64,000 bases of DNA. It comes from Chinchilla lanigera. Lineage: Eukaryota > Chordata > Mammalia > Rodentia > Chinchillidae. The stretch's first letter is position 1. The number at the start of each line of letters is the position of its first letter. The stretch covers positions 9,278,248 to 9,342,247 of the forward strand of contig NW_004955476.1 of the NCBI RefSeq assembly GCF_000276665.1, given 5' to 3'. Below are positions 1 to 64,000 of the stretch, piece by piece. The notes below the pieces were generated by a model, which saw nothing but the letters and a program-made list of their open reading frames with translations, was not told the origin of the DNA and did not search any database. The position numbers and the translations under genes are program-made.

Positions 1-175
1 CATAACCTAGGCCAAGATACTCAGTTTCTTCTATGCCTGGCATTCTCCTTCATAAAATGGGGATGCTGACAATATGCTTCTTGGGAGTTAAACAAATTAT
101 AATATGCAAAGTAAAACTGAAAACACTGTCTGGAATGATTTGGGTGCTCAATAAATATTAGCTTAGCTATTATTT
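1..175 (+). mobile_element. MIR SINE, 3' part
   Basis: The stretch runs from a 'cataaaatggggatg' core through a 'ctgtctggaatgatttgggt' segment to 'ctcaataaatattagct', the order of the MIR core and tail ('aaaatgggg ... gtgcctggcac ... ctcaataaatgttagct'). MIRs are ancient tRNA-derived SINEs shared by all mammals. This copy is diverged and cannot be active. The left end is cut by the window edge. Confidence 0.75.
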
Positions 176-454
176 TATTGGTCTATTTTCCTCATTTGAA
201 AAACATTATAATACCAAGAGTACATGGACTTTCTGTCCTGCTCAATGCCATAATATCCCTGGGGCCTACAGCATTACCAAATTCACAGCAGATCTTTCAT
301 ATACACTTGTGGGAAGAATGTCGGTCTGCATTAACAGCTTCTCAGGAGATTTCAGGAAGTGTGGTCTACAGTGCGGAATGCTTCAGAAAGCTCAGCAGAG
401 GAGAAAGACTTTAGTCATTTGTCAGTCAGAGGGTTGTTGGTGACCAGAACAGCA

Positions 455-545
455 ATAATAAGGATAATTTATTGAGGGATCTTGCTAAGTGTGCTAATCT
501 GCACAGTGACCCTATAAGGAACCCATTACTGTTACTATTTCATAG
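455..545 (-). mobile_element. MIR SINE fragment
   Basis: 'ggataatttattgagggatc' followed by 'agtgaccctataaggaaccc' is the reverse-orientation MIR pattern (atttattgagc ... caaccctatgaggtagg). It is a short, old fragment. Confidence 0.6.
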
Positions 546-2035
546 AAGCGTTTCAGCAGCTCTATGGGACAGAAGCAAGACTGAAAGGATTGAGAGATGA
601 GCAAGAATTAAAGATGTAGAGTCAACTCTATTATGATGGCATCTTGTTCAAATAGATTAGCCTATCTGAGAATAAATGAGTCCAGCTGGTCAGAGATAAT
701 TTATTAGCCAACAGTTTTTTTAAATGAAAAAAAAAAAAAAACAGGTACCATTAAAGCAAAGGGAATGAGAACAATATAAAAGAAATCAAATTATTTAACT
801 TTGTAAATATTTTTACTCATGAATCATTGACACTTTCATTCAATTAATTCTTTGCATCTTCTATGCTAGAAATACAGAGATGGTATAAAAATTACCATCT
901 TTGTAAGAAGCTTGCTAAATGTGGATTTTTTTTTCAAATAAATCAAGCTACTGAAGGAATTCAACTTGGGCTTGGAATCCAGATACACAGAACCTCTGGC
1001 AGGATGAGTTCAGAAGCAAGTCCCAGGAGCATTTGAGGATCACCTGTGTAGGTCCTGCTGTCTTTCTGTCACTAGAGGGAGAGGGGGGAGGGTAGAAGGG
1101 AATCTTGTAGTCGATCTACAAAGACAAAACACTTCCAAAGACCCTGAGTTACATTTCTGGAAGCTCTAATTGAGACTTCAATGTTCACAGTGCTTTTTCT
1201 TGAATAATTAAAGATACAGATGCTTGTATCAGAGAATCCACCTACCTCTATGTTCCAGACTCCTCTGTGTATCCATCCTGTCCATCACCTTTCAGAGCTA
1301 AGGCATCATCAGAACAAAGAGGTCTCATAGTCACTCTAGATTATGGAATATTTAAAAGTGACTCCTTCCATTTTAAATGGAAGGCTGAGATGTCATTGTT
1401 TTCAGGGAAGGTGAGGACCAAAAACAATGGCCCACGGTGATGCTCATTCCGTGGCTTGTGAAGAAAAGGCTCCCGCACACTTTCTCAGGCTCCCGTTCTT
1501 CATCTGCATTAGTTTTCACAAGCTCTGCTCTCTGCAGCCCAGTCTCCTGGTCCCGCTATATGTCAATTGCTTATAACTCCTCTTTTTCCTATTTCTTAGT
1601 CCCAGCTATTTGGCTGTTGTTAAGATACCCGCTGGGGGCCAGCAGGGGCCAGGGAATGGCACAACAATCTGGTCTGCACAAGAAGAATGATCATTACATC
1701 GTACATTTCTTAGAATACTGACAACAAAAGTCATCACCAGTCTTTTCTTCATTTTTCTTTTCTTTCCTAATTCAAAGCTCCTGTGTTGCTAGGTGACCTT
1801 TCCAGCTCCGTCCAGTGCAGTGCTAACATCCCCTTGGGAATCTGCTGTCCTCCCACCCTGTGGCCATGTCAGGCACCCTGCTCTGTGGGGCTGCAAGTTC
1901 ATCTCCCCTGCAGAAGGCAAAGGGTTAAGGGAGCCCGGCGCCTACCGAGTTGTAAAAGGAACTGCTGAAGCTGATCAATGACCACTGTTAAGACCTGGAA
2001 ACCAATTATAAACCTGAAATTTGTGATGAACAAAG
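546..2035. other. Single-copy non-coding stretch
   Basis: I see no gene or assignable repeat in this stretch. An A-run lies at 727-741. The open frames at 1437-1721 and 1783-1981 are short, uncharacterised and lack splice or composition support. The segment around 1790-1960 is GC-richer than its flanks. Confidence 0.5.
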
Positions 2036-2039
2036 CCCT

Positions 2040-2300
2040 GAAACACTGGGATGAAAACTACTGAATTAGTCCAGTTCATTAAAATCATTAATAGTCATGA
2101 AATGAAAACCACCAGAGTCCAAAAAGGCTTAATGCGCTATCCATATTAATTAGATGGGAGCAAATCCGAACTGAAAAGCAGCACATGCTTTGTAGAATTA
2201 GCAATTGGTCTCTACAGACTACACAGATCTCTATTAAAATTCAGTTTAATTAAAATTGATCACGTTAAGAAACTGATGTGGTTAATTAACTGAATTCCTG
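2040..2300. promoter_or_regulatory. Candidate conserved non-coding element (enhancer-like)
   Basis: This is an AT-rich, non-repetitive block dense in homeodomain-type TAAT/ATTA cores ('cattaatag', 'ccatattaattagatgg', 'agtttaattaaaattgatca', 'gtggttaattaactg') with TGAT and AATCA motifs between. It carries no SINE, LINE or LTR signature although it sits in repeat-bearing DNA. That composition is typical of deeply conserved developmental enhancers, but conservation cannot be seen from one sequence. The call is inference from motif density. Confidence 0.35.
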
Positions 2301-2319
2301 GACTTCTTTTCATAGGTTT

Positions 2320-2346
2320 CACAGACGCCTTGTTCCGGCGTCTGTG
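2320..2346. repeat. Perfect 10-bp inverted repeat (hairpin)
   Basis: 'cacagacgcc' (2320-2329) and its exact reverse complement 'ggcgtctgtg' (2337-2346) flank a 7-nt spacer. It contains two CpGs per arm in an otherwise AT-rich area. It could fold as a hairpin or serve as a dyad protein-binding site; the function is unknown. Confidence 0.6.
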
Positions 2347-3650
2347 GGTGACTGTGTGTTGCACAGAGCGAAGCCCACTGTGAAGGTTAACTCTCTGCAT
2401 TCCTCAGCACAGACCGCGGAAGGGGCGCAGGTCCCAGAAAAAGGCGGGTAGAGGTGGGGAGACAGAGCAAAGCTCAGGCTGAACTCCAGTCAGCTCCTTT
2501 GGATCATTTGCCACACTCAAACTGTACCAACCCAGGTCAGTGACAAAACACCTCTGTGTGTTCCAGAGGAACTGAGAATATTGCCCCAGGCTAAAAGTGG
2601 ATGGCATCAGAAGCAGGAAGGTGTGGTGTGGGGAGTGTGGCTTCCTGGAGGCCACGCCAGCCTGGCCCAGGGCAGGGTACCCATGTGCTGCTGTCGTTGG
2701 TGCAGAGGTGTGTTTTTCCATCTGCAGAGTGGTGCTGCTGACAGTCACCCGGGCACTGTGTGGCTGGAGACGATGACAATGACCTCTCCGCCCTGCTGCT
2801 CCTGCCCGAGTCCGCACCCTTCCCAGGTGCCCCAAGCCCTTGCTGCCTGTGCAGCCAGCCAGAACCTCTCACACCCTCGTGACTTCACACTGCCTGTAGC
2901 AGGAGCCCGAGCTCTGTAGCCATGCGCTCAGAGTTCTCCATCCTCCAGCGCTGCGACCTCCTTCTCTGCTTCTCCCTCCCTGTGAGCCAGACCCCTTTGT
3001 TGAGCCCAGCTGCTGGTTTGCACACTGCCTGTGCCTCTTAGCATCACTTTCCACAGCCCCTTTCGGGACCTCCGCTGGACTCTCAGCTCCACAAATCTCT
3101 GTCCTCAGCCTGCCTTCCTCTGCGCTCTGGTCCAACTGTCCCCATCCCCTGGCTCTGGTTCCCAGTCTGCACTAGCAACTCTCAGCTTCATACCAGCTCC
3201 GAAAGACCTCCGGGTCTGGTGGGCAGAGAGGCATCTTTAATACCCCTGGATCTGAGCGAGACTCGGCCAGAACTCATGCCCCATGGATACTTGTTAGTGA
3301 CCGGGATGGTGCGTCTGTACAGCTTTCCTCAAACAGGACGTTTGAGCTGTGTCCGCTAAAGAACTGGTGGAGGTGTTGGAGTGCAGTGTGCTAACAACAG
3401 GGCCAGTGATGCGGGAAGGTGATCCAAGAACATGCCAGGCTGGCTGCCCAGACTCAGACTGGTGTTTTACGGGGGGCCCGCCCTCTGCTTGGGGCCAGGG
3501 CTGCTGAGGGCTCTCTGGGCGTCTCTGGCTCTGAGCACCGTGAGGGTGTCTTCTCTCAGATTTGAGGTCTGCGTATTTCTCCTCCCCCTCCATAACGTGG
3601 TAGGCTTCCTGTTTTTTTGTTTTTTCTTAGATCTTTTCAAAGAATCAGTT
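2347..3650. other. GC-richer non-coding stretch with spurious open frames
   Basis: Several overlapping open frames occur on both strands (for example 2404-2835 minus, 2581-2919 plus, 3294-3593 minus). They overlap each other, show no recognisable domain, and reflect GC-rich composition rather than a gene. No repeat family was recognised. Confidence 0.5.
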
Positions 3651-3654
3651 TTTT

Positions 3655-4790
3655 AAATATATGCATTTTGTGTTTTTCATCTTCATTTGGTCAGTTCTAG
3701 CTCATTATTGCCTTCTGTTATATTCAGCAGCATCTGCTTTTTTATGTCTTTCTAATTTAATAAGTTAAAAAAGCTTAATGTATATTCAGTTCCTCCCCTT
3801 TTTCTTTTTCTTTCTTCTTTACTAATGAAGACATTGAGGGCCATATATTTTTCCCCAAACATAATTTTTATCATGACCTTTAGGCTTTTGATGAAATATT
3901 TTTATTTTCATGCTTTTCTAGATCATTTACAATTTCAGATTTGATGTCTTTTTTGATCCAATGTATTTCATAAACTATTAAGCCTATTGAAAAACTTTCT
4001 TATTTCTAGCTACACTTGTGGTGCTGGGCACTTATCCCAGTACACTGAGAGGCTGAGGCAGGGTGATCACAAGTTCAAGACCAACCTGGGTAAATTAGCA
4101 ACTTACTGAGACCCTGCCTCAAAATAAAAAGTAAAAAATAAAAAAGGTTGAAGATGTAGCCCAGTATAAAAGTCCTGGTTTTACTTCCTAATTCTACCTT
4201 ACTGTGATCATAAAATGTGGCCTGTGCAGTTTCTTTGCTCAAGTATGCAATTAATTCTTACAAATATTTCATAAATATTCCATGGACACATGCACAATAC
4301 ATTCTTCTATTTAAAATTTATAGAACTGTATTATTCAGTTCTTTTACGAGTGCCCTAGTCTTTAATCTGAAACAACCAATTTGAAAGTCGTATGTAAAAG
4401 GGCATTAGGATTGCATTTTAATCAAATTTCACATACATTTCTAAACATTTAGGCTCCTGTTCAGTTGTTATGTTTTTGATTCATGAAGGTTTATATGAAC
4501 TATATCTTTCTCTGTCTAGAAATTTTGATCTAAATTCACTATCCAATTTTAGTATTGTTAATCTTTTTTTGTGTTTGCCTTTCCTGTTACTCATTGCCCA
4601 TTTATCCTCAAATTCCTTTTTGTTGTCTTTGCCACGTTTTCTCCAAAATATTTTTTTATGTAGGTTCTTCTCTTTAGAAAAGTGTGATGCGTATTCTTAT
4701 AAAATATTTTCTCAAAATATATACTGTGTCTCATTAAAAGTTATTTAAGGCAGTTCATAAAGCTACATAGAGTGTATTTCCCTCAAAATA
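3655..4790 (-). mobile_element. Ancient L1/HAL1 LINE fragment, ORF2 5' half
   Basis: Read in reverse, this matches the order of the L1 endonuclease half. On the plus strand one meets the counterpart of 'gcatttagtgctataaatttccc' ('gagggccatatatttttccc'). Next come 'tttgatccaatgtatttcat', then after a SINE the 'attgtggtcagaaaatgtg' counterpart, then 'aatattccatggacacatgc' and 'acattcttctatttaaaat'. All frames are broken. It is interrupted at 4009-4195 by a B1-dID SINE, so the LINE is older than that SINE. Confidence 0.6.
4009..4195 (+). mobile_element. B1-dID composite SINE
   Basis: A B1 head ('ttgtggtgctgggcacttat ... gaggctgaggcagggtgatcac') is followed by 'gagaccctgcctcaaaataaaaag' and then an ID-like half ('ggttgaagatgtagcccagt'). 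The B1 plus degenerate ID fusion is known from squirrel-related and some other non-murid rodents. This diverged copy is inserted in an older minus-strand L1. Confidence 0.75.
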
Positions 4791-5822
4791 AAATAAATTG
4801 GCTGGGAAAAGTAAAGCCAAGATTAAAAAAATGTTGAGGTGAAATTGACTGCTTATCTTTTGCTAATATGATAGAGCAAATCACTGCAACCCCTTGATCC
4901 GCTTTTGCATCTGATCATAACTGTTTTCCCTTCCACTAGAGATTCCTTTCTCCTTTCTGGAAGTCACAATGAACGTGTCCTTTTCCGCTACATGAAGGCG
5001 GCTCCTTTCCTGGCTCACAGGTCTTCAGGAGACCGACCGTCTCCGACCTGTTTGCTAGCGCTACTCTTTCTGCATCTCTGCGCGCTGCACAGTTCAGGTG
5101 CGGCTAAGCCAGGTCAGAGCTCTCGGTTTCAGCTTGTTCTGAGGTCTCCCCTAGAGGCTGACTCCGCTGTCAGGCTCCTTGTTAAGCTGCCCTGGTGAAG
5201 GTCTCAGGCAATTTTGTAGCTCTACATTCTGAAAGTTGGTTGTTTTTCCTTCTTCATCTTTTCCTATCTTGAATTCTCTGTTCTGACTCATTGAGCAATT
5301 TCCTGACAAAGGTCCTTTCCTCAGAAGGCCACAGGGACACAACATTCTCTCAGCTCTTTCACACACACAAGCGTCTGCTCGTCCTCCTGGTGGTTCCTTG
5401 GTTGCAAGTCTTTCTCCCTCTGTCATCTGTGGGTATGATTCCAAGGCCAGAGTGTGTGTTTTCTTTTGTAAAATACGTTGTTGTTTCTTCTCAAAATTCG
5501 ATACTGGGATCTCCACATTCTTCCGCCCTAGCTCTCCTTCCCCCAGGAAGTGTAAATGCTGCCTTTCTCTCCTCTTGTTTTTCCTGCTAGACCGCTACTG
5601 TGTATGTTTACTCATCTTTTCATTCTTCTACCTTTTCCCTCATGATCACCATCTCTGTATGTTTCCAGTGTTCTGAAACACACATTGTACTTGATATGCT
5701 TGGATGATAATTAATTGTTTCATTCTACATATGAGCTTAATTTTGGTTCAAAATTAGAATCTCTAGAACGTTTACGTTGCTTTGTTTCATTGTTTTAAAA
5801 TTTTCCTGAACTTTTTCCAGGT
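4791..5822. other. Unassigned stretch between LINE fragments
   Basis: No gene is recognised. The T-rich sense composition and position between two minus-strand L1 pieces suggest it may be further degraded LINE 3'-end material, but I cannot align it. Open frames at 4905-5198 and 5151-5516 overlap on opposite strands and show no domain. Confidence 0.4.
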
Positions 5823-5824
5823 TT

Positions 5825-7115
5825 CACTTTTATTAGTCCAGGGTGATTACGTCCCTTGTGAGGAGTTGGTGCGTGCACATACAGACCTCAATTCCTTGTT
5901 CATCCCCTTCCTCTCCTCCCTGCCTCCCTCTGTGTCTTGAGCCCCTTCTCTTTTGAAAAAGATCTCCCCACTTTCTATTATCTAACTTCTGTCTTGCTCT
6001 TTATTTATATTTTGAATTTTTCACATAAGAGAGACCATGTGATACTTAAGCTTGTGTGTCTGATTTATTTCACTTAATATTATGGTCTCAATTGCATCCA
6101 TTTTCCTATACATGACTCATAGTTATCCTTATTTTTGTCAGGATACTACTCCACTGTGTGTAAATACCCCATTTTCTTTATCCATCCGTCTGCGGATGAA
6201 CGTAGAAGCCACGTTCATGATTTAGCTATTTTGAGTTATGCTTCTATAAACAGGGGTGTGCATGGATCACGGCAGCGTGATGTTAATGCTGTCGGGAAGA
6301 TACCTAGAAGGGGAATGGCTGAGTCAAATGGAATTCCTAGTTTTAGATTTTTAAGGAATCTCCATACTGATTTCCACAGTGCTTGTACTAGTTTACATTC
6401 CAACCAAAAATTCTTTCCCGGCATTTGTTATTATTTGATTTCTTGATGATGGCCATATTTTCTGAAATAAGATGGAATCTCAGTGTTATTTGAATTTGCA
6501 TTTCTCTAATGGCCAGTGGTGTTAAACATTTTTTATGTGCTTTTTGGCTATTATACTCAATTTCAGTTTCCTATTTTTATTTTTTTGTTGTTGTGGGGGA
6601 TCTAATTTTTATGAGTTCTTTATATATTTTACATGTAGTCTTCTTTCCAAGAAATGGTGGCAAAATCTTTCCCCATTCTATAGGTTGTCCCTTCACTCTC
6701 CTGGTTGTTTCCTTTGCCCCACAGAAGCTTTTTAATTTGGCCTGATTCCTTTTATTGATTCTTGATATTATTTCTTGTGCATTGTGGTTCTATCTAGAAA
6801 GTCCTTGCCTATATCCTCAAAGAGTTTTAGCTATTAAATCTCCCAAAAGATTAAGTGTTTCTGTTTTAACATTTATATCTTTGATCTGTTTTGTTTTGTT
6901 TTGGTTTGGTTTATGGTTTTTGGTTTTTGGTTTTTTGAGACAGGATCTTGCTATGTAGTTCAGACTGCCTTGAACTCACTATGTAGTCCAGTCAGGCCTT
7001 GAACTTGTGGTGATCCTCCTATCTCAGCCTCTGGAGTGTTGGGAGTATAGTCTATGCTATTACACTCAGTTTCTTTGATCCACTTTGATTTTAGTTTAGC
7101 ATGCTCTGACTCACA
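5825..7115 (-). mobile_element. L1 LINE, ORF2 3' end and 3' UTR, split by a B1
   Basis: Read from the right end on the minus strand this is the C-terminal part of L1 ORF2 followed by its 3' UTR. On the plus strand there are clear counterparts of L1 segments: 'caattgcatccattttccta', 'caggatactactccactgtg', 'ggaatggctgagtcaaatgg', 'gtgcttgtactagtttacat', 'agaagctttttaatttggcc' and 'gtccttgcctatatcctcaa'. Stops and indels break every frame. The rodent-type 3' UTR is at 5825-5950. A reverse B1 (6887-7071) splits it, and L1 sequence resumes at 7072. Confidence 0.8.
6887..7071 (-). mobile_element. B1 SINE with internal duplication, inserted in L1
   Basis: This is a reverse-orientation B1. The T-rich tail (about 6890-6935) comes first, then 'gagacaggatcttgctatgt', two copies of the 'cttgaactcactatgtag / ccttgaacttgtggtgatc' block, and the B1 head. 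It is flanked by a short TSD 'tctttgatc' (6878-6886 and 7072-7080). The internally repeated block marks a lineage-specific B1 subfamily also seen at 14091, 54221 and 60800. Confidence 0.8.
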
Positions 7116-7124
7116 TGTAAATAT

Positions 7125-7400
7125 GTTCCTTAGAACACAAAATTAGGGGTAGAATTATGCGAGCGCTCATAAAGCTGCCTGCCCTTGACTTTGTTAGATG
7201 CTGCTGCACTGGCTCCAGTGAGCTATACAATTTGCAACACTCAGGAGTCTATCAGTATTTACTACCGGTGTATGAACATTCGCACTGCTCATGTCCTTTG
7301 CTAGTCTGATGGCTATGTGACGGTATCTTATCCTGGTTTCAGTTTGCACTTCCCTGCTTGGAAATTAAGCAGCATTTTTCACATAAGGAAATGCACACTT
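7125..7400 (-). mobile_element. L1ME-like LINE fragment
   Basis: The plus strand shows degraded counterparts of reversed L1ME 3' ORF2: 'gagctatacaatttgcaaca', 'atttactaccggtgtatgaa', 'cctttgctagtctgatggct' and 'cagtttgcacttccctgctt'. It is old and heavily mutated. Confidence 0.55.
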
Positions 7401-7469
7401 GAAAGAGTTGTTGAAAAGCTACAGCAGTGGAAGGACACAGCTGCACCAGGTGATCTAGAGTGGAAATCT

Positions 7470-7590
7470 TTGTAACGACTTTGAGATAGGCATTACCTTC
7501 ACTCCATTTTGCAGATGGAGAGTGAGGGTTGGTGGAAACACACATGGTCTCAGTAAAGAATAGAGACTTGAACCAGACTTGAACTTGTCC
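7470..7590 (-). mobile_element. MIR SINE fragment
   Basis: 'gataggcattaccttcactc', 'cattttgcagatggagagtg' and 'tagagacttgaaccagactt' follow the reverse MIR order (gtaggtactatta ... ttttacagatgagga ... gggattcgaacccagg). Confidence 0.55.
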
Positions 7591-7924
7591 TTGGTCTTAT
7601 CTCCTATCCTCTAAGAAACGAGAAAAACAGCCATGTGGAGAGTAATCTAGAAAGTGGGCTTGCTAATGTTAGGGAAAGAAGACTGTCTTCCTTGTCAAAA
7701 ATGTTCATAGTGAGAACATAAGAGTAGTCTTAATAGCTTGTTAGCAAAGGCCTTGGAACAGGAAAGCCAGATTGCCAGATAAGTTGAGATTTAGTCTTGA
7801 AGCTGCTATGAAGATTTGAGTACTTGTGGCATCCAAGTGAGATTTCTTTTTAAGACTCAAAGCTATTTTTTAAAATAACCTTAATTTGTTTCCTGATATC
7901 AATATGTATATATATTTCGCTGTC

Positions 7925-8325
7925 AAGACTTTGACAAATTCAGAAAGCCACAAAGATGAAAATAAAATTACTCTTACTCCAGGAGATAACCACTATTATT
8001 TTATATTTCCAGTGCTTTTTGGACACAGATATATGTATTAAATTTAAACAAAATTGAGATCTGACTGTATATCACATCTTGTAAACCTATTTCCCAAAAT
8101 ATCACGAATACATCTTGTTATTGGAAACTTTTTGTACATAAATTTTAAGAAGTAGTCCATTTTAAAGTGGTATTAATGTTTTAAAACACTTCAAATAACT
8201 AACTTCATGGTAAATGCATTTATAGATAAAGTCTGACCATATTTCTCCTTATAATTTTCTTAAATAATATTTCTAGAAGTATGCATGACTGTGGGTCATA
8301 GTTTGAAAAGTTCAGGTTGGCAAAA
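7925..8325 (-). mobile_element. L1ME-like LINE, 3' end
   Basis: On the plus strand, 'ggagataaccactattattt', 'cagtgctttttggacacag', 'gagatctgactgtatatcac', 'cacgaatacatcttgttatt' and 'atttctagaagtatgcatga ... gggtcatagtttg' keep the order of the reversed L1ME 3' region. The fragment is decayed and non-coding. Confidence 0.65.
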
Positions 8326-8554
8326 TATATCACATCGATGTGGCTTCTTTAGATCAATTCGAATTTGATCCCAAGTCTCTGGATCTCCGGCCAAGGATGT
8401 ATCAGATTTTCTCTGAGGGTATTACAATAATCTGAGAAGCTTATCTTGCACCTGGAATGTAGAGGAAGAATGTGAAGGGTTCTAAGTTACCACAGTCAGC
8501 ATGGACATCAATACTAGCAAAACCCCTGCTGTTCTAGAAGCCGGATGATGCTGC

Positions 8555-8962
8555 TTCTTATCATCCTTGGGACAGATTTAGTTCCAAATGCCTTTCCCCA
8601 AAGTCCCAGGTATTTGGAAAGTGATTGGATCACAGGGCGCTATGCTCATTAGGGGATTCATCAATTCATGAGTTCATAGCTGAATGAGTGGTTAGGAGGT
8701 GGGGCCTGGTTGGAGATGGGTCACTGGAGGTCTGACCTGTAACTGCGTATTTGTGTCCCTGGTTCTCTTATCTTTTCTCTGGTTTCTGGCTGCCATGAGA
8801 GGAAAAGTTGTCTGCCAGGCCCTTCTACCATGCCACTTCTGCTCTGGGTCCAACTTACCATGGACTGAACCCACTAGGAACTGTGAGCCAAATAAACCTC
8901 TCCTCCTTTAAGCTGTGAGTGTCAGGTATTTTTTTTTCCCAACAACAGGAAAGTGACTAATA
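8555..8962 (+). mobile_element. ERVL-MaLR solo LTR
   Basis: The MaLR (MST/THE1-like) LTR pattern is present: 'ggaaagtgattggatcacag', 'catgagttcatagctgaatg', 'gaggtggggcctggttggag', then 'gagccaaataaacctctcct' with the polyadenylation signal and 'aaagtgactaataca' at the 3' edge. No internal region adjoins it, so it is a solo LTR or an isolated fragment. Confidence 0.8.
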
Positions 8963-9633
8963 CAGCTTCCAGGCCTGGGTACCCCCAAGGTCCAGCATCC
9001 AATCTTCTGGACACCACAGAGCTGCTACTACTTGAGCTTTGGGTACCATCTCGCCAAAGGAGAGAACATGGGTCCCCCTGCGTCCCTTCCCAGGCTGAGA
9101 GAGAAAAGCTGTATCTTGGTCTTTCCATGTGGTTCCCAGCTCTCACTCTCTCCCTGAGACATTTAACATGGGACCTTCAGTGACTCTAGACCTTTACATG
9201 AGATAGACACACTTTTCATGCTAAGCAACCTCTGCTTCCCACCATGTAACAAACTTCTCTTGGGGCAAGGAATCCCAAAGTTGCATCACCTGCTTCAAAT
9301 AGAGAAAAGAAAAAACATGAGAACTCCACCTGTCCAACTACTTTTGATTGTCACCTTTATATTTTTCTCATCTCTCCTCTTGCAATGTTAAACCATTTGC
9401 CCAGGAGAGTCCCCTCTGGTGGAAAAGATAAGAACACAAGTCATTGTTGTGACACAGAAAAGTGCCAAGTGCAAGGCACTGATGGGGCTCAAATCAAATT
9501 AAGAGGACTCAGGCCATCAGCTCATGGGAGGGACAAGAAAGCTTGAGAACCGGTGAAAAGGACCTTATAAGCAGGGAAAGCAGAACAGTGAATAAATGCA
9601 TAGAGTTGAGAAACTCCAACATTGTTTGGGTTC
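8963..9633. other. Single-copy non-coding stretch
   Basis: I see no gene or assignable repeat. Short opposite-strand open frames at 8922-9183 overlap each other and show no domain. Confidence 0.45.
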
Positions 9634-9746
9634 TTATTTGTGGTCCACGGGCCAGCAGCGTCAGCCTGAAAGGCAGGAGGTCAGGTGTCTCTCCGGAATG
9701 ATTCAATCCTGAGTCTTTGTATTAACAAGAACTGAAGCCAGGGGTT
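9634..9746 (-). mobile_element. MER5-type hAT-Charlie fragment
   Basis: 'gtggtccacgggccagcagc' and the tail 'aatcctgagtctttgtatta' plus 'acaag' match the MER5A pattern (terminal 'gtggtccncggaccagcagcatcag' and 'gaatctgcattttaacaag'). MER5 elements are non-autonomous hAT DNA transposons, inactive since early mammals. Confidence 0.55.
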
Positions 9747-9771
9747 TGTAGGTGAGTGACATTTGAGAACC

Positions 9772-9958
9772 TCGTGGTTCTCAAAGTGCCCCAGGGGGCC
9801 TCACTGTGGGCTCCACTGGGAACCTGTTAGAAATGCAAAGCACCTGCGTCTACACAAGAAACCTGAACGAGGGTCTCTGAAGGTGGGGCTAGCAGTGCGT
9901 CCTAGCAAGCCCTATGGAGTGGGCTGCTGCACGTGCAAGTGTGGGATCCACTGCTCCA
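9772..9958 (-). mobile_element. MER5A hAT-Charlie MITE, near full length
   Basis: It starts with the MER5 terminal repeat 'gtggttctcaaagtg' and continues with 'gggaacctgttagaaatgca', 'ggtctctgaaggtggggcta' and 'cctagcaagccctatggagt'. It ends near 'gatccactgctcc', the inverted end. The length (about 187 bp) fits MER5A, which is about 190 bp. No transposase is encoded by this family. Confidence 0.75.
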
Positions 9959-10187
9959 GAGCAAAGTGGAAAACACCTTTGTGGAAACAGGTCAGATGCT
10001 AACTATCGAGCAGACTGCAGACAATAAGGTCTCTGTCACAACTACTCAACCCTGCCATTGCAGCAAGAACGCACAATGGGCAGTATGTAAAACAATGAGC
10101 GTGGCTGTCTCTAGTGGAGCCTTATTTATAAAACAGTAGAGGACCGGACCTGGCCCTGGGACTATGTTTGCCAACTCTTCAGCTGGA

Positions 10188-10302
10188 ACATGGGTTATCC
10201 AACTTGACTGCACATTAGGATCACCTGGTATAAAATGAGTCAAATACATCTTCACACCCTAACTCTCTCCTCACCAATTAAGCCAGCATCTCTTTGTTGG
10301 GG
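10188..10302 (-). mobile_element. MER5B-like hAT MITE fragment
   Basis: 'ccaacttgactgcacattag' plus 'gatcacctgg' is the characteristic end of MER5B-type elements (tcaaccttggctgcacattagaatcacctgg). The 3' part is truncated where a MaLR LTR begins at 10303. Confidence 0.6.
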
Positions 10303-10654
10303 TGTTCTGGTTTATATCTAGTTGCCCCCCGAGTCTTCTGTCCTCAGGGCTTTGAGAAGGATTAAATCATGATAGGGGCTAAGGTGACTTGCTGTTGAGA
10401 TCTGGGGTCTGGTCAGAAGAGGCGCTGCCTGGTTATGTGGTCCTTCCAGAAGGGTGCCTCCCACTCCCTGGCTCCTCCCTTCTCTTGCTGCTTCCTGTTG
10501 ACCATGATGTGAGCAGCTCTCTTCCCCTGGGCCCTTCCACCACATTGCCAACCATGGAAAGACTGAATCTTCTAAAAAGTAAGCCTAATTAACCCTCTCC
10601 TTTAAGTTGCAGTTGTCCTATGTTGTGTCCCAGAGATGAGAAAGTGAGTAAGAC
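10303..10654 (+). mobile_element. ERVL-MaLR solo LTR
   Basis: It runs from 'tgttctggtttatatctag' to 'gagaaagtgagtaagaca', starting TG and ending CA. The body has MaLR landmarks ('ggctttgagaaggattaaat', 'tgttgaccatgatgtgagca', 'ccaaccatggaaagactgaa') and the 3' 'aaccctctcctttaagttgc'. It abuts a MER5B-like relic on its left. Confidence 0.75.
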
Positions 10655-12130
10655 ATGGAGGGAGGGATCAATATTTTTAAAATCTGCTCAAGTGATTGGA
10701 ATGCACAGCTAGGGAAGAAACCAGACCCTACAGGATAAAACAGATGGCTAAGGAAAAGGGGTTGAGAGGATGGAGGGAGATAAAGGAGGGAGCGAGGCTG
10801 GATCCTTTACGCGGAAACCTGGCAGATCAGATGTTCTCCAAACGCCACCATCACAAGGGAATTTGAATATTCCTATAAGTCAGGGTGCACATTTTCATTT
10901 TTTTCCTTAACCACATGTTACTGCATTTAAGCCACAATATTAAAAATGAGAAACGTCTGAACAAGGAATAGGCCAAATGGCTTTTAATTCCCCAACAGCA
11001 AAACCCTGTTAATACCTTGCCCTGTGTCAGCAAAATAATTGTCGTTCCAGTGAATATAAAACACTCCCATTCAATCTTCTCCCTCCTCCCTAAGGCAAAT
11101 GCTTTCTTATCATGGAGAAACAGTACTCCTCAAACTGTCAGACCGCATCAGGGGAGTCGGACAAGAATTACAAAGCCAGGCTAAATCCAGACCTCAGCTG
11201 CGAGAGTAAAATTCTCCTGCAGGTGAGCTTTCTACTGTAGCTCTTTCCTGAGTGGCATCTTTGCCCAGGCTGCTGTGTAAATACTGGGGGAGAAGAAGCA
11301 AAGATTTTTCTCGGAAGAGGAATTAAATTTCCTTGGCTGCAAGTAGCAGAGGCTGTTACTGGCTAACTCAAGTGGGGAAAAAGAGTTTTTGCAGAAGAGA
11401 TGTATGGAGGCCCGTAAACCAGAAGGAAACAGTGAAGAGGGGCTCTTGGGAGGAGGAGGAGGAACCTGCCAGGTTTTGCAACTGGAGCTGAGGAACGGCT
11501 GTTCCTGGAGAACGCTGAGCTCAGCCTGGTTCCTGCCCTCAGTCTCACCACGCTTGGGACTATTTCTCAGAAGAAAGCTTCTGAGGTGCCAGGCAGAGTC
11601 GCAGGACCTCAAAGACAGCCTTGCTTTGAGGAATGGCTCCCCAAAACCCAACTTGTATCCCATCCGCACAGAAAGGGAGAACACATGCTAAGAAGGCAAA
11701 GCAGAACCACGGATGTATACCACACAGGGCGTGATCATTCTATTTTTAAACAGTGCAGCTAAAGACACTAACAGAGTTCATCACACACTGACCTGATCGT
11801 GGGGCAGAAAGACACACTCTCTTTCAATCCCAAAAGGAGAACGCTTGTGAGTCATAGGCACTGGGGCAGGAAAATCTTAAAGATAAAACCCTCTGTATTA
11901 TGGGGGAGAAAACTGAGGAAGACTGAATAATTTCCCGAGCCTATTCCTAGTCATGCTTAATGTTATTCATGAAAAACACACAATTAGACAAGCATCCATG
12001 CGACACCCTTCTAGACCATTCTGCTCGTGGCTGTAAGGCAGGGTTTTAATTTCCCAGAAGACTCCACTCATGCATCACGGCTGCTCTTTTAAAGATGAAA
12101 AATAACAGCATCTTGCATTTGTCTGGTGGT
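10655..12130. other. Single-copy non-coding stretch
   Basis: No recognised gene. Opposite-strand open frames at 11232-11684 and 11389-11691 overlap and have low-complexity Gly/Leu or Ser-rich translations, so they look fortuitous. A possible short reverse MIR core lies near 11879-11955. Confidence 0.45.
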
Positions 12131-12132
12131 TG

Positions 12133-12242
12133 TTATTAAAAAGCACCAATTCCCAGGCCTCATCCTCTGGAGACTCTGACTCAAAGGTTTGGGCTGAGGC
12201 CCAGGAAAGCATGTTTCAGAGCGGCACCTGAATACAATCATT
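12133..12242 (+). mobile_element. MER5A-type fragment
   Basis: 'aattcccaggcctcatcctc', 'tggagactctgactcaaagg' and 'gaggcccaggaaagcatgtt' match the MER5A centre (attcctgggccccacc ... gattctgattcagtagg ... ggcccaggaatctgcat). Confidence 0.65.
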
Positions 12243-12599
12243 CTGCACTCAGTACTTTAACCCAATACTTCATGCAGCAGCAGGGTACTCTCGGCAACAT
12301 TTGCTGAGCCCAGGAAATCAGGTGTGCAAAGCCTGAACTTTGCTCAACAGTGAGAAGAGCGGTGATGGTAGGCTGGGAACTGTGACCCTGGGAGAAGGGA
12401 ATCAGACTCAGGCTTCAAGCACCCTCAGTACTAAGCAAAACCTATCTGTAGGACAAATTCTGCTCTCCAAGATTCTACGGGTGCAATTAGTGCTTTTGCA
12501 TGACTTTTGTTATTCAGTGAATGTCTACAACTTTACTGCTCTTTCATGAATATAATTTAAGGTGGGAGATTAAAAGCAGCTCCCCCGAGGATTCATGGC

Positions 12600-12675
12600 A
12601 GCAGCTGAATTTGAACACAGATCTTGTAAACTGTTCAGTGAGGTACTTTACACCCAAGCGCTATACCCTTTGTGG
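12600..12675 (-). mobile_element. MIR SINE fragment
   Basis: 'gctgaatttgaacacagatc' followed by 'acacccaagcgctatacc' resembles the reversed MIR 5' end (gaatttgaacccaggtct ... gctctttccactatacc). It is short and diverged. Confidence 0.45.
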
Positions 12676-13600
12676 TTGTTTGCACCCCTCTCTGTGACGT
12701 GATCTGCATAAACAGCACTCCTTTGACATGGGATTAAGTCTGTTCAGTCATGTACTGGACAGGAGAAAAAGTCTGCTTGAAATTTTTTAAGTATATGTGT
12801 AATATGCAAGGCAAGCAGAATCTTTAGAATTTCAAATCGGGTACAAATCTTGGCATATTATTACATAAAGGGATGCCAAGCCTCTTCAAGGTTGACCCAG
12901 CTTGTGTAGTCTTTTCTGTTCTATTCAATAAACTTAATATATATTATTTTCATATCACAGTTAGATGATTTAGAAACACAAAATATATCTAGCACAGACT
13001 CACAGTTCCTTAATAAAACAAAAGATAAAGTCCCTGCAACAGTTAGAAAGTTAATTATTTGGCCAAGTTAGAAAGATCTTGGCCAAAGACTCTGACTGTT
13101 TGCAATGACACAGATTAAAATAGCACTTTTCAAATAAAATAGCTTTTTATGGTGAGGTTCAAAGTGCTTGGATGATTCCCCTCTCTGTAATTGGAAATTC
13201 TGGACCTCTCTGACTCAGATAGTTCAAACCCTTGTCCCTGCGCAAAACTGGAGGTAGAGAACAGAACTAAACAGAACTGAGACTCCACTGAGGGTTAACC
13301 ATACAGCATCAGTCTTTCAGTAAACAAAGTGTAGTTCGAGGAATGTGCTTTGACTCATCCTAAATTAAAGCCTTTGTGATAATCAAGTGAACTGTAACAA
13401 GATTTTGCAGCATGTGGAAGACATTTTATAGATGTGGAAGAACTCATCGGAGGAGTAGAATGGAATATAGTTTTAGTTATGTACAGCATCCTTGGTTTAC
13501 CTGGATAAAGAGATATCAAATGTTTGCAAAAGTGCATGAAAGCAACATTACAAACAAGGACAGTTTGATAACAAATGAGATGGAGGCTAAATCACTATCG
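12676..13600. other. AT-rich single-copy stretch
   Basis: No gene or clear repeat. The block is AT-rich and contains TAAT/AATTA-type motifs around 12910-13160 without dispersed-repeat landmarks. Confidence 0.4.
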
Positions 13601-13895
13601 TTATGGGTTAGCTTTCCCATTGTTGGGAGGAAGTGCCTAGTATACAACTTAAAGGAGAAAATGGTTTATTTGGCTTCTGGTTTCAAACGCTTCAGTGCAT
13701 GGTTAGAAATATCATGGTGGGAACACCTGGTGGAGCAAGGCCGCTCAGCTCATGGAGGTAGGGAAGTAGAGCACAGGAGAAGAGCACTGGCCAGACAAAG
13801 CAGTCCCCCACAGTCCCCGCTCTGGTAAGCAGGTCAAGCTGCTAATGGCACATTCAGCTATGAGCCTCAGTAGGTTACTCCACTGATGAGCACAG
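13601..13895 (-). mobile_element. ERVL-MaLR LTR, partial
   Basis: The reverse-strand MaLR signature is 'gagaaaatggtttatttggc' (reverse of the polyadenylation region), 'ggtttcaaacgcttcagtgc', 'gagcaaggccgctcagctca' and 'cactgatgagcacagggccc'. The far edge is degraded. Confidence 0.65.
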
Positions 13896-13959
13896 GGCCC
13901 TCTCAAGCTGGTCAAGTTGGCAATTAAGATTAACTGGTCTAATGTCTATGATATGTAGA

Positions 13960-14560
13960 GAGAGTTTAACAATCACTAAAATTCTAAAAGCTGCAAACAC
14001 AGTACAACTAGATTGACAGCTTACTAAAGAAGAAATAAAGTGATTAACAAAAAAATTCTTGATTTTACTAGCAACAAAATAAAGGCACAAACTGGGTTTG
14101 GTGATGCACACCTGTTATCCCAGCACTCAAGAGGCTGAGGCAGGATGATCGTTGTAAGTTTGGGAGACCAGCCTGGGCTACAAAGTGAGCTCATGACCAA
14201 CCTGAACTGCATATTGAGACCCTGTCTCAAAAGACAAAAATAAATAAATAAATGCACATTAAAACATTAATAAGACAAAAGGTTTCACCTATCTAATTGG
14301 CAACTTTGAAAATTAAAGCCAAAAGTGCAACAAACAAGGATTCTGAAACAAGACGTGTGGAAGTGAGACTTGGCACACTAATTTTGGAAGCAATTTGACA
14401 TTTATGTCAAAAATCTTAAAATTTCCCTTGCTTCCAAGAATGTATTATAAGTTAAACATTAAGAGCACAAGCTGGTTTTAATTTATAATAGTGTTTTACT
14501 TACTATGAACTCATGATAATTTCTATGATAGAAAATTGGCTGTTCTTCAAGTGAGAACCC
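13960..14560 (+). mobile_element. L1M LINE fragment split by a B1
   Basis: 'ttttactagcaacaaaataa' before the SINE and 'aatgcacattaaaacattaa', 'cacctatctaattggcaact' and 'tttggaagcaatttgacatt' after it keep the order of the L1M ORF2 3' end (tagtaatcaaataaatgcaaattaaaac ... cagattggcaaa ... tttggaaacaatttggca). All frames are broken. Confidence 0.6.
14091..14255 (+). mobile_element. B1 SINE with internal duplication
   Basis: The head is 'gggtttggtgatgcacacct'. Next are 'caagaggctgaggcaggatg', a first 'gaccagcctgggctacaaag', a second 'gaccaacctgaactgcatat', then 'gagaccctgtctcaaaag' and an A-rich tail with (aaat)n. It is flanked by imperfect copies of 'aaataaaggcac' / 'aaataaatgcac', consistent with a TSD in the surrounding L1M. 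Confidence 0.85.
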
Positions 14561-14768
14561 ACCCACTAGAAGATGGGTTGAATAAGTCAGGGCTATTTGG
14601 AGAAAGAAGAGAATCCACAGTTTTTTCTTGCTGTTACTTCAGCCAGGTAATTCTGAGCCCATATGAGTGTGTATGTGTGTGTGGAGGACTTTCCCTACAG
14701 GTCAGTCTATTCTCCAACACACACCCACTGGCTGTCCTCTCGCTCAGTCCCAGGTAAATGGTTTATTT

Positions 14769-14855
14769 GTCAATCTCAAGTCAGCATCAGATAGATGCCA
14801 CTCCAGAAAGAGGTCAATCTCAAGTCAGCATCAGATAGATGCCACTCCAGAAAGA
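14769..14855. repeat. 44-bp tandem duplication
   Basis: Two adjacent copies (14769-14812 and 14813-14856) begin 'gtcaatctcaagtcagcatc' and end 'ccactccagaaaga'. They are identical over 43 positions, so the duplication is recent compared with the decayed repeats around it. Confidence 0.9.
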
Positions 14856-14879
14856 TGCCTGCTATAAGCAGGAGTTTGC

Positions 14880-15455
14880 CACTATTGGGGGTCCCTGCAT
14901 AGGTTCAGTTGCTAGAGTAAATACTGCACAGAACTCAACAACACACTTTACTTGTATGTACCCATTTCTTATGAAGATTGTAACAGCAGGATGAGAGGTT
15001 GCTTAGGGAAGTTAGATGGGAAGGGTAAGCATCTTCCACACCCTCGAAGTTAGGCGGGAAGGGTAAGCATCTTCCACACCCTCTGCAGGTGGCCACTCCA
15101 CAGGAACCTCCATGGGCTCACCTGTCCCAGAACTCATCTGAACACCGTCCTTTGGGCATTTATGAATACTCCATTACACGTGCAGGACTGATTGTGTCAT
15201 TGGCCAGTGGTGACTGACTTCACCTTCAACCCTCTCTGTTCCCTGAGTGCTGGGGCTGGGGCTGAAAGTCCCAATCGTCTAATCATGCCTGGGTCTTTCC
15301 AGGGACCAGTCTTGGTCCTGAAGCTCTGAAGGCCTCTAGCCACCAGTCTTCTCATTAGCATACAGATGACACTCTTATTACTCAGGAGACCTCAAGTACA
15401 TTAGGGGCTGCATAGCAGGAAATGACAACTAAATATGTATTTTAAATTATCACAA
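14880..15455 (-). mobile_element. Ancient mammalian LTR, family not assigned
   Basis: Reading the plus strand, 'acagaactcaacaacacact', 'gggcatttatgaatactcca', 'ggtctttccagggaccagtc', 'cttctcattagcatacagat' and 'actcttattactcaggagac' follow the order of a widespread mammalian LTR read in reverse. I recall the order but cannot name the family with certainty. It includes a 38-bp tandem duplication at 15008-15083. Confidence 0.5.
15008..15083. repeat. 38-bp tandem duplication
   Basis: Copies at 15008-15045 and 15046-15083 share 'gggaagggtaagcatcttcc' and 'acaccctc' and differ by one base (gatggg / ggcggg). It lies about 150 bp from the separate 44-bp duplication. Confidence 0.9.
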
Positions 15456-15553
15456 AGGTAAGTTATGAAATATTACTTTCCTATTTTAAAAAATCAAATT
15501 TCAAAGAAATTAAACTTTTTGGAAAAATTCCAATGAGTGAAAAAAGAAAAGAC

Positions 15554-15622
15554 CATATATAGATAGATACAGATATAGATATAGATGTAGATGTAGCTAT
15601 AGATATCTATCTCTCTATATAT
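15554..15622. repeat. GATA-type microsatellite
   Basis: An imperfect run of 'agata / gatata / gatgta' units followed by 'tatctatctctctatatat'. The second half is complementary to the first, so the region can also fold on itself. Confidence 0.8.
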
Positions 15623-15644
15623 GTTTTGTTTAACATGTACATTC

Positions 15645-16010
15645 TGTATTACCCGACTTGAGTTATCAAAAGGACATACCAGAGAGTGGTTGCTTAAAGA
15701 GTAGAAACTTACTTTTTCATAGTTCTGGAGGTTGGAAGTCCATGACCGAGACGCCAGCAGCGCTGGTTTTGGGGGAGACTACCCTTCCTGGCAGGTGGGC
15801 AGCTGGCCCTCCCTGTGCCCTCACGTGCCCTTTCTTCATGTGTCATGCTCCTGTTCTCTCCTTTAAGGACAGCAGCACCTCTGGACTAAGGCCCTGCACT
15901 CAAGAGCTCACTTAGTCTTCCTTTCCTCCTTACAGCCTCTGTCTCCAAATATCTCGCTGTGGGGTTGGGGTTGCTACATACAAATTTTGGTGAGGACGCC
16001 ATTCAGTCCA
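15645..16010 (-). mobile_element. MaLR/MLT-like LTR
   Basis: 'agagtagaaacttacttttt', 'catagttctggaggttggaa', 'gtccatgaccgagacgccag', 'cctttcttcatgtgtcatgc' and 'ctcctttaaggacagcagca' follow the reverse order of a common mammalian LTR (gaaatttattctctcacagttctggaggctagaagtc ... tataaggacacc). The family name is uncertain. Confidence 0.55.
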
Positions 16011-16024
16011 TGACATATTTCATA

Positions 16025-16395
16025 CCTTGTCTTAGTCTGTTTGTGCTGCTAAAGCAAAATGCCTGGACGTGGGTAATTTATAAAGATCATAAGTTTATTT
16101 CTCAAAGTTCTGAAGGCCAGATAAAACAAACTCAAGTTGCTGGCAGTTTGGATGAGTGACAAGGGATCGGTTCCTGCTTCTCGGAGGTTGTGCACCGAGA
16201 GCCTTGATCTTTGGAGAGCAGGCATGCTTCCTTCAGAGGACAGATGAGAGGACCGGGGCTGCCCACTCCCACAGCCCTTTGCTGGGGCATTAACTGCCGA
16301 TGCACGTAGAGTCTTTGTGACTTAAGCACTTCCCACGCTGTTGTAGTAGGGGTTAAATACCCAACACGCAAGTTGGAGAAGCAACATTTAAACCA
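16025..16395 (-). mobile_element. MST/THE1-like MaLR LTR
   Basis: 'cttagtctgtttgtgctgct', 'ggacgtgggtaatttataaa', 'gatcataagtttatttctca' and 'aagttctgaaggccag' are the reversed 3' end of an MST/THE1-type LTR. The remainder is diverged, to 'atttaaaccatggca'. It lies immediately beside the preceding LTR. Confidence 0.6.
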
Positions 16396-16796
16396 TGGCA
16401 TCCCATTTAAAAAAAGAGAAAATCACATGCAATACTCTTGATATGGTTTGTCTTTGAGTAAGAGGAATATGGGTGATTTTTCCTTATGTTTTCCTATGTC
16501 TCCTCTCTCTACTTTCTCCTCTTACTTATTTATTTTTTTACAGTATCGTGCATTATAGCATGAGGGGGAGGTGAATAAATGGAAAAAAAAACAGCACTGA
16601 AATTCACAGGCATAGGAGAGAAATCACAGAGTTTGGAAATGATGAAATTAGGAATTGAGTTCAGTCGAAAAGGTATGTGGTCCAGTGCTTCAGGTTCTAC
16701 AAGTGCAACCATGAGTGGAAAAAAGTACTCATCTCATGAAATCACTGTGAGAAATGAAGTAGATTATACATATGTGTATTACTCACATACATATGT

Positions 16797-17081
16797 GTAT
16801 TGCTGAGACACAATACCCAACACCCACAACCTCAAGGAAGAGGAGTTTAATTTACTCTTCTTTTCAATCCATGGCCAGCTGGCTCCAAGGACAAACTTGC
16901 TTAGCTCATGGTGGCCAGGAAGCAAGGGACAGAGCCAGAGAGAAAGGGCCAGGGACCACACAGAGACCTCAAGGCCACCCCTCCGCCCCCCCTCAGACAC
17001 ACCTAGGCATGTGCTCCCACCATGCCCAGGTTGGAGCCCAAAGCCAATCAGGCTGACACTCTACCCTAACCACCACAATAT
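16797..17081 (-). mobile_element. ERVL-MaLR LTR
   Basis: 'gacacaatacccaacaccca', 'gaagaggagtttaatttact', 'tccatggccagctggctcca' and 'ggtggccaggaagcaaggga' are the reversed MaLR LTR. It begins near a duplicated 'acatatgtgtatt' (16769-16800). Confidence 0.7.
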
Positions 17082-17164
17082 GAAAATAATATGAAAATTG
17101 CAGCCTGATGATTAAGTTTGTATTTATAAAGTTTAACTCATTTAAGGTCTAAACCCCTTCGACA

Positions 17165-17665
17165 CGGGATGGTGATCTTGTTACGGAGCCTGGCAGAAGA
17201 CACTCTGCACCAAGGAGAAGGAAACCAACCAACTTTATTAAGCTGGTGGGTTAATGGGGATCGCTCCCAAAGCATCAGCCCTGAGCCAGGTTTGGCTTAT
17301 ATAGGTTTTACAAGCAAGAAGTACAGAAGCTTGAAAGTGTGCTGAGTTCTTGTCAGGTAGTGTCAGTCATTTTTGTTGCTGGGCAGAAAGTCCTTGAAGA
17401 AAAAAAAAAGAAAGTCCTTGAAGTACATTAGCAAATGGGATACGTTTGAGGCTGGAAAGTACAGGGTGTGCAGCTAAATTCAGCCAGACTGAGCTGGGTT
17501 AGGTTATCTCTGGTTTGCAGCTGGCTGTAAAGCCTGTCAGAGTCTAGCAGATGAGCTATGTAGTGGGCTGGGTGATCATATTTTGTCCTCATATAGTATG
17601 AAACTACGAGCTGACTTTTAAAATTTCCATCACAATCTGTATCTACTTGCATCTATATCTATACC
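17165..17665 (-). mobile_element. ERV solo LTR with TATA box and polyadenylation signal
   Basis: On the minus strand there is a TATA box 'cctatataagcc' (centre about 17300). About 60 nt downstream comes the polyadenylation signal 'aataaag' (17233-17239). A short U5-like segment 'ttggtttccttctccttggt' follows. The TATA to AATAAA spacing and order are those of a retroviral LTR U3-R-U5. No adjoining gag, pol or env-like sequence and no primer-binding site is visible, so it is probably a solo LTR. Both outer edges are uncertain. It carries a poly(A) insertion at 17400-17408. Confidence 0.6.
17385..17423. repeat. Poly(A) tract between two identical 15-bp direct repeats
   Basis: 'agaaagtccttgaag' occurs at 17385-17399 and again at 17409-17423, with only A residues (17400-17408) between. 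This is the footprint expected if a retrotransposon poly(A) tail alone was inserted with a TSD. Replication slippage is the alternative. Confidence 0.65.
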
Positions 17666-17669
17666 TATA

Positions 17670-18450
17670 TCCATCTCAAAACTATCATAGTCTCCTCTAT
17701 CCCTAAGCCTTTGATTTCTGAGAGCTAGAGGCTCAATTAAGATGAACAATAACCATCAGAAGCAAGGAAGTTCAGCCAACTAGTTATACAAACTCGAGCA
17801 ACGCCTTAGGCATGTGTCCTATGATGATCACACATTAATTTCTTTCTACTGATTTTCTCGGACTCTCTACCTTTTCAGGATAACTCTTCTCCCTTCTAAC
17901 TGGGCTGGAAATTACTCAGATCTGACTGTCAACATCAGAGATGAACATATGACCCCAGATGACCAATCAGGGTGCCTAATTCCCCTGGGAAATGGTAGTT
18001 GGTTCAGAGGTGATCATACAACACTAGCAGGACTTGAGATATTTTGTGGCATTAACATGGTGTTCACTGTCACTCCTCCTCTCTAGCATATGAGAATTTA
18101 AAAGAATGGAGTGAGCAAATGACTTATCATACAAAGGAGGACATGTTTGAAGGTGAAAGAAGAGGTTATTCATATACAAACTAGCATAACACTTCAAACT
18201 GGACCTGTCCTAGGTGAACCACGATCCATGGTCCTCTTAACTAAGGACCATGTAAACCCAAAGCTATCCAGAACCACCAGGTGGAAAGCACCTGGGAATT
18301 ACACCAACAGAAAAGAAAGCGGTGGGAGAAAGCTAGAGAAGACCTGCTGTTGTTGACTTGTTTGTGGAATCTGCCTCAATAAGCCTGGTGGCTGCTGCCT
18401 TCTGGAATTTCCATCACATTCCTATTTATTTAAGAAGGTTGTCTTCATCA
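17670..18450. other. Single-copy non-coding stretch
   Basis: No gene or assignable repeat recognised. The translation of 18147-18356 shows no known domain. Confidence 0.45.
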
Positions 18451-18454
18451 CTGA

Positions 18455-18868
18455 CCCATGACTGGGACACAATCCCCAATACCCACACCTTCGAGAAAGA
18501 GAGGTTTATTTTGGCTCACAGATTCAGAAGTTTCAGTCCATGGTTAGCTGGCTCCAGGGCAGGCAAGGGATAGTGAAAGGGCCTGGCAGAAGAAAGTTGT
18601 TCATGTCATGACAGAGGGAGAAGAGAGAAAGACAGAGAGAGACAGAGAGACAGAGACAGAAACAGAGAGAGAAGGAGAGAGGTAGAGAGAGAGGGAGGGA
18701 GAGACACAGAAGCAGGGAGGAGATAAACCCTTCCAGGTCATGCCCCCAGTGGCCACCTCCTCCAATGAGACCCCATCACCTAATAGCACATTCAGTGATG
18801 GAGCCCCATGAGCCAGTCACCTCACATACACTTGAGACTCTGAGGGGACACCCCAGGTCTAAACCACT
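18455..18868 (-). mobile_element. ERVL-MaLR solo LTR with GA-rich expansion
   Basis: 'gactgggacacaatccccaa', 'gaaagagaggtttattttgg', 'ctcacagattcagaagtttc', 'agtccatggttagctggctc', 'caatgagaccccatcaccta' and 'aggtctaaaccac' mark the reversed MaLR LTR. An internal GAGA/GACA purine tract (about 18611-18715) has expanded relative to the other copies here. Confidence 0.85.
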
Positions 18869-19284
18869 AAAGAATGCTTTGTAGGAAGTGAAGGACGGGG
18901 AGGGAAGAGGCTCTGGAATGGAGATTAATGCTCTCTGCCTCATCTCGACTGAGCTTTCACACACATTTGCTGCCCGCATCTCCATTTGGATCTCAGAGGC
19001 ATCAGGGAGCCAGAGGTCTTAGCTGAAGATTATTTTCCCTTCCCTGAAAATTTCTGTAGCACGACAGTCCCTAGAATGCCTCAGAAACCGCAGACAGATA
19101 GGGAATCCCAAGTTCCCTTTTCATTTTGCCTTCTTCAAAGCCTCTGCGAGCTCCCCTTGCCAAAAGGAGCAAGCCTGTGGTCGTGGCCTGGTCTTCCAAT
19201 GGCAAGGTTCTGCTGTCTGAGGCTGCTTCTGGCATCTGCCAAGCTGTATTTGCTCTCAAGCTTGGCCGCAGTTTAGATCCTGAG
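18869..19284. other. Single-copy non-coding stretch
   Basis: No gene or repeat recognised. Overlapping open frames on both strands (18986-19301) lack any domain. Confidence 0.4.
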
Positions 19285-19588
19285 TGTCCCCTGAAACTCA
19301 TGTTAAGGATTTGGTTCGTACAGTGGCACTCATGGGAGATGGGGAGATGGAGCTAGTAGGAAGTTTTAGTTCACCAGTGCTGGGATCCTCAGAAAGCACT
19401 GTGGGACCCCTGTCTCTTCTTTTTTCCTGGCCATGGTATGAACAGCAGTGCTCCACCATGAGACATCACAGACTCAAAGCCAGCAGCGGACTGTGGACTA
19501 AAACCCCTCAAGTTGTGAGCTGAAACAAACTCTTCTTCTTGTCCGTTAGCTCAGATATTTAGGTATCCTGACAGAAACTAATCCAAGC
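19285..19588 (+). mobile_element. ERVL-MaLR solo LTR
   Basis: 'tgtcccctgaaactcatgtt' at the start, 'ggccatggtatgaacagcag', 'caccatgagacatcacagac', 'gctgaaacaaactcttcttc' and 'cctgacagaaactaatcc' at the end give the MaLR order on the plus strand. Confidence 0.7.
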
Positions 19589-20147
19589 ACCATCGAATTA
19601 GGACTTTCCTGCTTTGAATGACTAGACTCATTGACAGATTCTAAAGGGACAGACACAATAGGTCCACAGAGGCCAGTGACAGGTTCCAATGGCCCCCATC
19701 CTCTCATAGATAGGACAGAGCCTTTCTCCTCTCCTAGGAAAGTTTGAACAACAAAAGGGGCTCCTGAGAGCTCCAGAATGTGAGTCTAGTACAGCAACAA
19801 ATAAAGGTAGCATCACCTGTACAGACACCTGACTCTTAAACTTTGGGCTGGGATAGATAGGTGGGAGAGGAGACTGGCCACTTTTTGGATCTGAAGAAAG
19901 TCATGAACCTCTACTGAGAAAATATTCACATGCCTGCCTGTTGTACTTTGCACACTAGCTCAAAAAGATCTGAGCCCAGGAAGATCTATGAGCTCCACAT
20001 TTCTTTAGAGTTGATATATTTATTTTCCTCATTTTCTTCCTTTTGTTATATTTTCTTTTCTCTTTTCTATTTATTTATACTTAATGCTTGTCTCTCCATT
20101 TCTCTCTGTAATCATCATTCATTGCTTTCTCTCCTTTGGAACTTTTT
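19589..20147. other. Non-coding stretch, T-rich at its right end
   Basis: No gene recognised. The pyrimidine-rich tract at 20010-20146 leads into the reversed L1 tail that follows and may be part of that element. Confidence 0.4.
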
Positions 20148-21250
20148 TGTTTTGAAATAATTTCAAATACATGAAGAGCTGAAAGAATGGTATAAATAAT
20201 GTTCACATACCTTTCAGTGGGTCCCCCAAATATTTACTGTCTAATGTTTTCCCACATTTGCCTTTTTGAGATCTGTCTGTTTTTCTTTCTCTGTCTCCCC
20301 CTCCATCTTTCTGAGCTACTTGAAAATAAATTGTGCACACAATGGTGTTTAATTTCTTAATAGTTGTTTGTAAAATTGTGAATGTTTTTATAACCACAGT
20401 AAGATTCTCACAATCAGAAAATTAGCATTGATTCAATACCATAAGCTAAGAGATCTTACTCAAATTTTTCCCAGGTTTACCAATATTTAACAGATTTCAT
20501 CTGTTCTCTTTCAGGTTCCCAGCCATAGTCATACAGCACATTTAGTTGTCCCATTCTTTCAGCCTCCTTTAATTTGGAATCGAATATTTTCTTCACTTTT
20601 CCTTTTCCTTAGTAACATTGCCAATTTTGAAGAGTACCCTCCAGGTACATTGTAGAATACCCATCTGTCTGGGTTTGTCTGATGTTTGCTCAGATCAGAC
20701 CCAGGCAGTACATTCCTGGTGGCAGGAATGACACCAAAGGGACCCATGTCTTCAGGGCACCTTCTCAGAGGTCACACAATGCCTATTTGTCTTATTACTG
20801 GGAAGTCCTCTTTGATCTCCCCCTCAGGGTGTGTCTACCACATTCCCCACTGTCACATGTCGAGTTTCCCTGGGTAATTTACAAGAGTCTTATGCGAAGC
20901 TACTTTGAGAATATGTAAATACCTAGTTCTCTTCAAACTCTTCTCACTGTTTTTAGCCAGTACTGTACACTGACTCTTACCTGAATCAGTTATTACTACA
21001 GTGATTTCGAAGTGGTGATTTCTGGTTCCATCATTCATTCTAAATTGATCAGTTGGCATCTTATCCTAAAGAAGAACGTTTCCTTCTCCGGCTTTATGTA
21101 TTAATTAATTTATGTCAGTATCGATTCATGGATTGGATTCTTATTTTATTGAATAGTGTTCCACGGGGCCAAATCTGTGATGATTATTTTGATGATTATT
21201 CTGCTGGCCTCAGCTTCACTCCCTTTCACAGTTCCTCTGCGGCTCCTCTC
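20148..21250 (-). mobile_element. L1M-type LINE 3' region
   Basis: The left end 'ttttgttttgaaataatttc' is the reversed element end. It is followed by 'tgagctacttgaaaataaat', 'tcatacagcacatttagttg', 'cagcctcctttaatttggaa', 'gggtttgtctgatgtttgct', 'actttgagaatatgtaaata' and 'tggattggattcttatttta'. I know this order from ancient L1 3' regions read in reverse. It is about 1.1 kb and fairly complete but non-coding. Class assignment is good; subfamily is unassigned. Confidence 0.6.
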
Positions 21251-21429
21251 CTTCCCGGGGTTTCCCTTGATCTCCCATCCCCTTCCTCTCCTGGTCAGGT
21301 ATGAATCCCCTCTTCTCCTGGTTGGCTGGAATCATCCAAAGTGCCCGAGTTTCTCTCCCATTCAGCATAGCTTTCAGCTTCCCTCCTCATGTCAGGGGAT
21401 GTGCCCCAAACTCCAGCTGCAGTTAGAGT

Positions 21430-22890
21430 GAAGCTGGTCATTTCTGAAGGTGGTGCTTCTCTTGAGCTAATCGTAAAGATGCCAGTTGCAGTTAAGTGTC
21501 TCAGTATTTCCAGAGGTTTATAACTTAGCTATAAAAATTCACTTTAGGCTACAGCTTGACATATAATCTCTCAGCCCAGGAGTGAATTTCTGTAACCACT
21601 TTCTGTTCAATTCAACACTACTTAATTCAATGTAGCTTTCATCCTCTAATAATATATGCTCATGAGTTATTACTGCCTCAGTGCAAATCACGCCCATTGT
21701 TAAAGTAATTGCTGAAGGTAAATATGAAAAAAGATACAACTTCACTGTTTCAGGGGTAATAAAAAGAAAATAGCATTAATTGTCTCTGCTGTTCTTTCTT
21801 CTAGCCATCTCTCTGTTCTCAAATCTCCAACCTGAATTTGCAAGGATTTTCTGTTAAAGGAAAACTGTGTCATTCCTAAGAGTGTGGCTTTTCTGGGATG
21901 GAGAGGCCTGTGCCATTACATTACATTTTGATAACCAGAATTTGAAGAAGAAAAATCCTTAGATGTATTATTTACAAGAGCCTGGGAAACTGGCTACACA
22001 GGGGTGGGCAAATGGTAGGAAGAGGAGCATGACAGGTAAAGAAGGGGTTGAGAATGAAGGGAGAGCCTTGTATTCCTGGTCTGCATCAGTCACCAACAAT
22101 TGACATCAGTCAATCATACCAGCTTTCCTTGAATTCTTTTTACCTGTCTTTAAAAATAAGCAACTTGGGACATAATGTCAAATAAGATTCCTTCTGACTC
22201 TAATACAACTCTATGGTCCTCAGATCCACAAAAATAGTTGCTATTCATTTTAGTTTCATCTGATAAAACAAGTCTAATTTAGGGCTGGGAACAGTAAAAT
22301 AAGACTGAAGATATTTCTGCCTGAACTATTGATATAGTCAATGCAGGGGGGGAAAAAAAGGAGAAAAAAAAAAAAAAAGAACTGGAGCAATTCAGTGGAA
22401 AAAGTCCGTTACTGATTTACCTAGTTGCTTGCTTAAACTCATTTAATCCATTTGATCCAAATGGTCTCCTGTGTATATCCAGTCTCAAAGCAGCGGAGGT
22501 AGAACCATCCTTGGAGTGGACTGTGCCTGCCTTTCTCTCTCCTGGTCCATTATGCTCATACATACAGGAGAAAAGATGCTTTTCTTGGATAGAGAAAGGG
22601 CATCTTGGAATCTTATGCACAGGGGCATCCATTGATTTAGCACAGTGGCATACACTTAACGCGCTCTAAAAGGGTTGCTGTTGAATTGAGCAGCACTGGG
22701 TCCAGTTAGGAGCCCTTGTCCATCTCTCCTACTGTCTTCGTGTCTCTGTCACCTGCTTCTCTTCCCTCCCATGACTCTTTAGGCCAAGGGCTGTCCCCAC
22801 CATTGGGGCAGTGTGCCTCCACCTTTCTCTGCACTCTCCCTGAACGACTTCCACCTGTTTTCTAATCATGCTTCTCTGTGGAGTGCAAAG
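21430..22890. other. Single-copy stretch with a possible conserved element
   Basis: No gene recognised. The sub-block 21540-21780 is AT-rich and repeat-free, with motifs such as 'ctcatgagttattactgc' and 'caaatcacgcccattg', and could be a conserved non-coding element (inference only). A purine-rich A tract lies at 22347-22380. Confidence 0.35.
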
Positions 22891-22893
22891 ACT

Positions 22894-23057
22894 CTGAGAT
22901 CGTGATTTGTTTGTTGTTGTTTTTTGGTTGTTTTTTTCTTTTTGTTTTTGTTTTTGTTTTTTTTTTTCAGTACCAGGAATCAAACTCACAGCCTTGCACT
23001 TGCCAGGCAGGCACTGTGCCGCTGAGCTAAATCCCCAGCCCCTGAGATCCTGATTTG
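22894..23057 (-). mobile_element. ID SINE with target-site duplication
   Basis: The reversed ID element has a T-rich tail with gttt(t) units at 22908-22967. Then come 'cagtaccaggaatcaaactc', 'gccttgcacttgccaggcag' and 'gctgagctaaatccccagcc'. It is flanked by 16-bp TSDs: 'ctgagatcgtgatttg' (22894-22909) and 'ctgagatcctgatttg' (23042-23057), one mismatch. ID elements derive from the BC1/tRNA-Ala lineage and move using L1 machinery. Confidence 0.95.
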
Positions 23058-23334
23058 GAGGATTTAACCTCTTTCTGATACTTAAGTTCCTAAGACTTGA
23101 TTTTAGGAACTAAAATCAGAGACTCATCAATATGCTAAACTCCACACACTATAAATGGAAGTATGCTTTTCAAACAAGAAGGAAGGCATTATTTATTATA
23201 GTTAATAGTTTTTTCTCCCCTCCTGGTTTATGGGAGAAATTGGTGCCAGCTTCATCTTTTCTCTTTACCTAACCTGTTTTTCTCATCTCTGAGTCAAATC
23301 AGAGTCCATATGCTAGTAGAGTTGATCTTCTGTT

Positions 23335-23420
23335 TAAATGCCATGTATTTAAATTCTGGCCTTGACAAGAGCTAAAAGACCCCAGACAAGTCATTCTACC
23401 TCTTAAGTTTTAGTCTTGGC
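23335..23420 (+). mobile_element. MIR SINE fragment
   Basis: 'gaccccagacaagtcattct' followed by 'acctcttaagttttagtc' matches MIR 'gaccttgggcaagtcacttaacctctctgagcctcag'. Confidence 0.6.
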
Positions 23421-24265
23421 TTTCCTTACATTTTCCCTTTCCTATGCAAAGCCCAAACACCGCTGCCTTCCCTCCTTTTAACATGTCCATCACCGGTCTA
23501 GTGGTGTCATCAGATGTGCCCCTGTTGATCCTACCCAGCAAACTGTGAACTCTGTGAAGCTGGAAGCTCAGGCCAGGCTCTCTGCAGTCAGCCAGTAGAC
23601 AGAGGAGAGCAAGGGGATCATGTTTGGGGTGGGGCCAAACATGGTAATCTTCTCTGCCTGCATCTCGGTGACAAGGGTTAATCACACAGTGACATGGGCA
23701 AAGAATAAAATCTTGTCATCGTCCTGTGCTCCAGAGAAAAATTAAGCAGTGTAGAGAAGGCATTCCACTGTCTCTGTCTACAATATGTGGTGATGGGGGG
23801 AAGGATACGAAAATGAAAGACAAAACAAAGAAAGTACAATTTCACTTCTCCCAGACATCTATGGTTCTTTAATGTAATGTTTTCCACAGTTCAGCCAGCC
23901 CAGCACCGCCTAGTAAGTTTCGCTATGATGATAATGTGTCATTGTTTTTCTTCCTTTAAACTGATTTCTTGTCCCAAATGTTTATTTTTTATAATAGGTG
24001 TTTTTGGCCACGGCTGTGACTAGAAAATTGGCATTTTTCTCTGATCTGTATTAAAATCAATGATGAGTAATAAAACAAATTCATTTATATCTCACCTAAG
24101 ACATTTTGTGTAGCGTTGGTGGGCCTTCTACACTTTGGGAAACACAGCCTCGCTGGATTCGGCAGACAGATGGACGCCTGTGGCCAGTGAGGAATGTTAA
24201 CTGTTCAACATGTGTGTTCAAGGAAAGCAGAGCAGAAAACCCAGCCAGGTGGCTTCTAAAAATCT
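23421..24265. other. Single-copy non-coding stretch
   Basis: No gene or repeat recognised. The 23920-24100 part is AT-rich and repeat-free ('gtattaaaatcaatgatgag') and could be conserved, but this cannot be judged alone. Confidence 0.4.
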
Positions 24266-24424
24266 CCCTCCCTCCCTCCCTCCCTTCCTTTGTCCCTGCC
24301 TCCCTCCCTCCCTTTTTCCCTTCCTCCCTTCCTTCCTTCCTTCCTTCCTCCCTCCCTCCCTCCCTCCCTTCTTTCTTTCCTCTCTCTCTCTCTCCTCTCC
24401 TTGCTCCTTCCCTCTTTTCCACCT
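24266..24424. repeat. CCTT/CCCT pyrimidine microsatellite
   Basis: A long pure-pyrimidine tract on the plus strand made of 'ccct', 'ccttcctt' and 'ctctct' blocks. The Lys/Glu/Gly or Pro/Ser/Leu open frames over it on both strands are artefacts of this composition. It is a likely length-variable, triplex-capable locus. Confidence 0.95.
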
Positions 24425-25730
24425 TTCCTACTTTCTGTTAGATTCTGAAGAGGACGAGAGAGGGAAGGATCTAAGAGAGGCGCCCTTTTCTGAGCTCCCA
24501 CAGTACTTTTCCCTCGAGAGGGCAGCATCAGGTTAGCATTAAGAAGTCCTGTTCAGCTACAGGCCCCCAAGACCCACTGCCCCATGCCCACCCAAGCCCA
24601 TTCCCATCATACTCGGGTGCCAGTTCTCCTTGGGACAGAATTGTTCTGCCCACTTGGCTGCATTAGGGGAACCTGCTAACCAGGTCTGGATTCAGGACAG
24701 TGAGCAAACAGCCCAGCAGAGCGCTGTGAAAGTGGCTCGTTTTCCTATCAACAGAATTTTACATCTACCCAGTAAATTTCATCTGAACCCTCTAACTCTA
24801 GTAAAATACAGCAAAGCACAGTAAATTCCACTTTACGGCTTTTACAGTTTGAGAACAGCTCCGGGCAGTCTGGGGACTGAGGCACCAGAGTAGACTCCCA
24901 GGGCTGCTTCGTCCCCGAGGGAAGCCGGCGTTCTGCCCCTGCTCCTCCATGCCCACCCACCCGCATGACATCCCCTGGCCCTCCAGCATCACTTACGTCC
25001 CATGTCTATGTCAGCAAAGCCAGCTCTACTGAGTAAAGAAAGAAGCAATTAAATTAGGAAGCAGAAGGTTGCTTGCTTCCTGGGACAGGAGCAAATGAGC
25101 TTCATTAAAATGGGGATTTAGTCACTGACTTATTAAAACAGACCTGACCGCCCCAAAAGGTCCCTAGGCCTTCCCTCCCCCCTTTACCATGTGGTAAATC
25201 AAGTAACATTCCACTCCCCCACGCCGAAGCATGTTTCTGTAAATTTCCCTGAGGCAGGCCTTCTTACTTTCAACTGGATTTTAATGGACTATTCTCCTTG
25301 CCTTCGGAGGTTGTTAAGACTCCCAAGTCCTGTAACAGAACGAAGTTGGTCACCATGGCAATTGGCTTCTTAGGACCTGCTACCTCAGACATCACCCATC
25401 AGTCAGGATCCACGCCGAGCCTGCCCTGTGCTGCCCTTGAGCTAGAGCTGTCTTCCTGTCCCTGCACAGGGAGGACTCTTCCTGTCCCTTAACACAGGAG
25501 GACTCTTCCCATCCCTCCACAGAGGAGGGCCCCAGGGCCAGGCTGAGGGCACTGCCAGAGCCCCACTAGTGGGCAGGCAGAAGCTCCCACTGTCCTCACA
25601 GGCCTGCCCTGGAGCAGTCCCTTCTGGAGGGATCCTGGGTGGTGGACACGATGCTCCTATATTATAACATCCATCTGCGGGGAATTAACAACTCTGAGAG
25701 CTTTTGTTCTGACCTGAGAAGCAAGGATTG
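24425..25730. other. Single-copy non-coding stretch
   Basis: No gene recognised. The sub-block 25020-25330 is AT-rich, with 'gagcttcattaaaatgggga' and 'accatgtggtaaatcaag', and is repeat-free. The 25430-25570 part contains three imperfect copies of a 'gaggactcttcc' motif. Confidence 0.4.
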
Positions 25731-25734
25731 GCTT

Positions 25735-25880
25735 TTTTTAAATTAAGTTTATTGGTACAATTTTGATATACATAATGGTCGTACTCATCATAGGGTAATT
25801 TGTCCATGTATATGACATATTTTGATTCCTCTTTTTTTCCCAATCCTTTCCCCTCCTTTCAACCCCTCTGCCCCTCCCTC
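25735..25880 (-). mobile_element. L1 3' UTR end
   Basis: 'aagtttattggtacaatttt', 'gatatacataatggtcgtac' and 'tagggtaatttgtccatgta', then a pyrimidine-rich run, is the reversed 3' end of a rodent-type L1 (tttattggtac ... tgtacataatggt). It is strongly 5'-truncated. Confidence 0.65.
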
Positions 25881-26199
25881 TTGCTTTGGAGACTGAGAAG
25901 AACATGAGCCTGGGGGAAATGGTTAGAAGAGGGAGTCAGACCAAACGAGGGTTTTGGACCTCTTGGGATGGTAGGCATTTGTGGAAGCTGGAAGGCTTTG
26001 TGCTTTGGGAACCAGACGATGGCATCAAACCGAGTGGGTGGGGGCAGAGTCTGGATAATCCCACTGTAGGCAGATCCCCTACGGCCAGACAACCCCTCCC
26101 TCAAAGAAAGCACAGTGAGAGGAGGGACAACACAGTGGTTGAAGTGGCTTGGAGATGTCCTCAACTGCCCTCCTCACAGTGGCCCCAGGCACCCTGTCC

Positions 26200-26405
26200 C
26201 TTGTGCCATCTTCTACCCCATCCTGTCATACACTTCTAGACAGTGCTCATTACTGCGTCATACCTTTCTGCTCATCTTGTTTTCACCCTTTGTCTTTCCC
26301 GAAGAACGCTGGCTCCACAAAAGTGGGGACCTTATTTATCTTGTTCATTGATCTCTAGTGCCCGATAAATTAAGACCTTAATGAATATTTGTTGAGTAAG
26401 TGAAT
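26200..26405 (+). mobile_element. L2 LINE, 3' end
   Basis: 'acaaaagtggggaccttatt', 'tatcttgttcattgatctct' and 'agtgcccgataaattaagac ... atgaatatttgttgagtaagtga' match the L2 3' end (gggcagggacc ... tcttgttcac ... caataaatatttgttgaatgaatga). Confidence 0.7.
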
Positions 26406-27475
26406 AAAATGTAGGCAAGAGACAAACCTGGAACTCCCAGAAATACTTTGGAGGTGGTCGGATGGGGTGGGGTGGAGGGTGGATGTGGTGGGACAGAGAT
26501 CCCAAAATCAGGGCTAAGGGACGCATCCTTTTGGATTGGCAAAGGCTTGGAAAGTTGTGTCCCAAGCGCCATCAATCCAGTCTTCCAACTGACACAGCAA
26601 GCATCACCCTTTCCACTTCACAGGTGAGAAAGCTAAGATATATAAAGATCACTGACCAGGGCCAGGGCCCTCTGACAATCTGAGGAAGACGGAGAATGTG
26701 CAGCTCTATCCAGTCCATTCTATAGGTCACACATCGCACTCTACCATGTGGGCTGATGTCTGCTCATGGGTTGTCTCCTGCCTGTGGGATGGAGGACAGG
26801 CAACATGGGCATAAATCTCTCAGAAGAACAGCTGCAGCACAGCTCTTGTTTTGACAGTACTGTGCAGGGCCAAAATTAAAAAAATAAAATAAAACAAAAA
26901 CAAATATGGCCAAAGTTCATGGCCCACGTCTGCCAAGTCACTGCCAAAACGAAAGGGAGGTCTCTTTGATGTAGGCGAGCCCAGCTGATCTCCTCATGGT
27001 CAGCGTAGGACATGACAATGCTTTGAAGCTGCAGTTACACAAAAATGATATTGAGCGATCCTGTTCCACGGTCCTCATAACTCAAGAGGTAGCAGGGATG
27101 AGTGGTAACGTCACCACAAAAGAGACAGCATGTTGTGTTAAGTGTAGGGGAGCGCTCCTTGTGTGAAGCCAGCTATGGTTACTGTGGTTGACAATTTGTA
27201 GGATTCACTGCTTTCGCTGTCCTTGAAATATCTTTCCAAACACTGGTGGTGGAGTGTTTGCCCCATCTCTGTTCCCTCGCAGCTCCCATGAGAGTTCTAA
27301 ACCTTGTTTCCCCAGGTGCAGAGAAAGTCAATTAGCAGTCAATGGTTGCTGCTAATCACTATCTCATCCCCATTTCCATTTCGACCATGGAGAATGAAGT
27401 GCCTTTAAAAGAAGACCGAAGGGAAATTTTGTTTAGAACACCCTCGCACATGAAGTTAGGATTAAAATAAAATCT
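26406..27475. other. Single-copy non-coding stretch
   Basis: No gene recognised. A short reversed MIR-like core ('cttcacaggtgagaaagcta') lies at 26610-26640 and an A-rich run at 26875-26903. Confidence 0.4.
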
Positions 27476-27479
27476 TCCA

Positions 27480-27895
27480 TCTTTTGCTGAGAAATTCCAT
27501 TTCTGTAAATAATTCTAAAGAAAATGATACTAAAGATAGTAGGAGTTTCATGCCCAAAGTTCTTTACTGAAGCAGTAACAGGGAAGAGAGGTCGAACTAA
27601 ATTTCTATAGCAGGTAACAAGATCTGTATTTGACAACTTTACCCAGGTGGGAGATAAGATGTAGCAATTAAAAGATTATGAAATAATATAACAGCACAAG
27701 GAACTGCTAATGCTTTAAACTGAAGTGGAGAAAAATAGAAAACAAAGTTAATACTTGGTGTCAACATAACTAAAAAAGTAGTTTTAATGCATAGAAAAAA
27801 GCTTGGAAGAAAACACAACAAAATATTTAAAGTGTTGGACATGTATGACAGGACCATAATTATTTTTCTTCCTTTCATTAGCTCATCTGAGTTTT
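27480..27895 (+). mobile_element. L1ME-like LINE 3' end
   Basis: 'gagaaattccatttctgtaa', 'ataattctaaagaaaatgat' and 'catagaaaaaagcttggaag', then 'aaaacacaacaaaatattta', follow the sense order of L1ME 3' sequence (aatttatcctaagaaaat ... catagaaaaaagactggaaggaaatacaccaaaatg). Confidence 0.7.
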
Positions 27896-29035
27896 TCACA
27901 TATATGTTATGCTGATATACCTTATTGTTATAATTTTATTCTTGAAAGATTTCCAACCTTCTTATGGGAAAGCAAATTCATATCAAATAATTTCTATTCC
28001 TCAGTGGCTGTGGCTTTAAGTTCAAAGTCAATCTGCATGAAAAGAATCATCCTACTGCTTTTAAAGCATTATGTCTACACTGGGAACTTTCTGCATTCTC
28101 TTGGCTCACAATGATCACTATAAGACACATAATTATTGTTTGGTTTTGTATAAGAGGAGTTAGAAAATAGCAGAAACTGACATATCTCAATGTACAGGCT
28201 TGCACTGTTGTGATATATTGTTAAATATATCTGTTCCCTGGGCCCTGATTCCCAGCACAATGGGCTTTAAAAGCCTTCTAATTTCCCAAGCAATAGGGAT
28301 GCTAGGTGAATGTTTTTTCCAAATATTTGGTCACTGAACACAGATCTAATCCCTTGAAATTTCCCTGGCAATAGGAGCATCTTTTGCCTTAATGAGATGA
28401 CTCTTACATTTCCTGGATGGGGAAGACCAAGCCAGGATTGGAAACTTGGAACTTTCAGCCCCCACCTTTTTCCCCACCTTTGTCCTCTGGGGAGGGCAGA
28501 AGACATAGAGATTAAGCGAATCATCCATCCTACCTCCACGGAAATCTCCATGCAGTGGGCTTTGGAGTCCTTCTGGGCTGCCACACGTAATGTGCGGGGA
28601 GGGCTGCACGCTGGCTCCACACAGCAGAAGCCCCTGCAGCCTGGGTCCTCTCAGAACTTGCCTGTGCACCGCTGTATCTGGGTGTTCATTTGTGTTCTTA
28701 GCTAAATCCTTCATGATAAATGTAAATACAGTGTTTCTTTGGTTCGGGGAGTCACTCTCCTAATTAATCAAACTCCAGAAGGTGATCATGAGCCTATGTG
28801 GAAGCTATAGAAGTTGATCTCACAGAAATACACAGCAGAGTAGTCCTTACTAGGCTGTGCATGGGGGAGCCGATGGGAAGAGGGGTGAGGACAAAATGTT
28901 ACCCAGAGCGGAGATGCGGTTAGGTAGAGAAAAACCTTCGGATGTTCTGTACAGCAACAAGATAACAACAGCTGACAACAATTAATTACACATTTCAAAA
29001 TACCTAGTAGAGAGGACTTTAAAGTTCCCAACACA
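27896..29035. other. Single-copy non-coding stretch
   Basis: No gene or clear repeat. Open frames at 28267-28714 lie on both strands in the same interval with unrelated translations, so none is favoured. Confidence 0.4.
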
Positions 29036-29039
29036 AAGA

Positions 29040-29175
29040 AATGATAAATGTTTGAAGGGATGGCTGTACCAATTACCCTGCCCTGACCATTACACACTGT
29101 ACACACTTATGGAAATGTCACACTGAACTGTGCACAATTATGTTGAGTAAATTAAAAGTGAAAACAAATCAACCC
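29040..29175 (+). mobile_element. L1M LINE, extreme 3' UTR
   Basis: 'ctgaccattacacactgtac' plus 'acacttatggaaatgtcaca', 'tgaactgtgcacaattatgt' and 'gagtaaattaaaag' match the tail of L1M 3' UTRs (gatcattacacattgtatacatgtatc ... tatgtacaattattatg ... tcaattaaaa). Confidence 0.55.
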
Positions 29176-31540
29176 AACTCAAAGTGGAGCTATATATTCA
29201 TATATATACCAAAATACACATATGTAATTATAATTTTTAGTAGCCGTAGTGAAGACAGCAAAACAAAGTAGATAAGTTAATTTTAGTAGCATTTTATTTA
29301 ACTCGTTACATCCAAAATACTATCAATGTTTAATTAATATAAAGATGTTAGTGCTATGTTTAGGAGTTTTTTCACACCGGGTCTTCAAATCCAGCGTGTA
29401 TTTCATACGTACATAACATTCGAATTCAAACCAGACTATTTCGAGCACTCTGGAGCCACATGTAGGCCACAGGCTCTCTTCACACTGGACAAGGACATTT
29501 CTAAGTCTCGTTTCTCACACAAACTCACGCACTTCAGGACAAGTGTCGAAGTGTTGAACTGTCCACATTTTATGTGGAAAGTTCTAGGTCCTGTTCCTGT
29601 CTCCCCACCTGCAGCATGAGCTAAGGATGAAAGTACCAGTTTAAGAAAGGTATACGAGAGCCTCACACAGTGCCGGTGCCAGGATGCCATCAAATATTCC
29701 ACCCACCAGCCATACCTGCTGTTCCAGTCACCTCCTTCCTGTTGAGGGCTTTAAATACTCAGTATTGAGTATTTAATAGTTGACATTCTTTATTGTTTGA
29801 TCTGAACAAACAGGAAATACGCTGCTCACACAAACAACTTCATTTTTGCCACTTAGATTAAGTTGCCTTAAAATAATTTCAGTTGTTATTTAAGATTTGG
29901 TTTTAATGACTCCATGACCATAGTATTTAAGATATAATTTTCATGTTGTACTTTTCTACGACAGGAGCTTTGTCTCCATCAAGATTTTAATCAGTGCCTC
30001 AAATACTGATCTACTGTAATTGCATCATCATTCAGCTGTTACAATGTCAAGAAAACAAACTGGGCTAATCAGCAGTGTGTCACTTACACAGAGGTGGCTC
30101 CAGCACTAGCAGGGTCATTGTCAAGTGTCATGTGGGAGGAAGCTGCGTCTTTCTGTGTCAGGATGGCCCACCAAGATCTTTTTAGAGAATCTCATACCCC
30201 AGTTACTTTTGCGGTGAGTACAAACCTTGGTATTTCCTGTTACAAGCCACAGCTGACCCATTCTCACCAGTTAAATGTACGGTTGTTTAAGATAGATGCC
30301 AGACACTGTTTTTAAGAGTGTCCTACAAGCGGGAGTGGTGAGAGGGAAGTGTGCCTTCGGCAGCAGCTACAAATCAGAATATACTTAGTAAAATGAAGGG
30401 GAGGAGGAACTGAGGCATGGTGAGTATTCTGCCTGCCTGGCTCAGGACCAGAGAACAGAATCATTATTGGATAAACTGAGCTGCTATTGGAGCCACAGTT
30501 TAAATTCGGAAATAAACCTTCTCACATAAGATATCCCAGAAGCTTGTGTGGCTCGATGGAGTTTGGTGATTACCAAAGGTTTTCTTCAAGCACATTATTG
30601 TGTGCAATACCAACATATACCCAAAGGACATAACCGTGGAACTAACCCGGGGAGAAGAAGGTGGGTTACCTTCCTTCCCCCACAGAACCAGCACCCTCCC
30701 CCAAACTGCACAATGCCCAAAGGCTCTCTCATACGAAAACTTTGAACCTTATGATACTTCCAAGTCCTACCACCAAACAGTCTACACATCTGCGTTAAAC
30801 AAAATGTGGAATCTGTGACTACACAGAATACGAAGTGTGATGGAAAAAGATACGATGAATGCTTAAATTTTTAAAATTTATTTCAGTCAAAGACACATTG
30901 CCATAAGCCCCCCTCAAAACACTCCTCTTCTCTTCGAGCACATGTGTCCCATCATTCTTGCCTCTCTCTGAAGCGGTTCTGGACATCCTCTTTCATGAGA
31001 GTTTTTACAAGGTGTGATTGAGAAGTACAGTGAATGCTGCTGGCCAACACCATCCAATAGAAAGGCAGGATCATAGAAAATATTATGGTGCATCCTCAAC
31101 TATCTTATGCATGGGTTCTGGAACCTTGTGACTTCTGGCTCATCCCCAAAGTCAAAATGGCCACGAGTGGTCAACATTTTCAATCAATTCAGGACACTGA
31201 GTTAGCCCTGACAGTGCAACTAGAGACACTCGAGAAAAAGCTCTCCAGAAGTGCTTCAGAAAGTAGCACGAAGGACAGGAAAAGCATATTCTAAGTGAGG
31301 GGGAGGATTTTGAGAAGGATTAATGGCAACGGGCCTTTTATCATAATAATTTTTCTTTTAACGTTCAACATACTTTTTGATGATACCTCATACACAGGTA
31401 GTTTGAAAATCTTACATTGAGATAATATTTAAGGGGAACGTAGAGAAGAAAAAAGCTATTCAGTTTATGAGCCTATAATGGAGAACAGTTTCTCAGCAGC
31501 TGAAGGTCATCTTGAAGGGAGGAAAGCTAGAAAGGAGATG
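29176..31540. other. Single-copy non-coding stretch
   Basis: No gene recognised. AT-rich, repeat-free sub-blocks (29280-29350, 29780-30020) could be constrained. The open frames at 29356-29702 occur on both strands of the same DNA and look fortuitous. Confidence 0.35.
29751..29776. repeat. Perfect 11-bp inverted repeat
   Basis: 'ttaaatactca' (29751-29761) and 'tgagtatttaa' (29766-29776) flank the 4-nt loop 'gtat'. It can form a short hairpin or cruciform; the role is unknown. Confidence 0.6.
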
Positions 31541-31544
31541 TCAG

Positions 31545-31660
31545 GATGCCTCAGTTCTGGTCCTGACCCCACTCATCAGCTAGGGCTTCTCAGCATAACG
31601 TTTCACCTCTAGCCTCTGTCTGCTTTGATTTCTCCACCTATAAAAGAAAAGCATCCAAAT
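31545..31660 (+). mobile_element. MIR SINE
   Basis: 'ccactcatcagctagggctt', 'tttcacctctagcctctgtc' and 'gatttctccacctataaaag' follow the MIR order (cactcactagctgtgtgac ... cacttaacctctctgagcctcag ... tcctcatctgtaaaa). Confidence 0.5.
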
Positions 31661-32655
31661 AGATATATTCTCCTTGCCAGGAATGAAGTTCTACAGTGCT
31701 GTGATTCTAAATTTAGACATATACAGGGAATCCAACTCAGGTGGTAAGGATATAAATACCAGTTGAATATCGATAATTGCATATGGTTCAACCTAACAGC
31801 ACCCAGAGGGATCCAGACCACCACATCCACCACTAAACACAGACACCACAGCCTCTTCCTGTAAGAGTTTAGCATATAGGGCACAGGAGAGAAATTCACA
31901 GAGAGAAAGGGAAATTATAGAAAATGTATTTTGAGTCATGTGCCTATCAGCAACTTTCTCAGGGAATAAAAGCATGCTCTAGGATACGATAGCATAACAT
32001 GCCCAGGACGAGACATTCCCAAGTCATTTCTCTGTCATCGTCTGTGATGGGCCCAGGAATGGTAATAGGAGCCTGTGTTAGTTCTGTCTGAAAATGCCAG
32101 CTGGTTCAAAGTACTTATGTAGGCCACGGATGTCACAGCCTAGATGTGGTCACCGTGATATTCAAAGGTCAAAGAGGGGTCTAATTACATGCCCTAGTGC
32201 ATAAAGGCCAGAGTCGCCGGAGCATGAGCTTAATCACTCGGGCCAAACAAGACCCATTTATAATTTTAATTATCAGCAAATCCGACAACTCTATCAAATA
32301 CCAATTATTTGGCTGTTGCTGAAAATAACTGTCTTGTCTTGTTAGCCTCCAGAATAACCCCTTGAGGGATGCTGAAATGTTTCCCTTAATATAAATATTT
32401 ATCAAAATCCATCAAGCAGGATTAGACTCATTTAATGATGCTCAGTATTCGTGGTTTCTATTATTTATTTTTGTGGAACTTCTAGAATAGGGAGAATGTT
32501 ACAGAGACTGTCAACATTGTCCACCCCTAACATCTGGGCCTCACTTTAGGACACAATGCAAGTGATGCCCCAACAGCTTTCTTTTTTAAAATATTGAAAT
32601 AGTGCACCTCACCATTCAGTGAGACTGTACAGGGGGCCCCCGTTCAGTGACAAAC
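31661..32655. other. Single-copy stretch including a candidate conserved element
   Basis: No gene recognised. The block 32190-32440 is repeat-free and motif-rich ('gagcttaatcactcgg', 'tttataattttaattatcag', 'aataccaattatttggctg', 'tcatttaatgatgctc'). It has the composition of a conserved enhancer. This is inference without cross-species data. Confidence 0.35.
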
Positions 32656-32793
32656 ACTTTCTGTGTCTGTTTTGGTTTTTTTTTGGTTTTTTTTTGGGGG
32701 GGGTACCGGGAATACCGAACTCAGGACCTTGCACTTGCCAGGCAGACACTTGTGCCACTGAGCTAAATCCCCAGCCCCTACTTTCTGGGTCTG
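32656..32793 (-). mobile_element. ID SINE with target-site duplication
   Basis: The reversed ID has a T-rich tail, 'ggtaccgggaataccgaact', 'caggaccttgcacttgccag' and 'cactgagctaaatccccagc'. The TSD is 'actttctgtgtctg' (32656-32669) and 'actttctgggtctg' (32780-32793), one mismatch over 14. It is close in sequence to the copy at 33169. Confidence 0.95.
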
Positions 32794-33168
32794 GACACCT
32801 GGAATATATAATGAAAAATAGAGGAGGTTTTCCCCCCAAAGAGTTCACATTCAGAGAAATTAATACATGCTAGTGAAGAATTTAGCTTTAGGCTAGACAG
32901 GACTTATTTTTCTTTAATTCCAAAATTAGGTTTTGCATGGAGAATCCAAGAAACAGTCCATAAATGATTAATCTTAACATTAAGCAATAGTTACTCTGAG
33001 CATGCTATTAAATAAGCCTATGAAATTGCAAATTCAATAACTGTTGAACATCAGTAATCTCACATAGGTTAACCTAATAGCATGTGAGGAGAAATAAAAA
33101 AAAGAGATGTAAAATGCCCAGATGGCCTAAGTTTTTAAAAATTGACTCTCTTAAGGGCACATGTCTTC
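32794..33168. other. Single-copy AT-rich spacer between two ID elements
   Basis: No gene or repeat is recognised between the two same-orientation ID insertions. Confidence 0.4.
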
Positions 33169-33305
33169 AAGTGACTTGTGTTTATTTGTTTTTTTTTTTT
33201 TTTGGTTTTTCTCTGGTACCGGGAACCGAACTCACGACCTTGCACTTGCCAGACAGGCGCTTTTGCCGCTGAGCTAAATCCCCAGCCCCAAGTGACTTGT
33301 GTTTA
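33169..33305 (-). mobile_element. Young ID SINE with perfect target-site duplication
   Basis: The reversed ID has a 15-T run, 'ctggtaccgggaaccgaact', 'cacgaccttgcacttgccag' and 'gccgctgagctaaatcccca'. The TSD 'aagtgacttgtgttta' is perfect over 16 bp (33169-33184 and 33290-33305). The intact tail, TSD and preserved CpGs make it one of the youngest insertions in the window. Its tRNA-derived promoter region would be transcribed on the minus strand if active. Confidence 0.96.
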
Positions 33306-33859
33306 AACCACGCCCTGGGCTGTCACTGTGTGACCATCCTCTTGTGTGTGCCTTTCAAAGCCAGGAGCTCTGCTTTTTACTGTGATCCTTTCTCCCTCTT
33401 CCTTTTTACCTACGGCAATTAAGACACAAGCAGTATGTCATCTGCGTGCCTTTGATATTTCCATTTCATTTGTGACTTCAGACTCCTCAGTCATTTTTGA
33501 CACTCTTATAATTTTTATCTGCAATTAAGCTTTCATTATCTTCCTTCCCTATATCTTACATGTCCAATAAGCCTCTCGATTTCCTTAATTACTAAGTAAC
33601 CTTCCTTCTTCATGCCGAGGGCTATTTTTATTCCTACAATATTTATTACTAATTGGCACACACACACTTTTATCCTTAGAATAATTTTCCTGGTCTGCCC
33701 TTTTTTTACCCTCTGTTTCACTCTTCTGGAAACATTTTGTACTCCTTGATGACACTTGATATTACATCTTTTTGCAATGGCAATACACTGTCGCACTTCT
33801 TCAGAAGTAGTTTGAAGTCTTACTCTTCATTTACAAATGATGCTTTATGCTTCCTGAAG

Positions 33860-33921
33860 CGCTCTCTCTCCCTCTCTCTCCCTCCATCCCTCTCTCTCTG
33901 CCCCCTCTTTCTCTCTCTCAG
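33860..33921. repeat. CT-rich simple repeat
   Basis: Runs of 'ctctctctccct' type units. No other feature is associated with it. Confidence 0.85.
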
Positions 33922-36900
33922 CACCCACAGATCCTGCCATCAGAGTCAGAGCCTGTGGTTCTTTCTATGCCACGCTGCTCCTGTTGTTTGACTGTGTTTT
34001 TGCATTCCCATTTAATGTTTGACACTCTGCATTCTGGCCTAGGAATAGAGCGTGGTACAGCAGTGGCACCCACGTGACAAACACGTACATCTGGAGCACA
34101 GCTCAGAAATGCTGTCTCAGTTCAAGTTCCTTGAGTCAATGGCTTCTTCCTCTGAGTAGAAACTGAACCTCAGACATTTATAGGAAATTATCATTTGATT
34201 AGAAGTCCCCAGAACTCACCCTGTTAGGGAAAGTAAAACTACTTTTAAAACACATTATGACATACGTGTTTTATTAAATAAGGAATGCATACTAATTGCC
34301 AATGTGTCAGATAAGGCAGATAGAAAATAGAAGAAAAACCATGTATATCACCTTCACCCAGAGACAATTCTATTATATATGGTTGAGAATATTTTTAGCA
34401 ACCTTTGCTTTAGCTAGCAAGGAACCCTTCCCTCTCTACTTTCTACTTTCTACTTCACAATGTACTCGTTTCTCTCTCCTGGAGCAAGGTTTGTTATATT
34501 TTCAAGGGACTAACGGTATGTTTTTGTTTTTCCTTTTATCGGACCCATCTGATTTAAAATTCTTCTTTCCTCATAAATAACTTTGCCCCAACTTCTCTGC
34601 ATATATTCACATTCTATTCAGCCTAGTAAGTTTCTCTCTTGGCTTTTCCTCCTTGGTCTTGCACCACACACACCCTGACATTTTTATCTCCCTGCAGCGT
34701 AGATGAAGGTTTTGGGCACTAAGTCAGAGACTGTGAACCACCTCCAGGGCCTGGGACAGAATGAAGGACCGGCAGTGGTGACGAGATAGCCACTCCGCAA
34801 GTCGAGTGTTAGCCCAGAGCTATGTGGTTGGAAAATCCAACGGGCAGGAGTCCAATAAAAGAGCATTTGAACTAAAAGTGTATTATCCTAAAGTGCACAT
34901 TTTTATTTAATTCAGGGTAAGGCAGAATGAATCATAATAGGTCAATAATAATGACTTATGGCTTCCTTCATACGGCACATTTACAATAAATGGTAATTTA
35001 CCATTAAAGAGAGACATATTTCTTTTTTGTGCCCAAGAAAAATTAGCATTAGTCATACTGAAAAAGAACAGGTTTTCCATTGCTACATTTAGGATTTGTA
35101 TTCAGACTCAGTCTACACAGACTTAGAATACCACATGCAAACCACTTTCTCACAGATTTCTCCCTCCCTCTTCCCATTTAGAGCACACAGGAAGGATCAG
35201 AATGCGACCATTTATGACATCATCCCAACTTTAAGGTGATGGACGACACATCCATTTGGTGGAGCTATTTGGAGACTATTTCATGTTCCAGTCATTAGAC
35301 CTGTGAAATGAGCGCAGGCTTGGCATCGAACGGGTACAGAAAAGAAGTCGTATCTGTAGGTGACTATCCGTAACTGACTGAAATGTACGCATACCACTCA
35401 AAGTGTTGCGTCTTTAGATCCTGCCCTGCCCCTCCTTTCCTTCTTTCTTCCTGCTGAAATGCTCTAATGCTTTTCTTGAGATATTGACTCTGTTTATTGA
35501 CAAAATTATAGGCCATTATTGTTTTCACAAATCAATAGGGATCTTAGATTTGGACTTTTCTATTGAAAAGCCACTGACTCTGACTCATTTAGTTTATTGC
35601 CCCACCTTTGTTATCCAGGCTAAAAAAAAAAGTGTGTGTGTCAAGCAGGCTACAAAAAAATGTAATTATAGAAGTTCCATCTTCCTATCTCCCTCCTCAC
35701 TATTTGGCTAAAATGTTCCTCCTGCTCAGAGAGAAGTCAGATTGAATTACAGAGAACATCCTAACACTTTCGAAGCTGCATATTCAATTTCTGGGGTCTA
35801 TAAACTAGCTCACAATAACATGATTAGGGGAAAGTCTTGAGTAATTGGATGAAGTCAGGCTCAGAAGATTTGCACAATAATCAATGAAATCTACGGCTCC
35901 TAGCTCTGCTGGTTCCATACTGCTTTCCATCCACCCACATGGCCCTTTTCAAAGCTGAAGCCTCAGTGAAAGAATATCAAACCCACAAAACTGAGCTAAT
36001 TTCATAAGCTTTTTGAAAGTAGATTGGATTTAACAGGGCTGTGCTTTTGGAAATGAATGGTTGATATAAATCAGAGGTAGTGGAAAGGTAACGTTTATCT
36101 GATTTGATTTAGCAGCAATCTGGTCCAGATGGCAACGTGGAATTTAAAGATATTGAAATATATGGTTGCAGCTGGAGACTGTATAAACCTAAATATAAAT
36201 AATTCAGATGTGCTTATGCATTTAACAATGTCAGTTTTAAATATAGATAAGAGCCAAGACTGTAGGCTAGCAATTGAAAACAAGAAGATGACTAAATGCA
36301 GGTGCTCTGACATATGTGACCATATTTTAATGCCTAATTTAGCCCTAATCTGGAAATAGAGGTGGAGTTCATTAGCTCTACCTGTCTAGCCTAAGCGAAT
36401 GAAGCACAAATTAGCAGTAGGTCGGTACATCAGAAGAGAGAGGTGTGATTAAAAACAAGCCAGTAGGATGAACACCTGATTTTGACACAGAAATACATAA
36501 CCTTTCTCTGCATGCTGGGACCACAGACTTATTTTTCTAAAAAGGAAAAACAAGGAAGATGGCCCCTTTTCAACCTGAACCAATGAAGGCTTGCTGCCAT
36601 CTTGAAAGGATCTGGAAACAGAATCCCAAAGCTTTGAGAAGAGCTTCTAGGGTTTAGTGTCCAGCTGCTTCTGCCAGTCAGAAAGAACACTGAGTTTAAA
36701 GACCTGAATTCAAATTCTGCTCGTCGTTCAACAGCCCCGAGGGGGAGGCCTGAGTGTGGAAGGGAAGAATCCACATCCCTAGGGAAGCGAGGACTGAGAA
36801 TCCCTGAACCACCAATGTTGCTGCTTTCTCTCCTTGTTTTGATCTTTCCTTCGCTCTTCTGTCCCTTCTTCCTTTTAAACTATTACCCCATTGAACCAGA

Positions 36901-37344
36901 CAGTCGGGTAACAAAAGTTTGGGGCTGACTCTGGGCTCTCCTGAGATTCAGGGAGATACGATTTTCACTGAATGTACCAACCCCAGATGCTGCTGGTCTC
37001 CCAGTCCTACACATCCACACTTCCGCAAACACAGTGCCTCCACTCTCGCGTTTAGAGATCTGTTTCTTTGTTGCCTGTTTGTAAAAGCAGGGGCCTTCCT
37101 GATAGGGCCATTGGAAGGATGGCTTGGCACTTGGTAAGACCTTAAACTAATATTCGGTATTTAAAAAACAATGACTTTGGAAGATAATGAGGACAGAAAA
37201 ATTTATAAGATGTCTCTGTAAGCTGTTTTGGGGGAGGGGTAGTTATGAGAAAATAAGACATCAAAGAGGACTCCACACCTCCCATTCGGCTTGATTAAAC
37301 CCTACCTAGAATCAAAGACCTTGCTTGAGAATAAAGAACCAGCT
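33922..37344. other. Long single-copy stretch with possible conserved blocks
   Basis: No gene recognised. AT-rich repeat-free blocks at 34880-35110 and 35820-36360 ('gagtaattggatgaagtcag', 'gaatttaaagatattgaaat', 'catatgtgaccatattttaa') look like candidate conserved elements. A short MIR-like head ('aaagacctgaattcaaattc') lies near 36698. Confidence 0.35.
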
Positions 37345-37430
37345 TGGGAGATTAAGTGACTTGTCGAAGGTCACAGAGCTAATTATAGTTTGGCTTAGAG
37401 CAAAAGTCCCCTGGATCCCAATATAGAACC
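37345..37430 (-). mobile_element. MIR SINE fragment
   Basis: 'gagattaagtgacttgtcga' followed by 'aggtcacagagctaattata' matches reversed MIR (gaggttaagtgacttgcccaaggtcacacagct). Confidence 0.7.
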
Positions 37431-38091
37431 TGCTCATTCCAGCTCCATAGGAAAAAAAAAAAATGGGTGAAGACATTTACTAAAGTCCCAGGAAAAGCAA
37501 AATTGAGGTAGGTTTGCATAATCAAAAGCAAATGATGGAACCTTGGCATTCTTTCTAAAATAGATCAGGGCCAATGTCGTCATTTTCCCTGGAATCTATT
37601 TTAGGAAGAAGAACAGGAACGTAAAACCTTTTTCATGGAGGGAGGAGCCCAGGGAAGACTGAACAAGTAGGGTTGTGGTAGATGGTTACCGTTGTCTCAG
37701 CTGATTGAAATTATTTTCTGAAGTTATTTTCCTAAATTACAGGCCATCTTAATTCATTAGGAATACTCTTGTGATATTGGCTTCTACGTCACTTGGCTCA
37801 TTCATGCCCCTACCAGCCACAAGGGGAACAGTGCCCCCCTTCTCACACGTAACGAGGCTGTGTCTTGTGTTGGCATCAGATGGGTCTCACAGCACATCTG
37901 GAAGCCCACAGCTTCAGCTTATTAAGCTGCCACACCGATCCTCCTACAACCAACCTTCCCTACTGCAAGCAAGTGGGGGCTGCAAGGAATGTTCTGGTCT
38001 GGCTCTGTATTCCCAGCACTAACAGAACCTGGGACGAGGGATCATGTTCTACATGTTGGTTGAACAACACTGAAAGCCATGTGCATCTACA
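37431..38091. other. Single-copy non-coding stretch
   Basis: No gene recognised. An A-run lies at 37452-37463. Confidence 0.4.
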
Positions 38092-38240
38092 TTGCAATTT
38101 AGTCATTTGTTCATCGGTTCATTCGGGTATGCATGCACATTGTTCTAGGGCCGGGTGACCACGGGGACCAGGACACAGTTCCATCCCCAGAAATCCACGC
38201 ACACTCATCACTGAGACGGTTAGATGGCAGTTCCAATACA
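38092..38240 (-). mobile_element. L2/MIR-type LINE 3' fragment
   Basis: 'catttgttcatcggttcatt', 'cattgttctagggccgggtg' and 'gaccaggacacagttccatc' resemble the reversed L2 3' end (attcattcattcaacaaa ... cactgttctaggcactgggga ... acagcagtgaacaaaa). Confidence 0.5.
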
Positions 38241-38259
38241 CTGCAAGAAGCACTGTGAT

Positions 38260-38340
38260 GGGGCTGGGAGGGGTGTCCTGGAGCAGAACGTGTGCTGAGC
38301 ATGCTCAAGGCCCCGAGCTCATCCCAACCACTAAAACTGC
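38260..38340 (+). mobile_element. Older ID SINE
   Basis: 'ggggctgggaggggtgtcct', 'gagcatgctcaaggcccc' and 'catcccaaccactaaaactg' match an ID element of a different, older subtype (ggggctggg ... gcatgcgtgaggcccc ... tcccagcaccactaaaa). There is no clear A tail and it is diverged. Confidence 0.65.
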
Positions 38341-39512
38341 AATGAGAAACTTGTGATAATGAAAGAGCAAGGGCATTTTCTAGGAAAGACTCAGAAAGGC
38401 CACTCAGCTCAGTCTTAGGGACACATTCACTGAGGAAGTGATGGATAATAGGGAACTGAGATGACAGCAGAAAGGAGAAGTATAGGGAGGTTTCAAGCAG
38501 CGTTCCCTGGGAGCGAAGTTACAGGTGTAGGTGGGAAGATCAGGACACAGCCCAGGGCAGGAATGGCCCAGCCTCCTATTTTTAGGACTTTCCTACCCAG
38601 GGCTCATGGGACCCTCACCTGCACTGTCTAGAATAGAGTGCATTTAGGAGGGCGGGGCTGGGCTCACTGTTCCGTCTAACCTACAGGTGAGGAAAAGAAG
38701 ATCCAGACACAGAGCATTGGAATAACCAGTTCAGAACACACTTGGCAGGGTCTGGCTACTCCAGGGTCAGTGTTCACTCTCCCAGATCACAGTGCCGATT
38801 GTCCAGAGCTAAGTGACCAAAGCCAGGGTTCAGGCCGGCCTGGGCTAGAAGAACATGCTGTCCTCACGCTTGGGCTGGCAGTGACCTTGCTCGGCCCCAT
38901 GGCCAGGGCCTCCACCTAAACACGCAGATGCCAGAAGGCTTTAACTTCAAAGACAGGTCAACCCTGGAGGCTCCAGCGCCCCAAGGCTCCTTCTGAAATC
39001 CACACTCCTTGTGCCAGCAGCTCCAACTGTGACCTGAGGAACAACTTGCTCCTCAGCCTGTTCTAAGTGCATTGGAGAAAGGTTCTTGGGCAACTCAGAG
39101 TGACCCAGATGGACCAGCTTGCACCACAGGGACACATAGCACCAAAGCCCGAGTCCTCTCACCACCACCGTGTCCCAGTGAACCTGTGTCTGAAATTCCC
39201 GTGGGTCTCTCACCTGCTCTTCTCAAGTTCCCCAGGATCAAAGCATGCCAGCGACTCCAGAGTGGTGTTCTTGGATCTCCTCCCGCGTGCCTGGCCTGCT
39301 CCTGGTGTTGCCCATATATGACAGCTCCAACGGTCCTCATTCTCCCAACCAGGAGGCTAGAGCAGAGAAAGCCTAAGTGATCCTTGGAGGCCTTGGGTCA
39401 TGAACTGCAGCAGCCCTGATCCAGGGCGTAATCCTGACAGCCACCCTAGAAGTCCTGCCCTGGACCAGGGGATGAGAGCAGTGGAGATGGAGCAGGGGGA
39501 TTTTCAGACCTC
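38341..39512. other. GC-richer single-copy stretch
   Basis: No gene recognised. The open frames between 38947 and 39380 run on both strands over the same bases with no domain. Confidence 0.4.
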
Positions 39513-39800
39513 CCCGTGCACACTCACTCCACCCCCTGTGCACACTTACTCCACCCCTCTGTGCACACTCACTCCATCCCCTCTGTGCACGCTTGCTCCA
39601 TCCCCTCTGTGCACACTCACTCCACCCCTTTGTGGGCACTCACTCCACCCCCTGTGCACACTTGCTCCATCCCCTCTGTGCACACTTACTCCACCCCTCT
39701 GTGCACACTCGCTCCATCCCCTCTGTGCACACTCACTCTACCCCTCTAGGCACACTCACTCTACCCCTCTGTGCACACTCACACACCCCTCTGCACATGC
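39513..39800. repeat. Minisatellite, 22-24 bp unit, about 12 copies
   Basis: Successive 'gtgca' anchors lie at 39516, 39538, 39561, 39585, 39609, 39632 (variant), 39654, 39678, 39701, 39725, 39748 (variant) and 39771. The period therefore alternates among 22, 23 and 24 bp. The unit is 'ctgtgcacactcactccacc' with variants cttact, cttgct and ctcgct. Open frames through it, including a 203-codon one (39400-40011), encode only Thr/Pro/Leu/Cys/His repeats and are not credible genes. Confidence 0.95.
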
Positions 39801-40435
39801 TCACACCACGCTCACTGCACACAGTGTCCTTCCTTCTCTGTCACACTTCCTTTTCACTCCCTGCTCTTCACAAAGCACTGCACAGCTCGTTCGTATACTG
39901 AGGAGGAGATGCAGCCTCCCAGGGCATATGCTGCCTCCCACCGTCCCTGAATCAGGCGGAATCCATGGCTTCTCAGGGTCTCCTAACTACATGGTAATGG
40001 TGTCATTCTGAGCCTGACCCTCTAACTCTGGAGGAGCTTTTCCTCTGCGGCTGAGCGCATTCTGTTTCCTTACCTGCCTACACAGGCTAAGAACAGCACC
40101 AGCACTGGGTTGACCCATCAGGGAGTGTGCAAAGGCCACCACTGACAGAGGGTTTGCCTTTGGATCCCTACCCAAGCGCTGAGGGAAGCAGCAGATGGGG
40201 TCCCAGGCCGAAACTCTGAGCACAAGTAACATCTGCACTGAGAGTGGCTGGCGGGAGGCAGAGTCCCTGTCACTGGCCAAGGAGGTCTGGCGGCCACACT
40301 GAGGAAGGGTGGTCAGTCCGGAGCTAGATAAGATCTCAGACACACACTCTGTGACCCCACAGGAGTCTGGTTTGGGTTAGCACAACTGTCCGCTAACTAG
40401 TCTCCCTCCAAATCTACTTCCAAACTGACGCCAGT

Positions 40436-40438
<3 letters not shown>
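39801..40438. other. Single-copy non-coding stretch
   Basis: No gene or repeat recognised between the minisatellite and the CA repeat. Confidence 0.4.

Positions 40439-40477
<39 letters not shown>
40439..40477. repeat. (CA)n microsatellite, about 19 units
   Basis: An uninterrupted CA run, likely polymorphic in length. The Cys/Val repeat in the minus-strand open frames comes from this tract. Confidence 0.97.
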
Positions 40478-40479
<2 letters not shown>

Positions 40480-42815
40480 CCACAGCCCTGTGGCTGGAAG
40501 CACTTGTTCTCCGGCTCTGGTTGTTTGTTGTCCTGCAGACCTGCAGCTTCTGTGTGGAGCGGGAGGGGAGGGGAGGGAGATCCAGCCATAGTGTGCTGTA
40601 GTCCTCACCCAGTGGCAGCAAATTAACCTGCTTCTCGTATCTGCGTGAAAGAGCAGGACTCTATGGGCTATTTCGTTTATTTCGTTTGCTGATAAAAAAT
40701 ACAAATAAAAGAATTTGAAAACCCTCAGAACCCCTGGCTTCTGGCATGAATGCAGATTCTTTGGAATTGAAGTCTGGACCGCTGCAGCCCCAGCACACAG
40801 CTCTGCCTGGCTCCTCCGTCCCCTTGCACCGTTTCTCGCCTTTGACCCGTATCCCTCCAGGCAGCCCACCCTGTGTCCAGCTGAGGGCTGCAAGGTGGTG
40901 GAGACTCTCCCACTGATACATTTCCATGTTGGTGAAGTATTCTTTAAAAGCTCAGCTCCAACTCATTTCTCATCTCCTTTGAGACCCCTCGCAGAAGTCA
41001 GTCGCTGATGCCGGCACTTGTCACAAGCTTAGCACACGCTGACCTGGGGGTGTTTCCCACAAAGCCAGGAGCTCTTGCTGTCACCGGTACTGCTCACACC
41101 TGAGGACACACAACAGGCGCCTCAGAAATACTTACAGCTGAAAAATGATACAGGTGAAAAATGATAATTACCAAAGTCTGTAGGAAAGCCCCAGGTGAAT
41201 GCCCCAGAAGCAAAAATAAAATAGGGATGTTAAATAAATTTCAACTTTGCTTCAGATGGGGACACCCTCGGAGTTTCTTGCCTGAAATTCATAAGTGACA
41301 CCAGAGGAGAAAGGAGATGGTGACCCAGGTTTGGGAGGCAGACTGGCACGGGGAGTTCTGCAGAGCCTGTGCTCTGCCCTTCCTCCCTCGTGCTGTAAAA
41401 TAATCTAAATCCCGCGTTGTCCCTGGCTGTGCGCAGAACCAGAGGAAGTGCGGAGACACACAGCCCTCGAGCAAAAGGGGAAGGCAGGGACATGATGGAC
41501 GGCTCAGGCCTGAGCCCCTTCCAGTTCGGGGTGGCTGTACACGGCCTCCCATTGTTTCCAGGCCTAGGAGCAAAGGAGTTCGTGCCAGTTCTTACCAGGG
41601 AAAATACCCACTGGGCAGAAGAAGATCAGGTCGGTGCTGCCAACCCCGCAAGGCGAACTCAGCCTCCTAAACCACACTTCCTCTTCCGCATGTGGGTTTG
41701 CCCTAAACCGGTACACAGATTAGATTAGGAAAGGCTGTGGGATTACTCAGAAAAGCTTAACTCCATTTCATCCCAGAAAGAGCAGTAATGACTTCACTGT
41801 GCATATTTAAGGGGTGGTAAAGAAATGGTAGCTGTGTGTATTCGTAGAGGCCGTCTTCCCCAAAGCATGCTTCCACATCTGCAGTTCTAGCTGCTAATAC
41901 CTTTTATGTTATGGTACCAAGAGTCTAAGAGTCACCAGTACCAGAGACTTTCATTTTCAAAAGCCAAATCGGAAGCAACTTGAAAGATCTCACTTTCACT
42001 TACACTGATTCAAAGGTAAGAATAAAGAGGAGGGTTTTGATTTGTTGCAGGCTGTGGTAGTCGGGCTTCACAACGGCGCCATCATGATCCGGGTCTTCTG
42101 CAACTCAGACCTTTGAACGGCCTCTCTCCAGAGCGAACCAGGGTGGCTCCTTGATACAGAAGGTAAAAACAGTCTCCTCTGTGCAGAACCAGGATGTTCA
42201 GGAGCAAGATTAGAAGAAACATTGCAACCTCTGCCTTATTCTCGCCAGTCACTAAAGAAATCTGTGGAGAGGACCTGAGGCCTCCCATCGAGAAAGCAAC
42301 AGAGGACAGCATCTTTGGTGCCCTTCTGCGTCCATCCCACGTGAGGCTCCAATCAATGGCTGCTCAGCCACTTTGCTGCCAAATTCCTGGCCCGTAAACA
42401 CTGGGGGAGTTGTCAACTGCTTATGGCCGAACCACGAGGTCTCAGGGTGATTGGTGATGCAACAATCAATACCTAATAAAAAGGCATCCAGATGTTCATC
42501 CATTTGTTGGACGGGTAATTTTTCAACATCTTTGCACCAGGGGCTGGATTGATATGACCATGGACTCTGACAAAGAGCACAGGAGGAGAGAGACAGAGCT
42601 GGGAAGACAGCTCAGCGCAGTGCCTTTCCTCGCAAGCTGACTTGTTCTCAGCTTCAGTCTGAGGAAAGACCTGACTCTTGTTCCCACCAGTAGCTGAGTT
42701 CCTTCCCTCCATACCTGCGTGCAGAACCTCAGCCACTGGTTTAAGCAGTAGGCATGATTAGCTCATGAAACTAGGCGGCGTGGGTCCCGTTCAGTGCTAA
42801 ATATGTCTTACCGCA
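40478..42815. other. Single-copy non-coding stretch
   Basis: No gene recognised. Opposite-strand open frames at 40661-41008, 41230-41728 and 42082-42503 overlap and show no domain or splice-consistent structure. Confidence 0.4.
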
Positions 42816-42819
42816 CATA

Positions 42820-42965
42820 ATCTGCAAGTGCCTCTGTGGAAGAGCACTGATATTCCGGTTTTACAGAGTGAGAAAACGGATGCTCATAGAAGTAAAAGAA
42901 TGGTTGACTCTTGTGGTCAGACGGTATAATCCAGAACCTCTCTCTCCAAAGCTGGGCTCGTTTGT
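42820..42965 (-). mobile_element. MIR SINE fragment
   Basis: 'tattccggttttacagagtg', 'agaaaacggatgctcataga' and 'gtcagacggtataatccaga' follow the reversed MIR order with strong decay. Confidence 0.5.
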
Positions 42966-43519
42966 CTCCATTGGTTTCAGACTCAGGTAGGCTTTCCCTC
43001 AGGAGTGCAGCCCCAGGAGTGCAAACTACCAACCTCGTACTCCTCACCACACTAGCGTATCTCCTTGCAAATAGTTCCTAAAATTGTCCTGGAGCTGACA
43101 TCCATTAGCTCTGGTCACCATCCTACTCTGTCACATGTCCACTCAACACAAAGGTGGTAGAGTGACCCCAAATGAACTGCACTTACTGAGGGTAAGGGAA
43201 GGGTGGATTCCTGAAAGAATTCCCAGCTTTTAATGCCAGGACAAAGGACAGCAAGTAAATAACTGATGTTCCCCGGAACCTTCTCTCTCTGCTGCCTTAA
43301 ATAAAAAGTGCCCAGTGGGAGAGGGTAGGAAAAAGAACTAATGAAGTCAGCTTGGATCAGATAGAGTCTTGAATCCATTCTCTCATTACCTAAAAGCTTA
43401 TTCATAAGCCTGTACATAAATCTGTTAGCCTGAGGAGTAAATGCAATAGACAGTTGGGGCTGGCTTGTCCTGATGTACAAAAGCCAATTACAATTTCCGG
43501 AATTTTTCAAGAGGATTGC
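42966..43519. other. Single-copy non-coding stretch
   Basis: No repeat recognised. The minus-strand open frame at 43115-43510 (131 codons) shows no domain, and its region has no splice or retrocopy marks. Confidence 0.4.
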
Positions 43520-43572
43520 AAAACATAGCCACTCTTAAAAAAAAAAAAAAAAAAAAAAACATAGCCACTCTT
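43520..43572. repeat. Poly(A)-only insertion flanked by a target-site duplication
   Basis: 'acatagccactctt' occurs at 43523-43536 and again at 43559-43572. About 22 uninterrupted A residues (43537-43558) lie between. With flanking A residues the duplication reads 'aaaacatagccactctt' (17 bp, starting 43520), an A-rich 5' edge typical of L1-endonuclease target sites. Nothing but the tail is inserted. It is best read as L1-mediated insertion of a poly(A) tail with no body. Confidence 0.75.
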
Positions 43573-43766
43573 TAAATGAGCAAGTTAAATTTAAAATTAA
43601 ACTATATATACTAAAGGCAATAAGTAGGACTTTAATAATTAGTTTAATAATATAAAATAATTAATTTAATAATTGTTTTAATGGAGAGTTTCTGTTATCT
43701 ATATTATCTATAGCCATTATAAAAGTAAAAGGTGGAAACACTATTTTACTGATGCCATTTTGGTAA

Positions 43767-43850
43767 CTTGAAATTAGCAAAGGTGGGAACACTTCCACCT
43801 TTGGAAGGTGGAAATTAGCTTGAAATTAGCAAAGGTGGACTACTTCCACC
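43767..43850. repeat. 52-bp period duplication with hairpin
   Basis: 'cttgaaattagcaaaggtgg' is repeated at 43767 and 43819. Between them lies a hairpin 'ttccacctt' (43793-43801), loop 'tgg', 'aaggtggaa' (43805-43813). The second copy also ends with 'cttccacc', so several short inverted segments can pair. Confidence 0.8.
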
Positions 43851-43859
43851 ATGGGTTTA

Positions 43860-44250
43860 GTTTATTTTCTTTTGGTTATCTACACTTAAGAAAGCAATAG
43901 AGAAAGCAGCAGTGTTGCAAATATATCCATAGTCATCATGTTGTTAACTGTGCAATAATATTCCCTGGTATATGTGAGTTTCTGACTCAGCAAAGATGAG
44001 CCACATTTCTGATGAACAAGTGAGGTTTCAGTGTTTTCTTAGAGGCTGGCAACACGTGAAAGAGTTCAGCAAAAATTAACAAAAGCATTCTTCGTGATAC
44101 AAGTGGCTAGATGGAACTTACAACAGAGTGCTACTTACAGTGAGTATGCTACACGCCTTTTTACCATTAAAACTTAAAATAATGTGTACTCATCCATGTA
44201 CAAGTTTCCTACATCTCTTCCCCAACAGCACTGGTTAAACATTTACCAGG
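43860..44250. other. Single-copy AT-rich stretch
   Basis: No gene or repeat recognised. Confidence 0.4.
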
Positions 44251-44255
44251 ATACT

Positions 44256-44652
44256 TGTTTTAGGCATTTTCTTGTTGCTGAAACAAAATACTCAACACCA
44301 AAGGAGAGAGGTTTATCTGGGCTCACAATTTCAGCAGGTTCAGTCCATGGCTCACTGGCTCCCGTGCAGAGACAGCACAGTGCAAAGAACTGCCATGGAA
44401 GAGGGCTGCTCACATCCTGATGTCCTGGAAGCAGAGAGAGATGCAGGAGCCAGGGTAGAGATGCACCTTTTCAGGTCACTCCCTCAGTGACGGCCTCTAA
44501 CTAGGCCAACCTGCTAAGAGTAACAGCACACTCAGATGCTGAGCTCATCACTGATAGGGAGTACAGGGCTCCCTGGACCCACTTACCTTCCAAAAGCTCC
44601 ACCTCTGAGTGAATGAGGCTTTGGAGGGACTTTCCATATCTAAACCATAACA
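44256..44652 (-). mobile_element. ERVL-MaLR solo LTR, full length
   Basis: It runs from 'tgttttaggcattttcttgt' to 'atctaaaccataaca', giving TG...CA ends on the plus strand. Internal landmarks are 'aggagagaggtttatctggg', 'ctcacaatttcagcaggttc', 'agtccatggctcactggctc', 'ccacctctgagtgaatgagg' and 'ctttggagggactttccat'. No internal ERV sequence adjoins it. Confidence 0.88.
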
Positions 44653-45854
44653 ACTGGATAAAGAGTAGATATGCAATTTTACATGAAGCTAATAATTCAC
44701 ATTACTCTGTAGGCTATGAGGAGCTACTTTGTGTTTTTGAGCAGAGGCATGGCATAGATTTGCACTTTAGAAAGTTCACTGGAAGTTGCTATGCAGGATA
44801 AATCAGAGGAGGGGAGATGGAAGACAGAGAGCTCTCTTAGAAAGTCTAATCAAACTCAAGTACAATTAATAATAACCTTCAATTAAGCAGTGGACATTAT
44901 GTTAAAAAATTCCATATGCTATTTCTTTACTATGGATAACAACTGTATTAAGGTGATATCATCATGAGAGAGGCCATGAGCCTGCACAGAAGGTGCAGAT
45001 TTAAGAAGGAAATGTCACAAATAAGCATGCTTATCTATGCTTAGGGGTGGGCTTCTCTGGATGTCTGGCAGCCAGTCCCTCTAGTGAATGGTGTGCTACC
45101 AGGGGCTTTGGAAGAACACCCTCTCGCACTGTGTGGGAGACCTGCTCTCACTCCTAAGGAGCAACTGCATCACCCAAGCTGAGCAAAACAGCCTTTCCCT
45201 CCTGGTGTGAAAATTCAAAAATGGGGGACGGATGAACATTCATTCCAGAGGTAATGCTTAGCATAGCTGGCTAAATTATTGGTTCTTCCTGAACCAAGGG
45301 TGGCCTAGGTTTCCTTCCAATTTCTAAAGCTAGTCTCCTACCTCAAATACCTTCTCTTTCTGCTTAAGTTTTCTTCTATTGTTTTCAACCAAAAAGCTTC
45401 CATTAATGTAGTGTCTGATTAGAAAAGAGGATGGTGGGAAGGTAGAGGACTGGGTGGTGTTTATGGGGATCCCCTTCTAATTAGGATGACTGTAAACAGG
45501 CCTCCTTCTAAAGTGTCACTCAGACAGGTGACTGCAATTTATTCTCTGTGTCACTTTCATTCTGGTGAACAATCTTTATTTTAACACCTGTATAGGGTGG
45601 GCTTCCTGAGCTACATAAAAGGGAACCTCTGCTCCTGTAGCTGCAGCAAGGTGCATATTAATGATGGTTGGGTAGACCCCTGCCTGTGAGGCTCAGAAAC
45701 ATGAAAGACACACCTACATGTGTGTGATCCATGCCATCAAAGGCCACAGGAACATCAGTGGGAAGGAAAATTGACAGAGCCACAGAACCCAGCCCTTATC
45801 AAACAGGAGGTCTGGACAAATCCTCATTAGAGAAGTCCCTGCGCCATGGCCTGA
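44653..45854. other. Single-copy non-coding stretch
   Basis: No gene recognised. A TATA-like 'ctacataaaaggg' at about 45613-45625, followed by GC-richer DNA, could be a cryptic promoter upstream of the long open frame at 45855, but no transcript evidence is visible. Confidence 0.35.
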
Positions 45855-46598
45855 TTGAAAGGTTTCCCGCTGCAAGGATCCGGAAGCAAAGGTCAAAGTG
45901 GCCTTGTGGTCAGGTCTTTCCACTGCTCTTTCTATGAGGGGATGAAGGAAGCCTTCAAATCAGTCAGGGTCGGACCTGGGCTAACAGCAGTGCTTAATCA
46001 GGTGCCCTTGGACCCAGGCAGGACAACTCTGACTATGGCAAAGGAGGCATCAGTGACAGATGCCCTAAGAGGCATTGGTCTCATATCTCTCCACTTCTGT
46101 CAAACTCCTGGTTGGCTGTGGATCAAGGCTGCCACTGTGACCACATCTGGCTACATCTACAGCAAAGATCAAAGCTCTAGATCTGCGAGTATAAAGAGGG
46201 CCACTTACCAGTCCCGTCTCAGCAGCCTGCTGCTTGCCCCTGGGGGCACCTGGGAAGTATTTGCAGGGGAAGGGTCAATAGTGAGAACAGGACAGGTCCA
46301 CTATGCCCCAAAGCCTGAGGGGAATGTCTTGCATCACTGCACCTCCTGGGTCTCTGGTCCAGAAGGGAAGAATTTCCTCCTGCCCCTTTGCTGCCTCCCC
46401 AGTCCCACTGTCCTGTCAGCATTCCCATTTTTTCAGAGGCAGACAGAGGCCTGGGACTCCTCTGATGACACTTCCTGTTGTTTATTCTGGGGCCACTTGA
46501 GAGATAAGCATAGGAGAGGCCTGGCCTGGAATCCCTGCCTCCATCCGATGGTGCAGCTCAGCAGGTCACACAGCCCCTTCAGTCTCTGCCTTTGTTGA
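45855..46598 (+). other. Longest open reading frame (247 codons), probably not a gene
   Basis: An uninterrupted plus-strand frame from an ATG at 45855 to a stop at 46598. The translation has no signal peptide, transmembrane segment, zinc finger, kinase or other motif I know. Its composition (Ser, Gly, Leu, Pro, Cys, Trp) is what GC-rich non-coding DNA gives by chance. A shorter minus-strand frame overlaps it (46219-46428). There is no retrocopy tail or TSD. It could be a lineage-specific retrocopy remnant or part of a non-coding transcript, but I cannot support either. Confidence 0.2.
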
Positions 46599-47975
46599 AA
46601 GGGAGGATGTGCGTCCTGTCTCTCACAAACCTTCCGTGTGCTGGGCAGGACCGGATGGTGCCTGTCCTGCCTCTCTTTATGGCAAAAATATCTTTACACA
46701 GACTCCCAGAAATGTGTGGTGTGCCTGCCCCTCTTGAAAACCACCTTTCATGCCATTACTATGACAACCTTCCTCTAACACGAGCAAGGTCCAGAGAGCA
46801 AATGCTGATGCCACAGATAACTGGCCTTTGGCACCCACCGCCCAAGCCAAGGCAGGCCACTGTCTGACCACCCCAGCTGCCTGGACGGAGGATGGAATCT
46901 CTCTGCTCAGTCATTTCCTGGATCAGACGCCCGCCTGGCTCCACAACACCAACCATTCAAAGCTGCCCTCTCTGCCCTTTCAAATTTAATTTGCTTCAAA
47001 TCTTGTAGGAGCCACGGAATTATTTCAGGATTGGAGTCAAGTGAAAACAGGTGTGCTATTCTTTCGTCCCCCCCCCCCTTCAAAGGAGCCTGAGGAGGGT
47101 TGGAGGAGCCTGGCTGTAGAGCAGGGCAGTCCTGGCTCGCCTGGTGCTGCCTCAGTTTCTTGGAGGTCCCAAGGTAAGTCAGACTTCTGCCCCATGCAAG
47201 CATCCATGCAGGGACAGGATGTGGTATGACACTGTCCACCCCAGGCCAACACCCTGCTCTGCCCTTGAGCAGTCCATTCTGGTCTTAAGGCCGAGGCATG
47301 GTGGTCCTTCCTTCCAGGAGAAAGCCAAGTTCTCTCCCTGGCTCCCCTGGCATTTTCCTTGTCTGTCCCGTCTAGGCTGGCCCTGCTGGAGCGTTGGTAT
47401 TTAGAGGACCATGTGTGGAAAACGTTCACAATGTTTGAAGTAAGTAGAAAAGTCTTATGCAAATAGAAACATTGGAGTTCAGCAAAAAGCCAACGCACGG
47501 AGGAAAGCACTCCAGCTTTGCAGTCCTTGAGAGGGGAACCGTGAGCACGGAGACCGCCGTTCTTGCTGCGGAGGCCTGCGGGGATAGACGTCTCCTCCCA
47601 CCCACCTCTACAAACCCTTTGCCTTCCTTATTTCTTCTCATAACTCCCAATCCCATTTCGATGGCAACAGCTTCCAAGTTCAGATCTCCAACCTGTACCT
47701 CTCTCCTGAACTTCAGACATGGGTAGCAGTGATTGACCTGCTATCTCTCCTGAGCATCTGAAATACTCAAAACCACTGCCCTCTAAATCTTGGCCTTCCC
47801 TACGGCAATGCAGTACTTCACTGTGCTCAGGCCCCAATCCTCAGAGACATCTTTGCCACATTCCTCATCCAGTCTGTTGGAGCCTCTTGCTGCTGCTCCA
47901 CCTATAAAATATTTCTCAAGTCCAGTAACTTCTTATCATTTATTTTGCTGCCACCCTGATACAAGTCACAATTTT
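46599..47975. other. Single-copy non-coding stretch
   Basis: No gene recognised. It includes a C-run (47068-47078) and the repeat-free AT-rich piece 46980-47040. Many open frames overlap on both strands (46592-47510). Confidence 0.4.
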
Positions 47976-47979
47976 CTAC

Positions 47980-48655
47980 TTAAAAATTACAACAGGCTTC
48001 TAGCTGGTCAGCCTACTCCACTCCCCCTACCCTGCCCTAGATGCAGAGAGAAATGAATGTGATTCTCTTAAGCCGTAATTATGTCACCTCATCGTGGATT
48101 TGCCACCCTCCAATGGATTCCCCTGTTATTCACAGTAAAAGCCAGAGTCTTCCCATTGGCCCAGAAGACCCTCCAATATCCACTTCCTGTCCCACTTCCT
48201 GCTACTTAACCTCTGATCTCATCATCTCCCCCTTCCCCTTGCTCTCTCCCTTCCAATTCCATTGGCCTCCACCATGGTCCTCAAGCTCACCAAGGATGTG
48301 GCCACCTCAGGACACTTGATCTGCTGTTCCCTCTGTACGTGAGACAATCTCCCCACCCCAGGTACCTCACCTTGGTTGCACCCTCCATGGCTGTAGTTCT
48401 TTGCTGGGTATCATCATATCCAGTATCTTCACAAAGTAGCAGTGGTCACAAAGACCCCTTTCCACTGCCTTAGGGCCCTTAGCCATTGCTTAGCCTGCTT
48501 TACATTTTCATGTTATGATTATTTTCACCTGGTTTATTAACTACACATTTGCTGACCTTCTGTATTCCCCCAAAGCGAAAATGAACTCTAGGAAGATGGA
48601 ACTTTTCTTTGTTTACTGCTGTTTCTCCAGAACCTAAGCTGATGTCTTTGTGTGG
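47980..48655 (+). mobile_element. L2 LINE, well-preserved 3' portion
   Basis: Sense order of L2 ORF2 end and 3' UTR: 'tgccaccctccaatggattc', 'cacagtaaaagccagagtct', 'cagaagaccctccaatatcc', 'ctcaccaaggatgtggccac', 'gatctgctgttccctctgta' and 'gaactctaggaagatggaac', then 'tttgtttactgctgtttctc'. L2 encoded an RT-type ORF2 but has been extinct since before the placental radiation, and this copy has no usable frame. It is the longest L2 piece in the window. Confidence 0.75.
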
Positions 48656-50770
48656 TAGGCATAGCACAGAAGTTTTAGAAAGCTATCCAGCACCCCTCAA
48701 GTTTCCTGTACCCCCTGCTCTGCATGATACCCCCAGCTTTAAGGCAGCTGCAACATTTCATGTCCCTCTACACAAGCTCACAGGCAGAGACAGGGCTGGG
48801 ATTGTTACGAGACTCAGTCAGAACCAATGAGACATAGTGAAATTGTCTTCAGCTTCCAGGAACTTCAGGGATGTCTTCCTCATGGAATTTTAAACTAACA
48901 AGATACAGAAAGAACTGTGCTTATGCAGTCATTTGGGCACTTGAGGGAAGTCTAGGCAGCCACTGAGACACACTGGTAAGGAGAAGTTGCCATTCTTAAG
49001 CACAATATGATTCTGTTGTCACCTCCTCATGCCACATGAGGAGATCTGGACTTGAGGGAGAAAACAGGAAAATAAATAAATCATCCCTTCTCCTGCTGAG
49101 CTGCCCCACTGCACCTTTTAGAGCTTCAATGACCCCATAACACAGATCAGTGATGGAGACAGGTTGCCTCCCCTGTCCAAGTCTAGTGGAAGTGAGATCA
49201 TTCCCTGGAGAGTAAAACTGAGAAAGAGCCAGAAGCTCTGACGAGCTCAGTAGGAAAACATGCCATGATTGACTAGTGATGTCTGTTATGAGCACAAGCC
49301 TGGGATGTGGTGTACATTAGGGTAGGAACTCTGTCTTTCCAGAAAGCGTGAAAACTGAGTTAATTTCAGGGACATGCTAGTTACTAAATATGTACATGAT
49401 GAGGAACAAGGAAAAACACCTGATGGATTAAGGAGAACCAGGCACGGATTCCAGTAGGTGACACACCAGGGAAACCTGGAGGTTTGGGCAGCCCATTGAC
49501 TGTTTTATCTGGAACAGAGGTGCCACCTCAAGGAGGGACTTGAGGTCAGGCCAGGCACATTCCACCAGCAACAGTGTAATCAGTGAGGACCTCGAACGCC
49601 GGACAGAAAGGAGTGGATTGGATGCAGCAGTAATGGGAGGTTCTGCGGGATCTCCAGTGGGGGAGGGCTGTGCTGTACTGAGATCGATGTTGGAAGCAGA
49701 TTATTCTGTCAGTTCAATGCAGGACGGATTGAAGCCTTGGGAACTGGCATGGGGGAGGCTGGTTAGCGTCTTGCTGCAGCAAGACAGTGAAATGCACTCT
49801 GGAAAATGTCTCAAGCAGATCTGTCAGGAAGGTGACCACAGACCCCTTTGCCATGTCCACACCTGCACTGTGGACATTTTTAGAGAAGTTTCAGTGCCTC
49901 CTGGGGAAATGGCCTGAGCAGCTGGAGAGGTCTCTCAAGCCAGTGGACCCGGCAGTGCGGGCCAGGAGGGAGGCAAGCCTGAAGCTTTGGGTGTGGAAAG
50001 AAGCGAGCCTTGGCCACTGTCTGCTCAGAGGAGCTTCTGGTACTGCTGCTGAGTCAGACAAACAGAAGGTTCATTAGTCACTAGGTTAACTTGTGTGAAC
50101 CTGGGTCAGCCATGGTAAGGACGGGGACATAAGTGCAAATATCTAAAGTAACCACATGAACTGCAGTGCCCAAGACACCAATGTTCCTAAGAAGAAGAAC
50201 TACTCAGCTCAGTGGGTGGCTTCCATCCCACAGGTGAGCTAAATGCTCCAGTTTGCTCCAGATTTCACCCTGTCTGGGGGCACCACCCCTGCGGTAGTTT
50301 GGATCTGGAATTACCCCAAAGCCCTGTGTTTGATGACTAGGTGTGTGTGCATGTGTGTTTAATGCCAGCTGCTGCTGGAAGCCCTTTCTGGCCCTGGGGG
50401 AGAAGAAAACTTCCTTCCTTGCGGTGACTCTTCCTTAGGAAAACGCCTGGAAAGCCTCACCCTCCTGAGAGGAGCCCGCGTCGGGCATCCTGATGAAGAG
50501 GGTTGCGGAACAGTGGTGTTGGGGCTCAGAGGTCCGGAGCTCGGTGAAGAGATGAGGTGAGAGGAAGGAAGACACTGAGGGGAAAGCCTGCCTGGAGACC
50601 CCGGAGGTGGGGTAGAGGAGGGAATCGGGCAGAGAACATCTCTCCCTGCTGAGATGGCAGGGAGACGCCCACGCAGGGCTGCTTCAGGGAACAGGGACCG
50701 GAAGGGCAGGGAGAGTTCCCGCTGCTCCAGCCACCTTCTGCCTACCTAACGCTGTTAACAGTACGTGGGG
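48656..50770. other. Single-copy non-coding stretch
   Basis: No gene recognised. The plus-strand frame 49540-49917 (125 codons) and minus-strand frame 48996-49295 have no domain. Confidence 0.4.
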
Positions 50771-50774
50771 AGAC

Positions 50775-50880
50775 ATTCTGTTAGCCCACTTATACAGACA
50801 GGGAAACAGGCCTAGGGCATGAGTGCTTTGCCCAAAGACACCCCACTACAAATGACTCTGGATTCTGTGCTCTACATTAT
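50775..50880 (-). mobile_element. MIR SINE fragment
   Basis: 'cttatacagacagggaaaca', 'gagtgctttgcccaaagaca' and 'tgactctggattctgtgctc' follow the reversed MIR order (ttttacagatgaggaaac ... acttgcccaaggtcaca ... tctgactccagagcctgtgctc). Confidence 0.65.
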
Positions 50881-50980
50881 CCTGAAAAGAAAAGCTCCAT
50901 TTCTGGTGAGGAGATGGTATAAAACAAAGGATTCACAAAAAGAAGGAGTTAGAATAGTAGTGACTCAAAAAAAATAGAAA

Positions 50981-51160
50981 GCCGGGCATAGTGGTGCACA
51001 CCTGCAGTCCCAGCACTCTAGGAGGCTGAGGTAGGAGGGTCACAAATGTGAACCCAGACTAGGCCACTTAGTGACTTACTGAGACCCTGTCTGAAAATAA
51101 GAAAGGACTGGGGATGCATCTCAGTGCAAAGACTCTGGGTTCAATCCCTAGTATAAAAGA
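50981..51160 (+). mobile_element. B1-dID composite SINE
   Basis: The B1 head 'gccgggcatagtggtgcaca' is complete at its 5' end. Then come 'ctaggaggctgaggtaggag', 'gagaccctgtctgaaaataa' and the ID-like half 'ggactggggatgcatctcag', ending 'gggttcaatccctagtataa'. It is better preserved than the copy at 4009 and has an A-rich tail. Confidence 0.9.
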
Positions 51161-52812
51161 AAGAGAAAAGAGGAAGAGGACGAGGAGGAAAATCCCAGCC
51201 CCTGGGAGGATGGAGAGAGAGGCCCTCGGAACCTATTCTCCACTGACCTGTGGGATGAGGGGTCTTGACCCATTTACCTTAAACATCAAATGAAGTGGTC
51301 CAGGCTCAGCAGCACTCTGGGTGATCTGCTTGTCTTTGAAAGTCCAGGGTCATGTGCCAGTGATGACACCCATCATCCCAAGTTGGCTGAGATCAAGCCA
51401 CCCCAGAGCCCAAGCCCTGCGCTGACAGAGGAGTAGGGCACCCTGGTCTTGGATCCAGGCAGTCGCAGTGGGGAGGGAAGGGAGCACAGCCAGAGGTCTA
51501 AGGGTTTCTGGGCACTGAAGGTCAGGGAACGACCCGTCACTCTCAAAGACACAACTGAACCGGATGTGTAAGGAGAGAAAGTATTCGAGGGCTTTCCCTC
51601 GAGGAAGGTTTGCATTTGTCTGAAGGATACAGAAAGGAGACACACTTTAGGTGCCCTGTCCTCCTGGCCCCCACATGCTCCTCAGGCTTTTCCAGGAAAC
51701 AGAGCTGCCCTGATGGATGCTTCCCTGCTTACTGATTTGCCAAGTGTGGGCTTTGCCATTACTTTTAACTTGCAACAATGGGGAAAATCTTTGAATGAAA
51801 ACTCTATCCATCAAAGATAAAAAAGTTAAGGGCTGTCAGGGAGGAAAATGAGCAGGCATGATCAAAGGGCAATGCGTTTAACCCTTCCAGAGGTCCGGAG
51901 TCCAGGATCCAGGCTGCCTCTGCTGTTTCCCTTCTCCTCTTTTCTCTCTTTGTTAGAAAATCTCCCAAGCTTATATTTTACTGATGGTCCGTTAGCATTG
52001 CGTTAGCAGTGCAGGAACGGCCTTCCTGCCCCAGTGCTGAGCTTTTGTTTCCCAGAATGGGAACTGGAGGGAGGGAAAAATTAAAAGCAAGTGAGCTATG
52101 GCTTCCTGAATTCCCCTCCAACAGGACTTCAAGGGTTACTTCCCAAATGCCATTTTCTTTTATTAGAAACGCGCTGCTCTTTGCACTTAACATGCACTCC
52201 GCATCTGTCGCCTCTGTCTTGGAAATTACACGTGTGAAGCAACCCCAAGTGCGGGCTGAGCGGGGGGAAAAGCGTGTGCGCTGGGTGTGCACAAAGAATC
52301 CAAGCGTGTGACCGCGCGGAGATGAGCTCTGTGAGGTGGGATTGTGTGGGTTGATTGTGCTGAGCTCCAGTAGAGCCAAAAGGGAGGGAAGAGCTCAAAG
52401 TGAGAGAAAGGCGTTGATGGACACTCAGAGTTAAACAAAGAAGCCTTTTTGAGTATTAAGACATAAAAACAATGGGTCCAGGGCCATGGAATGGTGCCCA
52501 GGGCCCCCAAATGCTCATTTGCTTTTTAAGGTTGTTTGGGCTTTAATTAGTGAAGCTTTGCCCAAAAGGATTAAAAATCTTGAACTTTCAGAAAGAACCA
52601 TTTCACAGGGGCAAGTGGGAAGAAGGCGGAGCAGATGCCGATGCCAGAACAGAACCCACTGCTTGTTTAGCCAAGGATTAGAACTCTAAGCCCTGGGGTG
52701 GGGCCAGCCATTTATTTACAAGAAAAGCTCAGGCCACTTTATCCTGCTTTCTGGGGTGAATGAAACTTATTGAGGAGAATCTTGCAGAAATGATGCTCTT
52801 TTCTTTGTTTTA
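51161..52812. other. Single-copy stretch with a possible conserved block
   Basis: No gene recognised. The segment 51720-52340 is repeat-free, with 'gaaaatctttgaatgaaaac', 'tgcactccgcatctgtcgcc' and 'cgtgtgaccgcgcggagatg', and has more CpG than its flanks. It could be regulatory. Open frames at 51978-52510 overlap on both strands. Confidence 0.35.
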
Positions 52813-52814
52813 AT

Positions 52815-53060
52815 CTTTCCACTTCTATCAAGCTTCAGAGGCTCACATTTGCGGCTACTCTCAACACTCCAGAGCATATTGAATTCCTTCCAGTTCTGCC
52901 AAAGTCTAAGCTATTTCTTGTGTCTAAAACACCACACAAAAGGCTCTTCTCTGCTTCCGTTTGACCAACTCCCATGCATCCTTCAAGACAAATGCACTGA
53001 TACCCTCCCCAAGGCCAAGGTACTGCAACCACATTGCCGTAGTTGATCCTGTGCTCCTCT
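52815..53060 (+). mobile_element. L2 LINE fragment
   Basis: 'ccaactcccatgcatccttc' followed by 'aagacaaatgcactgatacc', with 'ctccccaaggccaag', matches the L2 3' segment (caactcctactcatccttcaagactcagctcaaatgtcacc). It is diverged. Confidence 0.5.
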
Positions 53061-53600
53061 GGGCCGGTTACTGGAATCTGTCCGTGCAGCTGCGACTGTC
53101 ACATTGCTTTGCAAGTACTTGGTACCACGTGTGTGTACACAAAAAGACATACATGGCCCATGTGCACATTTCCCATGGGAAAGAGGTACTCATGAGCTCA
53201 AGGAAGGAAATACTGCAGGTAACAAAACCTCTGCGTGACTCCCCTGCTATATTCTGCTACTTATCCACAAGATGCAAGTAAAGGAATTTTACATTTACTA
53301 TAGCCTTGCTTCTCTTTCTAATTTAACCACATGGATTTGTATTTCTAAATGATACACTAATGTTGCATTTTTTAGATCCTATATATTTTTTTTTCAGAAT
53401 CATCCATGACAATTGATTCATAACTTTCTCAGTAAGGGGTGACATTGTCCCAAGGGGTGAGTGTTAGTTCTAAAAGTATTGAAAACTTGCTGTTAAAGCA
53501 AAGATACACAAACAGCATAGAATATAGTTTGTATGTTGAATTAAAATTTCATCCAGGGCAGATTGTTAGGAAATAATATCTAAAAATATCTTTTAGGGGT
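53061..53600. other. Single-copy AT-rich stretch
   Basis: No gene or repeat recognised. A T-run is at 53387-53394. Confidence 0.4.
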
Positions 53601-53888
53601 GTGACAATGACCAGCAAGTTGGGAAACCCAAGTATGGATTACGTATTCTTTTTACTGCACAGTATCTCACTATGCAGCTGTGCTCAGACTACACCACAAC
53701 TATCCATGTTAATGTTGAGGGATATACAGGTTATTCCTGTATATCCAATTTTGTGTCCACACCTTGATGACCTAGAAGATATACACCGATTATCTGAAAA
53801 ACATAATCTGCTACAACTCACAGAAGAAGAAATAGATGATTTGAGTAGGTTGGCATCTATTAAAGAGATTGAAGGAAGCCTGGCATAG
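53601..53888 (+). pseudogene. Unidentified coding-like fragment cut off by a B1 SINE
   Basis: A 95-codon frame opens with GTG at 53601 (first ATG 53607). Its last third (about residues 53-93) is protein-like: an acidic, leucine-patterned segment with 'DDLEDIHRLSEKHNLLQLTE' and 'EEIDDLSRL', which would form amphipathic helices. The stop at 53886-53888 lies inside the B1 SINE that starts at 53878, so the frame is truncated by the insertion. The N-terminal part is less convincing. It may be a processed-pseudogene or DNA-transposase remnant; I cannot name the parent and it could still be chance. Confidence 0.3.
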
Positions 53889-54010
53889 TGCTGTCTGTAT
53901 GCCTACATTCCCAGAACCCTGGGAAACTGAAGCAGGAGGATCATAAATTCAAGTTTACCTTAAGGAACTTAGTGATTTAGCAAGGCTTTGTCTCAAAAGA
54001 AAAGAAAATG
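53878..54010 (+). mobile_element. B1-type SINE, diverged
   Basis: 'gcctggcatagtgctgtctg', 'cattcccagaaccctgggaa', 'actgaagcaggaggatcata' and 'gcaaggctttgtctcaaaag' follow the B1 order. It interrupts the coding-like fragment on its left and abuts the L1 on its right. Confidence 0.8.
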
Positions 54011-54220
54011 GAATGAATTATTAATACTTTTCCAAAACAGAAAACATCAACTCTAGATGAGCACACTAGTGATTCTAAAAATATTTAAGGCAGAAATTAT
54101 AGTAATTCTCTACAATTCCTCTGGAAGATAAAAGCAGATAAGTATTTCATAATTTCTCTCTTGAGACCAGCAGTACTCTAACGACAAAGCCAGATAAAGA
54201 CATTACAAGAAAAGAAAACT

Positions 54221-54350
54221 AGCTGGGCGTGGAGGCACACCCCTGTAATCCCAGCATTCAGGAGGCTGAGGCAGGAGGATTAAGCCAGCCTGGGCTACAA
54301 AGTGAGTTCAAGGCCAGCCTGAACTGCATAGTGATGCCCTGTTTCAAAAA
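54221..54350 (+). mobile_element. B1 SINE with internal duplication
   Basis: 'agctgggcgtggaggcacac', 'cattcaggaggctgaggcag', 'gccagcctgggctacaaagt' and then a second 'ggccagcctgaactgcatag'. The block 'gtgag..caaggccagcctg' is therefore present twice. It is flanked by 'agaaaacta' on both sides (TSD) within L1. Confidence 0.9.
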
Positions 54351-54800
54351 GAAAACTACAGACCAGTATCTCCCATGAACAGAAGTGCAAATATCCTCAA
54401 CTGAATATTAGTAAGTGAAATCCTACTATGTATAAAAAATTCAACACATACCACAGCCAAGTAGGATACATCCCAGATGTGCAAGGTAGATTCAACATTC
54501 AAAATTTAATGTAATCTATCACATCAATAGACTAAAGAAGAGAAATTATGTCATCAAACCAATAAATGTAAAAAATCATTTGACAAAACCCCCAACCAAT
54601 CGTAATGAAAACTCAGAAAAATTGAAATAGAGGAAAACTACCTCAATTTGATAAAGAACAATGACAGAAATCTATGGCAGCTAGTATCATACACCATGGC
54701 CAGGAATCCAATTCTTTCCTGCTAAGATCAGGAACAAAACAAGGATGTTTCCTGCCATCAAATTACTTTTTAATGTTATACTTGAAGACCCCAGCTAATG

Positions 54801-54904
54801 CAAGAGAAAAGGAAAGGAAAGGAAAAGGAAAAGAAAGGAAAGGAAAGGAAAGGAAAGGAAAGGAAAGGAAAGGAAAGGAAAGGAAAGGAAAGGAAAGGAA
54901 AAAG
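54801..54904. repeat. (AAAGG)n pentanucleotide microsatellite inside L1
   Basis: About 20 units of 'aaagg', nearly perfect in the right two thirds. They sit exactly where L1 ORF2 normally reads 'caagagaaagaaataaaagg', so the array probably grew from that A/G-rich L1 site. Confidence 0.95.
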
Positions 54905-55079
54905 GGGAAAATTATAGAGATTAGGAAAGAAGAGATGACATAAAGATGTCCTTGTTCAAAGATAACTATATAATCTACACAGAAAATCTGAAAAAATATT
55001 GGTAACATTCCACATCTTTTATTAAATTTTACTGTGAACCTAAAAATGCCCTAAAAACTAAATCTCATTTTTAAAATGT

Positions 55080-56340
55080 TACATGGACATTCTCATACAT
55101 CTCCTGGCATATATGTGCATCCATTAATTTAGGGAAAGCCTAGAAAATAAATTGACTGGTTTCATGGCATATATATATGCAAATTTACTAGATCATCTCA
55201 CATTATTCATGCAAATGCATGTCTCAGCCTCAGAGTAGATGTCCTATTACTCTACATCCTCTCCAACACTTGAGAGAGTCATCGATTGTCATCCTTGTGA
55301 TTTCGAAGGAAAATTCATTTGGGATTTAGTTTACCATCGTCTGGTTAGTTATAACATGCAGCATGTTTCCATGTTTATGCCAAGATAAATTTCTGCATCT
55401 GTGTTTATTTCTTTTGGCACTTTTATTGAGTTATTTGTTTTATTGGTTGTTAAGGATTTTGAAAACTGTTCTGCTACTTCTGATACATGTATCAATGTCA
55501 TATCTAGTACATGTTGTTTCAAGGGTTTTTTTTCCTATTTTCTTTTCAGTCTATGGTATTTTTTGGTGAATGTAATTTCTTAATTTTAATGTAACAACCT
55601 TTTGTTTGTAGTAACATCTGTTCCCATTTTAACATTTTATTTCCTTCCCTTTTATTCAAAATTCTTAATTTTTGAACTTCTTTTTTCCTTGTATAGCAAT
55701 TTAGAAGGCATTAAAATTCCATTAAATAGTTTTACTTTTTCTATTATTATTCAGTTGTAAATTTTTTAAATTATTCAGTTGTAAGTTCTTTTTCTGTTAT
55801 TATGCTGTTTTAAATTTTGATCTCTTCTTTTACCCATGAAAGGTTTTTTTTCCCTCCCAAATGGATGAGATTATTTTAATCATCTCTTTGTTATTGGATT
55901 CTAACTGCTGTGATATAGTTAGGAATGTGGTCTCTATGATACTCTTTGATATTTATTAAATCCCCCTTTTGACCTAAAATGCGATCTGGGTTCCATGTGT
56001 GCGTAGGTAAAATATATATTCTCTAGCATTGGTGTGTGTTCTGTGTATGTCTGCTAAATGAAGGTTCTTAACTGTATTTCACCAATCTTCCACATTCTTA
56101 TCCTGTGACAGAATGAGCTACCAATTTCTGCAGGAAATGTGTTAAACATCCCCTGCTCTCATGGTAATTTGTCCATTTTTCTTTCCAGTTTTGTTGCTAT
56201 CTGCTGCATATATTTTGGTTATTAGGTGCACACATTTTGGAACTCTGTCGTGTATTCTAGCTCTCTGATGCTTTTTACCTTAGTCTATTCTGTCTGATGT
56301 TAATACAATTACACTATCTTGGTTTTTTGCCTTTCTTTGC
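55080..56340 (-). mobile_element. L1 LINE remnants, reverse orientation
   Basis: The left part has the reversed L1 ORF2 3'-end counterpart 'tctacatcctctccaacact' and a T-rich 'gagttatttgttttattggt'. The right part (55860-56340) has endonuclease-domain counterparts in reverse: 'cctaaaatgcgatctgggtt', 'gtgtgttctgtgtatgtctg', 'tattttggttattaggtgca' and 'tctattctgtctgatgttaa'. It lies head-to-head against the plus-strand L1 at 54030-55005. The middle is poorly alignable, so two elements may be involved. Confidence 0.6.
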
Positions 56341-56344
56341 CTGA

Positions 56345-57057
56345 AGAATAGTTAGAGTTTGATTAGGGAAACAGAAACCTCCTTAAATATCTAAACAGAG
56401 GGAATTTAATTCAGGGAATGGTCTGCACAGATGAAAGAAGACCTGAGAGAGCCAACAAAACCAGAGGAAGATGAGAGAAGGGTAGGGGAAAAGGAAAGAG
56501 GAGAAGGAAAGGAAGCACTTTATTTTTAAATCTTGTTATACTAAAAGTGCATGGTGAAAATTTGAGAGTAATTCTTAGAAGGCTGGAGTAACACACCCAA
56601 ACCAGCAGAAAAGAAAAAGGTAGAATAAGAGGAAAAAACCTACTCAGTGTAAAAGAAGACAGAGAATAAGTAGAAAGTCCTACACCAGTAGAATTTAATA
56701 TAAATATATGAGAGCTGCTCTGCAGAATAACTAGCCTGTAGCTTTCAAGCACCAAGATCATGAAAGTTGGGGTGGGGGGCATATTGTACTGGCCTAAAGA
56801 GATGTTGAGAAATAAATGCAGCATAACCATCTAAACAGAAATCATTTTTCTGTTGAAAATATCATTAGGACAATTGGAGAAAATGTGAACAGGCAAGAGG
56901 ATTAAATGTAATATGGCCATGTAAGTTTGCTGTTCCTGGTGGTGGGATCTCACACATATGGATTCAGCGGGGAAGGGTATCAGATCTCAAATGTTTCTGG
57001 GAGGAAGTTATGATGGTGTCACTACAGCTCTTCTGTAAGTTTAAAAATAAACTTTTT
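56345..57057. other. Unassigned stretch, possibly an old repeat
   Basis: 'gattagggaaacagaaacct' and 'gagggaatttaattcaggga' resemble a mammalian interspersed repeat I cannot name. The minus-strand frame 56411-56830 (139 codons) is Leu/Ser/Phe-rich from purine-rich DNA and shows no domain. Confidence 0.35.
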
Positions 57058-57367
57058 ATGCTAGATGTGATGGCACACACCTGTACTCCCAGCACCTGGG
57101 AGACTGAGGCAGGAGGACTGCTGCAAGTTTGAGGCCAGCCTGGGCTACATACAGTGGCATCTTGATTCATGAACTTAGTTCTTTCCACAACTCTGACTGC
57201 AAATCAAATTGCACAAGAACTGAATTAAATCCAATGGTTAGTTTCAATGTTGACGTTATGGGGAAGTTTGATTCAGTTCTTGTCCAGTTCAGTTTGCAAC
57301 CAGAATCATGGAAAGAATTACATCTGTGAACTGAGGTACCACTGTAGTGAGATTCTGTTTAAAAAAA
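57058..57367 (+). mobile_element. B1 SINE split by a DNA transposon
   Basis: The left half (57058-57151) reads 'ctagatgtgatggcacacac', 'cacctgggagactgaggcag' and 'gaggccagcctgggctaca'. The right half resumes at 57347 with 'gtgagattctgtttaaaaaa'. Joined at a single TA this is the standard B1 junction 'gggctacatagtgagaccctg'. The 193 bp between belong to the nested palindromic element. Confidence 0.85.
57152..57344. mobile_element. Palindromic Tc1/mariner-like MITE inserted at TA
   Basis: This 193-bp element begins 'cagtggcatcttgattcatg' and ends '...ctgaggtaccactg', so the termini are inverted (CAGTGG...CCACTG). It is flanked by TA on both sides (57150-57151 and 57345-57346), the target duplication of the Tc1/mariner superfamily. 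The two arms pair along almost the whole element: by hand count about 56 of the first 78 positions match ungapped, with blocks such as 'ttctttcca' and 'acaagaactgaat' in both. It encodes nothing, so it would have been mobilised in trans. I do not know its family name. Confidence 0.85.
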
Positions 57368-57407
57368 TAAACTTAAATAAATAATAAACATTTCTTAAAA
57401 AGATAAC

Positions 57408-57783
57408 TGTATTAGTCAGATTTTCCCCTTGCTGGAACAAAATACCTGATGCTCAAAACTTACAGAAGAGGTTTATTTTGGCTTCTGATTTCAGAGAGTT
57501 CAGTCCATAGTGGTGTGGCTCCAAGGCAGAAGTAGCATGGAGGAAGGGCCTGGGCAGAGGAAATCTGCTGTCCTCGTGGCAGCCAGGAAGTAGAGAGGGA
57601 AGGGAGAAACCAGGGACAGGAACACACCCTTCCAGTGTGTCACACCCCCATGACCGCCGCTTTGATGCAGTCCAACGCCTAACAGCACTTTCAAAGCAGT
57701 GCCCCCGTGATGCGGCTACCTTTCAAAAGCCCTACCCCTGAGCACAAAACTTTTAAGAGACATTTTAGATCTAAACCACAGCA
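57408..57783 (-). mobile_element. ERVL-MaLR solo LTR, full length
   Basis: 'tgtattagtcagattttccc' to 'atctaaaccacagca'. Landmarks are 'agaagaggtttattttggct', 'agagttcagtccatagtggt', 'cgtggcagccaggaagtaga' and 'cccctgagcacaaaac'. It lies directly left of L1M sequence that also contains the LTR at 58093. Confidence 0.88.
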
Positions 57784-57784
57784 A

Positions 57785-59330
57785 GAGTCAATATTTTTAT
57801 TCCTTTACGAGGTTGTTTTGACAGAGCTTAGATGGCTAATTCCATTCATCTGCCTTCTGACCTACATGCCATTTCCAGGGTTTTCATTACGTCTTTGCTT
57901 TAGTCCAGCAGAGTCAATGCTATTATTACTTTATATACCAAGTTTTCCTTAGATTTTTTAGATCCCTCCATATCTGTATATTTTCCTAACAACTACCTCT
58001 GACATCATGGGTATCTCCCCTGGAATGTTTTTCTACTGTCAGACCAAAGCCCTTCAGAAGTCTCTTTGAGGGAGCACCTTTTGGTAGCCTACTGTCTTAG
58101 TTACTTTCACTCCATTAATGTATAATACCTGACACCCACAGGTTAAAGGAGAAAAAGTTCATTTTAGCTCATAGTTTGTAGAAGTTTCATTCCATAGTCA
58201 GCTGGCTCTAGGGAACGGTGGTGTGGTGGAGGAGCATGTCACAGGAGAAAGCGTTCATGGAATGGTAGCAGGAAGCAGACAGATCAAGGGAAAGGGGAAG
58301 AGACAGACTGTTCCAGATCATGACCCCTGTTACCCACCTCGTCCAAGCATGTGTTACTTTCCAACCTCACGCTTAGCTGTAAACTCATCGGTGGATGAAT
58401 CCACTCATGAGTATCATGTCCCCGTGATCCAGTCACCTCTGCAAACCCCACTTCTGAGTGAATGGGGCTTCAAGAGAACATCTAGATAAAAACTGTAACA
58501 CTTACACTGTTTTTATTTACCTGAAAATATACTATAGAGGATTGTAGAATTCTAAAAGGACAGAGATTTTTATCAGCACTTTGGTGACTGGGTTCTGTGT
58601 CTTCTGGTTTGTGCTCTTGCTATAAAGAAGTATGTTGTCATTTTTTTGGTTGTGTCTTTGTAATCAATCCACCTGTTCCTTCAAGATAGTTTTAATGTTT
58701 TCACTTTATCTTTGGGATTCTGCAATTTTAGTACAAATTCCATCAGACTTCTGGAACCTGATGATTGCCATCTTTCAAAAGTTCTAGGAAAATATCAACC
58801 ATTATCTCACTAACTATTGACTCTCCACAATTGTCTATTAATCATTTTAGAACTCCAATAGAGATTGGATTTACATCATCTTCTATGGTTCCTCAATTTA
58901 TTTCAGAAGTTCCATCTCTTTGCATCCCTCAAAATTTCATTAGTCTTATTTTTTTAAACACACTAAGTAAAATCTTACATTCTGTATCACATAACCCCAA
59001 CTTCTGTAGTCTTTGCAGGTTGGATTCGATAGCTTGTTGTTTCTACTGACTTTCAGTACAGTGGATTATTTACTCGTGTGCTCATTTTGTGGTTGCTCAC
59101 CATGTGCCTTGGACTGATATCCACGGCTATCCTCCACATCTTGGATTTAAAGTGTAGCACTCACAATATATTCCCATTGTTCCTGCCAGACATCTTGGGG
59201 AAGTTACCCGAGCACTTTAAACTATCTTTCTACTTTGGGTTTTTTAAGCCCAAATCTGGTAGAATGTGGGCTTATTTTCATAGGTCCTTAAGGGGTGCAT
59301 TTTCTACCCAGAGACGGACTTCTTGGTAGA
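57785..59330 (-). mobile_element. Ancient L1M LINE 3' region split by an LTR
   Basis: Reversed L1M 3' UTR landmarks are 'tttagatccctccatatctg', 'gaatgtttttctactgtcag', then after the LTR 'gaggattgtagaattctaaa', 'gatttttatcagcactttgg', 'tttcactttatctttgggat', 'gaaaatatcaaccattatct' and 'gattggatttacatcatctt'. The right boundary is soft. It is non-coding. Confidence 0.55.
58093..58500 (-). mobile_element. ERVL-MaLR solo LTR with 5-bp target duplication
   Basis: 'tgtcttagttactttcactc' to 'gataaaaactgtaaca' gives TG...CA ends. The flanks 'cctac' (58088-58092) and 'cttac' (58501-58505) fit the 5-bp TSD of ERVL-MaLR with one change. Landmarks are 'gaagtttcattccatagtca', 'gctggctctagggaacggtg', 'gtgatccagtcacctctgca' and 'cccacttctgagtgaatggg'. 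It interrupts L1M. Confidence 0.9.
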
Positions 59331-59334
59331 AACT

Positions 59335-60009
59335 CATGTACTCTGCAACAATCTCTGATCGGCACCAGTTTTTACTTTTCTCCTCCATATCCTGTAGTTA
59401 TCCTGCAGGATTCATTAGCTTTACGTGAGAGGTCAGAAGTCCTTCAACTACGTTTCCTCCCATCTCCCTTCTCTTTTCCAAACCATGGAAGGCTTTCAAG
59501 TAGGCTGTTACTTGAAGGACAAAGAACCCAAGTAATTAGCAAAATTGAATTCTTGCACTGTTCCAAAGTGGTAGGGTCTGGGAATGACACTTGATGTGAT
59601 TTAAAGAAAACATAACACTGCCCTAGGCACTAATCAAAGAAAAATATGACATATTTTCCCACTTTCAACATGAAATAGTTTATTTTACTTTGATCTTTTA
59701 TAGGATTGAGAATCAAAGAATCTAAAGCAAACAGCAACACAAAATAATTAACCAAGTAGAAAAGACAACTACCATAAAAGAGAAGGTCATGACAACTACT
59801 TTTCCCTAAAATCATCAGTAGCTACATATATGCGTGTGCATGTGTATTTCCAAATCCATCTGTGAGACAGATATTCCCTTTCCTTACAAATTCCAAATAT
59901 GCTATAGTTTATTTACACAAAGGAGAGGCTAACAAGAATTATTGCCAAATAGATTGCCTGGGGCAGAGCTGCTGCTTGGGAAAGACCAGGATATACCACT
60001 CCCAAATAT
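59335..60009. other. Single-copy AT-rich stretch
   Basis: No gene recognised. The left 100 bp may still be L1M. Confidence 0.4.
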
Positions 60010-60535
60010 GAAGAACTATTCAGCTGAAGACAAATAAGATGTAGATGAAGGAAAGAAAAACTTTCTGTCCCTCTCCCTCTCCCTCTCCCGCTGTCTGTCT
60101 CTGCTCTCTGCCCCAACTCAGGATGTACATTTACAAAGAGGAGAGGGCTACTGGGGAGACCAGAGATGAAGCCTAGAGACAACTTTAGACCTTGACTGTC
60201 TGGTGATGGTTCCAGAGAGACTGACAAATTAGCAGCTTTACTCACTACTCTTTCAGCCTATAATTTTCCTCCCCATAAGTTTCCACCTATAAAAGATGCC
60301 CTGTGTTTTTCCTTGCTCTTGTTACTTCTCTAAAATTTCCCATTCTTTGTTGAAGATGCTGTGTAACCAGAATTGGAAGCCATCTCTTTGACACTGCTTA
60401 TTCCCTGCATGTGCCCCCTGTGTACATCAAATCCATATGCTCATTAATTCAGTTTGTTTTTTTCTTGTTGATCTATCTTTTGTTAGAGGGGTTATTTGAA
60501 CCAGGAAGTTATAAGGATTGAAAAACCATTTTCTT
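60010..60535 (+). mobile_element. ERV-like LTR (probable)
   Basis: A TATA box 'cctataaaag' (60286-60295) is followed about 150 nt on by an R-U5-like tail, 'tcattaattcagtttgtttt' and 'cttgttgatctatcttttgt' plus 'tagaggggtta'. That resembles the U5 end of ERV1-class LTRs ('...ttgttaatctgtcttttgttagagggg'). A CCCTCT run (60068-60090) lies upstream. No retroviral genes adjoin it and the edges are uncertain. Confidence 0.45.
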
Positions 60536-60619
60536 CTACATGGCATGCAAAAAAATAATATAAAGGAAGTAGTACAGATTCTAGCTTTTGATCAAAAGAG
60601 TTGGTATTCCATAGAGAAA

Positions 60620-60765
60620 ATGAAGAAAGACTTTGGATCAGTGCTGTGAGTGCAAGCTCAGTTACTTTCTAGACTATGATCTTAGGTGAAGTCTAAACCA
60701 AGTTTGCAATCTGTAAAGTAGGAACAGCTGCAGTAGCTTTGCTTTGAGAAGTCCCCAGGCAAATT
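60620..60765 (+). mobile_element. MIR SINE
   Basis: 'gcaagctcagttactttcta', 'gaagtctaaaccaagtttgc' and 'aatctgtaaagtaggaacag' follow MIR order (cactttctagctatgtgacctt ... aacctctctgagcctc ... catctgtaaaatggga). Confidence 0.55.
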
Positions 60766-60784
60766 TTGGCACGGGATTATCATT

Positions 60785-60972
60785 GAAAATGTCATGGGAG
60801 CCAGGCATGGTGGCACACACTTGTAATCCCAGCAAGTGGGAGACTGAGGCAGGAGGATCATTATGAGTTCATGGCCAGCCTGGGCTACAACGTGAGCTCA
60901 AGACAGCCCGAACTGCATAGCAAGACCCTGTATCAAGACAAAAAAAAAAAAAAAAAGAAAGTGTCATGAGAA
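60785..60972 (+). mobile_element. B1 SINE with internal duplication and TSD
   Basis: 'agccaggcatggtggcacac', 'gggagactgaggcaggagga', 'catggccagcctgggctaca', the second block 'gacagcccgaactgcatagc', then 'aagaccctgtatcaagaca' and a 17-A tail. Flanks 'gaaaatgtcatgggag' (60785-60800) and 'gaaagtgtcatgagaa' (60957-60972) are an imperfect TSD. Confidence 0.92.
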
Positions 60973-62594
60973 TCTAGAAAATCATCCAAGAAAAGCAGAA
61001 GTTTGGGGAATGGACTCTGTCCAGAGCCTTGAAAGACCACCACTATTTGGAGAGTGAGAAGAAGATCTCTTCTACAGTGCCTCAGTTCTGGGCTCCAGGG
61101 GCGCCAATATGGATTCTAAAGCCAGTTTTAGTTTTCAACTCCCTTCCGGATTTATGAGGATTACACCAAGCCATACCTGCTTGCAGCCACTGGACTCATT
61201 GTTTGGGATAAAGTTATAGATCACAGACCCACCTCACTTGCTGCTTATGCTAAAAACAAAAAGAATAAAAGACTAAACTTGGGATTATTTTATGTGGGAA
61301 GCAGGGCAGTGTCTACTTCACAGGGTGGCTGAGAGGAGGAAGTAAAATAACCAGTGTGAGCGTCTCACAGGCAGTAATGACTCGGAGGCTACCAATTTCT
61401 CCTCCTCTTGCCATCTCTTCACGCCGCCTCCTCTCCAGCTGACTCACTTCATCTGCCTGACCCGTCCACCTTTGGCCCCGGGTGGAAGAACACGTCCCTG
61501 ATGAAAGGTTACATCCTGTGCGGACGACTGCGCCGGCCGGTCCACAATAGACTGAGAGACAATGCTCTCCTGTTCAGAGCAGCCACCCACGGGGATGACA
61601 AAAGCCATCAATGGGCCGGGGTCAAAGATCAGCCGTCCCTCTGCCACTTCATTCTTCCTTTGGCTGTCAGCGGAGCTCAGAGGAGCTCAACCTCAGGTCT
61701 GAAATGCAGTTGAAGCTCATCCTCGCCAGCCTATGCCAAGGGCACCTGGGAACAAATTCTCAAGGCAAAGCAGCACACCCTCAGGCTTCTGCAAATTATG
61801 TTTGCCAGCCCTTTGATGTTCGGGAAACAGTGGGCGGCTACGAGCCAGGTGGGGGATGTCAGTCGAAGGGGGTGACGGGTGCTCGGGGGTGGGGACTAGC
61901 AGAGGGGAGACAGGCACAGCGGCGAGAGAGGCATCTACGTGGACACCAAGGAGGCAAAGTAAAGGCAGAGACAAAGCAAAACTGGGAAACATGAGCAGAG
62001 GCTGTCTGGACAACGCCTTTCTTGTCTCTACCTCGGGGACAACAGGAGCATCACCTTGCCGGAAACCACTGGAACGGCTGATGCATTTCCTTTGCTGCCT
62101 GGGCCATGGAGCTGGCGTCCATCCTGGGCGAGCTGGAGTCCTTGCTTCCTGGTATGGTTTATTCCCTGGGTGCCGTCACCTGTAGGAGACTGGCTAGGTA
62201 TAGACAGTGTGAAAGCACACTTTTCAATTGCCACACACCCATCCCAGCCCACCCAGTGGTTGCACCAATTTACAGCCCAATCTGTCTTCAAAGTACTGAC
62301 AGTGTGGAGGAGTCATGTCTCTCTTCCGTTGCCTCAGAATCCAACTTTTAGGCTCCATGTGCCAAGCCAGCTGTGAAGATGCTCAGCACAGGGGGGAGGG
62401 GTTGCCCCTAAAAGCAGTGGGCATGGAGAAAAGGGCCAGGCCTGGGCAGGTAGACACCTCAGCCAAAGGAAGCGTGCCTCCAGCTCAGCTGGGCCTGTGC
62501 AGCCACACTGTCCAGCGCCCCTTCTAGGTGTACCGCGGTCTCTCCTGCTCTCAGGTGACTGGCTCATTTGTCTCACAGGACTATCAGGCTGTTG
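60973..62594. other. Single-copy stretch with a CpG-richer part
   Basis: No gene recognised. The interval 61400-61860 has more CpG than the rest ('gcggacgactgcgccggccg', 'gccatcaatgggccggggtc') and open frames on both strands. It may be a regulatory region or a decayed unnamed element. Confidence 0.4.
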
Positions 62595-62800
62595 AGAGAT
62601 AATGCTGCCAAGCATTATGCTCACCACTTGAAATACAGGGCTGTGTCTGATGCCCACAGCAATCATACGAAGTTGATGTAATTATCTGGGTCTTGCAGAT
62701 GAGAACATCGATGCTCAAGTCTAAGGATCTTTGGTAAAAGATGGAATTTAAACAGAATTTGTGTGCAAAATCAATGCTTTTACCACATTGCCATCAACCT
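62595..62800 (-). mobile_element. MIR SINE, near full length
   Basis: 'caagcattatgctcaccact', 'gatgtaattatctgggtctt' plus 'gcagatgagaaca', 'gatggaatttaaacagaatt' and 'aatgcttttaccacattgcc' match reversed MIR from end to end (gtgctaagc ... attatcc ... tacagatgaggaaac ... ggaattcgaacccag ... gctcttaaccact). Confidence 0.7.
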
Positions 62801-63722
62801 TGCTTCCTAGAAATACAAAATCTGGGTCCATCCCTGCTGCAGCCTGGCCCAGGGCCCCAACAACTAAAGCTGTCCCGTGTCATCTCTGTGGAACTCGGTC
62901 CCTCTTGGGGGGATTTAATGGCACATCATTTTCTTATTATATTTCCAGGCTGATAGGCAGCCTTTCAACACCAGCTTTGGGGAGTCGCTGGAGGCGGGGG
63001 AGGACACACTGCTTCCGTTGTCCTTCTTCCGCTCAAAGCACCCTTGTCCTGACAGAAGTGTGGTGTTTGGGGTTTTTGTGTGTTTCTGTTCTTGTCAGTG
63101 TCAGTCTTATTTTCATAAATTTTCTTGAGGATCTTCCTTCAAGGACAGGTCCATGCGGGCCAGCAGAGGGCTAGGACGAGGGTGCAGACTGAACCCCTCA
63201 TGGCTTTGGTCTCTCTTTCCCAAGCTCCAAGTTCCTTAAGCACAACAACACTGCCTTCCACTTCTCCTGTACCCTCCACCGCCTCCCTCTTTCCAGACCT
63301 GCACACAGTGAGGGCGGAAGTAGCAGTAATTCTCCATTCTGAAGTCCTCTGTGTGGCGTCTCAGTGTCTCAGGTTTCTGACTCCCTCAGAAAGTCAGATG
63401 TGCACCTGCTGCCTTTCCCCCTCCTGGAGCAACATGAGTGGGTGCCCACTACCTATTAATAGAGGCCTGGTGAGTGGACAGAGGAGTGAGTGAACGAATG
63501 AACAAGGGAAAGGACACTGATCTTAAAAGTAATAAAGAGAAAAGTTAGTCCAAGAAGGAAAAAGGAAATGGGTCATCATTCTTTAGCTTCTGGCATAAAA
63601 ATATGAAGCTAGAACATGCTCGGGACACATTTATGCTCGTCCAAAAGGGCAGAACTGAAAGATAAGAAGAAGAACCTACAGACTGTCCATCAGACCACCA
63701 ATGACCATGAAGGGCTTCAGAG
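62801..63722. other. Single-copy non-coding stretch
   Basis: No gene recognised. Plus-strand frames at 62761-63174 and 63125-63493 overlap in different frames and show no domain. Confidence 0.4.
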
Positions 63723-63724
63723 GA

Positions 63725-63990
63725 AAGCCATTCAGACTAATAATGATGGTGACAATATCTAACATTTATTGATCTCTTGCATGGTTCAGACACTATGCTG
63801 AGTTTATTCACACTATTTCATTTAATCCTCCCAATGACCCTATAACGTAGATGCTATTTTTATCTTTCTTATAATATTGCTCCATGAGATGCCAAGTAAA
63901 TTGTTCAAGGTCTCAGGTTGTTGATTCAAAACCAGTGGTCAAATGCCAGTGCCTAAGTGATGACCTCTGTGATAAAGACTCATTTATAAC
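63725..63990 (-). mobile_element. MIR SINE, near full length
   Basis: 'taacatttattgatctcttg', 'cagacactatgctgagttta', 'catttaatcctcccaatgac', 'cctataacgtagatgctatt' and 'aaattgttcaaggtctcagg' match reversed MIR over its whole length. It is the clearest MIR in the window. Confidence 0.85.
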
Positions 63991-64000
63991 ATTGCCTTGC

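What the first reader, a model, noticed from the sequence alone, without database searches (positions are those of the whole stretch)
57058..57367. Palindromic TA-flanked MITE inserted inside a rodent B1 SINE
The B1 is interrupted exactly at 'gggctaca|TA' and resumes at 'TA|gtgagattctg'. The 193-bp insert has CAGTGG/CCACTG ends and arms that pair over most of its length. The sequence shows directly a TA duplication and long inverted repeats, which established knowledge assigns to Tc1/mariner-type cut-and-paste transposition. Because B1 is rodent-restricted, the element must have moved after B1 arose. That means DNA-transposon activity within the rodent lineage, after most mammals had lost it. 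A horizontally acquired or lineage-specific mariner family is an attractive inference.
Basis: partly seen in the sequence, partly recalled or inferred. Interest (0 to 1): 0.75.

Follow-up and report, generated by a model that had tools for sequence, protein, structure and literature searches.

The report
Tigger-type MITE nested in rodent SINE
A dead 193-base hairpin-shaped mini-transposon of the Tigger kind jumped into an older rodent SINE; it is one of many copies in this genome, and decayed larger relatives with the same kind of end and remains of a transposase gene are still present, so it is a genuine but ordinary fossil of past transposon activity.

Summary
A 193-bp element (57152-57344) with TA on both sides and CAGTGG/CCACTG ends splits a B1 SINE; the B1 resumes on the right, and a 12-bp duplication brackets the whole. 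It belongs to a family: two searches of the 2.37-Gb host genome each scored only their best 40 of 2,044 and 2,848 candidates; all 40 were copies each time, 66 distinct places together. In a consensus of 30 copies the arms are identical at 80 of 80 positions after CpG restoration. Relatives with transposase remains (DDE_1) share the end: L074 (about 2.36 kb, both ends) and L078 (one end); L067 keeps only the part behind the first 20 bases. So it is a pogo/Tigger MITE, not a mariner in the narrow sense. It is old: the best scored copy is 92% identical to the CpG-restored consensus. Movement after B1 arose is shown. Rodent restriction and horizontal transfer could not be tested, since no other mammal genome was held. 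A new member of a known kind at most; it may already be in Dfam/Repbase, which I could not search.

The parts
57043..57054 (+). 5' copy of the B1's 12-bp target-site duplication AAAAATAAACTT
   Evidence: exact repeat with 57363-57374; 0 of 3000 AT-rich controls share 12
57058..57149 (+). left part of the B1 SINE
   Evidence: aligns to other B1 copies in the window at up to 82%; nhmmer with a B1 profile (built with this copy included) 2.9e-26
57150..57151 (+). TA target duplication, left
   Evidence: the B1 consensus reads TACATAGTGAG here, so one native TA is expected
57152..57231 (+). left 80-bp inverted arm of the MITE
   Evidence: 56 of 80 identical to the other arm, 22 transitions and 2 transversions; consensus arms 80 of 80
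57152..57344 (.). 193-bp palindromic Tigger-type MITE
   Evidence: 66 distinct places scored in the genome, this one included; shares an end with DDE_1-carrying elements L074 and L078
57232..57264 (.). 33-bp centre outside the 80-bp arms; resembles the partner's sequence behind its end, best when read on the minus strand (tentative)
   Evidence: minus strand: 26/36, 22/32, 28/36 identical in L074, L078, L067, with 3, 1 and 0 of 200 shuffled centres as good; the plus strand also beats shuffles for L074 and L078 (2 and 0 of 200) but not for L067 (42 of 200)
57265..57344 (-). right 80-bp inverted arm of the MITE
57345..57346 (+). TA target duplication, right
57347..57362 (+). right end of the B1 and A-rich tail
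   Evidence: 11 of 14 to the B1 3' end; alignment
57363..57374 (+). 3' copy of the B1's target-site duplication

Best explanation
The insert is a dead, non-autonomous, palindromic MITE of the pogo/Tigger group. Most likely it was made when about 115 bp of one end of a ~2.36-kb Tigger transposon (the end behind the transposase gene) was joined to an inverted copy of its first 80 bp. Tigger transposase made by full-length relatives bound the shared ends, cut the element out and pasted it into TA sites, duplicating TA. One copy landed in the TA of a B1's TACATAGTGAG motif. Shown: nested anatomy, TA duplication, many copies, an end shared with DDE_1 elements of the same genome, decay. Inferred: that the transposase of those elements moved it, and how the palindrome was made.
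For:: 40 of 40 scored places match (the window copy itself at 100%, the other 39 at 80-86%); 40 of 40 scored places match the consensus at 87-92%. TA on both sides in 17 of 30 copies, on one side in 11, on neither in 2; of the 15 departing ends 11 read CA or TG, one transition away; consensus 193 bp, arms 80/80 after restoring 14 CpG sites; among 50 loci read out of 150 scored DDE_1 places, L074 has the MITE-type end with TA on both sides of its DDE_1 match (left arm 59/80; right end weaker, 45/75), and L078 matches the arm over 80 nt at 81% (E 8e-17); ends within 3 mismatches of 22 occur in 3 of the 50 loci (L062, L074, L078) and in 0 of 50 in each of 5 Markov controls; 24 of 50 loci carry some Tigger-type end by the looser cut-offs, controls 0, 1, 2, 0, 0. 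L078, L067, L076, L052 and L065 align to L074 at 73-78% over their longest pieces (947-2191 columns). DDE_1 over the curated cut-off in open pieces of L074, L052, L067 (3 of 7 pieces given); similarity runs on into the MITE's centre; the end of a Tigger-like Rhodnius MITE (PMC4678618, passage) matches the consensus end at 20 of 22 bases; the window copy's own two ends match it at 17 and 19 of 24, TA included, the best elsewhere in the window being 16.
Against: No complete open transposase frame was seen in a relative with this end; at L074 the DDE_1 match holds four stops and at L078 five. Two N-terminal pieces gave no DNA-binding domain. L062 bears a good end, but its DDE_1 match lies outside that end. 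L067 has no recognisable first 20 bases, and no such end was found at L076, L052 or L065 in the stretches held, so the link rests on L074 and L078, tied to the others by internal similarity. Only 50 of 150 scored DDE_1 places were read. The MITE's centre scores above shuffles in both orientations for L074 and L078 and in neither clearly for L074's right end (34 and 149 of 200) and L062 (57 and 46 of 200), so the way the palindrome was made is tentative. The window MITE is a little more diverged (K 0.12 non-CpG) than its host B1 (0.079 over 81 sites), not the naive expectation for a nested element.
Confidence: 0.93

Rival explanations
1. A Tc1/mariner element in the narrow sense (DD34D/E).
For: TA target and long inverted arms fit Tc1/mariner too.
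Against: Elements sharing its end carry DDE_1, the pogo/Tigger domain. Other DDE_1 loci of this genome have ends of the type CAGTGGACCCTYGAGTTATG (14 of 50 within 3 mismatches, 0 in 5 controls). The catalytic spacing itself was not measured, and no search with a mariner transposase was made.
Confidence: 0.03
2. A horizontally acquired family restricted to this rodent lineage.
For: Nested in a B1; the 30 best matches to the window copy have a lower median non-CpG divergence (0.077, a selected set) than 48 B1 copies (0.148).
Against: Not recent: best scored copy 92% to the consensus, relatives with DDE_1 73-78% to L074, no complete open transposase seen with this end. No other species could be searched, so transfer is untested.
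Confidence: 0.2
3. A DNA-transposon copy spread by L1 retrotransposition (a 'retro-DNA').
For: Such copies are described in primates (PMC11195612, listing and start of abstract only).
Against: The insert has a 2-bp TA duplication and no A-tail of its own, and 17 of 30 copies have TA on both sides; the long duplication belongs to the B1 around it.
Confidence: 0.01
4. A conserved RNA hairpin (microRNA-like) gene that happens to sit in a B1.
For: Strong fold.
Against: Arm differences are 22 transitions to 2 transversions without wobble bias, as in neutral decay; no Rfam match at gathering thresholds in the window; a many-copy family.
Confidence: 0.02

Closest known systems
Tigger group of pogo transposons (mammals and other animals)
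   Same: TA target, CAGTGG-type ends, DDE_1 remains in relatives, length of L074 ~2.36 kb within the range given for Eutheria (1605-2962 bp; PMC9219625 passage), broken copies
   Different: the MITE's arms are 80 bp and perfect in the consensus, against 8-27 bp quoted there for intact eutherian Tiggers; exact subfamily not identified
Tigger-like MITE_109 of Rhodnius prolixus (PMC4678618, one passage seen)
   Same: 20 of 22 terminal bases of the consensus, TA target, a non-autonomous element
   Different: 300-647 bp long, insect host; only the end sequence was seen
MADE1, a mariner MITE of primates (recalled; start of the abstract of PMC1784062 seen)
   Same: short palindromic MITE in a mammal
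   Different: mariner group, about 80 bp (recalled)

Membership tests
MITE (generic) | short, non-coding, inverted ends, target duplication, many copies of uniform length | tested here: met
   193-bp consensus; 30 of 30 fetched copies 187-194 bp; 66 places scored
pogo/Tigger | TA target duplication | tested here: met
   17 of 30 both sides, 11 one side, 2 neither
pogo/Tigger | larger relatives with the same ends carry a DDE_1 (PF03184) transposase | tested here: met
   L074 (both ends) and L078 (one end); both are DDE_1 places; DDE_1 in an open piece of L074, none in two pieces of L078
pogo/Tigger | DDxD catalytic triad | not tested
   spacing not read in the broken pieces
pogo/Tigger | CENP-B/HTH DNA-binding N-terminus | tested here: inconclusive
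   two N-terminal pieces (L074, L052) gave no Pfam family
Tc1/mariner sensu stricto | DD34D or DD34E transposase in relatives with the same ends | tested here: inconclusive
   relatives with these ends carry DDE_1; the triad was not read and no mariner transposase was searched for
rodent-restricted family | absent outside rodents | not testable with these tools
   no other mammal genome held

The most novel reading that the evidence does not exclude
The family and its 2.36-kb Tigger entered this rodent lineage by horizontal transfer after B1 arose, separately from the other resident Tiggers with ACCCTYGAGTTATG-type ends, and the palindromic MITE then outnumbered its source: a rodent-specific DNA-transposon wave with a traceable origin.
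Probability: 0.2. Interest if true: 0.5.

Novelty: new member of a known kind. Interest (0 to 1): 0.3.

Why it matters
The nested anatomy is a clean case of DNA-transposon movement after B1 SINEs existed. With decayed larger relatives in hand, the making of a palindromic MITE from one transposon end can be studied. If the family proves rodent-restricted, it would add a lineage-specific Tigger wave to the few known in mammals. Otherwise it is ordinary repeat annotation.

Tried and rejected
Exact-pattern scans for the end in viral contigs and prokaryote genomes, and a distant BLAST of the element in phages: 0 matches, as expected for a mammalian repeat. A scan for other TA-flanked inverted ends in the window counted two pairs and one after a low-complexity filter (57023/57475), no more than two filtered Markov controls (1 and 2): taken as chance; at its cut-off that scan does not find the MITE's own, decayed ends. 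Pfam on ten long window ORFs: none. Text searches on the subject (B1 searches) showed one matching end, that of Rhodnius, among the papers listed; one search listed 40 of 125 papers and the others were capped too, so no claim of absence in print is made. Dfam/Repbase could not be searched. PDB search with one transposase piece: none.

Full report
Observation. The window shows a 193-bp insert at 57152-57344 with TA on each side and CAGTGG/CCACTG ends. The two halves are inverted copies: arms of 80 bp, TA included, at 73%, a local score of 48 against at most 29 in 1000 random window positions, and a fold stronger than all 200 shuffles as DNA and as RNA. Without TA the 80-bp arms agree at 56 positions and differ by 22 transitions and 2 transversions, which is what decay of a once-identical pair gives; the changes do not favour wobble pairs on either strand (10 vs 12).

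The target. The left flank is B1. After the second TA the B1 3' end follows: 11 of 14 bases, matched or bettered at 10 of 127,972 positions, this place included. A 12-bp exact repeat brackets the B1 with its insert; none of 3000 AT-rich control stretches shares 12 bases with the 5' side. So the B1 was retrotransposed as a unit with its own target duplication, and the insert came later. The consensus of 48 B1 copies (this one and 47 others from the window and 79 held loci; L001 was dropped as a duplicate of the window) reads TACATAGTGAG at the spot, so the TA was native. This B1 lacks the internal duplication that 29 of 47 other copies carry by a crude test.

Copies. The host genome (2,373,719,930 bases, 442 contigs) was searched twice. 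The window copy as query gave 2,044 first-look candidates; 40 places were scored and all matched, the 39 others at 80-86%. The consensus as query gave 2,848 candidates; 40 places were scored and all matched, at 87-92%. The two lists share 14 places, so 66 distinct places are verified, the window copy included; the candidate numbers are not verified copies. Thirty copies were fetched. TA stands on both sides in 17 of 30, on one side in 11, on neither in 2; 11 of the 15 departing ends read CA or TG. With 200 bp of joined flank on each side, one of 30, the window copy, lies inside a B1, and none was seen inside an ID-like SINE. The consensus is 193 bp with 14 inferred CpG sites; after their restoration the arms are 80/80 identical. 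Median divergence from that consensus is 0.149 over all sites and 0.077 outside CpG sites, for the 30 copies most like the window copy, a biased set. With recalled neutral rates of 2.2 to 4.5 x 10^-9 per site per year, 0.077 means very roughly 17-35 million years, and 0.12 (the window copy) 27-55; this is an inference only.

Partner. The DDE_1 family (PF03184) matched 150 scored places of 767 candidates in the genome. Fifty of the 150 were read: the best 30 and the next 20. By the cut-offs, 24 of 50 carry a Tigger-type end, against 0, 1, 2, 0 and 0 of 50 in five Markov controls. Fourteen lie within 3 of 22 mismatches of CAGTGGACCCTYGAGTTATG with TA, and three (L062, L074, L078) within 3 of the MITE's end; controls had none of either. 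L055, L056 and L060 have such ends with TA on both sides of their DDE_1 match. L074 carries the MITE-type end on both sides with TA, spanning about 2.36 kb around its DDE_1 match; its right end is weak (arm 45/75). L078 matches the arm over 80 nt at 81%. L067 matches from base 21 on (27 nt at 89% by BLAST) but has no recognisable first 20 bases. L062 has a good end, but its DDE_1 match lies outside it. L078, L076, L067, L052 and L065 align to L074 at 73-78% over their longest pieces of 947-2191 columns; for L076, L052 and L065 no such end was found in the stretches held. Open pieces of L074, L052 and L067 pass the DDE_1 cut-off; the four other pieces given, two of them from L078, gave nothing.

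How the MITE was made. The similarity between the partner's end and the MITE runs on into the MITE's centre read on the minus strand: 26/36, 22/32 and 28/36 in L074, L078 and L067, with 3, 1 and 0 of 200 shuffled centres as good. The other orientation also beats shuffles for L074 and L078 (2 and 0 of 200), not for L067 (42 of 200). L074's right end and L062 show no clear centre match (34 and 149, 57 and 46 of 200). In L074, L078 and L067 the matching end lies behind the transposase gene, by the strand of the DDE_1 match. The likeliest story is one end of about 115 bp plus an inverted copy of its first 80; the orientation of the centre is tentative.

Reading. The insert is a palindromic MITE of the pogo/Tigger group, moved by cut-and-paste into TA. 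In the passages seen, Tigger is flanked by TA and listed for 9 rodent and 100 eutherian species (PMC9219625), most pogo families have TA duplications and short ends of at most 40 bp (PMC7386202), and a Rhodnius MITE called Tigger-like ends in TACAGTGGTACCTCGGTTTTCGAA (PMC4678618). The consensus end agrees with that at 20 of 22 bases without TA; the window copy's own ends at 17 and 19 of 24 with TA, against at most 16 elsewhere in the window. A beaver assembly table lists 45,279 TcMar-Tigger pieces (PMC5295618, passage), so such elements are common in at least that rodent; the table does not say which are lineage-specific.

Relative age. The MITE family (0.077, selected copies) looks younger than B1 copies (median 0.148 for 48), in line with the nesting, though the sets were chosen differently. 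The window MITE (0.12) is a little more diverged than its host B1 (0.079 over 81 sites); the numbers are small, and a copy's distance to a consensus includes differences present before insertion.

What is not shown. No other mammal genome, no Dfam and no Repbase were at hand. Rodent restriction, horizontal transfer and the empty orthologous site stay untested, and the catalytic triad of the partner was not read. The finding is a genuine and now well-explained fossil MITE, at most a new member of a known kind.

Noticed in passing
window, minus strand, words at 23033, 32769 and 33280: Three tRNA-derived ID-like SINEs (GGGGCTGGGGATTTAGCTCAG...); family name recalled.
   Followed up: partly
window 57409-57780: A stretch just right of the B1 looks like a MaLR-type LTR (from recall only).
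   Followed up: no
window 57023-57042 and 57456-57475: 20-nt inverted repeat, 90%, around the whole B1 with its insert; the TA-flanked scan finds no excess over two controls.
   Followed up: partly
window 39516-39793: Minisatellite with ~23-bp units, 12 copies.
   Followed up: no
L055 and L056 (G000 C79, about 8.7 kb apart): Two Tigger loci with the same score, stops and ends, so probably a local duplication carrying a Tigger.
   Followed up: no
L031-L038: The eight best DDE_1 matches have open frames of 509-619 aa without stops, probably domesticated Tigger-derived genes (inference).
   Followed up: no
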